Source: Pelagibacteraceae bacterium AG-426-L23
GTDB lineage: Bacteria; Pseudomonadota; Alphaproteobacteria; Pelagibacterales; Pelagibacteraceae
Length of the DNA stretch: 64,000 bases
Direction: 5' to 3'
NCBI GenBank assembly: GCA_003213115.1
Contig: QCNU01000001.1
Coordinates: 62,001-126,000 of the forward strand
How positions within the stretch are numbered: position 1 is the stretch's first letter; each line of letters starts with the position of its first letter. The notes below the pieces were generated by a model, which saw only the letters and a list, made by a program, of their open reading frames with translations, did no database searches and was not told the origin of the DNA. Positions 1-64,000 of this stretch are shown piece after piece. A program made the translations under genes and the position numbers.

Positions 1-743
1 AAAAAACAAAAAAAAATAAAAAATTTTCAGCTAGAAAATGGTTTAAAAAGAATAAAGATGAAGGGGGCGGACTATCTTTAATTTTAGAAAATGGGACTAT
101 ATTTGATAAAGTAGGAATTAATCAGTCAACAGTTTCTGGCATATTCAAAAAAGAGTTTAGATCTAAAATACCAGGAGCCAAAAAAGATGGTAAATATTGG
201 GCCTCTGGAATATCAATAGTTGCTCATATGAAAAATCCTAAAATCCCAGCTTTTCATTTTAATACTAGATTTATTGTAACTACAAAAGAATGGTTTGGAG
301 GAGGAATAGATGTCACTCCCAGTTATAAAGATTTGAAAGAGAAAACGAAAATTCATAGTAAGCTAAAAGCAATTTGTTTAAATAATAACAAAAATTATTT
401 AAAATATAAAAAATGGTGTGATAAATACTTTTATTTACCACATTATAATGAAACAAGAGGAATAGGAGGAATTTTTTTTGATTATGAAACCAAGGATTGG
501 GTCAATAATTTTGAGTTTGTAAGAAATTTAGGTATTTGTTTTATGGATTTAACTAAAGAAATTATTGATAAAAAAGGTAAATTAAAGTGGACCAAAAAAG
601 AAAAAGAAAAACAAAGTTTTAAAAGAGGAAAATATGTTGAGTTTAACCTTTTGTATGATAGGGGTACAAAATTTGGGTTAAATTCAGGAGGCAATATTGA
701 GGCTATATTAATGTCAATTCCTCCAAAACCGAAATGGAAATAA
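1..743 (+). CDS. hemF: Aerobic coproporphyrinogen III oxidase (5' end outside window)
   Basis: HemF oxidatively decarboxylates coproporphyrinogen III to protoporphyrinogen IX in heme synthesis. The reading frame is open from base 3 with no start visible, so the N-terminus lies left of the window; the first in-frame ATG (228) is internal. Family motifs run in order: RKWFKKNKDEGGG, then ISIVAHMKNPKIPAFHFNTR, WFGGGIDVTPSY, LPHYNETRGIGGIFFDY and DRGTKFGLNSGGNIEAILMS. The protein stops at PPKPKWK, about 20 residues earlier than E. coli HemF, so the usual C-terminal tail appears to be missing. The stop codon directly abuts the greA start, suggesting one transcript. Confidence 0.93.
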   Translation, partial: KTKKNKKFSARKWFKKNKDEGGGLSLILENGTIFDKVGINQSTVSGIFKKEFRSKIPGAKKDGKYWASGISIVAHMKNPKIPAFHFNTRFIVTTKEWFGGGIDVTPSYKDLKEKTKIHSKLKAICLNNNKNYLKYKKWCDKYFYLPHYNETRGIGGIFFDYETKDWVNNFEFVRNLGICFMDLTKEIIDKKGKLKWTKKEKEKQSFKRGKYVEFNLLYDRGTKFGLNSGGNIEAILMSIPPKPKWK

Positions 744-1220
744 ATGGAAAAAGAACCAATTACGATATCAGGACTTCAAAAATTAAAATTAGAATTAGAT
801 AATCTAAAGAATATTAAAAGACCAAAAATAGTTTCAGCAATTGCAGAGGCTCGGTCTCACGGGGATTTAAAAGAAAACGCAGAATATCATGCAGCTAAAG
901 AGCAACAAGCTCAATTAGAAAGTAGAGTTATTGCAATAAACGATATTATTGCTAGAGCAAATGTAATAGACGTAACAAAAATTGAAAACAATGGAAACGT
1001 TATATTTGGATCCACAGTAACAGTAAAAGATCTCAAACTAGATAAAAAAATAGAGCTTAAAATAGTAGGTAAAGATGAAGCTGATATAGCCAAAAATCTT
1101 ATCTACTTTAAATCTCCGATAGGAAAAGGATTGATTGGGAAAAATAAGGGGGGCTTGGTAGAGGTAACCACTCCTTCTGGAATAAGAAATTTTGAAATAT
1201 TAGAAGTTAAATATATTTAA
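744..1220 (+). CDS. greA: Transcription elongation factor GreA
   Basis: GreA rescues backtracked RNA polymerase by stimulating transcript cleavage in the secondary channel. The 158-residue length is typical. The N-terminal coiled coil carries the family hallmark ARSHGDLKENAEYHAAKE, whose acidic tip positions Mg2+ for cleavage. The C-terminal FKBP-like domain ends with SPIGKGLIGKNKGGLVEVTTP. The ATG follows the hemF stop without any gap. The last four bases (TTAA) also hold the stop of the convergent cca gene. Confidence 0.96.
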   Translation: MEKEPITISGLQKLKLELDNLKNIKRPKIVSAIAEARSHGDLKENAEYHAAKEQQAQLESRVIAINDIIARANVIDVTKIENNGNVIFGSTVTVKDLKLDKKIELKIVGKDEADIAKNLIYFKSPIGKGLIGKNKGGLVEVTTPSGIRNFEILEVKYI

Positions 1221-2494
1221 TTTTTAACTTTTTCTAAAATAGTATTGATACTGTCTTCCGAAAGAGAAAAGTTATTTTTAACCCAATCATTCTCCAATTC
1301 TTTTAAGGCTAAACCAATTTTTTTTCCCTCTATAAAACCCCTTTTTTTAATAAATTCCCCATCAAAAGGGAATTTTGGAACTGAAATTATTTCAATATCT
1401 CTGAAAATTGAGTTCAGTTCTTTGTATTTGAAACTTTTATTTTCAAAAAACAAGAAAATCGCCAAATTTTTAAGAAAATCTTTGCCCAAAAAATAGGTAT
1501 TTTTTTTAAGATTCTTTTTGAAAAAGTTCTTATCTCCCTTAACCTCTTGAGAAGATCTCGATAATAACTCTAGTTTATTTTTAGTTAAATTTGGTACTTT
1601 GTATTTATGACAAAAGTACAAAAAATTGTCTGAGTCATCTATTAACAAAATTGCTAGAATCATATTTGTATCAATTCTTAATAAATGTTCCTCAGAAAAA
1701 TGAGAAAGTTTTTTAATACGGTCTAAATTTTTAAATTCTGGAAAAATTATTAAAAAAATATTTTTTAATTCTTGATTTTTAAATATGTTTAAAAAGTTTT
1801 TGAGGCTTAAAATTTTTAAAAGTTCCTGTAAAATTCTTTCTTTAGATAATTTTTTGATACCTATTAAATTTAATTTAATAGCATTTATGGTTGAAGACTC
1901 TAAAGTATTATGGTCGTATTGAATAGAAAACCTTATAAATCTGATTATTCTTAAATAATCCTCCTCTATTCTTTTACCCGGATCTCCGATGAACTTAACT
2001 ACTTTATTTTGCAAATCTTTTACTCCAAGTTGTGGATCAAAGAGTTTGCCATTTTTATCTAAATAGATTGCATTAATAGTAAAATCTCGCCTATTTGAGT
2101 CTTCTTTCCAATCATCAGTAAATTTCACTTCAGCATGCCTTCCGTCAGTTGAGACATCTCTTCTAAGTGTCGTTAACTCAAATTTATAATTATTTAATAA
2201 AATTGTTACTGAGCCGTGTTCGATACCTGTTTCAATCACTTTCAGACTGGTATTTTTAAATTTTGCTTTGATTTCTTCTGGTGTAAATACTGTTGCTAGA
2301 TCTAAATCATCTATCACATTTTTTAAAATATAATTTCTTACACAGCCTCCAACAAACATCGCTAACTTTTTATTTTTTGGCTCCCCTTGCTCTAAAATAC
2401 CAAATAACTTTTTAACTTCTTTTGATTTATAAAAAGGGAAGAAAATGTTTTTGAACTTATTAATTAAATCAAAATCTAAAGATATTTTTTTCAT
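1217..2494 (-). CDS. cca: CCA tRNA nucleotidyltransferase / poly(A) polymerase family
   Basis: This is a class II nucleotidyltransferase that adds or repairs the 3'-CCA of tRNAs; the same fold includes poly(A) polymerase. Near the N-terminus are the GG motif (FVGGCVRN) and the metal-binding pair in DDLDLA, followed by RRDFTINAIYLD and the helical body with RIIRFIRF. I place the start at the ATG at 2494 (425 residues) because the upstream extension runs through the tRNA-Gln gene. That tRNA ends only five bases before this ATG on the same strand, so the two are almost certainly co-transcribed. The gene is convergent with greA. CCA-adding and poly(A) activity cannot be separated by eye; CCA addition is the likelier role. 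Confidence 0.9.
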   Translation of the reverse strand: MKKISLDFDLINKFKNIFFPFYKSKEVKKLFGILEQGEPKNKKLAMFVGGCVRNYILKNVIDDLDLATVFTPEEIKAKFKNTSLKVIETGIEHGSVTILLNNYKFELTTLRRDVSTDGRHAEVKFTDDWKEDSNRRDFTINAIYLDKNGKLFDPQLGVKDLQNKVVKFIGDPGKRIEEDYLRIIRFIRFSIQYDHNTLESSTINAIKLNLIGIKKLSKERILQELLKILSLKNFLNIFKNQELKNIFLIIFPEFKNLDRIKKLSHFSEEHLLRIDTNMILAILLIDDSDNFLYFCHKYKVPNLTKNKLELLSRSSQEVKGDKNFFKKNLKKNTYFLGKDFLKNLAIFLFFENKSFKYKELNSIFRDIEIISVPKFPFDGEFIKKRGFIEGKKIGLALKELENDWVKNNFSLSEDSINTILEKVKN

Positions 2495-2499
2495 TGTTT

Positions 2500-2573
2500 T
2501 GGCTGGGGCACTAGGATTCGAACCTAGGATGGTGGTACCAAAAACCACTGCCTTACCGCTTGGCTATGCCCCA
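2500..2573 (-). tRNA. tRNA-Gln (anticodon TTG)
   Basis: Read on the minus strand the gene starts TGGGGCATAGCC and ends GTGCCCCAGCCA, 74 bases with an encoded CCA. The acceptor stem pairs TGGGGCA with TGCCCCA, the D-arm contains AGCGGTAA, the anticodon loop reads TTTTGGT (anticodon TTG), and the T-arm contains GGTTCGAATCC. It closely resembles bacterial tRNA-Gln. The 3' CCA lies five bases from the ATG of the CCA-adding enzyme. Confidence 0.96.
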
Positions 2574-2608
2574 TTGTTATTGGTTTGATATATCATAAAT
2601 TTTGGAAA

Positions 2609-3448
2609 TTAAATAGTTTTAGTAACTACGCACCAATATCTAGGAAACTTTTTTTTTAATGATTTCATTCCTAAAGAAGCCGATTTCTTATTTCTAAACA
2701 TGCCAAAACATGCAGATCCAGACCCTGTCATTCTAGAAAAATAACAACCTTTTTGTTTTGAAACAAAATTGATGATTTTTTTAATCTTTGTAAATTTTGA
2801 TGTAGAAATCTTTTGTAAATCATTTCGTTCATTTTTAATAAGAGTAATAAACCTTTTTTTAGATTTTATATTAGCATAATTTTGTTTTACTTTTGGGCTG
2901 AAACCTCTGACCTGTGAATAAATTTTTTTTGTAGAACACTTTATATATGGGTAAACAATAATAAAATGAAAATGAAATTTTTTCTTATATCTAATTATAT
3001 TTTTAAAGTTTTTTTGAAAAGTTTGGTTGTATATAAAAAGGTTTAAATCACTTCCTACCTTTTTTGTAAAAATTTTTAAAGTTTGAGTTGTTATTTTTTT
3101 CTTGATAAAATACTTTAAAATATAAGCTGCGTTACTAGCACTACCACCAAGACCAGAAAATACAGGTATATTCTTATAGATATTGACTTTGTATTTTAAG
3201 TTTTTTTCTAACATTTTTTTTTGTCTCAAAACTGTTAAGGTTTCAATGATAGAGTTTTTATTTTTATTTATAAAATTTTTAAAAGGTCCACTAATTACTA
3301 CGACATCCTTTTTTTTTTTTATTTTTTTTATTTTGATAATATCGTGGAGGTCTAACAAAAAGCTATTTGATTGTATATTATGCAATCCGCTCTTCAATTT
3401 ATTTAAAATGCGTAGGGAAAGATTGATTTTGCAATAGGATTTTATCAT
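2609..3448 (-). CDS. ispE: 4-(cytidine 5'-diphospho)-2-C-methyl-D-erythritol kinase
   Basis: IspE phosphorylates CDP-methylerythritol in the MEP isoprenoid pathway. This 279-residue GHMP kinase begins MIKSYCKINLSLRI (family: sPAKINL), has the glycine-rich ATP loop VFSGLGGSASNAA near residue 95, and the C-terminal MTGSGSACFGMF motif. Its products feed ispH and the carotenoid genes found elsewhere in this window, quinone tails and heme farnesylation. It lies downstream of the TPR gene on the same strand with a 14-base gap. The sequence is extremely lysine and AT rich, but the catalytic motifs are intact. Confidence 0.94.
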   Translation of the reverse strand: MIKSYCKINLSLRILNKLKSGLHNIQSNSFLLDLHDIIKIKKIKKKKDVVVISGPFKNFINKNKNSIIETLTVLRQKKMLEKNLKYKVNIYKNIPVFSGLGGSASNAAYILKYFIKKKITTQTLKIFTKKVGSDLNLFIYNQTFQKNFKNIIRYKKKFHFHFIIVYPYIKCSTKKIYSQVRGFSPKVKQNYANIKSKKRFITLIKNERNDLQKISTSKFTKIKKIINFVSKQKGCYFSRMTGSGSACFGMFRNKKSASLGMKSLKKKFPRYWCVVTKTI

Positions 3449-3462
3449 TAAATTTTTAAATA

Positions 3463-5166
3463 TTATTTAATCCCAAAAATTAATTTATTTTTTATTTTTT
3501 CTTTCAGTTTATTTTCGGTTTTCTCTAAACCTAATACGTAATTCCAATAATATCTCGCTTGTATATTTTGATTATTCATCCACAAAGAGTCGCCAAAATG
3601 ATCATTAACTATTGGATCAGATGGCATTATTCTTACTGCTAATTCAAGATGTTCTTTTGCTTCTTTATATTTTTTTAATTTAAATAAAGCCCAACCTAAG
3701 GAGTCGATAATGTAACCATCGTTTTGTTTTAAATCATTTGCCCTTCTAAGCATCTTTAATGATTTTTCTATATTTATTCCTTGTTCAATCCATGAGTAAG
3801 CAAGATAGTTAATTACGTAGGCTTGATCGGGAGCAACACTTAAAGAATTTAATAAATCTTCTTCAGCTTTTTTCCATTTTCCCAATCTTTCATATGAGAT
3901 ACCTCTACCGTCTGAAGCTTCAGGGTAAAGATAATGATCTTTATTAATTAAACTTAAAACTTTAGAGTAATAATCTACTGATATATCGTAACTTTCACTA
4001 TTTTTTAAAAATTCAGCATAGTCAAATATCTGGTAAATTGCAGGTTCACCAATATCATCAAATGCTTTTTTTAATAATGTTTGAGCTAAATCTTCTTTTT
4101 TTTCTATTATTAAAATATTGGAAATCTGTTTTGATGCATACCAATGATAAAATTTTCCGTTATCTTTTACCCTTTTATAAATTTTTTTAGCTTTTTCGTA
4201 ATTCTCGGTCATATAAAAATTTTCGGCATAAAGAGCGTCAAAAGAAGTGAATTCAGGATTTAAATATTTAGCTAAATTTAGATAGAAGTTTGATAAAGAA
4301 TAAAGCGATTGTCCAGATAACGCATTAGAAACTATATAAAATATTTCTGCAACTATATGAGAAAGATTTTTACAATCAAATTTATTACTAAATTTGCTGT
4401 TTTGGGAATTAATATCTTCTTTAAGTTGATTTAAAATTAAGTTCCCAGGATAAATTTTTAATGAATTATCTATAACTTTAATTGAGTTTTTTTTATTCCC
4501 AGATTGATATAAAAAATTTGCATGAAAAAAGTGATACCTAGCAAAGTTAGTTTTTGAGTTTAAGGTTAGCTTTTTAAATTCTTTATTAGCTAATTTTGAT
4601 CCATAAAAACAATATGAAAAGGTTCTTTGAATTTTTTTGATATTTTCAAACCTAGGGTTCATGCTATCTATAAGTTCAATTGCCCTTTCATTATTTACAT
4701 CTAGAAATGAAATCCAATTATTCAGTGACTCAGATAATAATCCTTCTAGCGACTGATCATAGATTCCTTCGCTTAACTTTTCGAAATACTTTGCTGCATT
4801 ACGATACCTTTTATTCTTTAAATAAAAAGATCCTATTATTAATTTACTTTCAAAAGAGTCGAGGCCTTTTCTTTCGAGTTTTTTTGAGTATCTATAAGCT
4901 TCTGTAAACTTTTCTAAATTTATGAGAGAATATTGATATAGCTTTGAGTAAGTTAGATGATTATCCTCTAAGCCATCTAGTGACTTCAAATAATTATACG
5001 AATTCGCGTATTTGTTGTCATTAAAAGACAGTATGCCAGAGAAATACTTAGAAATTTTATCGGCATCTTGATATTTGTCTATGTTCTTTGCATGAATTGT
5101 ATTGATTATAGTAAGAAAAAAAACTACTTGTAGTATTAATGTTATTATAAATTTAAAAACTTTCAT
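3463..5166 (-). CDS. Secreted or membrane-anchored TPR-repeat protein
   Basis: This is a 567-residue protein made mostly of tetratricopeptide helices. Starting at the ATG at 5166 gives a lysine-containing N-terminus followed by a long hydrophobic run (ITLILQVVFFLTIINTIHA) that looks like a signal peptide. The C-terminal third has the clearest TPR units, for example AYVINYLAYSWIEQG, GYIIDSLGWALFKLKKYKEA and PIVNDHFGDSLWMNN. TPR proteins mediate protein-protein contacts. In other alphaproteobacteria a TPR gene often sits next to ispE, as here. The exact role is unknown. Its start is only 10 bases from the divergent udg start. Confidence 0.85.
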   Translation of the reverse strand: MKVFKFIITLILQVVFFLTIINTIHAKNIDKYQDADKISKYFSGILSFNDNKYANSYNYLKSLDGLEDNHLTYSKLYQYSLINLEKFTEAYRYSKKLERKGLDSFESKLIIGSFYLKNKRYRNAAKYFEKLSEGIYDQSLEGLLSESLNNWISFLDVNNERAIELIDSMNPRFENIKKIQRTFSYCFYGSKLANKEFKKLTLNSKTNFARYHFFHANFLYQSGNKKNSIKVIDNSLKIYPGNLILNQLKEDINSQNSKFSNKFDCKNLSHIVAEIFYIVSNALSGQSLYSLSNFYLNLAKYLNPEFTSFDALYAENFYMTENYEKAKKIYKRVKDNGKFYHWYASKQISNILIIEKKEDLAQTLLKKAFDDIGEPAIYQIFDYAEFLKNSESYDISVDYYSKVLSLINKDHYLYPEASDGRGISYERLGKWKKAEEDLLNSLSVAPDQAYVINYLAYSWIEQGINIEKSLKMLRRANDLKQNDGYIIDSLGWALFKLKKYKEAKEHLELAVRIMPSDPIVNDHFGDSLWMNNQNIQARYYWNYVLGLEKTENKLKEKIKNKLIFGIK

Positions 5167-5176
5167 AAATTGTTTA

Positions 5177-5890
5177 ATGACAAAAAAAATTAATAGTAAA
5201 TTAACCAAACTTGCTAAATATTATAGCTTAATTAATTATAATTTAATATATGACAGTAATGCTATTAACAGATATAAAAAAGATGGTTTTAAATTGACTG
5301 GAAATAAAACAGAACAACTTCAAAAACTTAAAAACTCAATAAAAAACATCAAAAACTGTAATTTAAAGAAAAGTGCGACAAATTTAGTTTTTTCTGACGG
5401 GAACTCCTCATCTAAAATAATGTTGATTGGTGAGGGACCTGGAGCAAACGAGGATAAGGAAGGTTTGCCATTTGTTGGAAGAGCTGGCCAATTACTTGAC
5501 AAAATGCTCTTATCAATAAAATTAGATAGAAAAAGTGTTTATATAACTAATGTTGTAAATTATAGGCCTCCAGAAAATAGAAAACCTACAGATAAAGAGA
5601 TTGCTAGATATCTTCCTTTTTTAACAAAACATATAGAAATAATAAATCCTAAAATATTAGTTTTACTTGGAAGTACAGCTCTTAATACAATAATTGGAAA
5701 TGAGGTTGTTATTTCTAAAGCTAGAGGTAAATGGGTTGAAAAAAAAATAGGAAATTGTTCAACTCACGTTATAGCATCTTTTCATCCTGCTTTTTTAATG
5801 AGACAACCTGATCAAAAAAAGATGTCGTGGATCGACTTAAAAATGGTAAGACAAAAAATAAAAGAGTTAAAAATTAAAATTGAAAAATAA
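5177..5890 (+). CDS. Uracil-DNA glycosylase, family 4-like
   Basis: The enzyme excises uracil from DNA. The core has the family 4 motifs IMLIGEGPGANEDKEGLPF, VGRAGQLLD, VYITNVVNYRPPENR and the C-terminal SFHPAFLMRQPDQ. I use the ATG at 5177 (237 residues); a longer TTG-initiated frame would overlap the divergent TPR gene. Three of the four positions that carry Fe-S cysteines in classical family 4 enzymes are other residues: Ile in IKNC, Tyr in VNYRPP, and Tyr in IARYLPF. Alphaproteobacterial relatives seem to share part of this pattern. rnhB overlaps the last 11 bases. Confidence 0.88.
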   Translation: MTKKINSKLTKLAKYYSLINYNLIYDSNAINRYKKDGFKLTGNKTEQLQKLKNSIKNIKNCNLKKSATNLVFSDGNSSSKIMLIGEGPGANEDKEGLPFVGRAGQLLDKMLLSIKLDRKSVYITNVVNYRPPENRKPTDKEIARYLPFLTKHIEIINPKILVLLGSTALNTIIGNEVVISKARGKWVEKKIGNCSTHVIASFHPAFLMRQPDQKKMSWIDLKMVRQKIKELKIKIEK

Positions 5891-6452
5891 AAAAATAATA
5901 GCTGGTGTAGATGAGGTTGGTCGTGGTTGTTTAGCTGGTCCAGTTGTATCTGCGGCTGTTATATTAAAAAAAAATATTAATTTAAAAGATATAAAAGACT
6001 CAAAAAAAATTAATTTCTCAAACAGATTAAAGATTGCAGACTATATAAAAAAAAACTCCTACTATGCAATCGGTATTGCTAATGTAACTGAAATTTTTAA
6101 ATTTAATATATTAAAAGCTTCTTTGCTTTCAATGAAAAGAGCTATAGAAAGTTTGTCGAAAAAACCTAATTTAATATTGATTGATGGCTCTTTTGCACCA
6201 GATGGAATTGAAAATTATAAAACAATAGTTAATGGGGATAATAAAATAAAGTGTATTAGCGCTGCATCAATAATAGCTAAAACTTATAGAGACCTTTTGA
6301 TGATAAAATTATCTGAAAAATTTTCAAATTATGCATGGGAAACTAATTTTGGCTATGGAACCAAAGCTCATCTAGATGGTCTAAGAAAGTTTGGTATCAC
6401 AGCTCATCACAGAAAAAGCTTCAAACCAGTACACAAGATATTGTCAAGATAA
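5880..6452 (+). CDS. rnhB: Ribonuclease HII
   Basis: RNase HII cleaves the RNA strand of RNA-DNA hybrids and single ribonucleotides embedded in DNA. The 190-residue protein opens with GVDEVGRGCLAGPVV, which carries the first catalytic Asp-Glu pair; a further Asp lies in LILIDGSF, followed by KCISAASIIAKTYRD. The gene overlaps the udg stop, consistent with a small repair operon. It is followed by the GANTC-rich leader of ccrM. Confidence 0.95.
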   Translation: MKNKKIIAGVDEVGRGCLAGPVVSAAVILKKNINLKDIKDSKKINFSNRLKIADYIKKNSYYAIGIANVTEIFKFNILKASLLSMKRAIESLSKKPNLILIDGSFAPDGIENYKTIVNGDNKIKCISAASIIAKTYRDLLMIKLSEKFSNYAWETNFGYGTKAHLDGLRKFGITAHHRKSFKPVHKILSR

Positions 6453-6530
6453 GAGTCTATAACACAAGAAGAGTCCTTTTTTTTCCAAAATGGTTTGACC
6501 CATGATTCAATTTAGAGTTGAATCTAGAAA
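6453..6530 (+). promoter_or_regulatory. ccrM leader with four GANTC sites and a candidate promoter
   Basis: This 78-base gap holds four GANTC sites: GAGTC at 6453-6457, GAGTC at 6471-6475, GATTC at 6504-6508 and GAATC at 6520-6524. GANTC is the target of the CcrM enzyme encoded immediately downstream. A plausible promoter is TTGACC (6495-6500), a 17-base spacer, then TTGAAT (6518-6523); one GANTC lies in the spacer and one overlaps the -10-like element. That would start transcription close to the ATG. Methylation-sensitive autoregulation is an inference. I saw no CtrA-type TTAA-N7-TTAA box. Confidence 0.6.
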
Positions 6531-7604
6531 ATGACAAAATTTTCTAACAAAATTTTAAATGGTGATTGTTTAAAAGAACTAAAAAAAATTCCTGACAAAA
6601 CTTTTGATTTAGTTTTTGCGGACCCTCCTTACAATATGCAGATTGGAGAAAAATTAACTCGGCCTGATGCAAGTAAAGTAAATGGAGTTAATGATAAGTG
6701 GGACCAGTTTAATAGTTTTAAACATTACGATGATTTCTGTAAAGCTTGGTTAGTTGAATGTAAAAGAATTCTAAAAGATAACGGATGTATATGGGTTATT
6801 GGTTCGTATCATAATATATTTCGATTGGGGTACCATTTACAAAATTTAGACTTCTGGTTACTTAATGATGTGATTTGGAGAAAAAATAATCCAATGCCAA
6901 ATTTCAGAGGTACAAGGTTTACTAATGCTCATGAGACTTTAATTTGGGCCTCAAAAAATAAAAAGTCTAAATATACTTTTAATTACCAATCTCTTAAATG
7001 TTTAAACGATGATTTACAAATGAGATCAGATTGGTCATTGCCCATTTGTAATGGAAAAGAAAGGCTAAAGAAAAGAGGAAAAAAAGTTCATTCAACACAA
7101 AAACCAGAAGCATTACTTCATAGAATTATATTAGCCACAACAAATAAAGGCGATTCAGTTTTTGATCCTTTTTTAGGAACCGGAACTACTGCGGTAGTTT
7201 CTAAAAAATTGGGTAGAAATTATTGTGGAATAGAAAAAGATAAAACATACTTTAATGCTGCAAAAGAAAGAATAAATAAAGCGATGAAAATTGAGGATGA
7301 TTATCTTGATACAATTCAAAATAACAAATCTAAACCAAGAATCCCTTTTGGATCACTAGTTGAGTTAGGAATAATTAAGCCTGGAACATCATTAATGGAC
7401 CCCAAAAAAAGAATTAATGCAAAGATAATGGCAGATGGAAGCATTAAATATAAAGAATCTGAAGGTTCAATCCATAAAGTTGCTGCAAAGATAATGGGAA
7501 TCGAAAGCTGCAACGGTTGGACTTACTGGCATTATAATTTAAATGGATCAACAGTGGTTATTGATAATCTTAGACAAAAATTTATTGCTGAGAAACAATC
7601 CTAG
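6531..7604 (+). CDS. ccrM: Cell-cycle-regulated adenine DNA methyltransferase CcrM (GANTC)
   Basis: CcrM methylates adenine N6 in GANTC sites and couples replication to transcription in many alphaproteobacteria. At 357 residues it matches Caulobacter CcrM in length. The order is that of a beta-class enzyme: catalytic FADPPYNM near residue 33, the target-recognition region in the middle, and the SAM-binding motif DPFLGTGTTAVV near residue 215. The C-terminal 85 or so residues (from FGSLVELGIIKPG to NGWTYWHYN) form the extra domain typical of CcrM. There is no restriction partner nearby, so it is a solitary methyltransferase. The stop shares the palindrome CTAG with the convergent FAD monooxygenase. 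Confidence 0.95.
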   Translation: MTKFSNKILNGDCLKELKKIPDKTFDLVFADPPYNMQIGEKLTRPDASKVNGVNDKWDQFNSFKHYDDFCKAWLVECKRILKDNGCIWVIGSYHNIFRLGYHLQNLDFWLLNDVIWRKNNPMPNFRGTRFTNAHETLIWASKNKKSKYTFNYQSLKCLNDDLQMRSDWSLPICNGKERLKKRGKKVHSTQKPEALLHRIILATTNKGDSVFDPFLGTGTTAVVSKKLGRNYCGIEKDKTYFNAAKERINKAMKIEDDYLDTIQNNKSKPRIPFGSLVELGIIKPGTSLMDPKKRINAKIMADGSIKYKESEGSIHKVAAKIMGIESCNGWTYWHYNLNGSTVVIDNLRQKFIAEKQS

Positions 7605-8731
7605 CTTTTATAAACTTTACCCAAATAAACTTTAATAAAACTCTTTCTTTTTAATAAAAATTTCATAAAAAAATTTCTTATAATTTGCATAAAAGAACTT
7701 GAAAAATGAAATACAAAAAAATTAAGATTTGTCCTTGTTTTGACAATTTTTGCTTTTTTTGATCGTTCTTGAAAGTATGAGTTTTGAACATCTGAACTTT
7801 CTTCTTTTAGTAAATTAAATAATTCATATGCACTTTCTATAGACTGTCCAGCCCCTTGTGCTAATGTTGGTAAAAATCCATTAAATGCATCACCAATATA
7901 AAAAACTTTATTGTTAGAAGATGGAAGAATACTTGGAGTTGAATATAATGGCCAGGATTTTAACTCGCCATCAAAAACTTTTTTTAAATTTTGGTTTTGA
8001 TTAACTGCTTTATTCACTAAAGATTTAACATTATTTGGTTCGTACTTCTTGTCTCTTATTATACAAACAAGATTAAGATCCTTATTGTTATTAATTGGAT
8101 AAACAACTAAATGACAATTTTTTCCCATCATAAGACTTATTCTTTCTTCATTAATTATTAATTCAAATTTTGATTTAAGTATTGTTCTAACAGCTATAGC
8201 GTTTTGGAATTTCGGTTTATTTTTTTTCTTTTCAAAAAAAGATCTTGTATTAGAAAAAATTCCGTCAGCTCCCACAACGATATCAACTAGATCGTTAGTA
8301 TTATCATCAAATTTAATTAGTACTTTATCTTTTATTTCAGAAACTTCTTTTATTCTTTTTCCAAATCTTAAATGTTGAGTATAGATATCATCTTTTAAAA
8401 ATTCAATTAAAACTGATCTTTGTAAAGTAGTGTATTTATACTTTTCGGTATTAAACTGACTTAAATCTAAATCACATATTTTTTTGTTTTGAATATTATA
8501 AAAATCAATTCCTTTAGGATAAAAAATTTTATCATAATCTATTTTATCAAATCCAATTTGATTTAAAATCTTTGTACTATTTGAAGCCAATTGAATTCCA
8601 TAACCCTCATCAAGAGATAAGTTTTCTTCTTTTTCATAAATCATGAAATCGTGTTTTAAATACTTCTTAATTAAATTTCCAAAAGTAAGCCCTGCTATAC
8701 CTGCTCCAATAATTGCTATTTTTTTTTTCAT
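7601..8731 (-). CDS. FAD-dependent monooxygenase (aromatic hydroxylase fold)
   Basis: A 376-residue flavoprotein of the p-hydroxybenzoate hydroxylase fold. It has the N-terminal dinucleotide motif IAIIGAGIAGLTFG, the DG motif VVGADGIFSNTR near residue 155, and the GD motif FYIGDAFNGFLPTLAQGAG near residue 290. The superfamily includes UbiH-type ubiquinone hydroxylases, salicylate hydroxylase and kynurenine monooxygenase; I cannot choose the substrate from sequence. The C-terminus is basic and hydrophobic (QIIRNFFMKFLLKR), which might touch the membrane. It overlaps the mutY stop by one base, so the two are co-transcribed. Confidence 0.82.
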   Translation of the reverse strand: MKKKIAIIGAGIAGLTFGNLIKKYLKHDFMIYEKEENLSLDEGYGIQLASNSTKILNQIGFDKIDYDKIFYPKGIDFYNIQNKKICDLDLSQFNTEKYKYTTLQRSVLIEFLKDDIYTQHLRFGKRIKEVSEIKDKVLIKFDDNTNDLVDIVVGADGIFSNTRSFFEKKKNKPKFQNAIAVRTILKSKFELIINEERISLMMGKNCHLVVYPINNNKDLNLVCIIRDKKYEPNNVKSLVNKAVNQNQNLKKVFDGELKSWPLYSTPSILPSSNNKVFYIGDAFNGFLPTLAQGAGQSIESAYELFNLLKEESSDVQNSYFQERSKKAKIVKTRTNLNFFVFHFSSSFMQIIRNFFMKFLLKRKSFIKVYLGKVYKS

Positions 8732-9732
8732 TAAAATAAAGTTTCAACTTGTTTAAATATTTTTTTTGTGAAAGTTGGTATGAAATCTTTATTTAAGTCT
8801 AAAGAATGCCAATCATATTTTGCAGGTTTCTTATCAGAAAATTTATAATATAAATTAATATTCAATTTTAAATTTGATATAGAATTTTTGTAATTTTTTA
8901 AAAATTTCCAATTTTTATTACTTGATAAATTATTAGTCTCTTTAATTGTGGGAAGGTAAAAATTTTTTAAAAAACTTATTTGATTTTTTTTTGTGAGAGC
9001 TATTTGTTTATTTTTATTTATGTAGCAAAAAATATCGTAATTTTTATTTTTTATCAATTTTTTACTAGTTGTTTTTATTTTATTAGAAGATTTAAAATAT
9101 TTACATGTTTTGTTTAAACAGCAACTTACACATTTTGGTTCTTTAGGTTTGCACATTAAAGCTCCAAATTCCATTAGAGCCTCTAAAAAGTCTGCACTAC
9201 GATTTGTATTAAAGAAGTTTTTTTTGTTTATTATAATAAGTCTATCAAAATTTATTTTCTTTTCCTCTTTATTAAGATTTCTAGCAAATATCCTCTTAAC
9301 ATTTCCATCAATTGCTATTCTTGGCTGGTTATATACCAGGCCCAAAAGCGCGTTAGCAGTGTATTCGCCAACGCCTGGAAGTTTTTTTACCTCTTCAAGA
9401 GTTTTAGGTAGTTTTGAGTTATGTTCTTTAACTAAAATTTTAGCCGAAGCCAAAAGATTTTTTGCCCTTCTATAATAACCAAGTCCTTCCCATAGCTTTA
9501 AAATTTCTAGTTCTTCACTCTTAGATAGTGATTTCAAAGTTTTAAATTTTTTTGTAAAATTTTTAAAATAGGGAATTACAGTTTTAACTTGAGTTTGTTG
9601 CAACATAAATTCACTTAAAAGTCTATAATAAAGCTTTTTTGAAGAACTTTTGCCAACACGCCAAGGTAAGTTGCGTTTATTATTATCATACCAAGATAGA
9701 ATTTTTTTTGTTAAATTAGTATTAAAATGCAT
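8731..9732 (-). CDS. mutY: A/G-specific adenine DNA glycosylase MutY
   Basis: MutY removes adenine mispaired with 8-oxoguanine. With the ATG at 9732 the protein has 333 residues. It has the catalytic NLPWR region, the WEGLGYYRRAKNL helix, the helix-hairpin-helix LPGVGEYTANALLG followed by the catalytic Asp in IAIDGNVKR, and the 4Fe-4S set CKPKEPKCVSCCLNKTC with exact C-x6-C-x2-C-x5-C spacing. A weaker NUDIX-like C-terminal domain follows. Its ATG is interlocked with that of the divergent dciA-like gene in the palindrome ATGCAT. The longer upstream frame has no family similarity and is rejected. Confidence 0.94.
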   Translation of the reverse strand: MHFNTNLTKKILSWYDNNKRNLPWRVGKSSSKKLYYRLLSEFMLQQTQVKTVIPYFKNFTKKFKTLKSLSKSEELEILKLWEGLGYYRRAKNLLASAKILVKEHNSKLPKTLEEVKKLPGVGEYTANALLGLVYNQPRIAIDGNVKRIFARNLNKEEKKINFDRLIIINKKNFFNTNRSADFLEALMEFGALMCKPKEPKCVSCCLNKTCKYFKSSNKIKTTSKKLIKNKNYDIFCYINKNKQIALTKKNQISFLKNFYLPTIKETNNLSSNKNWKFLKNYKNSISNLKLNINLYYKFSDKKPAKYDWHSLDLNKDFIPTFTKKIFKQVETLF

Positions 9733-10218
9733 AATAAAAAAAATAATACTAATAAAAGCCGCAATTTCATACAAGGGCTAAGACCGCTCTCCACCGCTTT
9801 GCCACACGGTTTAAAAAAAATTATTAAAAAAAGTGGTTATAATTTATCCAATGTTGTTGATAACTGGAGTAAAATCGTAGGTAAGAATATTTCAAATTCC
9901 TGTTATCCAAATTCAATCAAAATAGGAAAAGAGCTTAGTAACGGGATACTCGTTATAAATGTAATACACGGAAAAGAACTAGATATTGAGTATGGTAAAA
10001 AAGAAATAATAGACAGAATAAATAGTTTTTATGGTTATAACTATGTGAAAGAAATTAAATTAAAAATAGTTCATGAAAAAAGCCAATTAGAAAATAAAAT
10101 AAAAAAAACAAATTTAAATACCATTCAAACAAACTTAAAATTAAAAAACGTAAAAAATGAAAAACTTAAACACTCATTGAACAAACTAATTAAGGCTTAC
10201 AACTCCAAAAATGTATAA
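9727..10218 (+). CDS. DUF721 / DciA-like protein
   Basis: A 163-residue DUF721 family protein. The conserved core spans SYNL-like SGYNLSNVVDNWSKIVGKNI and GILVINVIHGKELDIEY. DUF721 includes DciA, the loader or operator of the replicative helicase DnaB in bacteria lacking DnaC; that role is inferred here from the family only. The C-terminal third is a lysine/asparagine-rich tail of low complexity. The ATG at 9727 overlaps the mutY start in opposite orientation; no other in-frame ATG follows before the conserved core. It overlaps the dsbA-like start by 8 bases, and the mutY-DUF721-dsbA-smc order is common in alphaproteobacteria. Confidence 0.82.
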   Translation: MHNKKNNTNKSRNFIQGLRPLSTALPHGLKKIIKKSGYNLSNVVDNWSKIVGKNISNSCYPNSIKIGKELSNGILVINVIHGKELDIEYGKKEIIDRINSFYGYNYVKEIKLKIVHEKSQLENKIKKTNLNTIQTNLKLKNVKNEKLKHSLNKLIKAYNSKNV

Positions 10219-10804
10219 AAAAATTATATTTTTACTTTTCATTTTTCTGTCTGTATCAATAAATTCATATGCTAATGACAAAAATACTGGTCTTGGAATA
10301 GGAAGTGTAGAGGCAAAAGTAAAGATTAAAGTTTTTTCTTCTCTTACTTGTCCTCATTGCGCTCACTTTCATGAAAAGATTTACAAAAATTTAAAAGAAG
10401 AGTTTATCGACACTGGCAAAGTAAGATTTGAACATCATGCTTTTCCATTAGATTTAGCAGCGCTCAATGCTGAGAAAATTTTAAGATGCGTTAAAAATAG
10501 TGACAAAAGTTTTCAATTTTTAAGTGAAATTTATAAAAAACAAAATAAATGGGCTGTGGGATCTGATATAAATAAGATAAACGAATCTTTAAAAAAAATT
10601 GGTTTGAATTTTAATTTAGATAATGCAAAAATTGATAGTTGTCTTAAAGATGAAAATACTCAGGATAAAATATTAAATGAAAGAATTCAGGCACAAAAAA
10701 AATATAAAATTACTTCAACACCCACAATTTTTATCAATGAAAAAAAGTATGAAGGAAAACACGATTATAAAAAATTTAAAAAAATGGTAATTAAAAATCT
10801 TTAA
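10211..10804 (+). CDS. DsbA-family periplasmic thiol:disulfide oxidoreductase
   Basis: A 197-residue thioredoxin-fold protein with a clear signal peptide (KKIIFLLFIFLSVSINSYA). The active site is CPHC in SSLTCPHCAHFHEKIY near residue 47, and the cis-proline loop is TSTPTIFINEKKYEG near the C-terminus. It should form or shuffle disulfides in periplasmic proteins. It overlaps the upstream DUF721 gene and lies two bases before smc, the usual alphaproteobacterial arrangement. The exact partner is not visible. Confidence 0.92.
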   Translation: MYKKIIFLLFIFLSVSINSYANDKNTGLGIGSVEAKVKIKVFSSLTCPHCAHFHEKIYKNLKEEFIDTGKVRFEHHAFPLDLAALNAEKILRCVKNSDKSFQFLSEIYKKQNKWAVGSDINKINESLKKIGLNFNLDNAKIDSCLKDENTQDKILNERIQAQKKYKITSTPTIFINEKKYEGKHDYKKFKKMVIKNL

Positions 10805-10806
10805 AT

Positions 10807-13251
10807 ATGAAATTTAAAAAGTTAGACCTGACGGGTTTCAAATCATTCTTTGATAAAACAACTTTTCTAATAGAAGATGGGCTTACAGGAATTGTAGGAC
10901 CAAATGGTTGTGGCAAATCGAACGTGGTTGAAGCATTAAGATGGTGTATGGGAGAAAGCTCTCCGAAAAGTATGAGAGGATCAGGTATGGAGGATGTAAT
11001 TTTTTCAGGAACATCTAACAGGCCTCCGAAAAACATCTCAGAAGTATCAATTTTAATCGAAAATGATGACAAAAGTGGATTTGGTCAATACAACGAATTA
11101 GATGAAATTCTTATTACTAGAAAAATAGAAAGAGACAAAGGTTCTAAATATTACATGAATGATAAAGAAATACGAGCTAGAGACGCGCAGACTTTTTTTG
11201 CTGATCTTTCAACTGGTGCTCACTCACCCTCACTAATTAGTCAAGGTAAAATAGGAATGCTGGTAACTTCTAAGCCCTCAGAAAGAAAATCTATTTTAGA
11301 GGAAGCGGCAGGTATTTCGGGTATACACGCTAGAAGACAAGAGGCAGAAACAAGATTAAATGCAGCTGAAAATAATTTAAAAAGAGCCGATGAACTAAAA
11401 AAACAACAAGAAAAACAGCTAGAAAATTTAAAAAAGCAGGCAGAAGAAGCAACTAAATATAAAGAAATTTCTAAAGAAATAAGAAGTATAGAAGCAGGAT
11501 TGTATTATTTAAAGCTAGAAACAATAGAAAATGAGAAAGCAGGAATAATAGAAAAATCTAGCGAACAGGATGATGATATTTCATCAGTAAAAATTGATTT
11601 AGATCACAACAACAGTTTATTAGATGAAGAAAATAAAAAATTGGCGCCTTTGAGAGACAAAAAAATGGAAAGTTTAGCCAAACTTCAAAAAATCAATCTA
11701 GATATTGCTAGTTTAGATAAGGAAGAAAAAAGAGTAAAGAATTTACAAGTAAAATTAAAAAAATCCCTAGAAATTTTAGACTCAGATTTAGAAAGAGAAA
11801 AGAGTATTTCTTTAGATGCATCACTTAATGAGAAAAGAATTTTAGAAGAAAAAAATGAGTTACTTAAAACCGAAAAAGAACTTTTTGAAAGTGAGGATAG
11901 AGCTAATGAAGATTTAGCCTCATCAAAAAATAAATTAAAAGTGCTAAAGCATAAATTAAATGATATTATAAATAAGTTAGAAAGTTACATTGACGAAGGA
12001 AAAAAAATTACAAAAGATCTTTTTCAAGATTTAAAAGAATTAATAGATCAAATTACATTATCCCAAGAAGAGTATGCTCTAAGTTATGGAAAAAATGAAA
12101 CTATTAAAAATGATTCAATTAAAAGAAAAGAAAGAATTAAAAATATAGACCTCGAATTAGAGAATTGGATAAATCTAAAGGCAAACTCTGAAAAAATGAT
12201 GACTGAACTTATTGCAAGAAAAAATAAAATTAAAGCTGAAATAGAGGAAAACGAAAAAGATCCTGAAAGAATAGCTACTAGCAAAGGTCAGAATATTCAA
12301 AATTTAGAAAATACTAAAAAAATTAACGAAGAATTAGAAGCTGAATTAATTAAAGCAGAAGAAAAATACAACTCAATTAATCTTAAACTAAAAAATATTC
12401 AAGAAAAACTAACAACTTTTAGGGAAAACAAAGCAAGAAATGAAGCTACTTTGAGTGGTATAGAGCAAAGAAAAAAAGATTTAATATTTTCTATTAAAAA
12501 TGAATTAAAGATAGATAACGAAAAAGAGTTATTGCCAGTCTCAGATTTAAATAACATTGAAAAAAGTCAATTCCCCTCTATCGAAGAACAAGAAAATAAA
12601 TTAGAAAAGATAAAAAAACAAAGAGAAGCATTAGGGTCTGTTAACTTAAGAGCCGACGAAGAAACTAAAAAATACTCTGATGAAATAAAAAAAATGGAAG
12701 ATGATCGAGCTGATCTATACTCAGCTATTGTAAAATTAAAAACTAGCATAGATGAGCTAAACCAAAAAGGTAGGGAAAAACTTTTAAACGCTTTTACAAA
12801 AGTTAATAGAAAATTTAATGACGTCTATACAAAACTTTTTAACGGAGGTAGTGCAAAATTAGAATTGGTCGACTCTGACGATCCATTAGAGGCAGGATTG
12901 GAAATGCTTGTTTCTCCTCCAGGTAAAAGACTTCAATCCATAACTCTGCTCTCTGGTGGTGAACAGGCATTAACTGCGCTTTCATTAGTTTTTGCTGTGT
13001 TTTTAGTTAATCCATCGCCCATTTGCGTATTAGACGAAGTAGACGCTCCCTTGGATGATGCGAACGTAACTAGATTTTGTTCTTTATTAGATGAATTAGT
13101 TAAAACTACAAAAACGAAATTTATTATTATTTCACACCACGCTTTAACAATGTCGAGAATGCATAGACTCTATGGTATTACAATGCCTGAGAAAGGGGTC
13201 AGTCAACTAGTAGCTGTTGACTTACAGAAAGCAGAAGAGCTAGTAGCCTAA
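10807..13251 (+). CDS. smc: SMC-family chromosome segregation ATPase, short form
   Basis: SMC dimers organise and segregate chromosomes. The ATPase head is complete: Walker A IVGPNGCGKSN at residues 29-39, the Q-loop region SLISQGKIG, the ABC signature LLSGGEQAL near 715, and Walker B ICVLDEVDAPLDD near 740. Between the head halves are about 500 residues of charged coiled coil. The total of 814 residues is far below the 1,150-1,190 usual for bacterial SMC, and I see no globular glycine-containing hinge in the middle; the region around residues 380-430 is continuous lysine/glutamate-rich helix. The conserved arm segment ALGSVNLRADEET is present. No ScpA or ScpB gene is in the window. Confidence 0.9.
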   Translation: MKFKKLDLTGFKSFFDKTTFLIEDGLTGIVGPNGCGKSNVVEALRWCMGESSPKSMRGSGMEDVIFSGTSNRPPKNISEVSILIENDDKSGFGQYNELDEILITRKIERDKGSKYYMNDKEIRARDAQTFFADLSTGAHSPSLISQGKIGMLVTSKPSERKSILEEAAGISGIHARRQEAETRLNAAENNLKRADELKKQQEKQLENLKKQAEEATKYKEISKEIRSIEAGLYYLKLETIENEKAGIIEKSSEQDDDISSVKIDLDHNNSLLDEENKKLAPLRDKKMESLAKLQKINLDIASLDKEEKRVKNLQVKLKKSLEILDSDLEREKSISLDASLNEKRILEEKNELLKTEKELFESEDRANEDLASSKNKLKVLKHKLNDIINKLESYIDEGKKITKDLFQDLKELIDQITLSQEEYALSYGKNETIKNDSIKRKERIKNIDLELENWINLKANSEKMMTELIARKNKIKAEIEENEKDPERIATSKGQNIQNLENTKKINEELEAELIKAEEKYNSINLKLKNIQEKLTTFRENKARNEATLSGIEQRKKDLIFSIKNELKIDNEKELLPVSDLNNIEKSQFPSIEEQENKLEKIKKQREALGSVNLRADEETKKYSDEIKKMEDDRADLYSAIVKLKTSIDELNQKGREKLLNAFTKVNRKFNDVYTKLFNGGSAKLELVDSDDPLEAGLEMLVSPPGKRLQSITLLSGGEQALTALSLVFAVFLVNPSPICVLDEVDAPLDDANVTRFCSLLDELVKTTKTKFIIISHHALTMSRMHRLYGITMPEKGVSQLVAVDLQKAEELVA

Positions 13252-13258
13252 GAGGTTT

Positions 13259-13534
13259 ATGGGAAATTTTGACGATTTTAAAACTCGCCTAAAAATTGCA
13301 AAATCTAATTTAAAAAAAACAGATAATGAAAGCTCAAAAGAAGCATCATTTTTAGGTAATGCCTTTAAGCTCGGAACAGAACTTGTCGCAGCAGTAGCGG
13401 TTGGGACAATAATTGGGTTTATTTTGGATAGTTGGCTTGGTACTACACCATGGTTAATAGTAATTTTCTTTTTTGTGGGAGCAGCAGCTGGTATGCTTAA
13501 CGTTATAAGAACTGCAAAAAGAATGCAAAAGTAA
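13259..13534 (+). CDS. atpI: F0F1 ATP synthase assembly protein AtpI-like
   Basis: A 91-residue membrane protein with a hydrophilic N-terminus (NFDDFKTRLKIAKSNLKK) and two transmembrane helices, LVAAVAVGTIIGFILDSW and PWLIVIFFFVGAAAGMLN, separated by a short LGTTPW turn. This matches the alphaproteobacterial AtpI family, proposed to help assemble the c-ring. It precedes atpB in the F0 operon with a 28-base gap. Confidence 0.85.
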   Translation: MGNFDDFKTRLKIAKSNLKKTDNESSKEASFLGNAFKLGTELVAAVAVGTIIGFILDSWLGTTPWLIVIFFFVGAAAGMLNVIRTAKRMQK

Positions 13535-13562
13535 GATAACTGAAAGAAAGAAAGTAGAAATT

Positions 13563-14297
13563 ATGGCAACAAACCCTATGCATCAGTTCAATGTTTATAG
13601 AATTGGACCTGAGGTTAAAATAGCTGGAATAGACATCTCTTTTACCAACTCTAGTTTATTTATGCTTTTAAGTGCGGGTGCAATATGTATTTTTTTATTG
13701 CTAGGTACTAGGGAAAAAAAACTTATACCAGGAAAAATACAATTAGTTGCTGAAATGTTTTATAATTTTATTGCGAAGATGATAAGTGATACTGCAGGCT
13801 CTAAAGCCAAACCTTACTTTCCTTTTATATTCAGTTTGTTCATGTTTGTCTTATTCTGCAACATGGTAGGAATGTTTCCTTATTCATTTACTGTAACAAG
13901 TCATATAATTGTGACTTTAATTATGGCTATGTTTATATTTGTAGCGGTGACAATAATCGGTTTTATTAAGCATGGTTTTAAGTATTTGAAAATTTTTGTA
14001 CCAAGTGGAGTTCCTGTATTACTTTTACCTTTGATAACTGTTATTGAGATTATTTCTTATCTAAGCAGACCGGTCAGTTTATCTGTAAGATTATTTGCAA
14101 ATATGATGGCAGGTCATACAATGTTAAAAGTTTTTGGGGGATTTGTAATAAGTTTAGGATTACTAGGTGGGTGGTTACCACTTAGTTTTTCAGTAGCATT
14201 AACAGGTTTAGAAATTTTAGTTGCATTTCTACAAGCTTATGTTTTTGCAATATTAACCTGCATCTATTTAAATGATGCATTAAATTTACACCATTAA
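13563..14297 (+). CDS. atpB: ATP synthase F0 subunit a
   Basis: Subunit a forms the proton half-channels against the c-ring. The 244-residue, multi-helix protein starts MATNPMHQFNVYRIGP, and the essential arginine lies in LSRPVSLSVRLFANMMAGH (the R of SVRLFANM). A further conserved stretch, ALTGLEILVAFLQAYVFAI, forms the last helix. It is followed after 13 bases by atpE, which has a strong ribosome binding site. The F1 genes are not in this window, fitting the split F0/F1 operons of alphaproteobacteria. Confidence 0.96.
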   Translation: MATNPMHQFNVYRIGPEVKIAGIDISFTNSSLFMLLSAGAICIFLLLGTREKKLIPGKIQLVAEMFYNFIAKMISDTAGSKAKPYFPFIFSLFMFVLFCNMVGMFPYSFTVTSHIIVTLIMAMFIFVAVTIIGFIKHGFKYLKIFVPSGVPVLLLPLITVIEIISYLSRPVSLSVRLFANMMAGHTMLKVFGGFVISLGLLGGWLPLSFSVALTGLEILVAFLQAYVFAILTCIYLNDALNLHH

Positions 14298-14299
14298 CA

Positions 14300-14306
14300 A
14301 AGGAGG
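14300..14306 (+). promoter_or_regulatory. Strong Shine-Dalgarno site of atpE
   Basis: AAGGAGG lies four bases upstream of the atpE ATG. It is one of the few near-perfect ribosome binding sites in this window and matches the need for several c subunits per enzyme. Confidence 0.85.
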
Positions 14307-14310
14307 AAAA

Positions 14311-14538
14311 ATGGAGTTAGAAGCAGCAAAAATGATTGGAGCAGGTTTGGCTGCAATCGCACTAGCTGGAGCTGGAGTCGGCATCGGAATAATTTTTGGT
14401 AATTATTTATCAGGTGCAATGAGAAATCCATCTGCGGCTCAAAAGCAATTTCCTAATTTACTTTTAGGTTTTGCTTTAGCTGAAGCAACTGGCCTTTTTG
14501 GTTTAGTTGTTGCATTAATAATTTTATTTGCTTTTTAA
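14311..14538 (+). CDS. atpE: ATP synthase F0 subunit c
   Basis: Subunit c forms the proton-driven rotor ring. The 75-residue protein is a helical hairpin: a glycine/alanine-rich first helix (LAAIALAGAGVGIGIIFG), a polar loop (RNPSAAQKQFP), and a second helix carrying the proton-binding carboxylate in GFALAEATGLFGLVVALI. No sodium-type liganding pattern stands out. The strong AAGGAGG upstream suggests high expression. Confidence 0.97.
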   Translation: MELEAAKMIGAGLAAIALAGAGVGIGIIFGNYLSGAMRNPSAAQKQFPNLLLGFALAEATGLFGLVVALIILFAF

Positions 14539-14548
14539 ATAAAAGTTA

Positions 14549-15124
14549 ATGAGGATATTTGTAATTACGTCATTCTTTTTTATGATTTTTGGAAAAAATC
14601 TACTTGCTGCTGAGGCAGGAATGCCTCAGCTGGACCCTAAGTATTGGGCATCTCAAGCTTTTTGGTTGGTACTAATTTTTACTTTATTGTACTTGTCTAT
14701 ATCTAAATTCTTTGTTCCTAAAATCAGAAATAGTATTGATGTAAGAAATAGTAAGATTAAAGATGATCTAGATGAAGCAAAAAATTTAAAAGATATGTCT
14801 GAGAAAAAGTTAAAAGAATATGAAAGTTTGATTGTAAATGCTAAAAGAGAAGTACAAAAAATTTACACTGATAGTAAAAAAAAACTTAATAACGATATTC
14901 AAAATAAAAAAAAATCAGTAGAAAAAGAGATAGATGATGCGGTAGAAAAAGCACAGTCTGAAATAAATAATTTAAAAAAAAATTCAATAGATGATATTCT
15001 GAAAATTTCAGAAAAAATGACAGCTACTGTAATCGAAGAAATATCAGGAGATAAACTTAACGAAAGCAGCATCAAAGCTACTATCTCTGAAGTTTCTAAA
15101 AAAAAAATATCTAATTACTTATGA
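14549..15124 (+). CDS. atpG: ATP synthase F0 subunit b'
   Basis: The peripheral stalk subunit b' links F1 to subunit a. The 191-residue protein has a possible cleavable signal-like start (RIFVITSFFFMIFGKNLLAA), the PQLDPKYWASQAFWLVLIF membrane helix typical of b', then a long charged coiled coil. Alphaproteobacteria carry both b and b', matching the two adjacent genes. It overlaps the following b gene by four bases. The gene is called atpG, atpX or atpF2 in different genomes. Confidence 0.88.
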   Translation: MRIFVITSFFFMIFGKNLLAAEAGMPQLDPKYWASQAFWLVLIFTLLYLSISKFFVPKIRNSIDVRNSKIKDDLDEAKNLKDMSEKKLKEYESLIVNAKREVQKIYTDSKKKLNNDIQNKKKSVEKEIDDAVEKAQSEINNLKKNSIDDILKISEKMTATVIEEISGDKLNESSIKATISEVSKKKISNYL

Positions 15125-15618
15125 TAATAGATGCTACATTTTGGGTTGCAATTTCCTTCTTCATTTTTGTTTTTTTAATTTTTTATTTTAAAATTCCAGA
15201 AAAAGTAAAAATTACTTTAGAAGAAAATATAGGAAATATAAAAAAACAAATAGATGATGCTGAAAAACTTAAAGAAGAAGCTAAAACTATATTAAGCGAT
15301 TATGAAAAGAAAATTAGTGGCTCTAAATCAGAAATAAAGAAAATGATAGAAAAAGCTAATGAAGAAGCAGAAAAAAATGTTTTAAAAACTAATTCAGAGT
15401 TCCATATTTTGATGGATAATCGAAAAAAAAGTGCAGAAGAAAAAGTCAAGCAAATGAAAGAGCAAGCTTTTAAAGATATTAAAAATGCCTCTGTTAAAAT
15501 TGCAATAGAATCTGTTGAAAGATTGATTAAAAATTCAATAGACAAAAGCAAATTAGATAAATTTTATAAGTCTAGTATTGAAGAAACTAAACTGGCATTA
15601 AAGAAAAAATCTACCTAA
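15121..15618 (+). CDS. atpF: ATP synthase F0 subunit b
   Basis: A 165-residue peripheral stalk subunit. It has a single N-terminal membrane helix (TFWVAISFFIFVFLIFYFKI) and a long charged coiled coil with KTILSDYEKKISGSKSEIKK. The start lies inside the end of the b' gene (ATGA overlap), indicating translational coupling. It is the last F0 gene; the carotenoid cassette begins 33 bases later with no visible terminator. Confidence 0.92.
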   Translation: MIIDATFWVAISFFIFVFLIFYFKIPEKVKITLEENIGNIKKQIDDAEKLKEEAKTILSDYEKKISGSKSEIKKMIEKANEEAEKNVLKTNSEFHILMDNRKKSAEEKVKQMKEQAFKDIKNASVKIAIESVERLIKNSIDKSKLDKFYKSSIEETKLALKKKST

Positions 15619-15651
15619 AATAAGAACCATTACAATTTCGAATTAATTTTT

Positions 15652-17118
15652 ATGACAAAAAAAGTTGTTGTTATCGGCTCAGGTTTTGGTGGTATAGCTG
15701 CTGCCTTAAGACTTCGAGCTAAAAAATATAAAGTTACCTTATTGGAAAAACATCCTGACTTAGGAGGTAGAGCTAGAGTCTTTAAAAAGAATAATTTTAT
15801 TTATGATGGTGGCCCTACAGTAGTAACTGCGCCTTACTTGCTTGAGGAGTTATTTGCTCTTTTCAATAAAAATATTTCTGATTATACAAAAATTGTACCA
15901 TTGGAACTTTGGTATAGATTTGTTTTTGAGGACGGTTCATCATTTGATTACTCCGGAAATGAAGTTTCTATGAAAAATCAAATAGAAAATCTTTCAAAAG
16001 ATGACTTTTCTGGTTACGAAAAACTTTTATCTTTTACAGAAAAAATCTTTGATAAGGGTTTTACTGAATTATCTGCAAAACCATTTAACGAAATAAGTTT
16101 TATGATTAAACAGATACCTTCTCTACTTAAACTCAGAAGTTATCAATCTGTTTACAAACTTGTTTCAAGTTTTATATCTAATGATAAATTAAGACGAGTT
16201 TTTAGCATGCATCCTTTGTTGGTAGGGGGAAATCCTTTTACTACTACTTCTATTTATACACTCATTTTATTTTTAGAAAAAAAATGGGGCATTCATTATT
16301 CTATGGGTGGAACTGGAAACATAGTAAAAGGGTTAGAAAAACTAATGTCTGAGGAAAATATAAAAGTTTTAAAAAATTCTGAAGCAACTGAAATCATAAG
16401 TGAAAATAAAAAAATAAAAGGAGTTAAAATTAACAACAAAAATATTTTAGAATGTGATTATGTAGTATGTAACTCAGATCCTCCAAATGTTTACAACAAT
16501 TTGATAAAGTCAAAAAAAAATTATGGTTTTTTGTTTAATGAAAAAATTAAGCGGATGAATTATTCCATGGGATTGTTTGTTTATTACTTTGGTTCAAAAA
16601 AACAATACAAAGATGTAGCTCATCATACTATTTGCTTTGGTAATTCATACAAAGAACATTTGAATAAAATTTTTGATCAAAAAATATTATCTGATGATAT
16701 CAGTTATTACTTACACAGACCTTCTGCTACTGACCCTAACATGGCGCCAGATGGTCAGGATGCTTTTTATGTGTTAGTTCCAGTGCCGAATAATTTGTCA
16801 GGTATAAATTGGTCTGATGAAGGAGAAAAATTCAAAGAACTTGTACTTAATAAAATGGATAAAACTGTTTTGCCGGGCATAAAAGAAAATCTTGTAAGCG
16901 ACTTTTATTTAACACCAGATTATTTTGCCAACGAATTATCTACACTTCATGGTTCTGGATTTTCAATTCAACCACAGTTTACACAGTCAGCTTATTTTAG
17001 ATTCCATAATAAGTCAGAAGTGTTTGATAATCTTTATTTTGTTGGAGCGGGAACTCATCCTGGTGCTGGAATGCCAGGAGTTTTGTCCTCTGCAAAAGTA
17101 CTGGATGAATTATTGTAA
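15652..17118 (+). CDS. crtI: Phytoene desaturase
   Basis: CrtI desaturates phytoene to lycopene. The 488-residue flavoprotein starts with the dinucleotide fold VVVIGSGFGGIAAALRLRA and LLEKHPDLGGRARVF, and ends with the CrtI signature FVGAGTHPGAGMPGVLSSAK. It is the first gene of a four-gene carotenoid-retinal cassette in which each gene overlaps the next. Lycopene would go to CrtY. Among CrtI-like enzymes the product could differ, but the crtB-crtY-blh context makes lycopene formation very likely. Confidence 0.95.
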   Translation: MTKKVVVIGSGFGGIAAALRLRAKKYKVTLLEKHPDLGGRARVFKKNNFIYDGGPTVVTAPYLLEELFALFNKNISDYTKIVPLELWYRFVFEDGSSFDYSGNEVSMKNQIENLSKDDFSGYEKLLSFTEKIFDKGFTELSAKPFNEISFMIKQIPSLLKLRSYQSVYKLVSSFISNDKLRRVFSMHPLLVGGNPFTTTSIYTLILFLEKKWGIHYSMGGTGNIVKGLEKLMSEENIKVLKNSEATEIISENKKIKGVKINNKNILECDYVVCNSDPPNVYNNLIKSKKNYGFLFNEKIKRMNYSMGLFVYYFGSKKQYKDVAHHTICFGNSYKEHLNKIFDQKILSDDISYYLHRPSATDPNMAPDGQDAFYVLVPVPNNLSGINWSDEGEKFKELVLNKMDKTVLPGIKENLVSDFYLTPDYFANELSTLHGSGFSIQPQFTQSAYFRFHNKSEVFDNLYFVGAGTHPGAGMPGVLSSAKVLDELL

Positions 17119-17966
17119 TGAAAAATAACTTACTTTCTAAGCATGCTAAATCCTTTAATTGGGCTGGTTTTTTTCTATCAAAAGAAACTTACAAAAAATG
17201 TTCTTTCTTATATGACTTCTGTAGAACGCTAGATGACATAGCTGATGAAGAAACTAACCTAGAAGCTAAAAGGAAAAAATTTCTAGATTTCAAATCAAAT
17301 TTTAAAAATAAAAATTACTCAGATTACATAATTAAAAATATTTGGGAACTTTTAGAAAAAGAAAATATTTCAAGCAAAATAGCAGAAGATTTATTCGATG
17401 GTGTTGAAAGTGATTTACAAGAAGAAGTTAAGATAAATAACAAGAAAGAATTATTTGTTTATTCTTATAGAGTTGCTGGAACTGTGGGATTGATGATGTC
17501 TAAGATATTAAAAGTTAAGGACAAAGACTCTTTAAAGGGAGCTATAGATTTAGGAATAGCAATGCAATTAACTAATATTGCTAGAGATGTGGTTGAAGAC
17601 AAAAAAAGAAATAGATTTTACATAAAACATGATTTTAATTCTATTAAAGAAACTATTGAGATAGCTGATACTTTTTATGAAAGCTCCTTTCCTGCTATCA
17701 AAGCTGTTCCACTAGGTTCCCGTTTTTCTATTATGGTTGCGAGAAGAGTTTATAGAAAAATTGGATACAATATACTAAACAAAAAAAACTTAGATAATTA
17801 CAATAGTGCAGGGAAAATTTATGTTTCTAACATTGGCAAGATTATCCAAACTATTTTATCCTTATATGATCTTATAAGAATATATTTTGTAAATTATGAA
17901 GAACACTTAAAGAAAAACGAACATTTGATAATTAATGAACAGATAAATTTAAATGAGAGAATTTGA
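17118..17966 (+). CDS. crtB: Phytoene synthase
   Basis: CrtB condenses two geranylgeranyl diphosphates to phytoene. The 282-residue protein has both prenyl-synthase aspartate motifs: RTLDDIADE near residue 38 and NIARDVVEDKKRNRFY near residue 155. Its ATG overlaps the crtI stop (TAATG), and crtY starts inside its last 14 bases, so the genes are translationally coupled. No GGPP synthase (crtE) lies in the cassette, so the substrate must come from a prenyl synthase encoded elsewhere. Confidence 0.95.
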   Translation: MKNNLLSKHAKSFNWAGFFLSKETYKKCSFLYDFCRTLDDIADEETNLEAKRKKFLDFKSNFKNKNYSDYIIKNIWELLEKENISSKIAEDLFDGVESDLQEEVKINNKKELFVYSYRVAGTVGLMMSKILKVKDKDSLKGAIDLGIAMQLTNIARDVVEDKKRNRFYIKHDFNSIKETIEIADTFYESSFPAIKAVPLGSRFSIMVARRVYRKIGYNILNKKNLDNYNSAGKIYVSNIGKIIQTILSLYDLIRIYFVNYEEHLKKNEHLIINEQINLNERI

Positions 17967-19014
17967 TTACATCATTCTGGGCGGAGGTTGTGCGGGTTTA
18001 TCACTAGCATATGAACTAGATATACATCAAAAACTAAATAATAAAACGCTAGCAATCGTTGAACCAAGAACGGAATATAAGAGAGATAAAACTTGGTCTT
18101 TTTGGAAAGTAAGCTCTCATAACTTTGATGATTGTGTAAAGAAAAGTTGGAAAGAGTTTTCTATAAAGACATCTTCTGACTCTAAAATTATTAAATGTGA
18201 TAATTTCCCTTATCAAAGTATTGATAGTGGACTCTTTTATAAGAAGATTAATGACAGGTTATCAAAAAACAAAAGTATTAAATTTTTCAAAAATATCAAA
18301 GAGTTAAAGACAGAGAATGCATTTATCTTTAACAGCGTGCCTTCTTTGCAAGATAATAAATCAAATCTTTGGCAGCATTTTCATGGAATTGAAATCGAAA
18401 CAGATAAAGATTTTTTCGATGAAAATATTTTAGATTTGATGGATTTTGATTGTGATCAAAGAAATAATGTTCATTTTTTTTATGTTTTACCTTTTAATAA
18501 AAATAAAGCGATGATCGAAACAACTTGGTTATCTAAAGATGATAAATCTTTAAAAGATTACGATTCTCAAATGAAAAACTATATTAATAAATTGGGTTTA
18601 AAAGATTACAAAATAAATTTTAAGGAGGAAGGAGCCATTCCCCTTTTCCACCCTCTAAATGAGAAAGATAAGAATAGGATAAATATTGGAACAGCTGGTG
18701 GTATGACAAGATTAAGTACGGGTTATACATTTCTTAATATCCAAGAACATAGTAAATATATAAGAATGAATATTGAAAATATTCAAGGTGCAAAAAAATA
18801 CGATATAGGAAAAAAATATCAGTTTTTAGATAAAGTGTTTCTAAGAGTTTTAGAAAAACATCCAGAAAAAATGCCAAGTATATTCTATAATATGTTTAAC
18901 TCATCTTCAGATACAATTATCAAGTTTTTATCAAATAAGAGTAATTTGCTTCAAGATATTTCAATAATACGAAAAATGCCTAAATGGATTTTTATTAAAA
19001 GTTTAATTAACTAA
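17953..19014 (+). CDS. crtY: Lycopene beta-cyclase
   Basis: CrtY converts lycopene to beta-carotene. The 353-residue flavoprotein has the N-terminal motif YIILGGGCAGLSLAYEL and the family stretches TWSFW (near residue 48) and GTAGGMTRLSTGYTF. It lies between phytoene synthase and the beta-carotene dioxygenase, exactly where the cyclase is expected in a proteorhodopsin-type retinal pathway. It overlaps crtB by 14 bases and its stop overlaps the blh start. Confidence 0.94.
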   Translation: MREFDYIILGGGCAGLSLAYELDIHQKLNNKTLAIVEPRTEYKRDKTWSFWKVSSHNFDDCVKKSWKEFSIKTSSDSKIIKCDNFPYQSIDSGLFYKKINDRLSKNKSIKFFKNIKELKTENAFIFNSVPSLQDNKSNLWQHFHGIEIETDKDFFDENILDLMDFDCDQRNNVHFFYVLPFNKNKAMIETTWLSKDDKSLKDYDSQMKNYINKLGLKDYKINFKEEGAIPLFHPLNEKDKNRINIGTAGGMTRLSTGYTFLNIQEHSKYIRMNIENIQGAKKYDIGKKYQFLDKVFLRVLEKHPEKMPSIFYNMFNSSSDTIIKFLSNKSNLLQDISIIRKMPKWIFIKSLIN

Positions 19015-19916
19015 TGAATATTATAAATTTTAAACATTCAATAGTATTTTTTAATTTATGTATTTTAGTAAGTCCTCTAAATAAAATTATAGACATCAAT
19101 CTAATTATTTGTTTATTTTTAATATTGATTATTGGGATTTCACATGGATCATTGGACAATATTAAAGGAAAAAAACTTTTAAAAATTTTTGGATTTAAAT
19201 CTGAATATATTTTTTACATTATTTATTTAACAATATCCTCTTTAATTATTTTATTATGGATAATATTTCCAAATACGGTCTTGTTGATATTCTTAATTGT
19301 TGCCTGCTATCATTTTGGTAAAGAAGACACAGTTTTCTTTGTTAACAAAGAAATTTTATTTAAAGAAATTCTTTATTTTTTTAAAGGTTCCTCGGTAATT
19401 ATTTCTCCTTTATTATTTCATAGGGAAGAAACAATTGAAATTTTTAGGGCTTTAAATTTTAATATTTTTGATAATTCGCTTTTTAGTGATACTTTTTTAT
19501 TAATATTTTTATTTTTAGGTTTTATTTCTTCTATTTTTTTATCACATAAAAAAGATATTAATTTTAAAATTCTTTTGATGACTGACTTTTTATCTATATT
19601 AATTATCAATTTCTTCCTAAGTCCTATTTTAGCATTTACTCTTTATTTCTGTTTCCTTCACTCTATAAGACATTCTATAACTCTAATTTTCGAATTAGAT
19701 AAGTCTTTTAAAAATGGTATTAGAAAATTTATTAAAAAAGCAATTCCCTTAACGCTTATAACCAGCTTCGCTTTTATAGCGGCAATTTATCTTTTAAACA
19801 ATTTTTATGAACTTAATGAGGCTATATATAAGGTAATTTTTATTGGTTTGGCGTCATTAACATTTCCGCATATATTGCTTGAGTATTTAATAGAAAAAAA
19901 TGAAAAACGAAATTAA
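19014..19916 (+). CDS. blh: Brp/Blh-type beta-carotene 15,15'-dioxygenase
   Basis: Blh cleaves beta-carotene to two retinals, the chromophore of proteorhodopsin. The 300-residue integral membrane protein is almost wholly hydrophobic and carries conserved histidines in IGISHGSLDNIKGKK, ACYHFGKEDT, FLHSIRHSITLIFE and the C-terminal FPHILLEYL, which probably bind the iron. No rhodopsin gene is in this window. The end overlaps the ispH start by 17 bases. Confidence 0.93.
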   Translation: MNIINFKHSIVFFNLCILVSPLNKIIDINLIICLFLILIIGISHGSLDNIKGKKLLKIFGFKSEYIFYIIYLTISSLIILLWIIFPNTVLLIFLIVACYHFGKEDTVFFVNKEILFKEILYFFKGSSVIISPLLFHREETIEIFRALNFNIFDNSLFSDTFLLIFLFLGFISSIFLSHKKDINFKILLMTDFLSILIINFFLSPILAFTLYFCFLHSIRHSITLIFELDKSFKNGIRKFIKKAIPLTLITSFAFIAAIYLLNNFYELNEAIYKVIFIGLASLTFPHILLEYLIEKNEKRN

Positions 19917-20844
19917 AATTTTTTTAGCATCTCCGAGAGGTTTTTGTGCAGGAGTAGAAAGAGCTATAGAAATAGTTGAAAAAACAATTTTAAAGTATGG
20001 AACACCTGTTTATGTAAGACACGAAATTGTCCATAATAAACAAGTTGTTGAAAATTTAAAAAAAAAAGGAACGATATTTGTTGAGGAACTCTCTGAGGTT
20101 AGAGATCTATCGAGGCCAGTAATATTCTCTGCGCACGGAGTACCAAAGACTGTGCCAGAAGAAGCAAAGATTAAAAATTTGTTTTATATTGACGCGACAT
20201 GTCCTTTGGTTTCAAAAGTACATAGAGAGTCCGAACAGTTATATAAAAATGGATATGACATAATTCTAATTGGTCACAAAAACCATCCAGAAGTTGTTGG
20301 TACTATGGGTCAATTACCTTCTGGATCAATTCGTTTAATCGAACAAGTTGGTGAAGTTAAAGATTTAAATCCTGAGTCTTTTAAAAAACCATTGGCTTAT
20401 ATTACTCAAACTACTTTATCGATAGATGATACTGCTGAAATTATTGCAAAACTTAAAGACAAATTTCCTAAAATTAAAGAGCCAATTAAGGAAGACATAT
20501 GTTATGCAACAACTAATAGGCAAAAAGCAGTAAAAAAAATTGCACCAAATTGTGATATGTTTTTTGTTATTGGTAGCAGAAATTCATCTAATTCTGTCAG
20601 ATTAGTAGAAGTGGCTAAAAAAGCTGGTTGTGAAAATGCAGAGTTAATGCATTTTGGAAAAGAATTACCAATAGATAAAATTAAAAATTCCAAAAATATT
20701 GGTATATCTTCTGGAGCTTCTGCCCCTGAGCAATTAGTTCAAAATCTTATTTCAGAAATTAAAAAATATTGTAAAGTTTCACTAGAAGAAGTAATTGTTG
20801 CTGAAGAAAAAGTAAAATTTAAGTTACCTAAAGATTTAAATTGA
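19900..20844 (+). CDS. ispH: 4-hydroxy-3-methylbut-2-enyl diphosphate reductase
   Basis: IspH makes IPP and DMAPP in the last step of the MEP pathway with a 4Fe-4S cluster. The 314-residue protein has the three cluster cysteines in SPRGFCAGVERAIE, DATCPLVSKVHRE and EDICYATTNRQ, plus IGHKNHPEVVGTMGQ. Its start lies inside blh, tying isoprenoid supply to retinal production in one transcript. The ispH-thrB-rnhA order is shared with other alphaproteobacteria. Confidence 0.97.
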   Translation: MKNEIKIFLASPRGFCAGVERAIEIVEKTILKYGTPVYVRHEIVHNKQVVENLKKKGTIFVEELSEVRDLSRPVIFSAHGVPKTVPEEAKIKNLFYIDATCPLVSKVHRESEQLYKNGYDIILIGHKNHPEVVGTMGQLPSGSIRLIEQVGEVKDLNPESFKKPLAYITQTTLSIDDTAEIIAKLKDKFPKIKEPIKEDICYATTNRQKAVKKIAPNCDMFFVIGSRNSSNSVRLVEVAKKAGCENAELMHFGKELPIDKIKNSKNIGISSGASAPEQLVQNLISEIKKYCKVSLEEVIVAEEKVKFKLPKDLN

Positions 20845-20845
20845 A

Positions 20846-21814
20846 ATGGCAGTCTATACAAAACTAGATCAGGGAAATATAGAAAAAATCTTGTCCAATT
20901 ATTCAATAGGAAAGTTAGATAAATTTGTAGGTATTGAGGAGGGAATTGAAAACTCTAATTTTTTTATATGGGTAAATAAAAAAAAATATGTTTTAACTGT
21001 TTATGAAAAAAGAGTAAAAAAAGAAGATCTTCCTTTTTTTTCGAGTTTAATGACTTCTTTAAATAGATCTAACTTTAAATGTCCTGAACCAATATTAAAT
21101 AAAGATAAAAGTCCGATTACAGACTTTAATAAAAAAAAATTGATGATCGTAAGTTTTATAGACGGAAGACCTAAAATAAATTTAAGTCCTAACAACTGTA
21201 AATCTATTGGAATTGAAACTGCAAAAATGCATGAATTAACAAAAAATCTTAAAATTCAAAGAGGAAATGATTTGTCGATAAGCTCTTGGAGAAAAATATT
21301 TGATCAAGTAAAAGATAAATGTATTAAAATTCATAAAGATCTACCTAGACTTATTGAAGATAATTTAACTGATGTAGAAAAAAATTGGCCAACAAATTTA
21401 CCTAAAGGTATAATCCATGCTGATTTATTTCACGATAATATCTTTTTTAAGGAAAATAATTTTAGTGGAATAATTGATTTTTATTTTTCTTGTAATGACT
21501 TTTATGCATTTGAAATAGCAATATGTTTTAATGCACTTTGTTTCGATGGACCTAAAAATAATTTGAGTTTTAATGTTACTAAAGCTAAAAATTTTATTGA
21601 TGGTTATAATCAGATAAGAAAACTTAACAATGAAGAAAAAAATAGCATGAAAGTTTTGTCTCAAGGGGCAGCTTTAAGATTTTTGCTTACAAGAGTTTTT
21701 GACTCTTTAAATACAGTAAAAGGCGCAATAGTTAAGATAAAAGACCCAATGGAATATTTGAAAAGATTAGAATTTCATAAAAATGCAAAAACACACGAAG
21801 ATTATTTTTTTTAA
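20846..21814 (+). CDS. thrB: Homoserine kinase (APH-fold ThrB)
   Basis: This enzyme phosphorylates homoserine for threonine synthesis. The 322-residue protein belongs to the aminoglycoside-phosphotransferase-like ThrB family of alphaproteobacteria, not the GHMP type. It starts MAVYTKLDQGNIEKIL, has the brace LMIVSFIDGRP, and the catalytic loop GIIHADLFHDNIFF near residue 190 followed by GIIDFYFSCND. It is one base after ispH; threonine synthase (thrC) lies nearby on the other strand. Confidence 0.93.
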   Translation: MAVYTKLDQGNIEKILSNYSIGKLDKFVGIEEGIENSNFFIWVNKKKYVLTVYEKRVKKEDLPFFSSLMTSLNRSNFKCPEPILNKDKSPITDFNKKKLMIVSFIDGRPKINLSPNNCKSIGIETAKMHELTKNLKIQRGNDLSISSWRKIFDQVKDKCIKIHKDLPRLIEDNLTDVEKNWPTNLPKGIIHADLFHDNIFFKENNFSGIIDFYFSCNDFYAFEIAICFNALCFDGPKNNLSFNVTKAKNFIDGYNQIRKLNNEEKNSMKVLSQGAALRFLLTRVFDSLNTVKGAIVKIKDPMEYLKRLEFHKNAKTHEDYFF

Positions 21815-22242
21815 TGAAATATAAGATTTATACTGATGGAGCATGTTCTGGAAATCCTGGCAAAGGTGGTTGGGCAGCAATTATTCTAGATGATAAATCT
21901 AATCAATCAAATATTTTTGGAAGTGAAAACAATACTACAAATAATAGAATGGAGCTTATAGCTCCAATTATGGCTTTGAATAAAATTAAAAATAAATCTG
22001 AGATAACTGTCTATACTGACTCTAAATATGTAAGAAATGGAATTACTGATTGGATTAAGAAATGGAAAGTTAATAATTGGAAAAACTCTAATAAAAAACC
22101 GGTTAAAAACAAAGACCTTTGGGTTAAATTAGATAACTCCTGTAAGAAACATAAAGTTAATTGGAAATGGGTAAAAGCTCATGCAGGAAATAAATTTAAT
22201 AATTTAGTAGATGGATTAGCTGTTTTACAAACAAAAAAATAG
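21814..22242 (+). CDS. rnhA: Ribonuclease HI
   Basis: RNase HI degrades RNA in RNA-DNA hybrids. The 142-residue protein starts IYTDGACSGNPGKGGWA (first catalytic Asp), followed by the Glu in NNRMELIAPI, the Asp in VYTDSKYVRNGI and the HAGNKFNNLVDGLA end with the last catalytic Asp. Its ATG overlaps the thrB stop. It is the last gene of the long plus-strand run that began at dciA. Confidence 0.97.
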   Translation: MKYKIYTDGACSGNPGKGGWAAIILDDKSNQSNIFGSENNTTNNRMELIAPIMALNKIKNKSEITVYTDSKYVRNGITDWIKKWKVNNWKNSNKKPVKNKDLWVKLDNSCKKHKVNWKWVKAHAGNKFNNLVDGLAVLQTKK

Positions 22243-22250
22243 GTAATTAT

Positions 22251-22739
22251 TTATATACTTTTTAAGAAATTTTCTGCAGCAGATAATTCACAAGTAGCAG
22301 TCTCTTTCTCTTCTTCCACTCTTTTTAGTTCTCCATTTTCCACAAGCATTGTATATCGATTCGATCTCATCCCTAAACCTTTAGCTGATTTATCTACTTC
22401 GGCTCCAATAGCTTTAGTAAATTTAAGAAAAGGATCTCCAGCCATAAAAATTTTTTTTCCAACATTTTGATTTTCGCCCCAAGCTTTCATAACATTTGGG
22501 TCATTTACTGCTATACAAATTATTTTTGTAATTCCTTTTTTTAAAGCTAAATTGTAGCTTTTTACGTATCCAGGCAAATGAATAGCTGAACATGTTTTAG
22601 TAAATGCTCCAGGCATACCTAATATGAGAACCTTATTATTTTTGCATAAATTCAAAATATCAATTTTTTGAGGTAGATTATCCTCGTCAAGATAAAATAT
22701 CTCTGAATTGGGTAACTTATCTCCTACTTTTATTTTCAT
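22251..22739 (-). CDS. Peroxiredoxin, Prx5 type
   Basis: A 162-residue thiol peroxidase that reduces hydrogen peroxide or organic peroxides. The active-site motif is GMPGAFTKTCSAIHLPGY with the peroxidatic Cys near residue 49. A second Cys in TATCELSAAENFL could be the resolving residue. Further family stretches are CIAVNDPNVMKAWGE and LGMRSNRYTMLVE. It overlaps the thrC stop by four bases and so is at the end of the cox-ctaB-thrC strand. Confidence 0.93.
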   Translation of the reverse strand: MKIKVGDKLPNSEIFYLDEDNLPQKIDILNLCKNNKVLILGMPGAFTKTCSAIHLPGYVKSYNLALKKGITKIICIAVNDPNVMKAWGENQNVGKKIFMAGDPFLKFTKAIGAEVDKSAKGLGMRSNRYTMLVENGELKRVEEEKETATCELSAAENFLKSI

Positions 22740-24109
22740 TGTATTTTTTCCAAAATATATTTTTTAACTTTTTGTAAATTATTATCTAGTATATCAAATT
22801 TTTCTTTCTTTTCTGGTAGTGTAGCTATTTGATCAGGAGCTGATATGTCTCTATTAATTGCTATTTTAACAGTATCAGCAAATTTGTATGGGTGAGCTGT
22901 ACCAAGAACAACTGTTGGTAAATTATTTTTAACCTTATAAGAGGCTCCCACAGCAGTGGCTGTATGTGGGTCTAATATAAAACCAAAGTTATTGAAAAAA
23001 TCTCTGATTATTCTAATAGTCTCGTCGTCATCAATAGCTTCTGCATCAAAAATATCTTTTATTATATTGATTTCTTTTTCCTCTAAAGAAAAAAAACCTT
23101 TATTTTTTAAATCATTCATTAAATTCATTACTCTTTTTTCATTTTGATCTGATATATCAAATAAGAGTCTTTCAAAATTACTAGAAATTTGAATATCCAT
23201 ACTTGGTGTCAAGGTTGATTTAACCTCATTTGGTTTGTATTCACCTGAATTAATTGCTCTTGCTAAAATATCATTTTGATTTGTAGCTACTATGAGTTTA
23301 CCGATCGGTAATCCCATTTTTTTTGCTATATATCCTGCATAAACATCTCCGAAATTACCAGTTGGAACAGCAAAATTAGTTTTTTTTGATAACTTAAAAT
23401 AAGTATAAAAATAATAGACTATTTGACAAATTATTCTTGCCCAATTTATAGAATTAACTCCTGACATATTAATTTTTTCTCTAAAATTGTTATCAGAAAA
23501 CATCTCTTTTACTGTTTTTTGGCAATCATCAAAATTTCCCTTAATGGCAATATTATAAATATTAGCAGAGCCAATGGTTGTCATAATTTTTCTTTGAGTT
23601 TTAGAAATTTTATTGTGAGGATGTAGTACAAAGACATTAATATTTTTTTTTTTGTTTAAAGCTGAAATCGCTGCTGAACCAGTGTCTCCTGAAGTTGCCA
23701 CAACTATATTAACCTTTTTTTTATCAGCTATATTTAATTCATCATATAAATTCCCGATTACTTGCATAGCGATATCTTTAAAAGCAAGGGTTGGACCGTG
23801 GTATAACTCTAGTAAATGTATGTCCCCAATTTTCTTTATCTTTACCACTTCCTTTGTAACAAAATTGTTGTAAGCATTTGAAACTAATATTTTTAATTTT
23901 TGTTTATCAAGATCAGGCGAACAGAAACTTGATATAATTTCAGTGGCAAGATCAGTGTAAGACAAATTTTGAAGGCTTTTAAGTTCTGAGCTACTATACT
24001 TTTTGAGTTCCGATGGGATAAATAAACCTCCATCTGGGGCAAGTCCCCTTGAAAAAATTTCTGTAAAACTGAAGTTCAGTTTTTTATCTCTAGTGCTAAA
24101 ATATCTCAT
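22736..24109 (-). CDS. thrC: Threonine synthase
   Basis: ThrC converts O-phosphohomoserine to threonine with PLP. The 457-residue protein starts MRYFSTRD and has the PLP-lysine motif HGPTLAFKDIAMQ near residue 112, VATSGDTGSAAISAL and the phosphate-binding region AVPTGNFGDVYAGY. Its neighbour ThrB supplies the substrate. The start overlaps the ctaB stop, and in other alphaproteobacteria thrC also lies next to the cytochrome oxidase genes. Confidence 0.96.
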   Translation of the reverse strand: MRYFSTRDKKLNFSFTEIFSRGLAPDGGLFIPSELKKYSSSELKSLQNLSYTDLATEIISSFCSPDLDKQKLKILVSNAYNNFVTKEVVKIKKIGDIHLLELYHGPTLAFKDIAMQVIGNLYDELNIADKKKVNIVVATSGDTGSAAISALNKKKNINVFVLHPHNKISKTQRKIMTTIGSANIYNIAIKGNFDDCQKTVKEMFSDNNFREKINMSGVNSINWARIICQIVYYFYTYFKLSKKTNFAVPTGNFGDVYAGYIAKKMGLPIGKLIVATNQNDILARAINSGEYKPNEVKSTLTPSMDIQISSNFERLLFDISDQNEKRVMNLMNDLKNKGFFSLEEKEINIIKDIFDAEAIDDDETIRIIRDFFNNFGFILDPHTATAVGASYKVKNNLPTVVLGTAHPYKFADTVKIAINRDISAPDQIATLPEKKEKFDILDNNLQKVKKYILEKIQ

Positions 24110-25020
24110 TAAATAATTTTATCTACTAAGAATAATACAAAAATCAGAAACAGATACAAAATTGAATAGCCGAAAATCTTTTTAGCTTTTTTCAAAATAG
24201 GCTTATTTCTTGTACTTTTGTAAAGTTCAAAGCATATAAAATTATAATAAATTGTTAGTATTATGGCGGGAACTAAGTAAATTAATCCTGAAAAATTTAT
24301 GGTATATGGAAAAATTACAACTGGTAACATCAATAAAGAGTAGAAAAATATATAAGCTTTTGTTTTTTTTACTCCGTCAGTCAAAGGAAGCATAGGAATT
24401 TTTGCTTTTTTATAATCATCCGCCTTATATAAACTCAATGCCCAAAAATGCGATGGTGTCCAAAAAAATACTATGAGAAAAAATGATAATGGTTCAATTG
24501 AGATTGAATTAGTTGCTATAGTCCAACCTATAACTGGTGGTAATGATCCTGCCGCTCCCCCGATAACTATATTCTGAGGAGTTTTTCTTTTTAACCAAAT
24601 TGTATACACGAAAAGATAGAAAAAAATTGTAAATAAAAGTAAAAAAGCTGATAAAAAATTTGCAAAATAGTTTAATCCTAAAACTGAAACTGCACTTAAT
24701 AAAATTCCAAAAATTAATGCCTCTTTTTTATTAATTTTTCCAGTTGGTATAGGTCTTAAGCATGTTCTAGACATCAGTGCATCTAGATCTGCCTCATACC
24801 ACATATTTAAACAACCAGCAGCACCTGCTCCAACTGCAACCAAAATTATTCCTATCATTGAGTCTACTACGCTTATAGGAGATCCCGATGTTAATAATCC
24901 AACTGCACATGTAAAAATTGCAAGTGACATTACACTTGGTTTCATTAGCAACCAAAGACTTCGGATATAAGATTTTAAGTTAAAGGAAGTGTCTCTTCTT
25001 TTTGTTAAATTCTGTGACAA
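24109..25020 (-). CDS. ctaB: Protoheme IX farnesyltransferase (heme O synthase)
   Basis: CtaB farnesylates heme b to heme O, the precursor of heme A for the oxidase encoded upstream. The 303-residue UbiA-superfamily membrane protein has the first aspartate motif NMWYEADLDALMSRTCLRP near residue 90 and the second region DDYKKAKIPMLPLTDG. Several helices follow. It is three bases after the small membrane gene and overlaps thrC. The heme A synthase gene is not in the window. Confidence 0.95.
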   Translation of the reverse strand: MSQNLTKRRDTSFNLKSYIRSLWLLMKPSVMSLAIFTCAVGLLTSGSPISVVDSMIGIILVAVGAGAAGCLNMWYEADLDALMSRTCLRPIPTGKINKKEALIFGILLSAVSVLGLNYFANFLSAFLLLFTIFFYLFVYTIWLKRKTPQNIVIGGAAGSLPPVIGWTIATNSISIEPLSFFLIVFFWTPSHFWALSLYKADDYKKAKIPMLPLTDGVKKTKAYIFFYSLLMLPVVIFPYTINFSGLIYLVPAIILTIYYNFICFELYKSTRNKPILKKAKKIFGYSILYLFLIFVLFLVDKII

Positions 25021-25022
25021 GA

Positions 25023-25286
25023 TTAATCTACGTTTAAAGCAATAAAAATTGCTAAGAATATCATTCCAATAATAAGAACATGGTTACCTAAATCAAAAAT
25101 TCCTAATTTTTTATTTTTTTTATCAATAAGCTTTCTGTGTAAAGGAAGATTATCATAAGGATTAATTTTAATATTGTCTTTCTTCTCTTTATTATTCTCT
25201 ATTATTAATGAAGTTCCAAACCAAACAAAATAAATAAAGACGAAAAAGAATATCAAAAACCCAGCAACTAAGTTATAACCACCCAT
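25023..25286 (-). CDS. Unknown 87-residue membrane protein in the cox operon
   Basis: I do not recognise the family. The protein has two hydrophobic segments, VAGFLIFFFVFIYFVWFG and HVLIIGMIFLAIFIALNV, joined by a 40-residue hydrophilic lysine/asparagine-rich loop. It sits between the subunit IV gene and ctaB with gaps of 2 and 7 bases, so it is surely co-transcribed with the oxidase. A role as an extra oxidase subunit or assembly factor is a guess from position. Confidence 0.65.
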   Translation of the reverse strand: MGGYNLVAGFLIFFFVFIYFVWFGTSLIIENNKEKKDNIKINPYDNLPLHRKLIDKKNKKLGIFDLGNHVLIIGMIFLAIFIALNVD

Positions 25287-25293
25287 TTTATTA

Positions 25294-25626
25294 TTATCCT
25301 CCTGTAAAAAAATAGAACAATCTTGAAAAGACAGTATATTTTCCTTCTGCTACCATTAAACCTACAAAACAAGCTATCGCAGTCATTGGCCATAAAAGAA
25401 CATTAACTAATGCATATCGTTCCCAAAATAAATGCATAAAGAAAGCCATAATTAAACCAGCCTTTAAAAACATGAATATTAGAATCAAAGACCATCTCAA
25501 CAAACCTTGAAAATTGTACCAGTCAACCATGTAAGAAAAAAAGCTGAGTACAAACAACAGGCCCCATATCCATAAATATATACCTATTTTATGAGTAGTT
25601 GATTGTTCTTTTTTTGTATCATTCAT
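25294..25626 (-). CDS. Cytochrome c oxidase subunit IV, prokaryotic type
   Basis: A 110-residue protein with three transmembrane helices, matching the COX4_pro family: IGIYLWIWGLLFVLSFFSY, then LILIFMFLKAGLIMAFFMHL with the conserved K-A-x-x-I-x-x-F-F-M-H pattern, then MTAIACFVGLMVAEG. These small subunits stabilise the heme-copper oxidase. It lies between subunit III and the 87-residue membrane protein in one operon. Confidence 0.85.
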   Translation of the reverse strand: MNDTKKEQSTTHKIGIYLWIWGLLFVLSFFSYMVDWYNFQGLLRWSLILIFMFLKAGLIMAFFMHLFWERYALVNVLLWPMTAIACFVGLMVAEGKYTVFSRLFYFFTGG

Positions 25627-25635
25627 ATTTTTATA

Positions 25636-26343
25636 TTACCATAAATAAAAGAAAGCGAATATAAATACCCAAACCAAATCAACAAAATGCCAATAAAGAC
25701 CTAAAATCTCTATAGCTACATAGTCAGATTTCATTGTTGTAAAATAACCTCTTTTCCCAGTGTCAAAGTCTCCTCTGAAAACTTTTCTAGCAAAAATGAA
25801 TAAAAAGATTACACCTATAGATACATGGGTACCGTGAAACCCTGTTATCATAAAAAAGAAAGCTCCAAATTGTTCTGCGCCGAATGGGTTCCCCCAAGGT
25901 CTAACACCATCATGAAAAATTAGTTTTGACCACTCAAACGCCTGCATTCCTACAAAAGTTAATCCGCCAATAGCAGTTAATAGAACGAATAGACCGCACA
26001 TTTTTCTATTCTTTTCGTAACCATACTTTACAGCTAATGCCATTGTTCCACTGCTAGTTATTAAGACAAACGTCATTATAGCAATTAAAAGAAGAGGGAC
26101 TGGAACCCCAAATACCTCTAAGCCAAAAACTTCACTCGGATAAGGCCAAGGTTCAGTTACAGATGCTCTGACTTTCATATAAGCAACTAAAAAACAGCTA
26201 AAAACAAATGTGTCGCTTAGCAAGAAAATCCACATCATTGCTTTTCCCCAATTAACACCCTTAAATGTAGTTTGGTCTGAACCGATATCAGAAGACATGC
26301 CTTTAAAACCGCCCGGCAATTTATCTAATGTAGGATCTGTCAT
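25636..26343 (-). CDS. coxC: Cytochrome c oxidase subunit III
   Basis: A 235-residue heme-copper oxidase subunit III. It has an N-terminal soluble stretch, then membrane helices with the conserved GMQAFEWSKLIFHDG, ITGFHGTHVSIGVIFL and the C-terminal LYWHFVDLVWVFIFAFFYLW signatures. Subunit III supports proton uptake and stability. It follows coxA by six bases. A second subunit III-like gene lies at 29333. Confidence 0.94.
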   Translation of the reverse strand: MTDPTLDKLPGGFKGMSSDIGSDQTTFKGVNWGKAMMWIFLLSDTFVFSCFLVAYMKVRASVTEPWPYPSEVFGLEVFGVPVPLLLIAIMTFVLITSSGTMALAVKYGYEKNRKMCGLFVLLTAIGGLTFVGMQAFEWSKLIFHDGVRPWGNPFGAEQFGAFFFMITGFHGTHVSIGVIFLFIFARKVFRGDFDTGKRGYFTTMKSDYVAIEILGLYWHFVDLVWVFIFAFFYLW

Positions 26344-26349
26344 TTTAGT

Positions 26350-28179
26350 TTAAGTTTTTTCTACTTCTGCACCTAAAACTTCACTTGGTGGTGTCGTTTG
26401 GGTAATATAATCTTTTTTAGCACCTGGGACGTTATAATCATAAGCCCATCTATGCACCACTGGTAGTTTTTCTCCAAAATTTCCATGCTCTGGTGGCATG
26501 CTAGGAGTCAACCATTCTAGTGAGTTTGCTTTCCATGGATTTTTTTCTGCTCGTTTACCAAGTCTAAGACTTTTAACAACATTAAAAAAGAAGATAAACT
26601 GTGCTGCGCCTACTATAAACGCTGCTATACTTATGAATTCGTTCATACCTACTGCTGATGTAACGTAAGGACTATCGTACATTTCGAAGTATCTTCTAGG
26701 TACACCTATAAAACCTAAATAGTGCATTGGAAAATATATTGAGTATGCACCTAAAAAAGTAGTCCAGAAATGCCATTTACCTAACTTTTCATCCAAAAAT
26801 CTTCCAGTGATTAAAGGGAACCAGTGATATATGGCTCCAAAAATTACCATTAGTGGAGCGATACCCATCACCATGTGGAAGTGAGCGATAACAAAATATG
26901 TATCTGACAGAGGAACATCTACGACAACATTTCCTAAAAATATTCCAGTAATACCGCCATTCACAAAAGTAAGTATAAAACCTAAACAAAAAAGCATTAC
27001 GGTATTTAACCTAATATTTCCTCTCCATAAGGTTAAAATCCAATTATAAACTTTAAGAGCGGTTGGAACGGCAATTATAAGTGTAGTTGTAGCAAAGAAA
27101 AATCCAAACCAAGGAGTCATCCCGCTAACATACATGTGGTGTGCCCAAACAAAGAAGCTTAGTGCACCAATTATCACTATGGCCCATACCATCATTCTAT
27201 ATCCAAAAATATTTTTTCTAGAGTGTACAGATATTAAGTCTGAAACGATTCCAAAAGCTGGTAATGCTACAATGTAAACTTCGGGATGTCCAAAAAACCA
27301 AAAAAGATGTTGAAAAAGAATAGGGCTACCTCCATCGTACGATAGAAGCTCACCAGCTTTAATGATTGTTGGCATAAAGAAACTTGTTCCAAGTACTTTA
27401 TCTAAAGTCATCATGATAGAGCTTACTAATAGAGCTGGAAAAGCTAATAAAGCTAATACTGTTGCTGTAAAAATTCCCCAAATAGTTAAAGGCATTCTCA
27501 TTAAAGTCATACCTCTAGTTCTTGCTTGTAAAATTGTAATTACGTAATTTAAACCTCCCATAGTAAAACCAATTACGAAAAGAGATAGAGAGATTAACAT
27601 TAATAAAATTCCATATTCTGAACCCGGAGTTCCTTCTAAAATAGCTTGTGGTGGATAAAGTGTCCAACCTGAACCAGTGGGACCACCTGGCACAAAAAAA
27701 CTTGCCATTAAAACAACAACTGCAACAAAAAACATCCAATAACTAAGCATATTTACGTATGGAAAGACCATATCTCTTGCTCCGACCATTAATGGTATTA
27801 AGTAATTTCCAAACCCACCCAAAAATAATGCTGTTAATAGATAAACAACCATTATCATTCCATGCATTGTTACGAATTGATAATATGACTCTGCTGTTAA
27901 AAATGGAAAGAGTTCAGGAAAGCCTAACTGCATCCTCATCATCCAAGAAAGAATAAGACCAACGACACCTGTAAATACTGCTGTAAGAGTATACTGAATT
28001 CCAATTACCTTGGCGTCCTGACAAAAAATCCATTTAGTTATAAAACTATGACCATGATAAAGATCTTGCTCTGGTATCTCAGCAGGTCTAACGTAATCTA
28101 TATCTGTGCCTCCACCAGAAACGCTTGAGGATTTCGTTTTAATTTTTGAACTTTTTTTTATGTTTAAATCATCTGACAT
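26350..28179 (-). CDS. coxA: Cytochrome c oxidase subunit I
   Basis: The catalytic subunit reduces O2 and pumps protons. The 609-residue protein, slightly long through N- and C-terminal extensions, has the D-channel region GGFGNYLIPLMVGARDM, the CuB and cross-linked Tyr motif FFGHPEVYIVALP with the pump glutamate of A1-type enzymes, the histidine pair WAHHMYVSG, the K-channel lysine in PTALKVYNW, and heme ligands in VIAHFHMVMG. The N-terminal 35 residues are a polar serine/lysine tail. It is in the operon coxB-coxA-coxC-IV-orf87-ctaB. Confidence 0.97.
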   Translation of the reverse strand: MSDDLNIKKSSKIKTKSSSVSGGGTDIDYVRPAEIPEQDLYHGHSFITKWIFCQDAKVIGIQYTLTAVFTGVVGLILSWMMRMQLGFPELFPFLTAESYYQFVTMHGMIMVVYLLTALFLGGFGNYLIPLMVGARDMVFPYVNMLSYWMFFVAVVVLMASFFVPGGPTGSGWTLYPPQAILEGTPGSEYGILLMLISLSLFVIGFTMGGLNYVITILQARTRGMTLMRMPLTIWGIFTATVLALLAFPALLVSSIMMTLDKVLGTSFFMPTIIKAGELLSYDGGSPILFQHLFWFFGHPEVYIVALPAFGIVSDLISVHSRKNIFGYRMMVWAIVIIGALSFFVWAHHMYVSGMTPWFGFFFATTTLIIAVPTALKVYNWILTLWRGNIRLNTVMLFCLGFILTFVNGGITGIFLGNVVVDVPLSDTYFVIAHFHMVMGIAPLMVIFGAIYHWFPLITGRFLDEKLGKWHFWTTFLGAYSIYFPMHYLGFIGVPRRYFEMYDSPYVTSAVGMNEFISIAAFIVGAAQFIFFFNVVKSLRLGKRAEKNPWKANSLEWLTPSMPPEHGNFGEKLPVVHRWAYDYNVPGAKKDYITQTTPPSEVLGAEVEKT

Positions 28180-28199
28180 TTTTTTCTCTTACATATACT

Positions 28200-29102
28200 T
28201 TATTTATCATTTAATAAATTGTTAATTTTAGCCAACTGTTTATTTTTAATGTTCTTATTCTTTTGTTTGGCTATAAAACTTGAAAATGTATCATGTTCTG
28301 CGAGCCATTTATTGTAATTTTCCTCGTCTTCAACTATTACTAATCCTCTCATTGCATAATGACCAACTCCACAATACTCTGCGCATAATACTTCATACTC
28401 TCCATTTTTATTAGGCTCAAACCAATAAAAACTGACTATCCCTGGTACGGCATCCATTTTAGCTCTGAATTGAGGAACATAATAATTATGCAAAACATCT
28501 ATTGATCTTAATAAAATCTTAACTGGTCTGTCTTTTGCTAAATGTAATTCTTCACTCTCTATTATGATATCATCTTTGCCATTTGGATCATCTAAATTTA
28601 TACCGAAGGGATTTGCATCACTGATAATTTTATTGCTTGACGTTCCTAGTTTTCCGTCTTCACCCGGCAATCTGTATTTCCATCCCCACTGCCATGCCAT
28701 TACTTCAACATGTTGAGCGTTGTCTGGCACTTTGATGTAATCATTCCAAACAAGAAGGCCTGGCGCTAAAAGAGCTACTACACCTAGAGTAGTCAACCAA
28801 GTTAGATGAAATTCTAATTTTTTATCTTCGGGTTTATACTCAACTTTTCGCCCCTCTTTATATTTGTATCTAAAAATACAATAGACCATAAATAAAGCTA
28901 CTAAGATAAAAACTCCTCCACCTATCCAGAAAGATAAAATAATCGTATCATCCATTTTACTCCAGTTTGAGGCGATGTCTGTCCACCACCAAGGTGTCCA
29001 AAAATGAAAAGCTATTGAACCAATTATTACCCCTAAAAAAACAAGACCTGTCCACATATGAAATAAGTTATAAAATAAAAGACCAATATAACCTAGGGAC
29101 AA
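28200..29102 (-). CDS. coxB: Cytochrome c oxidase subunit II
   Basis: Subunit II accepts electrons from cytochrome c at the CuA centre. The C-terminal cupredoxin domain has the early CuA histidine in DVLHNYYVPQF and the CuA motif CAEYCGVGHYAM. The N-terminus has an extra hydrophobic helix (WTGLVFLGVIIGSIAFHFW) before the usual two (LSFWIGGGVFILVALFMVY and TLGVVALLAPGLLVWND). The 300-residue frame begins at a TTG; an ATG at 29057 would give 285 residues and is a fair alternative. No covalent heme motif (CXXCH) is present. Confidence 0.93.
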   Translation of the reverse strand: MSLGYIGLLFYNLFHMWTGLVFLGVIIGSIAFHFWTPWWWTDIASNWSKMDDTIILSFWIGGGVFILVALFMVYCIFRYKYKEGRKVEYKPEDKKLEFHLTWLTTLGVVALLAPGLLVWNDYIKVPDNAQHVEVMAWQWGWKYRLPGEDGKLGTSSNKIISDANPFGINLDDPNGKDDIIIESEELHLAKDRPVKILLRSIDVLHNYYVPQFRAKMDAVPGIVSFYWFEPNKNGEYEVLCAEYCGVGHYAMRGLVIVEDEENYNKWLAEHDTFSSFIAKQKNKNIKNKQLAKINNLLNDK

Positions 29103-29134
29103 AATGTCTTATAAAATGTATATACTCTCTCAAA

Positions 29135-29326
29135 ATGATTGGAAAATTGGGAATTTTAATATCTATACTTCTGTTAATTCTCCTTTTTTTTATAGTAATT
29201 TCACTAGGTGCAGGAGTCTTCAAAAAAGGGGAAAAAAAACCTGAAATTAAAAAATATCTAAAGTCAGTTTATCTTTTATTATTATTTATAGCTATCTTGG
29301 GATGTATTTTAGTTTTATTTTTATAA
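29135..29326 (+). CDS. Small two-helix membrane protein
   Basis: A 63-residue frame starting at the ATG at 29135, divergent from coxB. It has two hydrophobic helices, LGILISILLLILLFFIVIS and SVYLLLLFIAILGCILVLF, linked by a basic loop (GVFKKGEKKPEIKKYLK). The layout resembles the small twin-transmembrane HIG1-like proteins linked to respiratory complexes, but the similarity is only in architecture. It is convergent with the second subunit III gene, 6 bases away. An upstream TTG-extended frame overlapping coxB is not believable. Confidence 0.5.
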   Translation: MIGKLGILISILLLILLFFIVISLGAGVFKKGEKKPEIKKYLKSVYLLLLFIAILGCILVLFL

Positions 29327-29332
29327 TTATGC

Positions 29333-30016
29333 TTACGAAATTAAAGATTTGCACCAAGCTATGAACGCATCATTAAAAACATAAATAATTAGAAAAAACA
29401 CTAACCATATTACAAGTAAAAAAGTCCAATACAAAGAAAGTGCCTCGACATTTTTTTTCTCTTTTAAAATTTCTTTATTTTCTAATTTAAGAATTTTTGA
29501 ACAAGTTTTCCCCCAAAATAATAAACCACCTAACAAGTGTAGGCCATGCAAAGCAGTGAAAAAATAAAAAGATGTAAAATAAGAATTGGTTGATACAACT
29601 TTTCCACTTTCAATTAATTGAAACCAAAAAAATATTTGTCCAAATAAAAAAAGATAACTTAAGCCACCAACAAGAATAAGATTTTTTTTAATATTGGATA
29701 TATCATTATTTAATAAATCTTTTGTGATTTTTCTAAAAACATAAGCAACAGAAAATAAAACAAAAGTATTAAACCAAAGTAAATTTGGTCTTAAGAGAAA
29801 CATAGTATCTTGATCTCCTGGGATAGTGTACAGGTAACCTGTCACTACAAGACTAAAAAGAACTGTACTAACACCAAAAATTACAATAACTGCAGAAACT
29901 TGTGGCGATAGTCCTTTAAATGTTTTTCCTTGGTGAATGTCATCGATTTTAGCCTGACTATCCTCCCACGGTTTTTCTACTAGTGTGCCAAATAATTTCT
30001 TTATAAAACTAGACAT
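29333..30016 (-). CDS. Second heme-copper oxidase subunit III-like protein
   Basis: A 227-residue membrane protein of the subunit III superfamily, more divergent than coxC. It has helices such as VIVIFGVSTVLFSLVVTGYL and the recognisable FYFFTALHGLHLLGGLLFW and EALSLYWTFLLVIWLVFFLI signatures (H and W positions of family III). Some rhizobial oxidase loci (coxMNOP) likewise encode two subunit III proteins, a known precedent. Its start is 20 bases from the divergent sco gene. Confidence 0.85.
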   Translation of the reverse strand: MSSFIKKLFGTLVEKPWEDSQAKIDDIHQGKTFKGLSPQVSAVIVIFGVSTVLFSLVVTGYLYTIPGDQDTMFLLRPNLLWFNTFVLFSVAYVFRKITKDLLNNDISNIKKNLILVGGLSYLFLFGQIFFWFQLIESGKVVSTNSYFTSFYFFTALHGLHLLGGLLFWGKTCSKILKLENKEILKEKKNVEALSLYWTFLLVIWLVFFLIIYVFNDAFIAWCKSLIS

Positions 30017-30036
30017 ATCTATTATTTATATCACTA

Positions 30037-30621
30037 ATGAAAATAAAAACATCATTAACAATTATAACTGGCTGTTTTATCATTTTTTTATTTATAATGT
30101 TGCCAATATTTTTATCTTTGCAAAATCAAAAAGATGAATATGTCGCATCGGTAACTGGATCATCGTTTTCATTAAAAGATGTAAATAATAATATTATAAC
30201 TGAAAAATCTTTTAAAAGTCCAGCAACTGCTCTTTTTTTTGGTTTTACTAATTGCCCTGATGTATGTCCAATTACTCTAAATAAATTAAGTTTCATAATG
30301 AATGAACTAAAGAAAGAAAAGGGGAAATTAAAAGTATTTTTTATAAGTATCGACCCTCAGAGAGATACACCAGAAGTAATGAAAAACTACTTAAGTTCAT
30401 TTGAAAATGAAATAATTGGTATAACCGGAGAAGCAGAGAAAATTTTTACTTTATCTAAGTCTTGGGGAATAAAAAGTCAAAAAATTTTTTCAGAGGACGG
30501 TAATTATACTGTAGACCACAGTTCCCCTATCCTACTTTTAAAGAACGGAAAATACGCTAACCGTATTACTCACCATAATGATATTAAAGAGGCTCTAAAA
30601 ATAATTAAAAAAATATTATAA
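30037..30621 (+). CDS. SCO1/SenC copper chaperone
   Basis: SCO proteins deliver copper to the CuA site of subunit II. The 194-residue protein has an N-terminal membrane anchor (IITGCFIIFLFIMLPIFLSL) and a thioredoxin-fold domain with the copper motif FTNCPDVCPITL near residue 75, FISIDPQRDTPEVM, and the conserved His in YTVDHSSPILLL. It is next to the oxidase genes. Its stop abuts that of the convergent rsmE in the palindrome TTATAA. Confidence 0.93.
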   Translation: MKIKTSLTIITGCFIIFLFIMLPIFLSLQNQKDEYVASVTGSSFSLKDVNNNIITEKSFKSPATALFFGFTNCPDVCPITLNKLSFIMNELKKEKGKLKVFFISIDPQRDTPEVMKNYLSSFENEIIGITGEAEKIFTLSKSWGIKSQKIFSEDGNYTVDHSSPILLLKNGKYANRITHHNDIKEALKIIKKIL

Positions 30622-31323
30622 TTTTAAAAAATAATTAACAAGCGTTAAGGCAGAAATTGAGGCTGTTTCTGTTTTCAAAATATTTTTTGATAATGAAAAG
30701 GGTTTTGCATTTTTTATAGATAAAATCAATTCTCTCTCCATAGGAGAAAAGTCACCTTCTGGACCAATTAAAATATTTAAAAATTTACTGTCTTCTAAAT
30801 CTTCAGTTTTTAAATGGTCTTTTGAGTTTACATCAGCAAATAAAAGTTTAGTAGATACATCTAAGTTCATTAAAAATTCTCTCAATTTTATAACCTTAGA
30901 AATTTCAGGAGGAACTAATCGATTAGATTGTTCTGTTGCTTCAATAGCAATTTTTTTTGCTCTATCGTAATTCAATTCTTTTACCTCTGTTCTCTCTGAT
31001 ACAACTGGAATTATCTTGCTCACACCAAGTTCTGTAGCTTTTTGTAAAATTATTTCCATTGGATTTTTCTTTACTAAACAAATTGCCAGCTCAATTTTAG
31101 ATGAACTACTAGCTTTTTTTATTTTTTCTAAAAATTTGACCTCTGCTCTGTCTTTATTTAAAAAAATAATTTCACTTTTCCACTCTCCATCTTTATTGAA
31201 AAAATTAATTCCAGATCCTCTCTTAAGCCTCATTACGTTTACGACATAATGGGTGTGTTCCTTAGTTAATAATTCTGTAGTATTTTCAACTATACTGTTA
31301 GGGTGATATAATCTAATATTCAT
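30616..31323 (-). CDS. rsmE: 16S rRNA (uracil-1498-N3)-methyltransferase
   Basis: RsmE methylates U1498 of 16S rRNA in the decoding centre. With the ATG at 31323 (MNIRLYHP) the protein has 235 residues, typical of the family. The SPOUT-fold motifs are present: KATELGVSKIIPVVSERTEV, AIEATEQSNRLVPPEI and ILIGPEGDFSPMERELI, ending with ILKTETASISALTLV. The longer frame to 31374 overlaps the CDGSH start and is rejected. It is divergent from the CDGSH gene. Confidence 0.93.
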   Translation of the reverse strand: MNIRLYHPNSIVENTTELLTKEHTHYVVNVMRLKRGSGINFFNKDGEWKSEIIFLNKDRAEVKFLEKIKKASSSSKIELAICLVKKNPMEIILQKATELGVSKIIPVVSERTEVKELNYDRAKKIAIEATEQSNRLVPPEISKVIKLREFLMNLDVSTKLLFADVNSKDHLKTEDLEDSKFLNILIGPEGDFSPMERELILSIKNAKPFSLSKNILKTETASISALTLVNYFLKL

Positions 31324-31372
31324 AAATATTTTATATAATATAAAAAAATTAGGTTTATTAAAGGAGCTTATC

Positions 31373-31612
31373 ATGTCAAAAGGTGAAAGAGCAGGAGATT
31401 CTCCAATTGGAATAGATGTGGTCGAAGGAAAATCATATTATTGGTGTGCCTGCGGTAAAAGTTTAAAACAACCATTCTGTGATGGATCACATAAAGGCAC
31501 AGAATTTAAATCATTAGTTTATAAAGCCGATCAATCTAAAAAAGTTTTTTTCTGTACGTGTAAACAAACAAATGATCAGCCATTGTGTGATGGCGCTCAT
31601 AACATAAAATAG
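31373..31612 (+). CDS. CDGSH iron-sulfur domain protein with two motifs
   Basis: A 79-residue protein made of two CDGSH-type 2Fe-2S binding units in tandem: CACGKSLKQPFCDGSH and CTCKQTNDQPLCDGAH. Each supplies three Cys and one His. CDGSH proteins act in redox or iron-sulfur transfer; a precise role is unknown. A good ribosome site (AAGGAG, 31361-31366) and a TATAAT (31334-31339) precede it. It starts a run with a haloacid dehalogenase, pirin and quinone oxidoreductase. Confidence 0.93.
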   Translation: MSKGERAGDSPIGIDVVEGKSYYWCACGKSLKQPFCDGSHKGTEFKSLVYKADQSKKVFFCTCKQTNDQPLCDGAHNIK

Positions 31613-31615
31613 ACA

Positions 31616-32275
31616 ATGAATACAAAAGCTGTAGTATTTGATGCCTATGGTACGCTGTTTGACGTAAACTCAGCTGCAGAAAAATGCAAAGATAAAATTG
31701 GAGATAAGTGGGAAGCTTTTGCAAATTTTTGGAGAACTACTCAACTTGAATATACTTGGCTTAGAAGTCTTATGAAAAGGCACAAAGATTTCTGGCAGAT
31801 CACAGGAGATAGCTTAGATAAATCAATGAAAGTTTTTAATATCGATAAGAGTATGAAAAAAGAATTATTAAATCTTTATAAAGTTTTATCGCCATATCCT
31901 GAAGTAAATGAAGTTTTAAATAATTTAAAAAAGAAAAATCTAAAACTCGCTATACTTTCTAATGGAACACCTAGTCTTTTAAATGAATTAGTCAAAAGTA
32001 ATAACCTAAGCAATTTATTTGATGATCTTTTTTCAATTGAGGAGGTCAAAGTTTATAAACCTGACTCAAAAGTTTATGAGATACCAGTTAAAAAATATAA
32101 CATTAAACCTAACGAAATAACTTTTTTAAGTGCGAATACTTGGGATGTTTCTGGAGGTGGAAACTATGGTTATAACGCTGTTTGGGTAAACAGAAATAAA
32201 TCACAGTTTGATAACCTTGATTATCACCCGAAAAATGAAATTGGCAACTTATCGCAGCTACTTGATAAAATTTAA
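31616..32275 (+). CDS. Haloacid dehalogenase, type II
   Basis: Type II (L-2-haloacid) dehalogenases hydrolyse 2-haloalkanoic acids to hydroxy acids. The 219-residue HAD protein has the nucleophile in VFDAYGTLFDV, the second motif LAILSNGTP, the lysine in VKVYKPDSKVYE, and the family-specific LSANTWDVSGGGNYGYNAVW followed by VNR. This last stretch separates type II dehalogenases from general phosphatases, although the substrate is unproven. It is three bases after the CDGSH gene. Confidence 0.87.
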   Translation: MNTKAVVFDAYGTLFDVNSAAEKCKDKIGDKWEAFANFWRTTQLEYTWLRSLMKRHKDFWQITGDSLDKSMKVFNIDKSMKKELLNLYKVLSPYPEVNEVLNNLKKKNLKLAILSNGTPSLLNELVKSNNLSNLFDDLFSIEEVKVYKPDSKVYEIPVKKYNIKPNEITFLSANTWDVSGGGNYGYNAVWVNRNKSQFDNLDYHPKNEIGNLSQLLDKI

Positions 32276-32295
32276 ACTTTTAATATATTTGTTGT

Positions 32296-33138
32296 ATGTC
32301 ACAAATTGAAGTTAAAAAAATTATAAAAGCTATTAGTACATCTGATGGTGCAGGTGTTAAGTTAAAAAGAAGTATTGGTACTCCTGAGGCAGATTATATT
32401 GATCCATTTCTTATGCTTGATGAATTTGGATCAGAAAATAAAGACGATTATATTGCAGGTTTTCCTCCACACCCTCATAGAGGAATTGAAACAGTAACTT
32501 ATATGTTAAATGGAGAGTTTGAACACAAGGATAGCACTGGAGCTAAAGGGATTATGGCCTCTGGCGATGTACAATGGATGAAAACAGGGAGAGGAATAAT
32601 TCATTCTGAAATGCCTGCTATGAAAGAAGGTAAGTTATTAGGCTTTCAATTATGGATTAATATGCCAGCTAAATTAAAAAAGAATAAACCTGAGTATCTT
32701 TATATTAAGGGAAATGAGCTAGGAACTTATAAAGATAATGACAAAATTGTTAAAGTAATTGCTGGAAAATATGAAAGTGCGGAAGGGCCTGAAAAAAATC
32801 ACAACGTTGAACCAATTTATTTTCATATATTTTTAAATGAGGATAAAGATTTTATATGTGATGTGCCCGAAGGACACAACAGTTTCATATATTTACTAAA
32901 AGGCGAGCTTAAAATTGGTGACAAAGGTCACAGTAAAACATCTGACTCAAATTTAATTTTACTTGAGAGAGGTAACAAACTTACTATTAAAGCTCAAAGA
33001 AAATCTGAATTCTTATTTATTGCTGGTAAGCCAATCGGTGAGCCAATAGCTAGAGGCGGTCCTTTTGTAATGAATACAAAAGCTGAAATACTTGAAGCTA
33101 TTCAAGATTATAATAAAGGAAAATTTGCTAAATATTAA
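32296..33138 (+). CDS. Pirin family protein
   Basis: Pirins are bicupin proteins; some degrade quercetin and some act as redox sensors. The 280-residue protein shows the N-terminal metal site in GFPPHPHRGIETVTYML and then FEHKDSTGAKGIMASGDVQW and RGIIHSEMP. The C-terminal cupin lacks the same density of histidines, as is usual. It lies in the run CDGSH-haloacid dehalogenase-pirin-quinone oxidoreductase with gaps of about 20 bases. Confidence 0.92.
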   Translation: MSQIEVKKIIKAISTSDGAGVKLKRSIGTPEADYIDPFLMLDEFGSENKDDYIAGFPPHPHRGIETVTYMLNGEFEHKDSTGAKGIMASGDVQWMKTGRGIIHSEMPAMKEGKLLGFQLWINMPAKLKKNKPEYLYIKGNELGTYKDNDKIVKVIAGKYESAEGPEKNHNVEPIYFHIFLNEDKDFICDVPEGHNSFIYLLKGELKIGDKGHSKTSDSNLILLERGNKLTIKAQRKSEFLFIAGKPIGEPIARGGPFVMNTKAEILEAIQDYNKGKFAKY

Positions 33139-33162
33139 AAGTTCAAGTACGTTCCACAGCAA

Positions 33163-34137
33163 ATGCCTAAATCAATAATAATTAAAAAAAATGGTGGTCC
33201 GGAAGTTTTAGAGCTGCAGGATGTAAATATAGGTTCACCTAGCCCAGATGAAATTAAGGTGACTAATCATGCGATTGGACTAAATTATATTGATACTTAT
33301 CATAGGTCCGGATTATATCCGGTTAAATTACCTAGTGGAATTGGTTTAGAAGCAGCTGGAAAAATTGATGAAGTAGGATCTAATGTTACAGAGTTTAACA
33401 AAGGTGATAATATAGCTTATGCATCGGTGCCCCTTGGAGCCTATGCTCAACAAAGGATAATACCCGCAAAAATAGTAGTAAAAATCCCTGACGGTATTTC
33501 ATATACACAAGCTGCAACTTTAATGACTAAAGGTTTAACAACAAATTACCTACTTTCTAAAACGTATAAATTAAAAGCAGGTGAAACAGTATTATTTCAT
33601 GCAGCAGCTGGGGGAGTTGGTCAAATATTTGCTCAATGGGCAAATAGCATAGGAGCAAAAGTAATTGGAACTGTAGGCTCGGATGAAAAAATAAGCATAG
33701 CAAAAGAAAATGGTTATGCTCATGTTATTAATTATTCAAAAGATGATTTTGCAAAAGAAGTTATGAAGTTTACAAATAATGAAGGTGTTCCAGCTGTGTT
33801 CGATGGTGTTGGTAAAAATACTTTTCACAAATCACTTGAGTGTTTAAAAATAAGAGGAATGATGATTAGTTTTGGTAATGCTTCAGGTCCATTGGATCCA
33901 GTAAATGTACCTAAAGATATCCAGCCTAAAGGTCTTTATTTAACAAGGCCTTCGATTGCTCAATACTTTACAAATCAGAAAGAACTTCAAAAAGGGGCGG
34001 ATGATGTTTTTAAAAAAGTTAAATTTGGAAAAATTAAAATAAAAGTTTCAAAAGAATATAAGCTGGCTCATGCCAAGCAAGCTCATGAGGATTTGGAGTC
34101 TAGAAAATTAACAGGCCCAGCTGTTTTAATTCCCTAA
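33163..34137 (+). CDS. NADPH:quinone oxidoreductase (zinc-independent MDR)
   Basis: A 324-residue medium-chain reductase without zinc ligands. The N-terminal half has NYIDTYHRSGLYPVKLPSG and GLEAAGKIDEVGSNVTEF; the NADP-binding fold begins with ETVLFHAAAGGVGQIFAQWA near residue 142. This matches the QOR family, which reduces quinones or enals. The next gene starts on its stop codon (TAATG). Its grouping with pirin and CDGSH proteins suggests redox stress work; this is inferred. Confidence 0.9.
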   Translation: MPKSIIIKKNGGPEVLELQDVNIGSPSPDEIKVTNHAIGLNYIDTYHRSGLYPVKLPSGIGLEAAGKIDEVGSNVTEFNKGDNIAYASVPLGAYAQQRIIPAKIVVKIPDGISYTQAATLMTKGLTTNYLLSKTYKLKAGETVLFHAAAGGVGQIFAQWANSIGAKVIGTVGSDEKISIAKENGYAHVINYSKDDFAKEVMKFTNNEGVPAVFDGVGKNTFHKSLECLKIRGMMISFGNASGPLDPVNVPKDIQPKGLYLTRPSIAQYFTNQKELQKGADDVFKKVKFGKIKIKVSKEYKLAHAKQAHEDLESRKLTGPAVLIP

Positions 34138-34403
34138 TGAAAAATAAAATTATCTCTCCTTGCATAAGTATTTGTAGAACGGACCCAGTAACAGGATACT
34201 GTTATGGTTGCGCAAGAACTAATGAAGAAAAAAAACAATGGAAAGATGAGAATACAACTGATCAATGGAAAGAAGAAAATTTAAACATTATTCTAACAAG
34301 AATGCAAGGTTGGCAATTAGATACTTTTAAAGAATCCTATGAACATAAGAAAAATAAAGGTGTCTCATTGTTTAAAAAAAATCTTTCAGAGAATAAAAAC
34401 TAA
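34137..34403 (+). CDS. DUF1289 protein
   Basis: An 88-residue protein with the DUF1289 cysteine pattern in SPCISICRTDPVTGYCYGC followed by ARTNEEKKQW. The four cysteines probably bind a metal or Fe-S cluster. No function is established. It overlaps the quinone oxidoreductase stop and ends at CTAA, shared with the convergent DUF2721 gene. Confidence 0.85.
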   Translation: MKNKIISPCISICRTDPVTGYCYGCARTNEEKKQWKDENTTDQWKEENLNIILTRMQGWQLDTFKESYEHKKNKGVSLFKKNLSENKN

Positions 34404-34810
34404 TAATCTTTTTTCATCGAGTCCATGTCACTCAAATGATATTTTAAAGCTTGATTAGAAAGTCTAATCTCTTGCATAAATAAAAAAATTGATACAATCA
34501 TACAAATGCAGCATCCGGCAAATATTATTCGGGCTATTTGTAAGCTTCCTATATAAAGCGTAAGTACTGTTGTCATATTGAATAAAAAGCCAAAAGCAGC
34601 AAAACCCATTGTATATTTTAAATAATTAGTTCTTTTATTTAAAACATGAAGTTGATTTTCCCACTCTGGTGGGACTTTTTTTTCAAAAGTGTATTGATCG
34701 TGGATTTGTCTTATTAATGCACTTAAAGTATGAAACCTATTGCTATACATGGTCATCATTAGAGGTATAGCCGGAAACATTAAAGCAGCAACTGTATAAT
34801 CTATATTCAT
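34400..34810 (-). CDS. DUF2721 membrane protein
   Basis: A 136-residue protein with three hydrophobic segments: the N-terminal YTVAALMFPAIPLMMTMY, then FAAFGFLFNMTTVLTLYIG and ARIIFAGCCICMIVSIFLF. Between them lies RFHTLSALIRQIHDQY, characteristic of the DUF2721 family. The function is unknown. It is divergent from ubiA with 17 bases between starts. Confidence 0.8.
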   Translation of the reverse strand: MNIDYTVAALMFPAIPLMMTMYSNRFHTLSALIRQIHDQYTFEKKVPPEWENQLHVLNKRTNYLKYTMGFAAFGFLFNMTTVLTLYIGSLQIARIIFAGCCICMIVSIFLFMQEIRLSNQALKYHLSDMDSMKKDY

Positions 34811-34827
34811 TTCGAATCAAATTGATT

Positions 34828-35727
34828 ATGAAGTTAGTGTTTGATATTTACAAGAAGTATTTAATGCATCATTTAAAAATTTTTATTGAATTAACAAGAC
34901 TAAGTAAACCAATTGGGTTTATGCTTCTTTTTTGGCCATGTAGTTGGGGTTTGGCATATGCTTATTATTTTGACCAAAATCTTAAAAAATTTTTATCATT
35001 TCTAATATTGTTTTTTTTAGGGTCCGTTTTAATGAGAAGTGCAGGATGTATTTTTAACGATATTGTTGACAAAGATTTAGATAAGGAAGTTAAAAGAACT
35101 AAAGACAGACCCATAGCTTCTGGAAAAATATCAATTAGATTATCTCTTTTCTACGTGTTGATTTTATGCTTAATTGCTTTCATCATTTTACTTCAATTTA
35201 ACAAATTAACGATTTTTTTAGGATTGGGATCTATGTTATTGGCATTTTCATATCCTTTTATGAAGAGAATAACTTATTGGCCTCAATTGTTTTTAGGTCT
35301 TACTTTTAATTGGGGAATAATAATGGCCTGGTCTTCTATAATGGGGAATATATCAATAAATATTGGAATACTTTATATCTCAGCCATATTTTGGACATTG
35401 GGTTATGACACGATTTACGGAACTCAAGATTTGGTGGATGATGAGATTATTGGGAATAAATCAACTTCTATAAAATTTAAAAATAAATTAAAACATTTTG
35501 TAGGAACATGTTATGCAATAAATATTATTCTTATTACATATCTATTCTATGTAACGGGAAACTTTAAATATTCGATTTTTTTTATATTTATGTATTTTTT
35601 AACTTTAATTTATCAATTAAAAATTTTTAGCAAAGATAACCCAAAAAAATGTTTAGATGCTTTTAAATTAAATAATTTTTCTGGTTTAATACTATTTGCT
35701 AGTATAATTTTAATAAATCTAAGATAA
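34828..35727 (+). CDS. ubiA: 4-hydroxybenzoate polyprenyltransferase
   Basis: UbiA attaches the polyprenyl tail to 4-hydroxybenzoate in ubiquinone synthesis. The 299-residue membrane protein has both aspartate motifs: CIFNDIVDKDLDKEVKRTKD near residue 72 and YGTQDLVDDEIIGNKSTSI near residue 195. The ATG at 34828 is preferred over an in-frame TTG two codons earlier. It begins a plus-strand run into msbA and lipid A genes; its stop overlaps the msbA start. Confidence 0.93.
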   Translation: MKLVFDIYKKYLMHHLKIFIELTRLSKPIGFMLLFWPCSWGLAYAYYFDQNLKKFLSFLILFFLGSVLMRSAGCIFNDIVDKDLDKEVKRTKDRPIASGKISIRLSLFYVLILCLIAFIILLQFNKLTIFLGLGSMLLAFSYPFMKRITYWPQLFLGLTFNWGIIMAWSSIMGNISINIGILYISAIFWTLGYDTIYGTQDLVDDEIIGNKSTSIKFKNKLKHFVGTCYAINIILITYLFYVTGNFKYSIFFIFMYFLTLIYQLKIFSKDNPKKCLDAFKLNNFSGLILFASIILINLR

Positions 35728-37469
35728 TGGAATTTAAAGAATTAATTCAAATTACAAAAAGACTTTTTAGAGAATATGTAAAAAAATATTTTTTTAGACT
35801 TCTTTTTGCCTTATCTCTCTCTATCGTTGTAGCAGGGAGCACTGCAGCTATTGCTTGGCTTTTGGACCCAGCTGTTAAAAAAATATTTATAGAAAAAGAT
35901 ACTACTTATGCATATTTAATACCTATTTTAATAATTGTAGCTTTTTCAACAAAAGGACTATCTCTTTATTTTGCTAGAATTCATGTAATTAAAGTCGGGG
36001 CTTGGATACAAGGAATAATTCAAAAACAATTAGCCAATAAGATTTTATTATCAGATATTCAAACTTTAGAAAAAAAACATTCTGGTAAGTATGTTTCGAA
36101 TATCCTTTACGACGCTACACTTATTCAAAATATGGTAAGCACTGCAGTTTTAAATCTTATGAAGGATAGTTTCACTCTTATTGCTCTTTTATCTGTGATG
36201 TTCTACCAAAACTGGCGGTTAGCGCTTTTTGCAATTATTATGATGCCACTTTCAGCGGCTTTAGCTAGAACTCTTGGGAAAAGAATTGGAAAGGCTACAA
36301 AAGAAAGTGGGGTTTTGGCTGGAGACCTAACATCTTTTTTATCTGAAATAATCAGAAGTTCACAGATGATAAGAATTTATCAAACAGAAAAAAAGGAAAA
36401 TTTAAATGCGCTCAATAAAACCGATGCATTAATTAATAAGTCAATAAAAATTCAAAGTATACTTATAAGAGCAACGCCAATAATGGAAATTCTTACAGGA
36501 ATAATGATCGCTGGTTTTATTTTTTTTTCTGGAGCTTTAATTGCTACAGGTGAATTAGAAATAAATAATTTTTTTTCGTTTTTAACAGCAATGATGCTTG
36601 CATACCAACCTATTAGATCTTTGGCTACAATAAACATGGTTTTATATTCTGGAGCCGCTGGGGCAAAAAGAGTTTTTGCAGTTTTGGATGAACCTATTTC
36701 TATTACAAATGATGCAAGATTACCAAAACTTGAAATGAAAAAATCAGATATTAGTTTTAAAGATGTGAGTTTTAAGTATGACGTTACTACAGAAAAAGCG
36801 ATTAGTGATATAAATTTTGAAATTAAAGGAGGTACTATGGCTGCATTTGTGGGGCATAGCGGTGCAGGGAAAAGTACTATAATAAAACTAATACCTAGAT
36901 TTTATGACCCTCAAAAAGGCAAAATATTTATAGATAATCAAGATATACACTCTGTTAGTTTAGAGTCACTTAGAAAAAATATTTCTTTGGTAAGTCAGGA
37001 TGTAATTTTATTTGACGCTTCTATTAAAGAAAATATCTCATATGCTAATCAAAGCGCCTCTGATGAAGAAATAGTGAAAGCCTGCCAATTTGCTGCCGCA
37101 GATGATTTCATTAATAAAATGCCAGATAAATATAATACATTAATTGGAGAAAACGGAGTTAGATTATCAGGAGGACAGAAACAAAGAATTTCAATTGCTA
37201 GAGCTGTCCTGAAAAACTCACCAATCATTCTATTAGATGAAGCAACATCTTCTTTAGATGCTGAATCAGAAGAAAAAGTTCAAAGTGCAATAAAAAATCT
37301 TACTAAAAATAAAACTACTCTAGTGATAGCACATAGACTATCAACAATTCATAACGCAGATAAAATTTTTTTAGTAAAAAATGGAATGATAATTGACTCG
37401 GGTAATCACCAGTCTTTGATTAATAGTTCGGAAGATTATAAGTCTCTTTATCAAAGACAATTAAAATAA
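35727..37469 (+). CDS. msbA: Lipid A-type ABC exporter (MsbA-like)
   Basis: A 580-residue half-transporter with a six-helix membrane domain followed by an ATPase domain: Walker A VGHSGAGKSTII near residue 375, signature VRLSGGQKQRISIARA near 478, Walker B SPIILLDEATSSLD near 500, and the switch His in VIAHRLSTI. It is directly followed by waaA, lpxK and lpxL, so flipping of lipid A-core is the most likely task. Similar exporters handle other substrates, so the symbol rests partly on context. Confidence 0.88.
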   Translation: MEFKELIQITKRLFREYVKKYFFRLLFALSLSIVVAGSTAAIAWLLDPAVKKIFIEKDTTYAYLIPILIIVAFSTKGLSLYFARIHVIKVGAWIQGIIQKQLANKILLSDIQTLEKKHSGKYVSNILYDATLIQNMVSTAVLNLMKDSFTLIALLSVMFYQNWRLALFAIIMMPLSAALARTLGKRIGKATKESGVLAGDLTSFLSEIIRSSQMIRIYQTEKKENLNALNKTDALINKSIKIQSILIRATPIMEILTGIMIAGFIFFSGALIATGELEINNFFSFLTAMMLAYQPIRSLATINMVLYSGAAGAKRVFAVLDEPISITNDARLPKLEMKKSDISFKDVSFKYDVTTEKAISDINFEIKGGTMAAFVGHSGAGKSTIIKLIPRFYDPQKGKIFIDNQDIHSVSLESLRKNISLVSQDVILFDASIKENISYANQSASDEEIVKACQFAAADDFINKMPDKYNTLIGENGVRLSGGQKQRISIARAVLKNSPIILLDEATSSLDAESEEKVQSAIKNLTKNKTTLVIAHRLSTIHNADKIFLVKNGMIIDSGNHQSLINSSEDYKSLYQRQLK

Positions 37470-37474
37470 ATTTA

Positions 37475-38752
37475 ATGTTTTTAGTTTATAAATCCTTAAC
37501 AAGTATATTTTATCCTTTATTATTATTAATTATCTACTTTAGAAAATTTGTTAAAAAGGAAGACAAAGTAAGATTTAAAGAAAAAATATTTAGTTCTCAT
37601 TTTAATCCTAAAAAAGAAAATGGAACTTTTTTAATTTGGATACATGGAGCAAGTATAGGAGAGATTACAAGTATTATCCCTCTAGTAAAAGAACTCAAAA
37701 ATCTTAGAAAAGAAATTAATTTCCTTATAACTACTACGACTATGAGCTCAGGTATTTTGATTGAAAAGTATTTTTCCACGGATAAACAGATTGTTCATAG
37801 ATATTTCCCTGTGGATGCGCCTCACTTAAGTAGAAAATTTATTAATTCTTGGATGCCTAACCTGGCATGCTTTGTGGACTCAGAAATCTGGCCAAACTTT
37901 ATAAATGAAATAAAAAAAAATAAAATTCCTTTGATTTTAGTCAATGGTAGAATCACAGAAAAAACTTTTAAGAGATGGAAAATTATTAGAGGTTTTGCTG
38001 AAAAAATCTTTTCATCTTTTGATATATGTCTAGCTTCGAATAAAAAATCAATGATTCATCTTCAAAATTTCAAGGCAAAAAATGTAAAGTATTTTGGAAA
38101 TCTTAAGTTTATAACAAACTCAAATTCATCTTCTAATTTAAAAGATGTAAATAAATTTTTTTTAGATAAACATAAAGTTTGGTGTGCGGCTAGTACGCAT
38201 AACTATGAAGAGGAATTTTGCGTAAATGCACACTTAGAGATTAAAAAAGTTCATAACAATGTTATCACAATAATTATACCTAGGCATATTAATAGAATAG
38301 ATAAAATTCACAAAAAATTGAAAAAATTTAATATTAAAATTCAAATTCTTAATGATAATGATGTTATAAATAGCGATACAGAAATCCTCTTGATTAATTC
38401 TTTCGGGAAGCTAACTCAATACTTTAAATACTGTAAAAGTGTTTTTATTGGAAAATCTATATTAAAAAAATTAATCTCTGTAGGTGGACAAAATCCTATC
38501 GAAGCAGCAAAATTCGGATGCAAAATATATCACGGACCGTATGTATCTAATTTTGATGAAGTATATGAGTTTCTAAATAATATAAATGTAGCGGAAAAAA
38601 TTGAAAACTTTAAAGAAATTTCTTTAAAAATAACTAATGATTTAAATAGTCCTAAAATTATGAATGAAGAAAACATTAAAAAAATTAATAATTATGGAAA
38701 AGAAATTTTAAAAAAAACTGTTACAGAGTTTAGTAAAATAATTTTAAAATGA
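37475..38752 (+). CDS. waaA: 3-deoxy-D-manno-octulosonic acid (Kdo) transferase
   Basis: WaaA adds Kdo residues to the lipid A precursor. The 425-residue GT-B enzyme has an N-terminal membrane-associated helix (FYPLLLLIIYF), the acceptor-side motif IHGASIGEITSIIPL with the catalytic Glu, WMPNLACFVDSEIWPNF, VNGRITEKTFKRW, and the donor-site region SVGGQNPIEAAKFGCKI. It is five bases after the exporter and overlaps lpxK by four bases. Confidence 0.93.
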   Translation: MFLVYKSLTSIFYPLLLLIIYFRKFVKKEDKVRFKEKIFSSHFNPKKENGTFLIWIHGASIGEITSIIPLVKELKNLRKEINFLITTTTMSSGILIEKYFSTDKQIVHRYFPVDAPHLSRKFINSWMPNLACFVDSEIWPNFINEIKKNKIPLILVNGRITEKTFKRWKIIRGFAEKIFSSFDICLASNKKSMIHLQNFKAKNVKYFGNLKFITNSNSSSNLKDVNKFFLDKHKVWCAASTHNYEEEFCVNAHLEIKKVHNNVITIIIPRHINRIDKIHKKLKKFNIKIQILNDNDVINSDTEILLINSFGKLTQYFKYCKSVFIGKSILKKLISVGGQNPIEAAKFGCKIYHGPYVSNFDEVYEFLNNINVAEKIENFKEISLKITNDLNSPKIMNEENIKKINNYGKEILKKTVTEFSKIILK

Positions 38753-39678
38753 AATTTTATAAACCAAATTTTTGGAAAAAAAAATATTACAATATTTATT
38801 CACTAATTTTATTGCCAATATCTATTGTAATTCAATTTCTCTTCTTTATCCAAAAAAGAATAATTACACCAAAAAAATTTAACATTCCTGTAATATGTGT
38901 AGGTAATATTTATATTGGCGGAACTGGAAAAACACCTTTAACTTTAGAATTATATAATATTTTAAAAAGTATGAATAAAAATCCTGCTATTGTAAAAAAA
39001 TTTTATAAAAACCACTATGATGAGATAGAACTTATCAAACAAAATGTAGGAAATTTATTTTTGAATTCATCTAGAAAAAAAGCTATGGACGAAGTGCAAA
39101 ATAAAAATTTTGATGTCGCTATTCTAGATGATGGCTATCAAGATTGCTCAATTAAAAAAGATTTAAAAATTTTGTGTTTTAACGAAAAACAATTAATTGG
39201 AAATGGTCATACCATACCATCTGGACCCTTAAGAGAAAAATTGAGTTCTATAAAAAAGTCACAAATTGTAGTTATAAATGGAAATGAAAATAAAAACTTT
39301 GAAAATAAATTAAAAAAAATATTTAAAGATATAAATATTTTTTATTCTAGATATATTTCAGAAATACCAAAAGAATTTAATAATAAAAAGTTTTTAGCTT
39401 TTGCAGGAATAGGTAATCCTGAAAATTTTTTTGATACTCTAAGAGAATATGGTCTTAACGTTACTAAATCTAAGATTTTCCCTGACCACTATTCATATAA
39501 AAAAAATGAAATTGAAAATTTATTAGACTTAGCAAATAAAAATAAATTAGATTTAATAACTACAGAGAAAGATCATTACAGATTAAAAAAATTAGGCTTT
39601 AATATAAATTATCTTAAAATTAAAGTACAAATAGAAAAAAAAGATAAATTTGAAAAACTTATTAAAAGCTACATATAA
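38749..39678 (+). CDS. lpxK: Tetraacyldisaccharide 4'-kinase
   Basis: LpxK phosphorylates the lipid A disaccharide at the 4' position. The 309-residue protein has an N-terminal hydrophobic helix, the P-loop VGNIYIGGTGKTPLT near residue 55, the conserved DVAILDDGYQD and a C-terminal TTEKDHYRL motif. It is translationally coupled to waaA upstream (ATGA) and to the acyltransferase downstream. Confidence 0.93.
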   Translation: MKFYKPNFWKKKYYNIYSLILLPISIVIQFLFFIQKRIITPKKFNIPVICVGNIYIGGTGKTPLTLELYNILKSMNKNPAIVKKFYKNHYDEIELIKQNVGNLFLNSSRKKAMDEVQNKNFDVAILDDGYQDCSIKKDLKILCFNEKQLIGNGHTIPSGPLREKLSSIKKSQIVVINGNENKNFENKLKKIFKDINIFYSRYISEIPKEFNNKKFLAFAGIGNPENFFDTLREYGLNVTKSKIFPDHYSYKKNEIENLLDLANKNKLDLITTEKDHYRLKKLGFNINYLKIKVQIEKKDKFEKLIKSYI

Positions 39679-40544
39679 TGAAAATTTTTAAATATCTTAT
39701 TGAGTCTATATTTATATATACCTTTTTTTTAATTATTAAATTAATTGGTTTGAAACAAAGTAGAAAAATATTTTCATTATTATTTAGAGCAGTAGGACCA
39801 TTAATCAGATCATCAAAAATAATTAGAAAAAATTTAAAAATAGCTTTTCCAGGAATTGAAAAAAGAGATCAAGATATTATAATAAAAAAAATGTGGTCTA
39901 ATTATGCAATGACTTTTGTAGAATATATTTATTTAAAAAAATTTAATAGAGAAAATTATCATATAAATATAAAGAACGAAGAAATATTAGATAAAGTTTT
40001 AAAAAATAACAAACCAGTAATTTTTATTTCCGGACACTTCGCTAATTTTGAGTTAATGTCTATGGAAATAGTTAAAAAAGGAATTAAACTGTCAACTATT
40101 TATAGACCATTAAATAATTTTTTTTTAAACCCATTTATGGAGCACGTCAGGAGAAAGTATGTTTGTAAAAATCAAATTAAAAAAGGTATTACAGGTATTA
40201 GACATGCATTTGATTTTTTAAGACAAAATTATAGTGTGGCTTTAATGATTGATCAAAGGGTAAGTGAAGGTAAAAAAGTTTCATTTTTTAAAAAAGAAGC
40301 TTTCACAACAACATTGCCAGCTCAACTATCCATAAAATTTAAATGTGATATAATTCCAGTTTACATTACAAGACAGGATAATGGTAATTTTCTTCTAGAA
40401 TTTTCTGAACAATTAAAAATTAATAAGGAAGATAAATCCGAAAGAAATGTTCTAGAAATAACTGAAAAGCTGAACTCTATAATTGAAAAAATGATTTTAA
40501 ATAATCCAGGGGATTGGATCTGGACTCATAATCGTTGGAAATAG
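39678..40544 (+). CDS. lpxL: Lipid A late acyltransferase (LpxL/HtrB family)
   Basis: This enzyme adds a secondary acyl chain to Kdo2-lipid A. The 288-residue protein has an N-terminal membrane helix, the catalytic HX4E motif in ISGHFANFELMSMEI near residue 118, then YRPLNN, VALMIDQRVSEGKKV and the C-terminal NPGDWIWTHNRWK. Its TAG stop is back-to-back with the stop of the convergent DUF2093 gene (TAGCTA). LpxL and LpxM cannot be told apart here. Confidence 0.9.
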   Translation: MKIFKYLIESIFIYTFFLIIKLIGLKQSRKIFSLLFRAVGPLIRSSKIIRKNLKIAFPGIEKRDQDIIIKKMWSNYAMTFVEYIYLKKFNRENYHINIKNEEILDKVLKNNKPVIFISGHFANFELMSMEIVKKGIKLSTIYRPLNNFFLNPFMEHVRRKYVCKNQIKKGITGIRHAFDFLRQNYSVALMIDQRVSEGKKVSFFKKEAFTTTLPAQLSIKFKCDIIPVYITRQDNGNFLLEFSEQLKINKEDKSERNVLEITEKLNSIIEKMILNNPGDWIWTHNRWK

Positions 40545-40751
40545 CTACTTATCTTCTTTTTTAATTATTTGATCGTACCTGATCTTAACTTCAGCTGGAG
40601 AAAAATAAGCCTCTTGAAGATCAACGTTCCAATATACTAAATCTTTTAAAGGTATCACTTTTTTTGAAACAGCACATAATACGTGATCCCCCTCTTTTAA
40701 AACCTCAAATGAATTTGGTTTAAATTTAATTTTGGCTTTTATTTTATTCAT
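40545..40751 (-). CDS. DUF2093 small protein
   Basis: A 68-residue protein with the DUF2093 core VLKEGDHVLCAVSKKVIPL followed by DLVYWNVDLQEAYFSP. The family is conserved in alphaproteobacteria and its function is unknown. It is convergent with lpxL with no base between the stops, and divergent from purD with 35 bases between starts. Confidence 0.85.
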   Translation of the reverse strand: MNKIKAKIKFKPNSFEVLKEGDHVLCAVSKKVIPLKDLVYWNVDLQEAYFSPAEVKIRYDQIIKKEDK

Positions 40752-40786
40752 AATGTAAAAGTATTATATATAATATAATTTTTCAT

Positions 40787-42046
40787 ATGAATATTGCTTT
40801 AATAGGTAGTGGAGGTAGAGAACACGCCCTTTGTCATAAAATATATGAATCATCAATAAAATCAAAAATTTATTGCATTCCTGGCAATGCAGGAACAGCT
40901 AAATTAGCAACAAATCTAGATTTTGATTTTTCAAATTTTAGACTTCTTTTAAAAAATCTAAAAAAAAATAAAATTAATATGGTGATAGTAGGTCCAGAGC
41001 AACCTTTAGTAGATGGAATAGTTGACTTTTTAAAAAAAAATAAAATTAATGTTTTTGGGCCAAATAAGTATGCTGCTCAACTTGAAGGTTCAAAAGCTTT
41101 TATGAAATCTATATGTAAAAAAAATAATATTCCTACAGCAAATTTTAAAATATGTAAAAAAAAGTCTGATGTTATAAATTTTTTAAAGGAAAATAATATG
41201 CCAGTAGTTGTAAAAGCAGATGGTTTAGCTGCCGGAAAAGGCGTAGCTATATGTAATTCAAAAAAAGAAGTGATAAACTTATCTGCTGAAATTTTCGCTG
41301 GTAAATTTAAAAGCTCAAAAAAATTAGTTCTTGAGGAATTTTTGGAAGGTGAAGAAGCAAGTTATTTTCTTATAGTTGATAAAAAAAGTTTTTCTTTTAT
41401 TGGCTCTGCTCAAGATCATAAACGGGTCGGTGAAAACGAAACAGGACCTAATACCGGTGGAATGGGAGCATACTCGCCAGCACCAATAATAAATAATAGT
41501 TTAGAAAAAAAAATAATAAGTAAAATTATCAAACCAACATTATCTGCTCTAAAAAAAAGTAGGAAACCATACACGGGATTTTTGTATGCGGGACTTATGA
41601 TTAAAAATGGTGAACCTTATTTGATTGAATATAATGTTAGAATGGGTGATCCAGAGTGTCAAGTTATAATGCCAAGATTAAAAACTGACATAGTTAAACT
41701 TTTTATCCTGGCTACTAAAAATAAATTAAATAAGATTAAAATTAAATGGAAAAATAGAAAGTGCATGACTATTGTATTATGTACTAAGGGATATCCTGGA
41801 AAATACAAAAAAAATTTATTAATTAAAAACTTAAATAAAATCTCTATTCAAAAAAACTCTCAAATATATCATGCCGGAACTCAAATGATTAATAAGAAAT
41901 ATTTTTCTATAGGTGGTAGAGTTTTGAATATAACCTCAAGTGGACATAGTTTTCTTAAAATTAGAAAAAATATCTTTAAAGTAATTAGAAAAATAAATTG
42001 GAAATATGGTTTTTTTAGAAAAGATATTGGATGGAGAGTTATTTAA
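40787..42046 (+). CDS. purD: Phosphoribosylamine-glycine ligase
   Basis: PurD joins glycine to phosphoribosylamine in purine synthesis. The 419-residue ATP-grasp protein starts MNIALIGSGGREHALCHKI, and has VIVGPEQPLVDGIVDF, the ATP-binding VVVKADGLAAGKGVAI near residue 140, the family signature TGPNTGGMGAYSPAP near 220, and NVRMGDPECQVIMPRL. An AT-rich sequence with TATAAT-like runs (TATATATAATATAAT at 40765-40779) precedes it and could hold the promoter. Confidence 0.96.
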   Translation: MNIALIGSGGREHALCHKIYESSIKSKIYCIPGNAGTAKLATNLDFDFSNFRLLLKNLKKNKINMVIVGPEQPLVDGIVDFLKKNKINVFGPNKYAAQLEGSKAFMKSICKKNNIPTANFKICKKKSDVINFLKENNMPVVVKADGLAAGKGVAICNSKKEVINLSAEIFAGKFKSSKKLVLEEFLEGEEASYFLIVDKKSFSFIGSAQDHKRVGENETGPNTGGMGAYSPAPIINNSLEKKIISKIIKPTLSALKKSRKPYTGFLYAGLMIKNGEPYLIEYNVRMGDPECQVIMPRLKTDIVKLFILATKNKLNKIKIKWKNRKCMTIVLCTKGYPGKYKKNLLIKNLNKISIQKNSQIYHAGTQMINKKYFSIGGRVLNITSSGHSFLKIRKNIFKVIRKINWKYGFFRKDIGWRVI

Positions 42047-42052
42047 ACTTAT

Positions 42053-42613
42053 ATGCGAATTATAGGCGGATATCTAAAAGGAAAGAAAATATCTTTTATT
42101 AAAACTTTATCAACAAGACCTTTAAGAGATTTTGTCAAAGAAAGTTTATTTAATATTATTCATCACTCAAATTTTTTTAAAGTTAATATTAAAAACTCTG
42201 TTATTTTGGATCTTTATTCGGGTATAGGTTCTTTCGGCATTGAATGCCTATCAAGAGAAGCAAAAAGCGTTACATTTGTTGAAAAAAATTCACAGGCATT
42301 AGAGATATTAAGAGAAAACTTAAAAAAACTTAGTCTAGAAAAAAAAGTTTTTCTTTATCCATATGAAATTAAAAAATTCTTAAGCAAAATAAATTCAAAG
42401 CAGAAATTTGACATAATTTTTGTTGACCCGCCTTTTGCTAAGAATGAATTTAAAGAAGAAATAGAGTTAATTAAAAAACTAAAAATTTTTAAAAAAGATC
42501 ATTTAATTATAATTCATAGAGAAAGTGAACAAGAGGAATTAAATAAACTTATTAATGTAAAACTTACAAAAGAATACGGGAGATCAAAAATAATATTCGG
42601 TACATTATCTTAA
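42053..42613 (+). CDS. rsmD: 16S rRNA (guanine-966-N2)-methyltransferase
   Basis: RsmD methylates G966 of 16S rRNA. The 186-residue Rossmann methyltransferase starts MRIIGGYLKGKKI, has STRPLRDFVKESLFNI, the SAM motif VILDLYSGIGSFGIECLSR and the catalytic FDIIFVDPPFAKNEF. It follows purD by six bases. The last nine bases overlap the convergent pgi gene. Confidence 0.94.
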   Translation: MRIIGGYLKGKKISFIKTLSTRPLRDFVKESLFNIIHHSNFFKVNIKNSVILDLYSGIGSFGIECLSREAKSVTFVEKNSQALEILRENLKKLSLEKKVFLYPYEIKKFLSKINSKQKFDIIFVDPPFAKNEFKEEIELIKKLKIFKKDHLIIIHRESEQEELNKLINVKLTKEYGRSKIIFGTLS

Positions 42614-43765
42614 ATTCTTTTTGGTTAGATTTTTTACTTCTTCTACAGCTGGTTGATTGAAAGCATTCACTTTAATTAGGTTTGCTATCAAAATCGTTTC
42701 CAGAATAAAGTAAGAAAATAACTCGCCTATAGTAGATTCTGAGAAGTTGTTTATATGAATAATCCTAAAAGGAATTCTTTTTTTTTTTAAAACTTTAATG
42801 AGTGCATTTTTTTGAGCTTTAACTATTTTATCAACCTTTTTATTAAATCTGTCTTTAGCACTAATAATATAAAAAAATTTATCTTTTGGTCCATCTAAAT
42901 AAAGTTGAAGTAGACTATGATGATCCTTCGGGGCTTCTGAAAGAACTGGTAATATTCCTTTTCCATTTTTTCCTAAGCTTTCTGCCATTAGTTGTTGACA
43001 CCAATAAACAAAATTATTTAAGTGAGAACAATAATTAAAAAAAATAATAGAATTTATCTTTTTCGATAAATAGTTTTGAGACATTATAGATGAACTTTCA
43101 CATAATAATTTTTTATCATTGTTTTTAAAATATTTAGATAAATTTTCTCTAATTTTTTTTATTTTAAGTCCCATTAAATAAGCAGGAAGCATACCTACCT
43201 CGGACAAAACAGAATATCTTCCGCCTATATATTTTTTATGCTGAACGTGTAAAATTTTTTTGTTTTTGGAAAACTTATTAAGTTTACTATTTCCTTTTTC
43301 TGTAATGATGATTGAATTATTTCGAGAAATTTTATTTTTAAAAAAATTTTTATTTGTCAATGTTTCTAGAGTATTGCCTGACTTTGAAATTATAATAAAT
43401 AAACTTTTTTTTTGATCGATAATTCTTGATAATTTTTTTAATCTATAGCTATCTAAGTTATCCAAAAATATAACTTCTTTTTTTACTTTTAATTCTAAAA
43501 ACGAGTGAAGGGCCTTTATACCTAATATGGACCCCCCCATTCCTATGACAATAATAGATTTAAACTTTTCAAATTTTTTAAAAGACTTCAATGTAAAATC
43601 AAGTTCATATTTTTTATAAAATAAGTGAAAAATATTTTTATCTTTATGAAGATTTTTAAAAGTTGATTCTAATAATTTTAAATTAATTTTAATATTTCTC
43701 TTGTTTTTTTTTATATTATAAAATTTTTTAGTTATAAAATTTTTAATCAATAAATTATTTTTCAT
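42605..43765 (-). CDS. pgi: Glucose-6-phosphate isomerase, compact form
   Basis: Pgi interconverts glucose-6-phosphate and fructose-6-phosphate. Motifs are complete: IVIGMGGSILGIKALHSF, the sugar-phosphate loop ISKSGNTLETLTN, GGRYSVLSEVGMLP, QLMAESLGKNGKGILPV, DHHSLLQLYLDGP and the C-terminal FNQPAVEEVKNLTKK with the catalytic Lys. At 386 residues it is much shorter than the 450-550 of most bacterial forms; the N-terminal region is the part reduced. It overlaps bamF by four bases. Confidence 0.92.
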   Translation of the reverse strand: MKNNLLIKNFITKKFYNIKKNKRNIKINLKLLESTFKNLHKDKNIFHLFYKKYELDFTLKSFKKFEKFKSIIVIGMGGSILGIKALHSFLELKVKKEVIFLDNLDSYRLKKLSRIIDQKKSLFIIISKSGNTLETLTNKNFFKNKISRNNSIIITEKGNSKLNKFSKNKKILHVQHKKYIGGRYSVLSEVGMLPAYLMGLKIKKIRENLSKYFKNNDKKLLCESSSIMSQNYLSKKINSIIFFNYCSHLNNFVYWCQQLMAESLGKNGKGILPVLSEAPKDHHSLLQLYLDGPKDKFFYIISAKDRFNKKVDKIVKAQKNALIKVLKKKRIPFRIIHINNFSESTIGELFSYFILETILIANLIKVNAFNQPAVEEVKNLTKKNLR

Positions 43766-44079
43766 TTTCTAATTTCATTTAAAATTGATTGTTCAGCAGA
43801 AGATGAAGATTTTCTATTTACTTTATTTTTATTTGATGCTTTGAGTAATTTCTCCATATTGTTTTCATTTTCTTGTTTATTAGAAGATAGTGATCCAGGT
43901 TCAGGAATACTTTTGTAATCCGGTGGTTCAGTTAATGGTCCTCTCTTTTTAACCAAAAACTCATCAGTAGTTTTTCTTTTTTCATTTTTTAAGACCTCTC
44001 CTGCCTCTTGAAGAGAGGTGCATGAAGTAGTGCAGATAATTACAAAAATATATAAGAAAACAATGCTAATTTTTTTCAT
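43762..44079 (-). CDS. bamF: BamF-like (DUF3035) outer-membrane lipoprotein
   Basis: A 105-residue lipoprotein with a signal sequence (IVFLYIFVIICTTSC) and the probable lipidated Cys near residue 20. The conserved DUF3035 core is TDEFLVKKRGPLTEPPDY followed by a proline-containing stretch. In alphaproteobacteria this family has been named BamF, a component of the beta-barrel assembly machine. It lies right after lspA, the lipoprotein signal peptidase that would process it. Confidence 0.8.
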   Translation of the reverse strand: MKKISIVFLYIFVIICTTSCTSLQEAGEVLKNEKRKTTDEFLVKKRGPLTEPPDYKSIPEPGSLSSNKQENENNMEKLLKASNKNKVNRKSSSSAEQSILNEIRK

Positions 44080-44572
44080 TTTTCTTCAAAAATACCTCGT
44101 TTAACAAAATTAAAATAATGCCTAATGAAATAAATATATCCGCAATATTAAAAGTAAACCAGTGATAGTCATTAAAATGTATATCAATAAAATCTGGAAC
44201 TGAAAAATATAGAACTCTATCATATAGATTTCCAAGCGCTCCTCCTAAAACTAAAGAAAGAAAAAATTTATCCATATTACTAGATTTTATTATAAGATAA
44301 ATTATCGCTAAAATAACAAAGAATATTACTAAAGAAATAAAATGATACCAAATTCCTGCATCAAGATTTAATAAACCAAATCCAATACCACTATTCCATA
44401 CAAGTTCTAAATTTAAGTAATCATTTATATAAACACTTTTATTATCACTCAAAACTAAATTAATAATTTTAATTTTAGAAAATCTGTCCGCAATAAAAAT
44501 TAAAACTATAACAAAAAAATTAAAAATATTTACTTTGTTAAAAATTTTATGTTTTAGTTCAATCATTGTCAT
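44066..44572 (-). CDS. lspA: Lipoprotein signal peptidase
   Basis: LspA cleaves signal peptides of lipoproteins after lipid attachment. The 168-residue membrane protein has VLIFIADRFSKI, the NSGIGFGLL stretch, and both catalytic aspartate motifs GGALGNLYDRV and FTFNIADIFISLG. An ATG two codons downstream (44566) is also possible. It overlaps ileS by four bases and bamF by 14, in the usual ribF-ileS-lspA order. Confidence 0.95.
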   Translation of the reverse strand: MTMIELKHKIFNKVNIFNFFVIVLIFIADRFSKIKIINLVLSDNKSVYINDYLNLELVWNSGIGFGLLNLDAGIWYHFISLVIFFVILAIIYLIIKSSNMDKFFLSLVLGGALGNLYDRVLYFSVPDFIDIHFNDYHWFTFNIADIFISLGIILILLNEVFLKKNEKN

Positions 44573-47310
44573 TGTGGCAATTTTTGTACTTCATCACATC
44601 TGTTACATTTATTTTGAATTATTTTCCAGCATCTTGGACATTTTGTTCCATTAGATTTTTTTACTAATATTTTAATACCTTCTTCCTTTTTCTTATTCTT
44701 AAATTTTTGGGCCTTGGACGTTATGAAATATTCAGCTAAATCAAGACCATCTAATAGATTATATTCATTAGTATTAACAAAAATTTCAATTTCTGCCTCT
44801 AGGCTTGAACCAATTTCTTTGTTGGCTCTTTTCTCCTCTATAGCAACATTTGCTTCTTGTTTAATTTTAAATAAATCTTTCCATTTATTATCTAATTTAA
44901 GATCTTTCCAGGTTTCTGGAATTTTTACAAAAGTTTTTTCATGAATAGTGTCGTCCGTTTTATTTATCAAACTGAATATTTCATCTGTAGTGAAAACAAA
45001 TATTGGCGCAAACCATTTTAATAAACATTCAAGAACTATATTTAAAACCTTGATACATGCTTTTCGTTTTGTGGACTCTAAACTATCACAATAGAGAGTA
45101 TCTTTTCTTATATCAAAATAAAAAGATGAAAGGTCAAGGGTACAAAAATTTAACAGTTCTTTATAAATTTTATGAAAATTATAGTTTTTTAAATTTTCTT
45201 TAATCGACTGATCTACAAAAAATAACCTATTTAAAATATATCTTTCTAACTCTGGAAAATCTTTTATTTCTACGTCATTTATATTTTGCGGTTCAAAATT
45301 ATCTTTAATATTTCCTAGTATAAATCTAAAGGTATTTCTTATCTTCCTATATGACTCAGCGTGTTGGGCTAAAATCGTTTTATCGATCCTTAAATCTTCT
45401 GCATAATCTGAAGCACAAACCCATGCTCTCAATATATCAGCTCCGTAATTCTTTAAAATATCTTCAGGTAATATTACATTTCCAGCGGACTTAGACATTT
45501 TCATTCCTTTACCGTCTACTACGAAACCATGGGATAAAATACTTTCAAAGGGAGCTTTGCCTCTTGTTCCGCATGACTCTAGTAAAGAAGAATGAAACCA
45601 ACCCCTGTGTTGATCAGATCCCTCCAAATACATGTCTGCAGGCCATTTTAAATCTTTTCTTTGCTCTAATACAAAACTATGAGTAGATCCACTATCAAAC
45701 CAAACTTCAACGATATCATTCAATTTATCAAAATCCTTTTCGCTATAATCGTCTCCTAAAAATCTTTTGGACTTTTCTGTGAACCAACAATCAGAGCCTT
45801 CTTTTTCATATATATCAGCAATCCTATCTATGACTTTTTTATCTCTAAGAGGTTCTTTTGTTTTTTTATTTATAAAAATAGGAAGTGGAACGCCCCAAAC
45901 TCTTTGTCGTGAAACGCACCAGTCAGGTCTACCTTCAATCATAGATAAAAGCCGCTCCTTTCCTTTAACGGGATAAAAATCTGTTTCGTTTATTGCTTTT
46001 AATGCCTTCTTTCTTAAAGAATTAATTTCCATTGAAATGAACCACTGAGGCGTAGCTCTATAAATTAAGGGAGCTTTTGATCTCCAAGAATGAGGATAAC
46101 TATGTTGTAATTTATCATTTTTTAATAACTTTTTTTGTTCTCTAAGATTATCTATAACAATGGGATCTGCTTTAAACACATGTGTTTTTTCAAAATATGG
46201 TATCTCTTTGGTGTAATATCCTGAGTCATCTACCGTGTATTTTGACTCAATATTATTTTTTAGGCATAAATTAAAATCATCAACACCATGACTTGGAGCG
46301 CAATGAACAATACCTGTTCCTTGCTCGAGAGTGACAAATCTTGCATCAAACATTGGTACATCATAGTCGTATCCTAATTTCAAAAAAGGGTGGCTACATA
46401 TTGTTTTATTTAATTCGGATCCCTTAAAATTTTTTATAACTTTAAACTTTTCTAAACCACAAGACTCGGTAACAGATTTAATTAATTCTTTAGCTATAAC
46501 AATTTTTTTTTCTTTAAAATTATCTAACCCTTCAATTTCGATTAGGGAATAATCAAGGGAACTATTAAATGCTAGAGCTTTATTAGCTGGTATAGTCCAA
46601 GGAGTTGTGGTCCAAATTACAATATTGGCATCTTTTAAAAAGTCTTTGTCTGTTTTTTTGATCTTGAAAGCTGCATAAATTGTATTAGATGTGTGATCCT
46701 TATATTCTACCTCAGCATCGGCTAATGCAGTTTTTTCTACAGTAGACCAAAGTACTGGTTTAAAACCTTGATATAAACTTTTATCTAATAAAAATTTTCC
46801 AAGCTCACGAACTATTTGTGCTTCTCCATTAAAACTCATCGTGGAATAATAATTATCAAAATCTCCAACTACGCCTAATCTTTTAAATTCTTTAGTTTGT
46901 ATCTCAATCCATTTTTTAGCAAAATCTCTGCATTCACTCCTGAAATCTTTTATTGGTACCTCGTCTTTATTTTTTTTATTTTTTTTATATAACTCCTCAA
47001 TCTTCCACTCAATAGGAAGCCCATGGCAATCCCAACCTGGAACGTAAATAGAATCTTTCCCCTGCATTTGATGAAATCTTGTAACCATATCTTTTAAAAT
47101 TTTATTTAATGCTGTTCCCATATGGATATGTCCGTTGGCATACGGAGGGCCATCGTGCAAAACAAACTTTTCTCTGCCTTTTGATATCTTTCTTAATTTC
47201 TCGTACATTTTATTTTTTTCCCATTTCTCCAAAATTCCTGGTTCTTTGGAGGGTAAATTAGCTTTCATTGAAAAAGCTGTTTTTGGAAGCTGTAAACTAT
47301 CTTTTGACAT
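44569..47310 (-). CDS. ileS: Isoleucyl-tRNA synthetase
   Basis: A 913-residue class I synthetase. It has the HIGH-type motif PPYANGHIHMGTALNKILKD near residue 55, WDCHGLPIEWKIEE, the editing domain with TTPWTIPANKALAF, FDSGSTHSFVL, the KMSKS motif GMKMSKSAGNVILP near residue 595 and a C-terminal zinc finger CPRCWKIIQNKCNRC. It starts one base after ribF ends and is coupled to lspA. Confidence 0.97.
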   Translation of the reverse strand: MSKDSLQLPKTAFSMKANLPSKEPGILEKWEKNKMYEKLRKISKGREKFVLHDGPPYANGHIHMGTALNKILKDMVTRFHQMQGKDSIYVPGWDCHGLPIEWKIEELYKKNKKNKDEVPIKDFRSECRDFAKKWIEIQTKEFKRLGVVGDFDNYYSTMSFNGEAQIVRELGKFLLDKSLYQGFKPVLWSTVEKTALADAEVEYKDHTSNTIYAAFKIKKTDKDFLKDANIVIWTTTPWTIPANKALAFNSSLDYSLIEIEGLDNFKEKKIVIAKELIKSVTESCGLEKFKVIKNFKGSELNKTICSHPFLKLGYDYDVPMFDARFVTLEQGTGIVHCAPSHGVDDFNLCLKNNIESKYTVDDSGYYTKEIPYFEKTHVFKADPIVIDNLREQKKLLKNDKLQHSYPHSWRSKAPLIYRATPQWFISMEINSLRKKALKAINETDFYPVKGKERLLSMIEGRPDWCVSRQRVWGVPLPIFINKKTKEPLRDKKVIDRIADIYEKEGSDCWFTEKSKRFLGDDYSEKDFDKLNDIVEVWFDSGSTHSFVLEQRKDLKWPADMYLEGSDQHRGWFHSSLLESCGTRGKAPFESILSHGFVVDGKGMKMSKSAGNVILPEDILKNYGADILRAWVCASDYAEDLRIDKTILAQHAESYRKIRNTFRFILGNIKDNFEPQNINDVEIKDFPELERYILNRLFFVDQSIKENLKNYNFHKIYKELLNFCTLDLSSFYFDIRKDTLYCDSLESTKRKACIKVLNIVLECLLKWFAPIFVFTTDEIFSLINKTDDTIHEKTFVKIPETWKDLKLDNKWKDLFKIKQEANVAIEEKRANKEIGSSLEAEIEIFVNTNEYNLLDGLDLAEYFITSKAQKFKNKKKEEGIKILVKKSNGTKCPRCWKIIQNKCNRCDEVQKLPQ

Positions 47311-48219
47311 TTAATTTTTGGCTTTTTGAATATCTTTTTTAATTTGCATTTTAAGTTGATTGATATTTCTAAATTTTTTTTCTCCTCTAATAAATTTTGT
47401 AAAACTAACTCTTAGTTTCTTTTTATATAAATTTTTTTTAATTCCAAATATATTTACCTCTAAAAGCAAACTCTTTCCATTAAACGTTGGTCTATATCCA
47501 ATATTAGCAATACCTTTTCTCTTAAATTTATCAGTTTCAGCTAATATTGAATAGACGCCTAATTTTGGAATTATATAATCTTTTAATCTTATATTGCATG
47601 TTGGAAAACCAATTTTTCTTCCTCTTTTTCTCCCCTTAATAACTGTGCCTTCTATACTCCAATTTCTTCCTAAAAAAGATTTTACTTTTTTTACCATTCC
47701 TAAAGATATTTTTTTCCTTATAAGAGTTGAAGATAAAATCTTATTATTTTTCTTTAAAGGTTTAGAAATAATTGTTTTATAAGAATAAATATTTTCATTT
47801 TGTTTCAAAGTTTCTATGTTGCCTTTTCTTTTTTTACCAAAACGAAAGTTTCTGCTAACAAATATATATTTACAGTTAAGGCTTTTAAAAAGAATTTTTT
47901 TTATAAATGCTAATGGATTTTGACTTGAAAACTTTTTATTAAATTTTATAATTAACAAAAAATCTAATTTTAACTTTTTTAATCCTAATATTTTTTGGTT
48001 TAAATTGTTTATCCTGTGATTTTTAATTTGCTTATTAAAAAACATTACAGGAACAGGTTCAAATGTAACTACACCAAATTTTAGATTATTCTTTTTTGCT
48101 TTTAATCTTGCTTGTTTTAAAACTCTTCGGTGCCCCAAATGAATGCCGTCAAAGTTTCCAATTGCTATAACAGATTTTTTAAATTTTTTCTGTATTTTAA
48201 GATTTCTTTTAACTATCAT
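47311..48219 (-). CDS. ribF: Bifunctional riboflavin kinase / FMN adenylyltransferase
   Basis: RibF makes FMN and FAD from riboflavin. The 302-residue protein has the N-terminal nucleotidyltransferase motif SVIAIGNFDGIHLGHRRVL-like start, seen as AIGNFDGIHLGHRRVLKQAR, then SSTLIRKKISLG, and the C-terminal kinase domain GTVIKGRKRGRKIGFPTCNI. I use the ATG at 48219, two bases after the stop of the HAD gene; a TTG three codons earlier is less likely. Protein length and order are standard. Confidence 0.94.
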   Translation of the reverse strand: MIVKRNLKIQKKFKKSVIAIGNFDGIHLGHRRVLKQARLKAKKNNLKFGVVTFEPVPVMFFNKQIKNHRINNLNQKILGLKKLKLDFLLIIKFNKKFSSQNPLAFIKKILFKSLNCKYIFVSRNFRFGKKRKGNIETLKQNENIYSYKTIISKPLKKNNKILSSTLIRKKISLGMVKKVKSFLGRNWSIEGTVIKGRKRGRKIGFPTCNIRLKDYIIPKLGVYSILAETDKFKRKGIANIGYRPTFNGKSLLLEVNIFGIKKNLYKKKLRVSFTKFIRGEKKFRNINQLKMQIKKDIQKAKN

Positions 48220-48221
48220 TT

Positions 48222-49028
48222 TTACCAAATAAGTTCGCTTTGAAAGTAGTTTGATCTTACGTTGTATTTTTTTAACAATTTTTCCAACTCATGTTCTTCT
48301 TTAAATTCAGATCTATGCACTCCATTGGTAATAAATAAAGAATCTAAATTTAAATTATTTGCACCTTTTATATCTGTATTTAAATTATCTCCTATGACAA
48401 GAGTTTTTTCATTTTTTTTTAAACAGTTATTGTATACCTCTGGATATGGTTTTCCAAAGTATACAACTTCTCCCCCTAAGGAACTAAAAACTTGAGCTAT
48501 ACTTCCTGCACAAAGTTCAACTTTATTTCCTCTGTGAACAATTAAGTCGGGATTGGTACAAATTAGTTTTTTTTTAATATGGTCTTTTAGAAGCTGCTTG
48601 TAAAAACTTAAATTTTCTTCCTGATCATCAAATAAGCCTGTGCATAAAATAAAATCACATTTATCAATAGATGTTTTGTTTTTCTCCCATTCAACAAATA
48701 TAGAGTTATCTCTTTCTGGACCAAGATGAAAAAAATTAATACCAAACTTTTTAGTTTTCAATGAGTCTCTGGCTATTTCGCCAGAAGTAAAAATATTATT
48801 AAAGTATTTTTTATCCATATTTAATTTCTTTAGAAATTTAATTACACTTTTGTTAGGTCTTGGTGCATTAGTTAAAAAAACAATTCTTTTTCTATTTTTA
48901 CTCAGATTTTCAACAACTTCTATGGCACCTGAATTAAGTCGAATCCCATTATGCATTACTCCCCATAAATCTATTATGAAAGCATCATAAGAGTTTGAAA
49001 TTACAGAAAAATTCTTTAATTTTTTCAA
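48222..49028 (-). CDS. HAD-superfamily class IIA hydrolase (TIGR01459-like)
   Basis: A 268-residue phosphatase-like protein with the HAD nucleophile motif AFIIDLWGVMHNGIRL, IVFLTNAPRPNKSV, CTNPDLIVHRG, the lysine region YFGKPYPEVYNNCL and the terminal TLVIGDNLNTDIKGANN. A member of this class is found next to ribF in many alphaproteobacteria; the substrate is not known. It is the first gene of the ribF-ileS-lspA strand and is divergent from groES. Confidence 0.88.
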   Translation of the reverse strand: MKKLKNFSVISNSYDAFIIDLWGVMHNGIRLNSGAIEVVENLSKNRKRIVFLTNAPRPNKSVIKFLKKLNMDKKYFNNIFTSGEIARDSLKTKKFGINFFHLGPERDNSIFVEWEKNKTSIDKCDFILCTGLFDDQEENLSFYKQLLKDHIKKKLICTNPDLIVHRGNKVELCAGSIAQVFSSLGGEVVYFGKPYPEVYNNCLKKNEKTLVIGDNLNTDIKGANNLNLDSLFITNGVHRSEFKEEHELEKLLKKYNVRSNYFQSELIW

Positions 49029-49119
49029 TTTTAAAGGTCCTTTTTTAAGTATTTATAGAAAAGTTAACAAAATATAGCAATATTGGCCTTTTTTTATCTA
49101 ATTAAAAAGTTATTTAACA

Positions 49120-49147
49120 CTTGAAATTTAATCATAAAATACCATAT
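49120..49147 (+). promoter_or_regulatory. Candidate heat-shock (RpoH) promoter for groESL
   Basis: CTTGAA (49120-49125), a 16-base spacer and CCATAT (49142-49147) resemble the RpoH consensus CTTGAA / CCCATnT. It lies 34 bases upstream of groES in a 152-base gap. I saw no CIRCE inverted repeat. The rest of the gap (49029-49119) is AT-rich with no further recognisable signal. Confidence 0.5.
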
Positions 49148-49180
49148 CAAACTACAAATAAGAATTTACAGGAGCATAAT

Positions 49181-49474
49181 ATGAAATTTAGACCTTTGCA
49201 TGACAGGGTATTAATTAAAGTTCTTGATAGTGAAGAAAAAACTTCTGGTGGTATAATTATACCAGATACAGCAAAAGAAAAGCCTCAAGAAGGCGAGGTA
49301 GTTGCAGTAGGTTCTGGTGCAAAAACCGAAGATGGTAAAATAATTAAAATGGATGTTAAAGTCGGAGATCGTGTTCTTTTTGGAAAATGGTCTGGAACTG
49401 AAGTTAAAATTGACGGAAAAGAATATAGTATAATGAAAGAGTCCGACATAATGGGAATTTCAAAAAGTAAATAG
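49181..49474 (+). CDS. groES: Co-chaperonin GroES
   Basis: GroES caps the GroEL chamber. The 97-residue protein begins [16 protein letters not shown], has the mobile loop [18 protein letters not shown] and [17 protein letters not shown]. The start is the ATG at 49181, preceded by AGGAG (49170-49174); the upstream in-frame extension lacks similarity. groEL follows 12 bases later. Confidence 0.97.
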
Positions 49475-51142
<1,668 letters not shown>

Positions 51143-51170
51143 TCCCCATTGTTCTCAAACAAAAATTCAA

Positions 51171-51201
51171 AAAGGGCAGTTTTTACTGCCCTTTTTTTTT
51201 A
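51171..51201 (+). terminator. Intrinsic terminator of groESL
   Basis: AAAGGGCAGT (51171-51180) pairs perfectly with ACTGCCCTTT (51185-51194) across a TTTT loop, and nine or more Ts follow. It lies 28 bases after the groEL stop. This is the only textbook rho-independent terminator I could identify in the window. Confidence 0.93.
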
Positions 51202-51218
51202 TCTTAACAAAAATCATT

Positions 51219-51240
51219 AGTGATGAAGGAATGATGAAGG
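51219..51240 (+). repeat. Paired TGATGAAG repeat, left flank of MORN gene
   Basis: The sequence AGTGATGAAGGAATGATGAAGG holds two TGATGAAG units with a 10- to 11-base period. The 12-mer AGTGATGAAGGA recurs at 52262-52273 on the other side of the MORN gene in the same orientation. Confidence 0.7.
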
Positions 51241-51252
51241 ATTCGAAATTCT

Positions 51253-52206
51253 TTATTTAATTAATTTTCCATTTTTCCAAATACCTTTCTTAGGTTTGGA
51301 GTATTTTGTGTAGTAAGGACCAGTTAATATACCTTTGCCATGATATTTATCATCTTTCCAATATCCAACATATTTATATCCGTGTGGGTAAGTTTGTGTT
51401 CCTTTGCCATGTCGTTTTCCATTTTTTAATTGTCCAACATATTTTTCTCCAGTCGGATATTTATAAGGACCATAATCCCAATCATGTTTTGTTTCATAAA
51501 AATCAGAGGCATACATTGGTTTAAGTTTAATAAAAAATCCTAAAAAATCACCTTCATTAATAACAGAATTTTTCCATGATCGTGTTGAGATAAGATTATA
51601 AATTTGATATTTCCCGTTGGGAACTTTATAAGTTAAAAATTGGGATGTTTGTTTTTTTATATGTATTTTTTCTTTAATAAATTTGTCAAATTTAAGAATA
51701 TTTGAATTATTTTTTTTCTTAAAAAAATCCTGTTCCTCAAAAAAATCTAAAAACTGAACTGGTTCAAATAAGGATATGCATAGAGTGTTATCATTTATAT
51801 CAATAAAATCTATTTTTGGATTTATATCGACAAAACCTAAGGTAAAAAGACCAGTATCAAACCATTTTGAGTTTCCAAAAGGTTCTAATGCTGGTACTAC
51901 ACATATACCAGTTGTATCTCCTGATATATTAAATTCTTTTATATTCCACATGCCAACTTCGCTCATATCTGCATTCCAACTTAATATTTTATTTTTTTTA
52001 ATTTTATGATCAGAAAAAACCCAGATGGATCCATTTTTTTCAAATTGCGAACGAATAGAATAATTCATTTTTTTCATACAATCGTAATTAAAAAGTGATT
52101 TTTTTGATGAAATATGTAAATAATCAAATGCCTTTTCTGAGTATGAATCAAGTTGCCCTAAATATTTGAGAGTTTTTCTTCTTGTGTCCTTTTTCATCAA
52201 AATCAT
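51253..52206 (-). CDS. MORN-repeat protein of unknown function
   Basis: A 317-residue protein. The C-terminal 80 residues contain MORN repeats: YPTGEKYVGQLKNGKRHGKG, YPHGYKYVGYWKDDKYHGKG and a partial unit ending KGIWKNGKLIK. MORN units often bind lipids or scaffold proteins. The N-terminal 230 residues (with WNADMSEVGMWNIKEF and TGLFTLGFVDINPKIDFID) I do not recognise. No signal peptide is seen. GGAG nine bases upstream supports the ATG at 52206. The gene is flanked by short direct repeats and looks accessory compared with its core-genome neighbours. Confidence 0.75.
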   Translation of the reverse strand: MILMKKDTRRKTLKYLGQLDSYSEKAFDYLHISSKKSLFNYDCMKKMNYSIRSQFEKNGSIWVFSDHKIKKNKILSWNADMSEVGMWNIKEFNISGDTTGICVVPALEPFGNSKWFDTGLFTLGFVDINPKIDFIDINDNTLCISLFEPVQFLDFFEEQDFFKKKNNSNILKFDKFIKEKIHIKKQTSQFLTYKVPNGKYQIYNLISTRSWKNSVINEGDFLGFFIKLKPMYASDFYETKHDWDYGPYKYPTGEKYVGQLKNGKRHGKGTQTYPHGYKYVGYWKDDKYHGKGILTGPYYTKYSKPKKGIWKNGKLIK

Positions 52207-52251
52207 TTTAACCTACTCCTCAATGAAGTCATCTTTTGAATTGCTTTAAAT

Positions 52252-52273
52252 AGTGATGAAGAGTGATGAAGGA
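52252..52273 (+). repeat. Paired AGTGATGAAG repeat, right flank of MORN gene
   Basis: Two exact tandem copies of AGTGATGAAG (52252-52261 and 52262-52271) sit in the 125-base gap upstream of the MORN gene. They match the pair at 51219-51240. They may be operators, slippage products or insertion scars. The rest of this gap (52207-52331) has the MORN ribosome site and nothing else I recognise. Confidence 0.75.
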
Positions 52274-52331
52274 ATTTTCAAAATGTTAAGTAAATCAAGT
52301 ATTATTAGAAACCAGTATGAGAATGTAAGTT

Positions 52332-52724
52332 CTACCTACATTTTTTGCACAAACCAAAAAATTCAAGATTATATTTTTTATAAGTCATTCCAGTATTATC
52401 CTCAAAATTTGATAAATACTTAGAAATCTTTGAATTGTTGATTTCAGTTACTTTTTCACAAGACTCACATATAGAAAATGCTGTCGCTTTAGAAATTCTA
52501 CAATAAGAGTTTTTACATGCTACAAAAGCATTTCTACTCTCAACTTTATGGATTTTTCCTAATTTAATTAATTTTTCTAAAGCTCTGTAAACTTGTAATG
52601 GTGCTTTAATACCTTTTTTTTGCACATTAAATAAAATTGAATAAGCTTTTAAAGGTTCTTTTGCCTTTTCAATTATATCTAAAACTATTTGTTGATTTTT
52701 TGAGAGTATTTGAGTTTGTGTCAT
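52332..52724 (-). CDS. zur: Fur-family zinc uptake regulator Zur
   Basis: A 130-residue Fur-family repressor. The N-terminal winged helix includes KAYSILFNVQKKGIKAPLQV and YRALEKLIKLGKIHKVES; the dimerisation domain has SICESCEKV and a terminal FGLCKKC, giving the two CXXC pairs of a structural zinc site. Its position behind znuB and the Zur boxes in the znu promoter identify it as Zur and not Fur. The ATG at 52724 is preferred; a TTG five codons earlier is less likely. Confidence 0.9.
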   Translation of the reverse strand: MTQTQILSKNQQIVLDIIEKAKEPLKAYSILFNVQKKGIKAPLQVYRALEKLIKLGKIHKVESRNAFVACKNSYCRISKATAFSICESCEKVTEINNSKISKYLSNFEDNTGMTYKKYNLEFFGLCKKCR

Positions 52725-52746
52725 TATATATTTTACCAATTCATGT

Positions 52747-53550
52747 TTATTTTTTCAATTCAGAAAATTTTCTAACCTTAATAAGTGAAACTAAAAATAG
52801 AAATAAAGCTGCTGCTATTATTGAAGGACCTGAAGCAGTGTTAAATTCTAAAGAAGAAAACAATCCAATTAATATGGATAACAAGCCACCCACTGTTGAT
52901 AATATTACCATCTGTACGGGATTATTAGAAATATTTCTCGCTAAAGCTGCAGGTATAATGAGCATTCCAGTTATCAAAAGTAGTCCTACTATTTTTATAG
53001 AAATGGCAATAATAGCTGCCATTAAAATTGTAAATATTGCATTATATTTGTCAGGCTTCATTCCCTCAGCTTCTGCTAATTCATAATTTATAGTCGATGC
53101 AAATAGAGGTTTCCAAATTAATTTCAAAACTAGAAGAATAAATGCCCCACCTACCCAAATAAATAATAAATCATTTTCATCTACGGCAAGTATATCGCCA
53201 AACAATAATCCCATTACATCAAATCGAATTGTTGTTAAAAATCCAATTATAACAAGACCAATTGCCAAGGATGAGTGTGCTAACAATCCTAATAAAGCAT
53301 CGTTAGGTAGATTTGTTTTTTTTTGGAGTTGTAAGAGAAAAATTGCTAGCACTGCAGATATTAAAAAAACAGAAAAAGCTATATTAATTTCAAAAACTAA
53401 AGCCATTGTTACACCTAATAAAGCTGAATGAGCTAAAGTACCTGCAAAAAAAGATAGACGTCTCCAAACTACGAAACATCCTAAAGGTCCAGTAATTAAA
53501 GCTATTCCAACACCTGCTAGTAACGCTCTTATAAAAAAATCATTAAGCAT
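52747..53550 (-). CDS. znuB: Zinc ABC transporter permease
   Basis: A 267-residue membrane permease for Zn2+ import. It has GPLGCFVVWRRLSFFAGTLA followed by HSALLGV, typical of the ABC-3 family, and LLITGMLIIPAALARNIS near residue 190. It follows znuC by one base and precedes zur by 22 bases, forming znuC-znuB-zur on the minus strand. Confidence 0.93.
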   Translation of the reverse strand: MLNDFFIRALLAGVGIALITGPLGCFVVWRRLSFFAGTLAHSALLGVTMALVFEINIAFSVFLISAVLAIFLLQLQKKTNLPNDALLGLLAHSSLAIGLVIIGFLTTIRFDVMGLLFGDILAVDENDLLFIWVGGAFILLVLKLIWKPLFASTINYELAEAEGMKPDKYNAIFTILMAAIIAISIKIVGLLLITGMLIIPAALARNISNNPVQMVILSTVGGLLSILIGLFSSLEFNTASGPSIIAAALFLFLVSLIKVRKFSELKK

Positions 53551-53551
53551 A

Positions 53552-54295
53552 TTATTTATTGTCTATTGTTCCATCTTGGGAATGAGTATGGTCATGCTTA
53601 TGTTCATAAAGAGATAAGATATTAGATGCTCGATCTCCAAATAATTCTCTGTATTTATCGTTTTGAACAACTACTTGAGGTGTCCCAGAACAACAGACAT
53701 GTCCATTTAGACATACTACAAAATCGGTAGCAGACATTACTACGTGTAAGTCATGCGAAATTAAGAGTATTCCACAATCCAATTTTTCTGAAATTTTTTT
53801 AATTAATTCATATAATGCAATCTCTCCTTTGAAATCTACTCCTTGAACAGGTTCATCTAATACTAAAAGTTCTGGTTCTTTTGAAATTGCTCTAGCAATT
53901 AAAACTCTTTGAAACTCACCGCCGGATAAATTACTTAAACTTTTATTTTTTAAATGATTAACGCCAGTTAAATTTAAAGAAATATCTATTTGATCTTCGG
54001 TTAAATTTTCCGTCAAATTCATGAAATCAATTACTCTAATAGGCAATGTCCAATCTATGGAGATTTTTTGAGGAACGTAGCCTACTTTTTTGGTGAACTT
54101 TTGAACTCTTCCATCTATATTTTTGTAAATACCTAAGGCAATTTTTGCAGTAGTTGATTTTCCTGATCCATTTGGTCCGATTAGAGTTACTATTTGACCT
54201 TTTTTAATTTCCAAGGAGACACCTCGAACCAGCGGTTTGCCATTTATAGAAATTCCAGCATTCTCAACTTTGAGTAGTATTTTTTTATCATTCAT
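53552..54295 (-). CDS. znuC: Zinc ABC transporter ATP-binding protein
   Basis: A 247-residue ATPase with Walker A LIGPNGSGKSTTAKI near residue 40, signature NLSGGEFQRVLIARA near 130, Walker B ELLVLDEPVQGVDF and the switch His in ILLISHDLHVVM. The C-terminus is His-rich (EHKHDHTHSQDG), which could sense or hold zinc. It is divergent from znuA across the twin Zur operators. Confidence 0.93.
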   Translation of the reverse strand: MNDKKILLKVENAGISINGKPLVRGVSLEIKKGQIVTLIGPNGSGKSTTAKIALGIYKNIDGRVQKFTKKVGYVPQKISIDWTLPIRVIDFMNLTENLTEDQIDISLNLTGVNHLKNKSLSNLSGGEFQRVLIARAISKEPELLVLDEPVQGVDFKGEIALYELIKKISEKLDCGILLISHDLHVVMSATDFVVCLNGHVCCSGTPQVVVQNDKYRELFGDRASNILSLYEHKHDHTHSQDGTIDNK

Positions 54296-54317
54296 AATAA
54301 AGCTCTTGACCTTAAAA

Positions 54318-54351
54318 GTGTTATATTATAACAAACGTTATATTATAACAC
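54318..54351 (+). promoter_or_regulatory. Twin Zur operators between znuC and znuA
   Basis: Two identical 13-base palindromes, GTTATATTATAAC, lie at 54320-54332 and 54337-54349, separated by AAAC. With their flanks each is close to the Zur box TGTTATAATATAACA known from proteobacteria. They fill the divergent promoter gap (54296-54352) and almost touch the first znuA ATG, so bound Zur would block both transcripts. The Zur gene is 1.6 kb away in the same locus. Confidence 0.88.
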
Positions 54352-54364
54352 TATGTTAAACAAT

Positions 54365-55405
54365 ATGCGTAAACTTACAATATCATTATTTTTTTGTATA
54401 TTTGCTCTGAATTCTTCAGTAAATGCAGATGTTAAAGTAGTAGCATCAATTAAACCAATACATTCCTTAGTTAGTTATGTAATGGACGGTGTTGGTAAAC
54501 CTGATGTTATAGTTGATGGATATAATTCTCCACACGGTTTTAGTTTAAAACCATCACATGCAAAAATGATTGAGAATGCTGATCTTATAATTTGGGTAGG
54601 TGAAGATTTAGAAGCTTTTCTAGAAAAACCATTAGACACAATTGCTAAAAAAGCTGTGAATATTGAAGTAATGGATTTAAAAGGAATTAAAAAACTAAAG
54701 TTTAGAGAAAAAAATATTTTTGAAGGTCACGATGATCATGGACATGACGAGCACAAAGAACATGGTCATAAAGAAGATAAGCACGATGATCATGGGCATA
54801 AAGAGGATAAACATGACGAACATAAAGAACATGACGAACACAAAGAACATGGTCACAAAGAAGATAAGCACGATGATCATGGACACGAAGGTCATGCACA
54901 TGGCGAACATGATCCTCATGTTTGGTTAGATCCAATGAATGCAAAAGTAATTGTTAAAGAAGTTACAAAACAGTTAGTTAAGTTAGACCCAGAAAACGGC
55001 TCAAAATATAAAGCTAATTCAAAAAAAGCTATAGCAGATTTAGATGCATTAACTAAAAGTATAAAAAAAGATCTTAAAAAAGATCTTAGGTTTGTAGTTT
55101 TCCATGATGCCTACCAATATTTTGAAAACAGGTTTGGTATACAAGTTCTCGGAGCTTTAACTGTAAATACAGATGTTATGCCTGGAGCGGAACAACTAGC
55201 TGAAATTAGAGAGGTAATAGAACATGAAAAAGTAAATTGCCTATTCTCTGAACCTCAATTTAATCCTTCAATAATAAAATCAATTGCTAAAGATACTAAA
55301 GTTAAGACAAGTGTTTTAGACCCTCTGGGTGCAACTTTAGATAAAGGCAAAGGCATGTACCAAAAGTTATTAAAAGATATGTCTTCATCTTTTAAAGGTT
55401 GTTAA
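54365..55405 (+). CDS. znuA: Periplasmic zinc-binding protein ZnuA
   Basis: ZnuA captures zinc for the ZnuBC importer. With the ATG at 54365 (346 residues) the signal peptide is RKLTISLFFCIFALNSSVNA; an ATG at 54353 four codons earlier is possible. Metal ligands are expected in KPIHSLVSYV, GEHDPHVWLDP, VFHDAYQYFENRFG and LFSEPQF. A long His/Asp/Glu/Lys-rich loop occupies about residues 119-182, as in other ZnuA proteins but unusually long and repetitive. A C-terminal Cys ends the protein. Confidence 0.95.
   Translation: MRKLTISLFFCIFALNSSVNADVKVVASIKPIHSLVSYVMDGVGKPDVIVDGYNSPHGFSLKPSHAKMIENADLIIWVGEDLEAFLEKPLDTIAKKAVNIEVMDLKGIKKLKFREKNIFEGHDDHGHDEHKEHGHKEDKHDDHGHKEDKHDEHKEHDEHKEHGHKEDKHDDHGHEGHAHGEHDPHVWLDPMNAKVIVKEVTKQLVKLDPENGSKYKANSKKAIADLDALTKSIKKDLKKDLRFVVFHDAYQYFENRFGIQVLGALTVNTDVMPGAEQLAEIREVIEHEKVNCLFSEPQFNPSIIKSIAKDTKVKTSVLDPLGATLDKGKGMYQKLLKDMSSSFKGC
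54722..54916 (+). repeat. Degenerate tandem repeat encoding the His-rich loop of ZnuA
   Basis: The DNA repeats units such as CATAAAGAAGATAAGCACGA and GACGAACATAAAGAACA, translating to HKEDKHDDHGH and DEHKEHG blocks. The similarity at DNA level suggests recent slippage expansion. The opposite strand is open but this is a shadow of the repeat. Confidence 0.85.
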
Positions 55406-55406
55406 A

Positions 55407-56255
55407 TCAAGATACTTTCCTTACAAAAAAAACAAAAATAAGAGAAGTTATAAACATAATTAAAGCGTAAGCTGCTGTAGGAATTAAGAATGTTATATCA
55501 TTAAACAATTGGCTAGCTACAAAAACTGCTAGAGTTCCATTTTGAAGTCCACATTCCAATGAAATACATTTTCTTTGAGCGACACCGCTTGCTAAAAATT
55601 TTGCTAAATAATAAGCAATTATCATCATAACAACGTTTAAAGTTAGTGTAATTGTTCCAGCTTGAACTATATAGCTTATTATGTTCTCCCATTCCTCAAT
55701 CCAAATAGCTGCGAAAACGAAAGCAAATAAAATAATTGAAATTCTTTGAATTAATTGTCTTTTAGAGTCTATAAAATAAGTTGCGAATTTCCTAATTAAC
55801 ATTCCTAAAAGAACTGGCAATGTAACAACTAAAAACATTTTCATTGATATTCCAATGATTGAAATTTCTTTAGAAATATTTGTAATTTGTAATAAATCAG
55901 CAGATTTGAAAATAATAAATGGAACTGAAATAATGCTTATTAAGCTTATAACTGCTGTCAGTGATACTGATAATGCAACATCACCGTTTGCAAATTTTGT
56001 TAAAACATTTGATGTAACTCCTCCAGGAGCGGCAGCAATAATCATGACACCTAAAGCAAGTTCTATTGGAGTATTAAAAATTTTAATTAAAATAAATGCA
56101 ATTATTGGAAGTAATATAAGTTGGCATATCAAACCAATAATAAAATCTTTTGGTTGTTTAATAACTCTTAAAAAATCTTGGCCTGTTAAGCCTAGGCCTA
56201 GAGTTAGCATTATAAGTGCCAATGCTATTGGTGCAATTTTGGTAACAACTTCCAT
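55407..56255 (-). CDS. Bile acid:sodium symporter family (BASS) transporter
   Basis: A 282-residue membrane transporter with about nine hydrophobic helices. Family motifs include MLTLGLGLTGQDFLRV near the start, AAAPGGVTSNVLTKFANGD near residue 75 and ISLECGLQNGTLAVFVASQ near residue 230 (sodium-binding crossover regions). The substrate is unknown; relatives move organic acids such as pyruvate or sulfonates with sodium. It starts inside the end of hisG (31-base overlap), so it is the last gene of the his strand. Confidence 0.87.
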   Translation of the reverse strand: MEVVTKIAPIALALIMLTLGLGLTGQDFLRVIKQPKDFIIGLICQLILLPIIAFILIKIFNTPIELALGVMIIAAAPGGVTSNVLTKFANGDVALSVSLTAVISLISIISVPFIIFKSADLLQITNISKEISIIGISMKMFLVVTLPVLLGMLIRKFATYFIDSKRQLIQRISIILFAFVFAAIWIEEWENIISYIVQAGTITLTLNVVMMIIAYYLAKFLASGVAQRKCISLECGLQNGTLAVFVASQLFNDITFLIPTAAYALIMFITSLIFVFFVRKVS

Positions 56256-56917
56256 TTTTTTAAAATTTCCTTATTTTTAGATTTTTTAGCTATCATCAAA
56301 CATGCGCAAGATTTTAGTATAAGACCATCTTTTAAAATTCTGAGATTATTATCTCGAAGTGTTTTTCCTGAAGAGGTAATGTCAATTATAATTTCAGATG
56401 ATCCAATAAAAGGATAAGTTTCTGTAGCACCTAAACTAGGTACTAATTTGTATTGTGTTACACCTTTTGAAACAAGAAAATTGTTAGTTAAATTTGGATA
56501 TTTAGTAGCAACTCTTAGTCTTTTATTTTTTTTATCTCTAAAATCAAATGACACCTCTTCTAGATCAGCAACAGTTTGAACATCTATCCAATCATCAGGA
56601 ATAGCAACTACAAGATTAGCTGATCCAAAATCTAATTTTTTCTTAACTTCAATTTTTTTATTTATATTGATTGGTGACTCATTTAAAAGATCTAGGCCAG
56701 ATATACCTATATCAAGAGTACCATCACTCAGTCTTTGTATAATTTCTTTAGCATGTAAATAAATAATTTTAATAAAAGGAAAATTTTTTACTTCAGCAAA
56801 ATAATTTCGTTCTGCCCCATTTGAGGAGAGTTCTAAATTATTTTTTCTAAGATAGTCTACTGAGCCCTCTTTTAATCTTCCTTTACTTGGTAGTCCTATA
56901 GTTATTAAATTTTTCAT
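56225..56917 (-). CDS. hisG: ATP phosphoribosyltransferase, short form
   Basis: HisG catalyses the first step of histidine synthesis. The 230-residue protein lacks the C-terminal regulatory domain and so needs HisZ, encoded just upstream. Motifs are GLPSKGRLKEGSVDYL, GTLDIGISGLDLLNE, RVATKYPNLTNNFL and the PRPP loop IIIDITSSGKTLRDNNL. It overlaps hisZ by four bases. Confidence 0.95.
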   Translation of the reverse strand: MKNLITIGLPSKGRLKEGSVDYLRKNNLELSSNGAERNYFAEVKNFPFIKIIYLHAKEIIQRLSDGTLDIGISGLDLLNESPININKKIEVKKKLDFGSANLVVAIPDDWIDVQTVADLEEVSFDFRDKKNKRLRVATKYPNLTNNFLVSKGVTQYKLVPSLGATETYPFIGSSEIIIDITSSGKTLRDNNLRILKDGLILKSCACLMIAKKSKNKEILKKWKLLPKLHQ

Positions 56918-57966
56918 TTTTTTAAATTATTCAAATTAATTGCAGCACCAACTGCTGAAATGTTTCTTTTTGATCCAAGACTTTTCAGTAAACTATCATA
57001 CCTTCCGCCTCTAGCTATTTCTTTATTTGATGAATTGTATACCTCAAAAACTAATCCCGTATAATACTCGATATCTCTTCCGAAGTTTGTTGAAAAAACT
57101 GTTTTCGAATCTATTTTTGATAAATTTTTTAAATTAGACAAGTTTTTAAAAATATTAGCTCCTAATTTATTTTTTAGAATAAAACTATTAAGAGTTTTTT
57201 CTAATTTTACTATTGGACAATTAATTTTAAGGTATTCTCTTATTATTTTTACAGTTTTTTTATTTTCTTTAAATGATCTTGGATCTTTTATCTTTCGATC
57301 AAATCTAGATAAAATTTCAGAAATTTTACGGTTTGCAATTTCTTTATTCTGATCAATATTTTTCATTTCTAAAAACTTTTTTTTATCTAATTCAACTGCC
57401 GAAGGGTCCACATCAGAGTTAGTTTCGAGTCTATTCAGTAAATCTTCAAAATATTTGGGTCTCCAAAAGTGTCTGTTCAATCTCATTTTCCATCTTTCTG
57501 GTATTTTTAAGGACTCTAATAACCTTTGAAATAAACTTACATCTCCCACTTTTATTGAGGTATTTTTTATTTTAATTTTTTTAATTGATTTAGTAATTGT
57601 TTTTAAAATTTTTAAATCATCATAAGATTTATTTTTGGAGCCTAAAATTTCTATTCCTAACTGATCATTAACAACTTTATCTTTTGGTCCGCTTGATCTT
57701 CTATAGGCTTGGCCAGAATAATAAATTTTTGAATTAGTTTTAGATTTCTCTTTCAAATATTTTATACACGAGGCTACCGTTAAATCTGGTCTTAAACACA
57801 TACTTTTGCCAGTATCGTCCTCAAAAGTAAGCATTAATTTTCGAAAATTCTCGCCTGATCTTTGAATTATATAGTCTGAGTCTAAAAGAACATCCGGTTT
57901 CGATAAAATAAAACCATCTTTTTTAAAAACTTTTATTATGTTTTCAGAGTAATTTTTTGATTTCAT
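56914..57966 (-). CDS. hisZ: ATP phosphoribosyltransferase regulatory subunit
   Basis: HisZ is a HisRS-like protein without synthetase activity that completes short HisG. The 350-residue protein has the class II core MCLRPDLTVASCIKYL, YYSGQAYRRSSG and YYTGLVFEVYN, but lacks the C-terminal anticodon domain. It overlaps the hisS end by 23 bases. The block hisS-hisZ-hisG thus joins histidine synthesis with its charging to tRNA. Confidence 0.93.
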   Translation of the reverse strand: MKSKNYSENIIKVFKKDGFILSKPDVLLDSDYIIQRSGENFRKLMLTFEDDTGKSMCLRPDLTVASCIKYLKEKSKTNSKIYYSGQAYRRSSGPKDKVVNDQLGIEILGSKNKSYDDLKILKTITKSIKKIKIKNTSIKVGDVSLFQRLLESLKIPERWKMRLNRHFWRPKYFEDLLNRLETNSDVDPSAVELDKKKFLEMKNIDQNKEIANRKISEILSRFDRKIKDPRSFKENKKTVKIIREYLKINCPIVKLEKTLNSFILKNKLGANIFKNLSNLKNLSKIDSKTVFSTNFGRDIEYYTGLVFEVYNSSNKEIARGGRYDSLLKSLGSKRNISAVGAAINLNNLKK

Positions 57967-59278
57967 TTGCTAGGTCTTCTGTTTTAACTGAACTTTCATT
58001 CCCAGTTTTTAGATTTTTCAAAGTTGCTTTTCCTGATTTGATTTCATCATCGCCATATAAAATGACAGCGGGTGATCCAATTTTGTTTGCGTACTCCATC
58101 TGTTTTTTTAATTTGCCCTCACCAGGATAAATCTCAGAACTGATGTTTGAGTTTCTTAGTTTAGTTAATATTTCTATATATTCTTTGGTACGAAGTTTAT
58201 CGAAAGTACATATGACTACAGGTCGAGAGATTTTAATTTTAAAATCCTTTTTTTGCATTAAAGCAAATACTAACCTATCAAGACCTATTGATATTCCAGT
58301 TGCTGGACAATCAAGGTTTCCAAAATTATTTACAAGATTATCGTACCTCCCTCCTCCTCCTATTGAGCCAAATTGAATAGTTTGTCCTTTTGCATTCTTA
58401 ACATCAAAATTTAAATTAACTTCGAAGATAGGTCCTGTGTAATATTCTAAACCCCTAATAACTGATGGATCAAATTTGTAATTTTTAAAGTTATAAGCTT
58501 CAAAAATTTTTGTAATTTCTAATACATCTTCACTATCGGTTGTTTTGCCTTTTAAAGTATCTTCTATTATTTTAATTTGATCTTTTTTTAGATTTGACCC
58601 TTTTGTGTAATCTCCAGATTTATCCTTTCTACCTTCTCCTAGAAGTTTTTTAGCTTCGTCCCATCCAAGTCTATCTATTTTATCCAGCGCGCGTAAAGTG
58701 GATAATATTTGATCTTTTGAATTGATTTTTAATTTTTCAAATAATTTATCTGTTATTTTTCTAGATGAAATATTTACAATGTAATCATTTTTATTTAATC
58801 CACATCTCTCTAGTATCTCAGATACTAATATGCAAAGCTCAGCATCTGACTGTAAATTTTTTGTTCCCACGCAGTCAGCATCAAACTGTAAAAACTCTCT
58901 AAATCTTCCGGGTCCTGGCTTTTCATTTCTCCAAACAGTACCTAGTTGATATCTTTTGAAAGGTTTTGGAATTTCAAGATAGTTTTTTGCAACATATCTT
59001 GCTAGTGGGGCAGTAAGATCGTATCTAAGTGACAGCCATTTGTTTTCGTCTTTAAAAGAAAATACTCCTGCATCAGGCCTGTCTTTATCGGGTAAAAATT
59101 TACCAATACTATCCGTATACTCGAAACTTGGTGTTTCGAGATATTGAAAGCCGTACTTAATCATAACTTCTTTGATATTAGAAATTACAAAATCACGGAT
59201 TAATAATTCTTTTTCCTGTCTATCTACAAAACCTAATGGAAGTTCCTTAGAAGGTTTTGTTTTTTTATCTTTTACCAT
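57944..59278 (-). CDS. hisS: Histidyl-tRNA synthetase
   Basis: A class II synthetase of 444 residues from the ATG at 59278. It has LSLRYDLTAPLARYVAKN, YQLGTVWRNEKPGPGRFREF with FLQFDADCVG, and the histidine-binding VIRGLEYYTGPIFEV and GSIGGGGRYDNLV. The C-terminal anticodon domain begins near SRPVVICTF. The longer frame runs into tRNA-His and is rejected. The tRNA-His gene ends four bases before this ATG. Confidence 0.96.
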   Translation of the reverse strand: MVKDKKTKPSKELPLGFVDRQEKELLIRDFVISNIKEVMIKYGFQYLETPSFEYTDSIGKFLPDKDRPDAGVFSFKDENKWLSLRYDLTAPLARYVAKNYLEIPKPFKRYQLGTVWRNEKPGPGRFREFLQFDADCVGTKNLQSDAELCILVSEILERCGLNKNDYIVNISSRKITDKLFEKLKINSKDQILSTLRALDKIDRLGWDEAKKLLGEGRKDKSGDYTKGSNLKKDQIKIIEDTLKGKTTDSEDVLEITKIFEAYNFKNYKFDPSVIRGLEYYTGPIFEVNLNFDVKNAKGQTIQFGSIGGGGRYDNLVNNFGNLDCPATGISIGLDRLVFALMQKKDFKIKISRPVVICTFDKLRTKEYIEILTKLRNSNISSEIYPGEGKLKKQMEYANKIGSPAVILYGDDEIKSGKATLKNLKTGNESSVKTEDLANEIKKLL

Positions 59279-59282
59279 TTTT

Positions 59283-59359
59283 TGGTACAGCAGGGTGGAT
59301 TCGAACCACCGACCCCTAGTTCCACAAACTAGTGCTCTAACCAACTGAGCTACTGCTGC
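59283..59359 (-). tRNA. tRNA-His (anticodon GTG)
   Basis: On the minus strand it reads GCAGCAGTAGCTCAG at the 5' end and CCACCCTGCTGTACCA at the 3' end, with an encoded CCA. Stems pair GCAGCAG with CTGCTGT (one G-T), CTAGT with ACTAG, and GGTGG with CCACC; the anticodon loop is TTGTGGA. The base before position 1 is T, not G, and the discriminator is A73. This matches the unusual tRNA-His of many alphaproteobacteria that lack the G-1 identity element. It lies four bases before hisS. Confidence 0.96.
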
Positions 59360-59596
59360 ATAACTCCTTTTTATATTAATTGTTTATAAATTTGTATTTT
59401 AAAATATGTAATGATTTAGCTAAGCAATAGCCTAGCGTGTACACTGTGAGAGTGTGTTTTTAGGATAGAATTTTTAATTTTTATAATCATTAGCTGTCTT
59501 TTAACAAAAGATCCGAATTTTGCAAGGAAAGAATTAGCGGGACATAAAACTATAATAAGTCTGATGTCCCGATAATTTGGATTTAGGAAATAAGAT
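59360..59596. other. 237-base intergenic region between tRNA-His and cspA
   Basis: This is the longest gap in the window and has no believable reading frame. It must hold the promoter of the tRNA-His-hisS run (minus strand, AT-rich end at 59360-59420) and the 3' region of cspA. Besides the hairpin at 59538-59571, ACACT-GTGAG-AGTGT (59440-59454) could form a small stem followed by Ts on the plus strand. I cannot assign a known RNA family. Confidence 0.5.
59538..59571 (-). other. 3' hairpin downstream of cspA
   Basis: CGGGACAT (59538-59545) and ATGTCCCG (59564-59571) form a perfect eight-base stem with an 18-base loop, 26 bases past the cspA stop on its own strand. No U-run follows, so it is not a standard terminator; RNA stabilisation or attenuation is possible. 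Confidence 0.55.
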
Positions 59597-59809
59597 TTAA
59601 GATGTTTTCTGCAATTTTACTGCGGAAGGACCTTTTTCCGTGCTTTCCACTTCAAACGTTAGTTCATCGCCTTCGTTTAAATATTTTAAACCAGCTTCTC
59701 TAACTGCCGAGCTGTGAACGAACACGTCTTTTTCTTTGTCTTCTCTTTCAATGAAACCATAACCTTTAGTACCATTGAACCACTTTACTTTGCCTTTTAG
59801 TGCACTCAT
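59597..59809 (-). CDS. cspA: Cold shock protein CspA family
   Basis: A 70-residue single-strand nucleic acid chaperone. It has the RNA-binding motifs KGYGFIE (RNP1) and VFVHSSAV (RNP2) within the five-stranded OB fold, starting [20 protein letters not shown]. It lies alone between two relatively long intergenic gaps, with its own promoter-like sequence and a structured leader. Cold shock or growth-phase control is inferred from the family. Confidence 0.96.
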
Positions 59810-59842
59810 TGTTTACTTTTCCTTATTTGTTATTAACTTTAA

Positions 59843-59860
59843 TTAGTAAAAACTTACTAA
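59843..59860 (-). promoter_or_regulatory. Leader hairpin of cspA
   Basis: On the minus strand TTAGTAA-GTTT-TTACTAA forms a seven-base stem with a four-base loop in the leader, about 34 bases before the ATG. Cold shock mRNAs commonly have temperature-responsive leaders; here only the inverted repeat is visible. Confidence 0.5.
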
Positions 59861-59869
59861 CCTCGCCCG

Positions 59870-59897
59870 TTTAATATGTATGTTGTATTGTTGTCAA
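59870..59897 (-). promoter_or_regulatory. Candidate promoter of cspA
   Basis: Read on the minus strand, TTGACA (59892-59897) is followed after 15-16 bases by TATTAA or ATTAAA (59870-59876). The predicted leader would be about 50-60 bases. The rest of the gap to accA (59898-59955) is poly-A/T rich without other signals. Confidence 0.5.
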
Positions 59898-59955
59898 GAT
59901 CTGTTTTTTAAAAAAAACAATAAAAATTAGTAAATTGTCTATTTTGCAACATATA

Positions 59956-61062
59956 TCAATTGAATATGGTTATAATTGATACAATAAAAAGTAGACTAAA
60001 ACCTAAATAAATATATTTATTTTTAATCAAATGCCTCTTGACTTTGGCAAATTTTGGCTCCTGATATTCCAATCCTTGCCCAGAATGACGGGATGATTTT
60101 ACAAAACCCTTATCTCTTCCTATCTTCAAAAATTTTTCTTTTCTGTGTTGATAAATTTCTTCTTTTGATGAATTTTCAAAAAACTTAAGGCTTTTTATAA
60201 TTGAAAATTTTACTTCATCAGCAACAGAATCTGCATTTCTATGTGCGCCACCTAATGGCTCATCTATAATTTCATCTATAATTCCTAACTTTAATAAATC
60301 CTTAGCAGTTAATTTCATCGCCTCTGCAGCTTGTAAAGATTTACTAGGATCTCTCCAAAGTATCGAAGCACACCCTTCAGGTGAAATTACTGAGTAAATA
60401 GAATTTTCTAACATTATAACTTTATTTGAAGAGGCTAAAGCAATTGCTCCACCCGAACCACCTTCGCCTATTATAATTGAAATATTTGGAACCTTTAAAG
60501 ACATACAGCTTTCTATTGAATTAGCAATTGCTGCAGCTTGTCCCCTTTGTTCAGCACCAACACCTGGATAAGCTCCAGGAGTATCAATAAAAGTGATAAC
60601 GGGAATTTCAAATCTGTCAGCCAATTTCATTAATCTTATACACTTTCTATATCCCTCCGGCTTCATCATTCCAAAATTCCTCTCAATTCTGCTATTAAGA
60701 TCTTCTCCTTTTTCTTGGCCGATAACTAAAACTGATCTTTTATCAATGATACCAAAACCAGCAATTACAGATTTATCATCACCAAAAAATCTATCTCCAG
60801 ATAATGGAGAAAAGTTTGAGAAAATTTTATTTATATAAAAATTTGCTTTGGGCCTATCCTCATGTCTAGCGACTAATGTTCTTTCCCAACTATTTAAATT
60901 TGTATAAATCTCTTTCAATTTTTCATTAATTTGTTCTTGGGTCTCTTTAATTTTTTGCGTATCTACCTCTGAAATTCCCTCTGAGCCAAAAGGACTTTTA
61001 AGTGTATCTCTCTTCTCCTCCAAAAGCTTAATTTCTTTTTCAAAATCTAGATAGTTTTTCAT
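59956..61062 (-). CDS. accA: Acetyl-CoA carboxylase carboxyltransferase subunit alpha, with hydrophobic tail
   Basis: AccA with AccD transfers the carboxyl group from biotin to acetyl-CoA in fatty acid synthesis. The 368-residue protein has the family core ERTLVARHEDRPK, MKPEGYRKCIRLMKLADRF, TFIDTPGAYPGVGAEQRGQ and IIGEGGSGGAIALASSNKV, then SVISPEGCASILWRD. Typical AccA has about 317 residues; here about 50 extra residues end in a basic stretch (KVKRHLIKNK) and a hydrophobic helix (YIYLGFSLLFIVSIITIF). That resembles a tail anchor, so membrane association is possible. Confidence 0.94.
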   Translation of the reverse strand: MKNYLDFEKEIKLLEEKRDTLKSPFGSEGISEVDTQKIKETQEQINEKLKEIYTNLNSWERTLVARHEDRPKANFYINKIFSNFSPLSGDRFFGDDKSVIAGFGIIDKRSVLVIGQEKGEDLNSRIERNFGMMKPEGYRKCIRLMKLADRFEIPVITFIDTPGAYPGVGAEQRGQAAAIANSIESCMSLKVPNISIIIGEGGSGGAIALASSNKVIMLENSIYSVISPEGCASILWRDPSKSLQAAEAMKLTAKDLLKLGIIDEIIDEPLGGAHRNADSVADEVKFSIIKSLKFFENSSKEEIYQHRKEKFLKIGRDKGFVKSSRHSGQGLEYQEPKFAKVKRHLIKNKYIYLGFSLLFIVSIITIFN

Positions 61063-61125
61063 AATTTTCTTTAATTTTTAACATAATTCTCTTTTTAAAA
61101 GAATACAATCGGTTTATTATTTAAT

Positions 61126-63279
61126 ATGCAAAAAATAAAAAAAGGAAATTTAAAAATTGATTCTAAATTAGTAGAATTTATAGAGAAAGAAGTTATTCCA
61201 GGCACAGATATTGATCCCAATAAATTTTGGTCAAAGTTTGACGATATAGTTCATAATTTATCTATAATTAACAAAAAGTTGTTAAAGGAAAGACTCGAAA
61301 TACAAAAAAAGATAGATGCTTGGCATGTATCAAAAAAAGACACTGATTTTAATAATGATGAATATTTAACTTTTTTGAAATCAATCAATTATCTGGTCGA
61401 GGAGAAAGGGGATTTTAAAATTAGTACATCAAATGTTGATGAAGAAATTAAATCGATTGCTGGTCCTCAACTAGTTGTACCAGTGGATAATGCGAGGTAC
61501 GCATTAAATGCTGCTAATGCTAGATGGGGCAGTTTATACGATGCTTTATATGGTACAGATGTAATCGAAGGTGAAAGAGACAGCGCTTATAATCCAAAAA
61601 GAGGCGATAAAGTTATTAAGTATGTAAGAAATTTTTTAGATAAGGCATTTATTATCAAAGATGCAAAATGGACTGAGATTGAAAAAATCAAAATAACTGA
61701 TGATCAATTAAATTTAGAAATTAATAATAAAAAATATTTTTTAAAAGATAAAAATCAATTTGTTGGGTATAACGGAAACAAGGAAAGTCCATCCTCTATT
61801 TTATTAAAAAACAATAATCTACATATTGATATAATTATTAACCCTGATCATTTAATAGGAAAAGTTGATAAAGCAAATATCTCAGATGTTATAATTGAAT
61901 CAGCGATCTCAACAATTGTAGACAATGAAGACTCTGTTACTGCTGTAGATGGAGAGGATAAAATAAGATGTTACAGAAATTGGCTTGGCATAATGAAAGG
62001 CGATCTAAAAACAGAAATGGAGAAAAATGGAAAAAAATTTACTAGAGAGCTTAAACCAGATAGAGAATATACAAACCCGAATGGTGTTAAATTTAAATTG
62101 CACGGAAGAGCTTTGCTTTTAAATAGAAACGTTGGTCATCTTATGACCAATCCTGCAATAATTTTAAAGGATGGATCTGAAATTCCAGAAGGAATTATGG
62201 ATGCTTTTTTTTCAACAATGTGTGCATTGCATGATTTCAAAAATAAAAAAAATTCTCGAACAGGCTCAGTTTATATAGTTAAACCAAAAATGCACGGACC
62301 GGATGAAGCCTCCTTCACAAATGACTTGTTTGAAAAAGTAGAGGAAACTTTAAATCTTAAAAAGTACACAATTAAAGTAGGCATTATGGATGAGGAGAGG
62401 AGAACAACTGTTAACTTGAAGGAATGTATTAGAAAAGTAAAAGAAAGAATAGTTTTTATCAATACAGGTTTTTTAGACAGAACAGGAGATGAAATGCATA
62501 CCTCTTTCGAAGCAGGGCCAATGATTTTTAAAGGAGATATGAAGAAATCTGCTTGGCTAAATACTTATGAAGATTGGAATGTTGACACAGGTCTTTCTTG
62601 TGGATTTTCTGGTGTTGCCCAAATAGGTAAAGGCATGTGGGCGATGCCGGATAGAATGTCGGATATGATGAAGCAAAAAATTGTTCACCCAAACTCAGGT
62701 GCTAATTGTGCGTGGGTGCCATCACCAACGGCGGCAACACTTCATTCAATCCATTATCATGAGGTAAACGTATTTAAAAAACAGATTGAAATTAAAAAGA
62801 GACAAAAAGCAAAATTGGATAAAATTTTAGAGATACCTACCGCAGATAGGCCGAATTGGTCTGTCGAAGAAATTAATAAAGAATTAGAAAATAATGCCCA
62901 AGGAATTTTAGGGTATGTAGTAAGATGGATTGACCAGGGAGTTGGTTGTTCAAAAGTTCCTGATATTAACAATATAGGCCTGATGGAAGATAGAGCAACA
63001 TTAAGAATATCTTCGCAACATATGGCAAATTGGCTTTATCACGGTGTCTGTACTCAAGATCAAGTGATGGATGTAATGAAAAAAATGGCGAGAATTGTTG
63101 ATAAACAAAATGATAGTTCTGAAAAATCAAATTACAAGAAAATGTCTGATGACTTTGAAAATTCAATAGCATTTAAAGCTGCATGCGATCTAGTTTTTAA
63201 AGGCAAGGAACAGCCGTCTGGATATACTGAGCCTTTATTACATCAGAGAAGATTAGAGAAAAAATCTACAATTAATTAA
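61126..63279 (+). CDS. glcB: Malate synthase G
   Basis: Malate synthase condenses glyoxylate with acetyl-CoA to malate. The 717-residue protein is the monomeric G form with [20 protein letters not shown], the [16 protein letters not shown] stretch, catalytic-region [16 protein letters not shown], and [20 protein letters not shown] near residue 525. The start is 63 bases from accA on the other strand, leaving no room for a large leader structure. It would feed glyoxylate from the glyoxylate cycle or from glycine/glycolate into central metabolism. The stop shares TTAA with recR. Confidence 0.97.
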
Positions 63280-63881
63280 TCATTTGTAACTGGAACTCTA
63301 TTTTTAAAGGCTGAAAATAGTGTCCCGTCATCTAACTGCTCAATTTCTCCTCCTACAGGTAGGCCTTGAGCTAATTTTGTAATTTTTAATTTATCATTTT
63401 TAATAGAGTCTTCTATGTAATGAGCTGTAGTTTGGCCTTCAACAGTAGCACTTGTTGCAATAATAACTTCTTTTAAACTATTTTTTTTTATTCTTTTAAT
63501 GAGAGAGTCTATTAATAAATTTTTTTTTTCGTAATTTTCATTGGAGTTTAGTGTGCCTCCCAAAATATGGAAGTAACCTTTATATATATTTGCAGATTCA
63601 ATTACCCACATATCAGCAAGATTTTCAACTACGCAAATTTTATCGAATTTGCTTACTTGCTCACAAATACAAACTCTATCTACAATTTTTAAATTACCAC
63701 AATTTATACACCTCACTACATTTTTATAAATTTTTGATAATGACTGAGCTAATGGCTTAACCATGCTATCTTTATTATTAATAAGTTTAAGTATAATTCT
63801 TTTAGCTGATTTAGGTCCTAAACCCGGTAATCTAGAAAATTGTTTTATAAGTTCTTCTATCTCTGGAATATTGTTGCTCAT
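63276..63881 (-). CDS. recR: Recombination protein RecR
   Basis: RecR acts with RecO and RecF in loading RecA at gaps. The 201-residue protein has the helix-hairpin-helix [18 protein letters not shown], the zinc finger [16 protein letters not shown], and the Toprim domain with [22 protein letters not shown] and [15 protein letters not shown]. It starts directly after the ybaB stop, the usual dnaX-ybaB-recR order. Confidence 0.96.
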
Positions 63882-64000
63882 TTAAAAAGGTGGCTTAATA
63901 TTAAATGGAAGTTGAATTCCTCCAGTAAGATTTGATAACTCCTCAGAAGATTTCTTCTTAAGATTTTCTTTAGCATTATTGTAAGCTGCTTTGATCAAAT
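63882..64000 (-). CDS. ybaB: YbaB/EbfC nucleoid-associated protein (3' part only)
   Basis: On the minus strand the frame from the right edge reads LIKAAYNNAKENLKKKSSEE and then LSNLTGGIQLPFNIKPPF before the stop. This matches the C-terminal end of YbaB/EbfC DNA-binding proteins (family: ltgGl.lPpGmk.PF). The stop is immediately followed by the recR ATG. The N-terminal part lies beyond the window. Confidence 0.88.
   Translation of the reverse strand, partial: LIKAAYNNAKENLKKKSSEELSNLTGGIQLPFNIKPPF

Follow-up and report, generated by a model that had tools for sequence, protein, structure and literature searches.

The 78 bp that separate rnhB from ccrM in the window (the whole 64,000-nt stretch of Pelagibacteraceae DNA analysed here) hold four GANTC sites, the expected methylation mark of the enzyme encoded immediately downstream, and two of these sites lie in register with predicted -35 and -10 elements in an arrangement that has relatives upstream of ccrM in many other Alphaproteobacteria. 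We read the sequence as a core promoter of ccrM that is old and whose elements have methylation sites fused to them. We lean towards the view that the activity of this promoter depends on the methylation of its own GANTC sites.

The downstream gene, ccrM (6531..7604, plus strand), encodes a CcrM-group adenine DNA methyltransferase of 357 aa with a C-terminal RAMA domain. Its best NCBIfam match was NF050803 (E 3.2e-173, near full-length alignment), at 575.5 bits, a score below the curated cut-off of 830 for this model, whose name points to the Caulobacter form. An N6_N4_Mtase domain (PF01555, residues 26-246) is followed by RAMA (PF18755, residues 263-356), and these matches support the initial annotation of the enzyme as CcrM-like. 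GANTC is reported to be methylated in Pelagibacter: in strain NP1, 3477 of 3482 sites are described as fully methylated, with lower methylation near ori (PMC9516812). The upstream neighbour, rnhB (ribonuclease HII; 5880..6452, plus strand; PF01351, E 2.6e-35), has a stop codon that ends at 6452, one base ahead of the first GANTC, and the ATG of ccrM begins at 6531; the 78-bp gap between them is filled by the four sites, which span 72 bp.

All four sites reported for these 78 bases were verified, at 6453, 6471, 6504 and 6520. Sites 1 and 2 (both GAGTC; 6453..6457 and 6471..6475) lie 42 and 24 nt upstream of the TTGAC of the -35 element, site 3 (GATTC, 6504..6508) lies in the promoter spacer at TTGAC+9, and site 4 (GAATC, 6520..6524) overlaps the -10-like element at TTGAC+25. 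GANTC is depleted across the window (95 sites observed, 169 expected from dinucleotide shuffles), and therefore the cluster stands out. It is the sole cluster of four sites in 78 bp within the window, and of trials that placed 95 sites uniformly, 1.2% produced an equally tight cluster at any point of the window, in agreement with the earlier claim that such packing is unexpected by chance. We surveyed 384 kb, made up of the window and 16 further stretches of the 987-kb assembly that total 320 kb. No intergenic region there except the rnhB-ccrM gap had more than two GANTC sites, and its 72-bp run was the tightest run of four, the runner-up spanning 117 bp. GANTC density in the same 384 kb was about equal in coding and intergenic DNA (1.80 and 1.68 per kb), and we saw no general intergenic enrichment, unlike the marginal one (P = 0.05) reported in PMC9516812.

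The proximal two sites coincide with a candidate promoter. The -35 element TTGACC (6495..6500, plus strand) and the predicted -10-like element TTGAAT (6518..6523, plus strand) are separated by 17 bp; as the initial annotation had it, one GANTC site lies in the spacer after TTGACC and one overlaps TTGAAT. These two sites are also the outer ends of an inverted repeat, GATTCAA-N7-TTGAATC (6504..6524). TTGACC and the 17-bp spacer fit sigma-70, and TTGAAT has T-7 and is without the A-11 of the ancestral form described below. A-11 and T-7 are the two most important bases of a -10 element, and a simple sigma-70 scan that required A at the second -10 position did not report the ccrM promoter. Because TTGAAT has no A at -11, either the promoter would be weak and activator dependent or the -10 assignment is wrong.

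The predicted transcription start, derived from spacing only, falls at 6530..6531 on the plus strand, at or beside the ATG. The same coincidence is seen in relatives: the first in-frame start codon stands at TTGAC+35/36 in 49 of the 81 Pelagibacteraceae leaders examined (we use leader simply for the region upstream of ccrM), and of the 39 two-site leaders in a class-wide set, 19 have an in-frame start between TTGAC+33 and +40, where starts are 5.6 times as dense as over the following 70 positions (2.5 versus 0.44 per position). Since start codons sit where transcription should begin, the ccrM mRNA is probably leaderless in the window and in many of these species, and the word "leader" that was first applied to the gap, with its transcription start expected at the ATG at 6531, is probably the wrong one. 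We also considered an RNA structure formed by the repeat and set it aside: the signal was weak (z -1.23), and the repeat would be untranscribed if transcription starts at the ATG. No intrinsic terminator was found ahead of ccrM.

The age of the arrangement is suggested by a comparison across the class, in which 84 ccrM leaders out of 102 typed were examined, one from the same family and the rest from other families; L173 (too short) and 17 others were left out, and TTGAC is missing from ten of the 84. TTGAC-N2-6-GANTC occurred in 49 of the 84 leaders (0.5 in shuffles) and the two-site pattern in 39 (0.03 in shuffles), with an average of 3.6 GANTC per 280-nt leader as against 1.1 in shuffles. 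Sites stood at preferred distances from TTGAC: 42 of the 84 leaders had GANTC at +19, where 0.1 would be expected, and 46 had it at +19 or +20, with other peaks at +8 (20 leaders, 0.15 expected), +10 (11), +9 (10) and -15 (16). All 42 leaders with the +19 site continue with A and have T four positions beyond it; neither base had been selected for. The -10 element of the +19 form is CANNNT at a 17-bp spacer, with A-11 and T-7 in 42/42, and its first base, the C at -12, is the last base of the GANTC site. The central base of the 46 sites at +19/20 varies (C in 33, A in 11, T in 2). Furthermore, 144 genomes contain 117 matches to TTGAC-N14-GANTC-ANNNT, of which 43 are at ccrM.

A second recurring motif, TTGAC-N-GAATC-N-TGATTC, was seen in many genomes of the class. 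In L247:1-2101 and L248:1-2101 (genomes G112 and G239) it lies just upstream of a gene for a small membrane protein followed by pdhA, an arrangement that L246, the third of the loci read for this motif, does not show; the membrane protein looks like FtsB/DivIC, and we take these gene names from recognition.

The nearest relatives of the window's ccrM locus are Pelagibacteraceae (SAR11). We compared 81 species-level leaders from this family, namely the window and 80 related loci from the genome collection (L002-L081); loci in reverse orientation (L085, L086, L087, L091, L093, L094, L099, L101, L102, L107 and L108) were left out of the family counts. TTGAC is present in 81/81. A GANTC starts at +8 or +9 from the first T of TTGAC in 76 of them, and a second one at +20 in 29 and at +25 in 35, together 64; both proximal sites are present in 59 leaders and at least one of the two in all 81. 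The central base is T in 48, A in 25 and C in 3 of the first sites, and A in 35 and G in 29 of the second. In 38 of 47 genus genomes and in 30 of 35 genomes of a second family, TTGAC-N2-6-GANTC-N3-12-GANTC is found directly ahead of ccrM. Across 101 Pelagibacterales genomes this pattern was matched 117 times, 68 times at ccrM. The complete sister-genus genome L145, in which GcrA is present, has neither proximal site.

The prediction that the sites would be conserved in related genomes thus held for the proximal pair (76/81 and 64/81) but not for the distal pair. Among the 53 leaders nearest the window, site 1 is kept in 27 and site 2 in 30, values that are ordinary for that stretch and no better than those of neighbouring words, and we rejected distal conservation as evidence; the central base of both distal sites is free, that of site 2 being C in 25, T in 3, A in 1 and G in 1 of its 30 keepers. 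Site 3 is kept in 47/53 and site 4 in 37/53 of the same group. The four sites, first presented together, are therefore not equal: the proximal ones are tied to the promoter, but the distal ones vary and the second proximal site has been lost several times while TTGAAT stayed intact. In the block that contains the proximal sites, the non-GANTC bases AATTT and GTTGAAT are conserved at least as much as the sites, and the central base of the proximal sites is fixed in these 53 leaders; conservation there is therefore not creditable to methylation alone.

Other features of these leaders were noted in passing. A short ACAC(A/T)A-like word, at about 6461-6466 in the window and some 34 nt upstream of TTGAC, recurs at near-constant spacing in many leaders of both clades and is a candidate binding site. 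In nine of the 81 loci (e.g. L054, L057 and L058), which form part of the sister clade, an inverted repeat, TTTCACGTAGAAAC, lies in the rnhB-ccrM gap just after the rnhB stop codon; it resembles parS with one extra central base. A genome-wide SAR11 regulon was considered and rejected: TTGAC-N3-GANTC gave 2 matches against 6 in the reversed control, and TTGAC-N4-GANTC gave 2, including ccrM, against 6 in the control.

The initial annotation had described the architecture as different from that of Caulobacter. The window does have a layout of its own, but one that is a derived form of the arrangement found across Alphaproteobacteria. Most leaders of the second family keep the +19 layout with CATATT as the -10 element, and one Pelagibacteraceae clade has its second site at +20. 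The clade of the window has it at +25, within the TTGAAT that stands in place of the -10 box, and there GATTCAATTT-N3-GTTGAATC makes up an inverted repeat. In the ccrM tree, one clade shows the +20 layout in 26/26 rows, and +25 is confined to the other clade (55 rows, with weak inner forks). By these comparisons the SAR11 layout (+25, TTGAAT and inverted repeat) is derived; we rejected the +25 form as the ancestral one on the strength of the +19/+20 outgroups and the ccrM tree. Two loci, L042 and L049, have both layouts, a +20 GANTC promoter and ATTCAAC-N5-GTTGAATC nearer the ATG, and could represent a transitional form between the clades.

The inverted repeat has another possible meaning, which is that a dimeric regulator, acting on ccrM as a repressor or an activator, binds across the spacer and -10 region at GATTCAA-N7-TTGAATC (or GATTCAATTT-N3-GTTGAAT). 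The GANTC ends would then belong to the regulator's site, and their methylation would be secondary or irrelevant. This would account for inner bases that are conserved at least as much as the GANTC bases in the 53 leaders of the window's group, and for the distribution of the core repeat ATTCAA-N7-TTGAAT, which occurs about once per genus genome and mostly at ccrM (the only place or one of two in most genus genomes examined). It also fits L042 and L049, which retain the repeat form by the start codon despite their +20 promoter. However, the sister clade and family f2 are without the repeat, so that GANTC sites and promoter elements are all that is common to these groups, and TTGAAT is preceded by an invariant G that runs counter to the repeat's symmetry. 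We regard such an operator as an unlikely explanation of the sites.

Candidate regulators were sought in the genome. GcrA is encoded in the window's genome (PF07750, E 2.6e-39), and the DNA-binding and sigma-interacting parts of Caulobacter GcrA are recognisable in it, with matches to chains of 7ye1, 5yiu and 5yix. Caulobacter GcrA is described as binding DNA in a methylation-dependent manner (PMC3667746) and as binding sigma (PMC3667746, PMC7403470), and Caulobacter promoters with GANTC between -35 and -10 are described as one timing class (PMC4287350). The locus combines the two features expected of a GcrA promoter, GANTC within or next to the -35 and -10 elements and a GcrA gene in the genome. 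Co-occurrence across the 84 class genomes did not support GcrA as a demonstrated reader, the two-site motif being found in 30 of 69 cases with a detected GcrA and in 9 of 15 without (p=0.27); undetected divergent GcrA genes could explain part of this null result. If the promoter does depend on methylation, we incline to the view that GcrA is involved.

CtrA was not found among the four OmpR-type regulators (PhoB and three others) of the assembly, which is 84% complete: with a Rhodobacter-type model the best score was 141 against a cut-off of 350 bits, and the three regulators other than PhoB matched other families best. In G183, a complete sister genome, 4/4 regulators were scanned with the same picture, none of them near the CtrA cut-off; in G061, two of the four OmpR-type regulators were scanned. 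The CtrA box TTAA-N7-TTAA is likewise missing from the 78-bp gap, in which there is no TTAA anywhere, and among the 81 leaders extended by 100 bp it occurs in three, the window not being one of them. Pelagibacter has been reported to have no ctrA orthologue (PMC2877005).

A further reading holds that the sites are kept through promoter sequence and ancestry, with GANTC incidental and the distal sites noise. It draws on three observations: conservation of the distal sites does not exceed that of the words around them, site 4 is often lost, and the motif is not linked to the presence of GcrA. Against this, GANTC recurs class-wide at fixed TTGAC offsets (42 leaders versus 0.1 at +19, 20 versus 0.15 at +8), in sites whose central base varies and whose flanks differ, and sigma-70 spacers need no such words. 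Moreover, the second site moved between clades (+19, +20, +25) yet stayed on or beside the -10 box. We consider it doubtful, for these reasons, that the promoter by itself explains the sites. That the cluster serves instead as a CcrM loading or protection zone, or as a strand- or replication-sensing mark that leaves ccrM transcription unaffected, could be suggested by the depletion of GANTC elsewhere in the window and by the extra upstream sites in many leaders (3.6 per 280 nt), but the sites are in register with the -35 and -10 elements and not merely with the gap, and we think this most improbable.

Under methylation control, the reading that we prefer, the 78 bp would be the ccrM core promoter containing the enzyme's own methylation mark. 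The promoter would be poor alone and would be opened by GcrA-sigma70 when its GANTC sites are methylated on one strand or both. Once the replication fork had passed, it would be hemimethylated and active and CcrM would accumulate, until the sites within and beside the -10 box became fully methylated and initiation dropped again; the outcome would be one limited pulse of CcrM in each cell cycle. Given methylation dependence, we hold it an even question whether full methylation turns the promoter down, and the opposite sign, in which methylation activates and the feedback is positive, is compatible with our data. Against methylation control as such, a 2010 survey judged the number of GANTC sites ahead of cell-cycle genes an insufficient basis for inferring it (PMC2877005). 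More broadly, and as a tentative proposal in which we place limited confidence, Alphaproteobacteria may share an ancestral ccrM promoter, TTGAC-N2-5-GANTC-N4-7-GANTC-ANNNT, with the recognition site of the methylase fused to the -10 box, that acts as a thermostat of cell-cycle methylation; in SAR11 this loop of methylation, GcrA and replication would by itself time ccrM, as a minimal cell-cycle clock.

SAR11 are the most abundant marine bacteria and have CcrM and GcrA and apparently no CtrA, and the layout of the ccrM promoter across many relatives suggests a link between the output of CcrM and the methylation of the ccrM gene itself. If true, this would give a sequence-level definition of a methylation-gated promoter, testable base by base, and would explain how a genome that lacks CtrA could time its methylase. 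It would also mean that one regulatory loop has been kept across the class despite GcrA and CcrM regulons that are otherwise rewired, as has been reported between close relatives (PMC7987155). The class-wide ccrM layout and its SAR11 variant are not described in the open-access literature that we searched; subscription papers lie outside that search, and a description may be in print.

Autoregulation of ccrM by methylation is of a kind already known. The original work on the Caulobacter ccrM promoter, by Stephens and colleagues, is said to have found it active when hemimethylated and shut by full methylation. The Caulobacter crescentus promoter resembles the one presented here in its GANTC sites, and is described as transcribed only when hemimethylated and shut down when fully methylated (PMC2217572); it differs in being activated by CtrA, whereas the window's gap is without TTAA and CtrA was not found. 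Set against the published description of the Caulobacter promoter, the placement of the proximal sites here, in the spacer and over the -10-like element, is a further difference. The GcrA-dependent methylated sigma-70 promoters of the ctrA P1, mipZ and podJ type are alike in having GANTC between -35 and -10, GcrA and CcrM in the same genome, and a weak -10 element, as the one predicted here would be. Here, by contrast, two sites are in register with the -35 and -10 elements, one of them fused to the -10, and the promoter is that of the methylase's own gene, with a putative role for GcrA. Some restriction-modification methylases regulate their own gene via sites in its promoter, and like them ccrM carries the enzyme's target sites in its own promoter; unlike them, it encodes a solitary cell-cycle methylase and has a core promoter conserved across the class.
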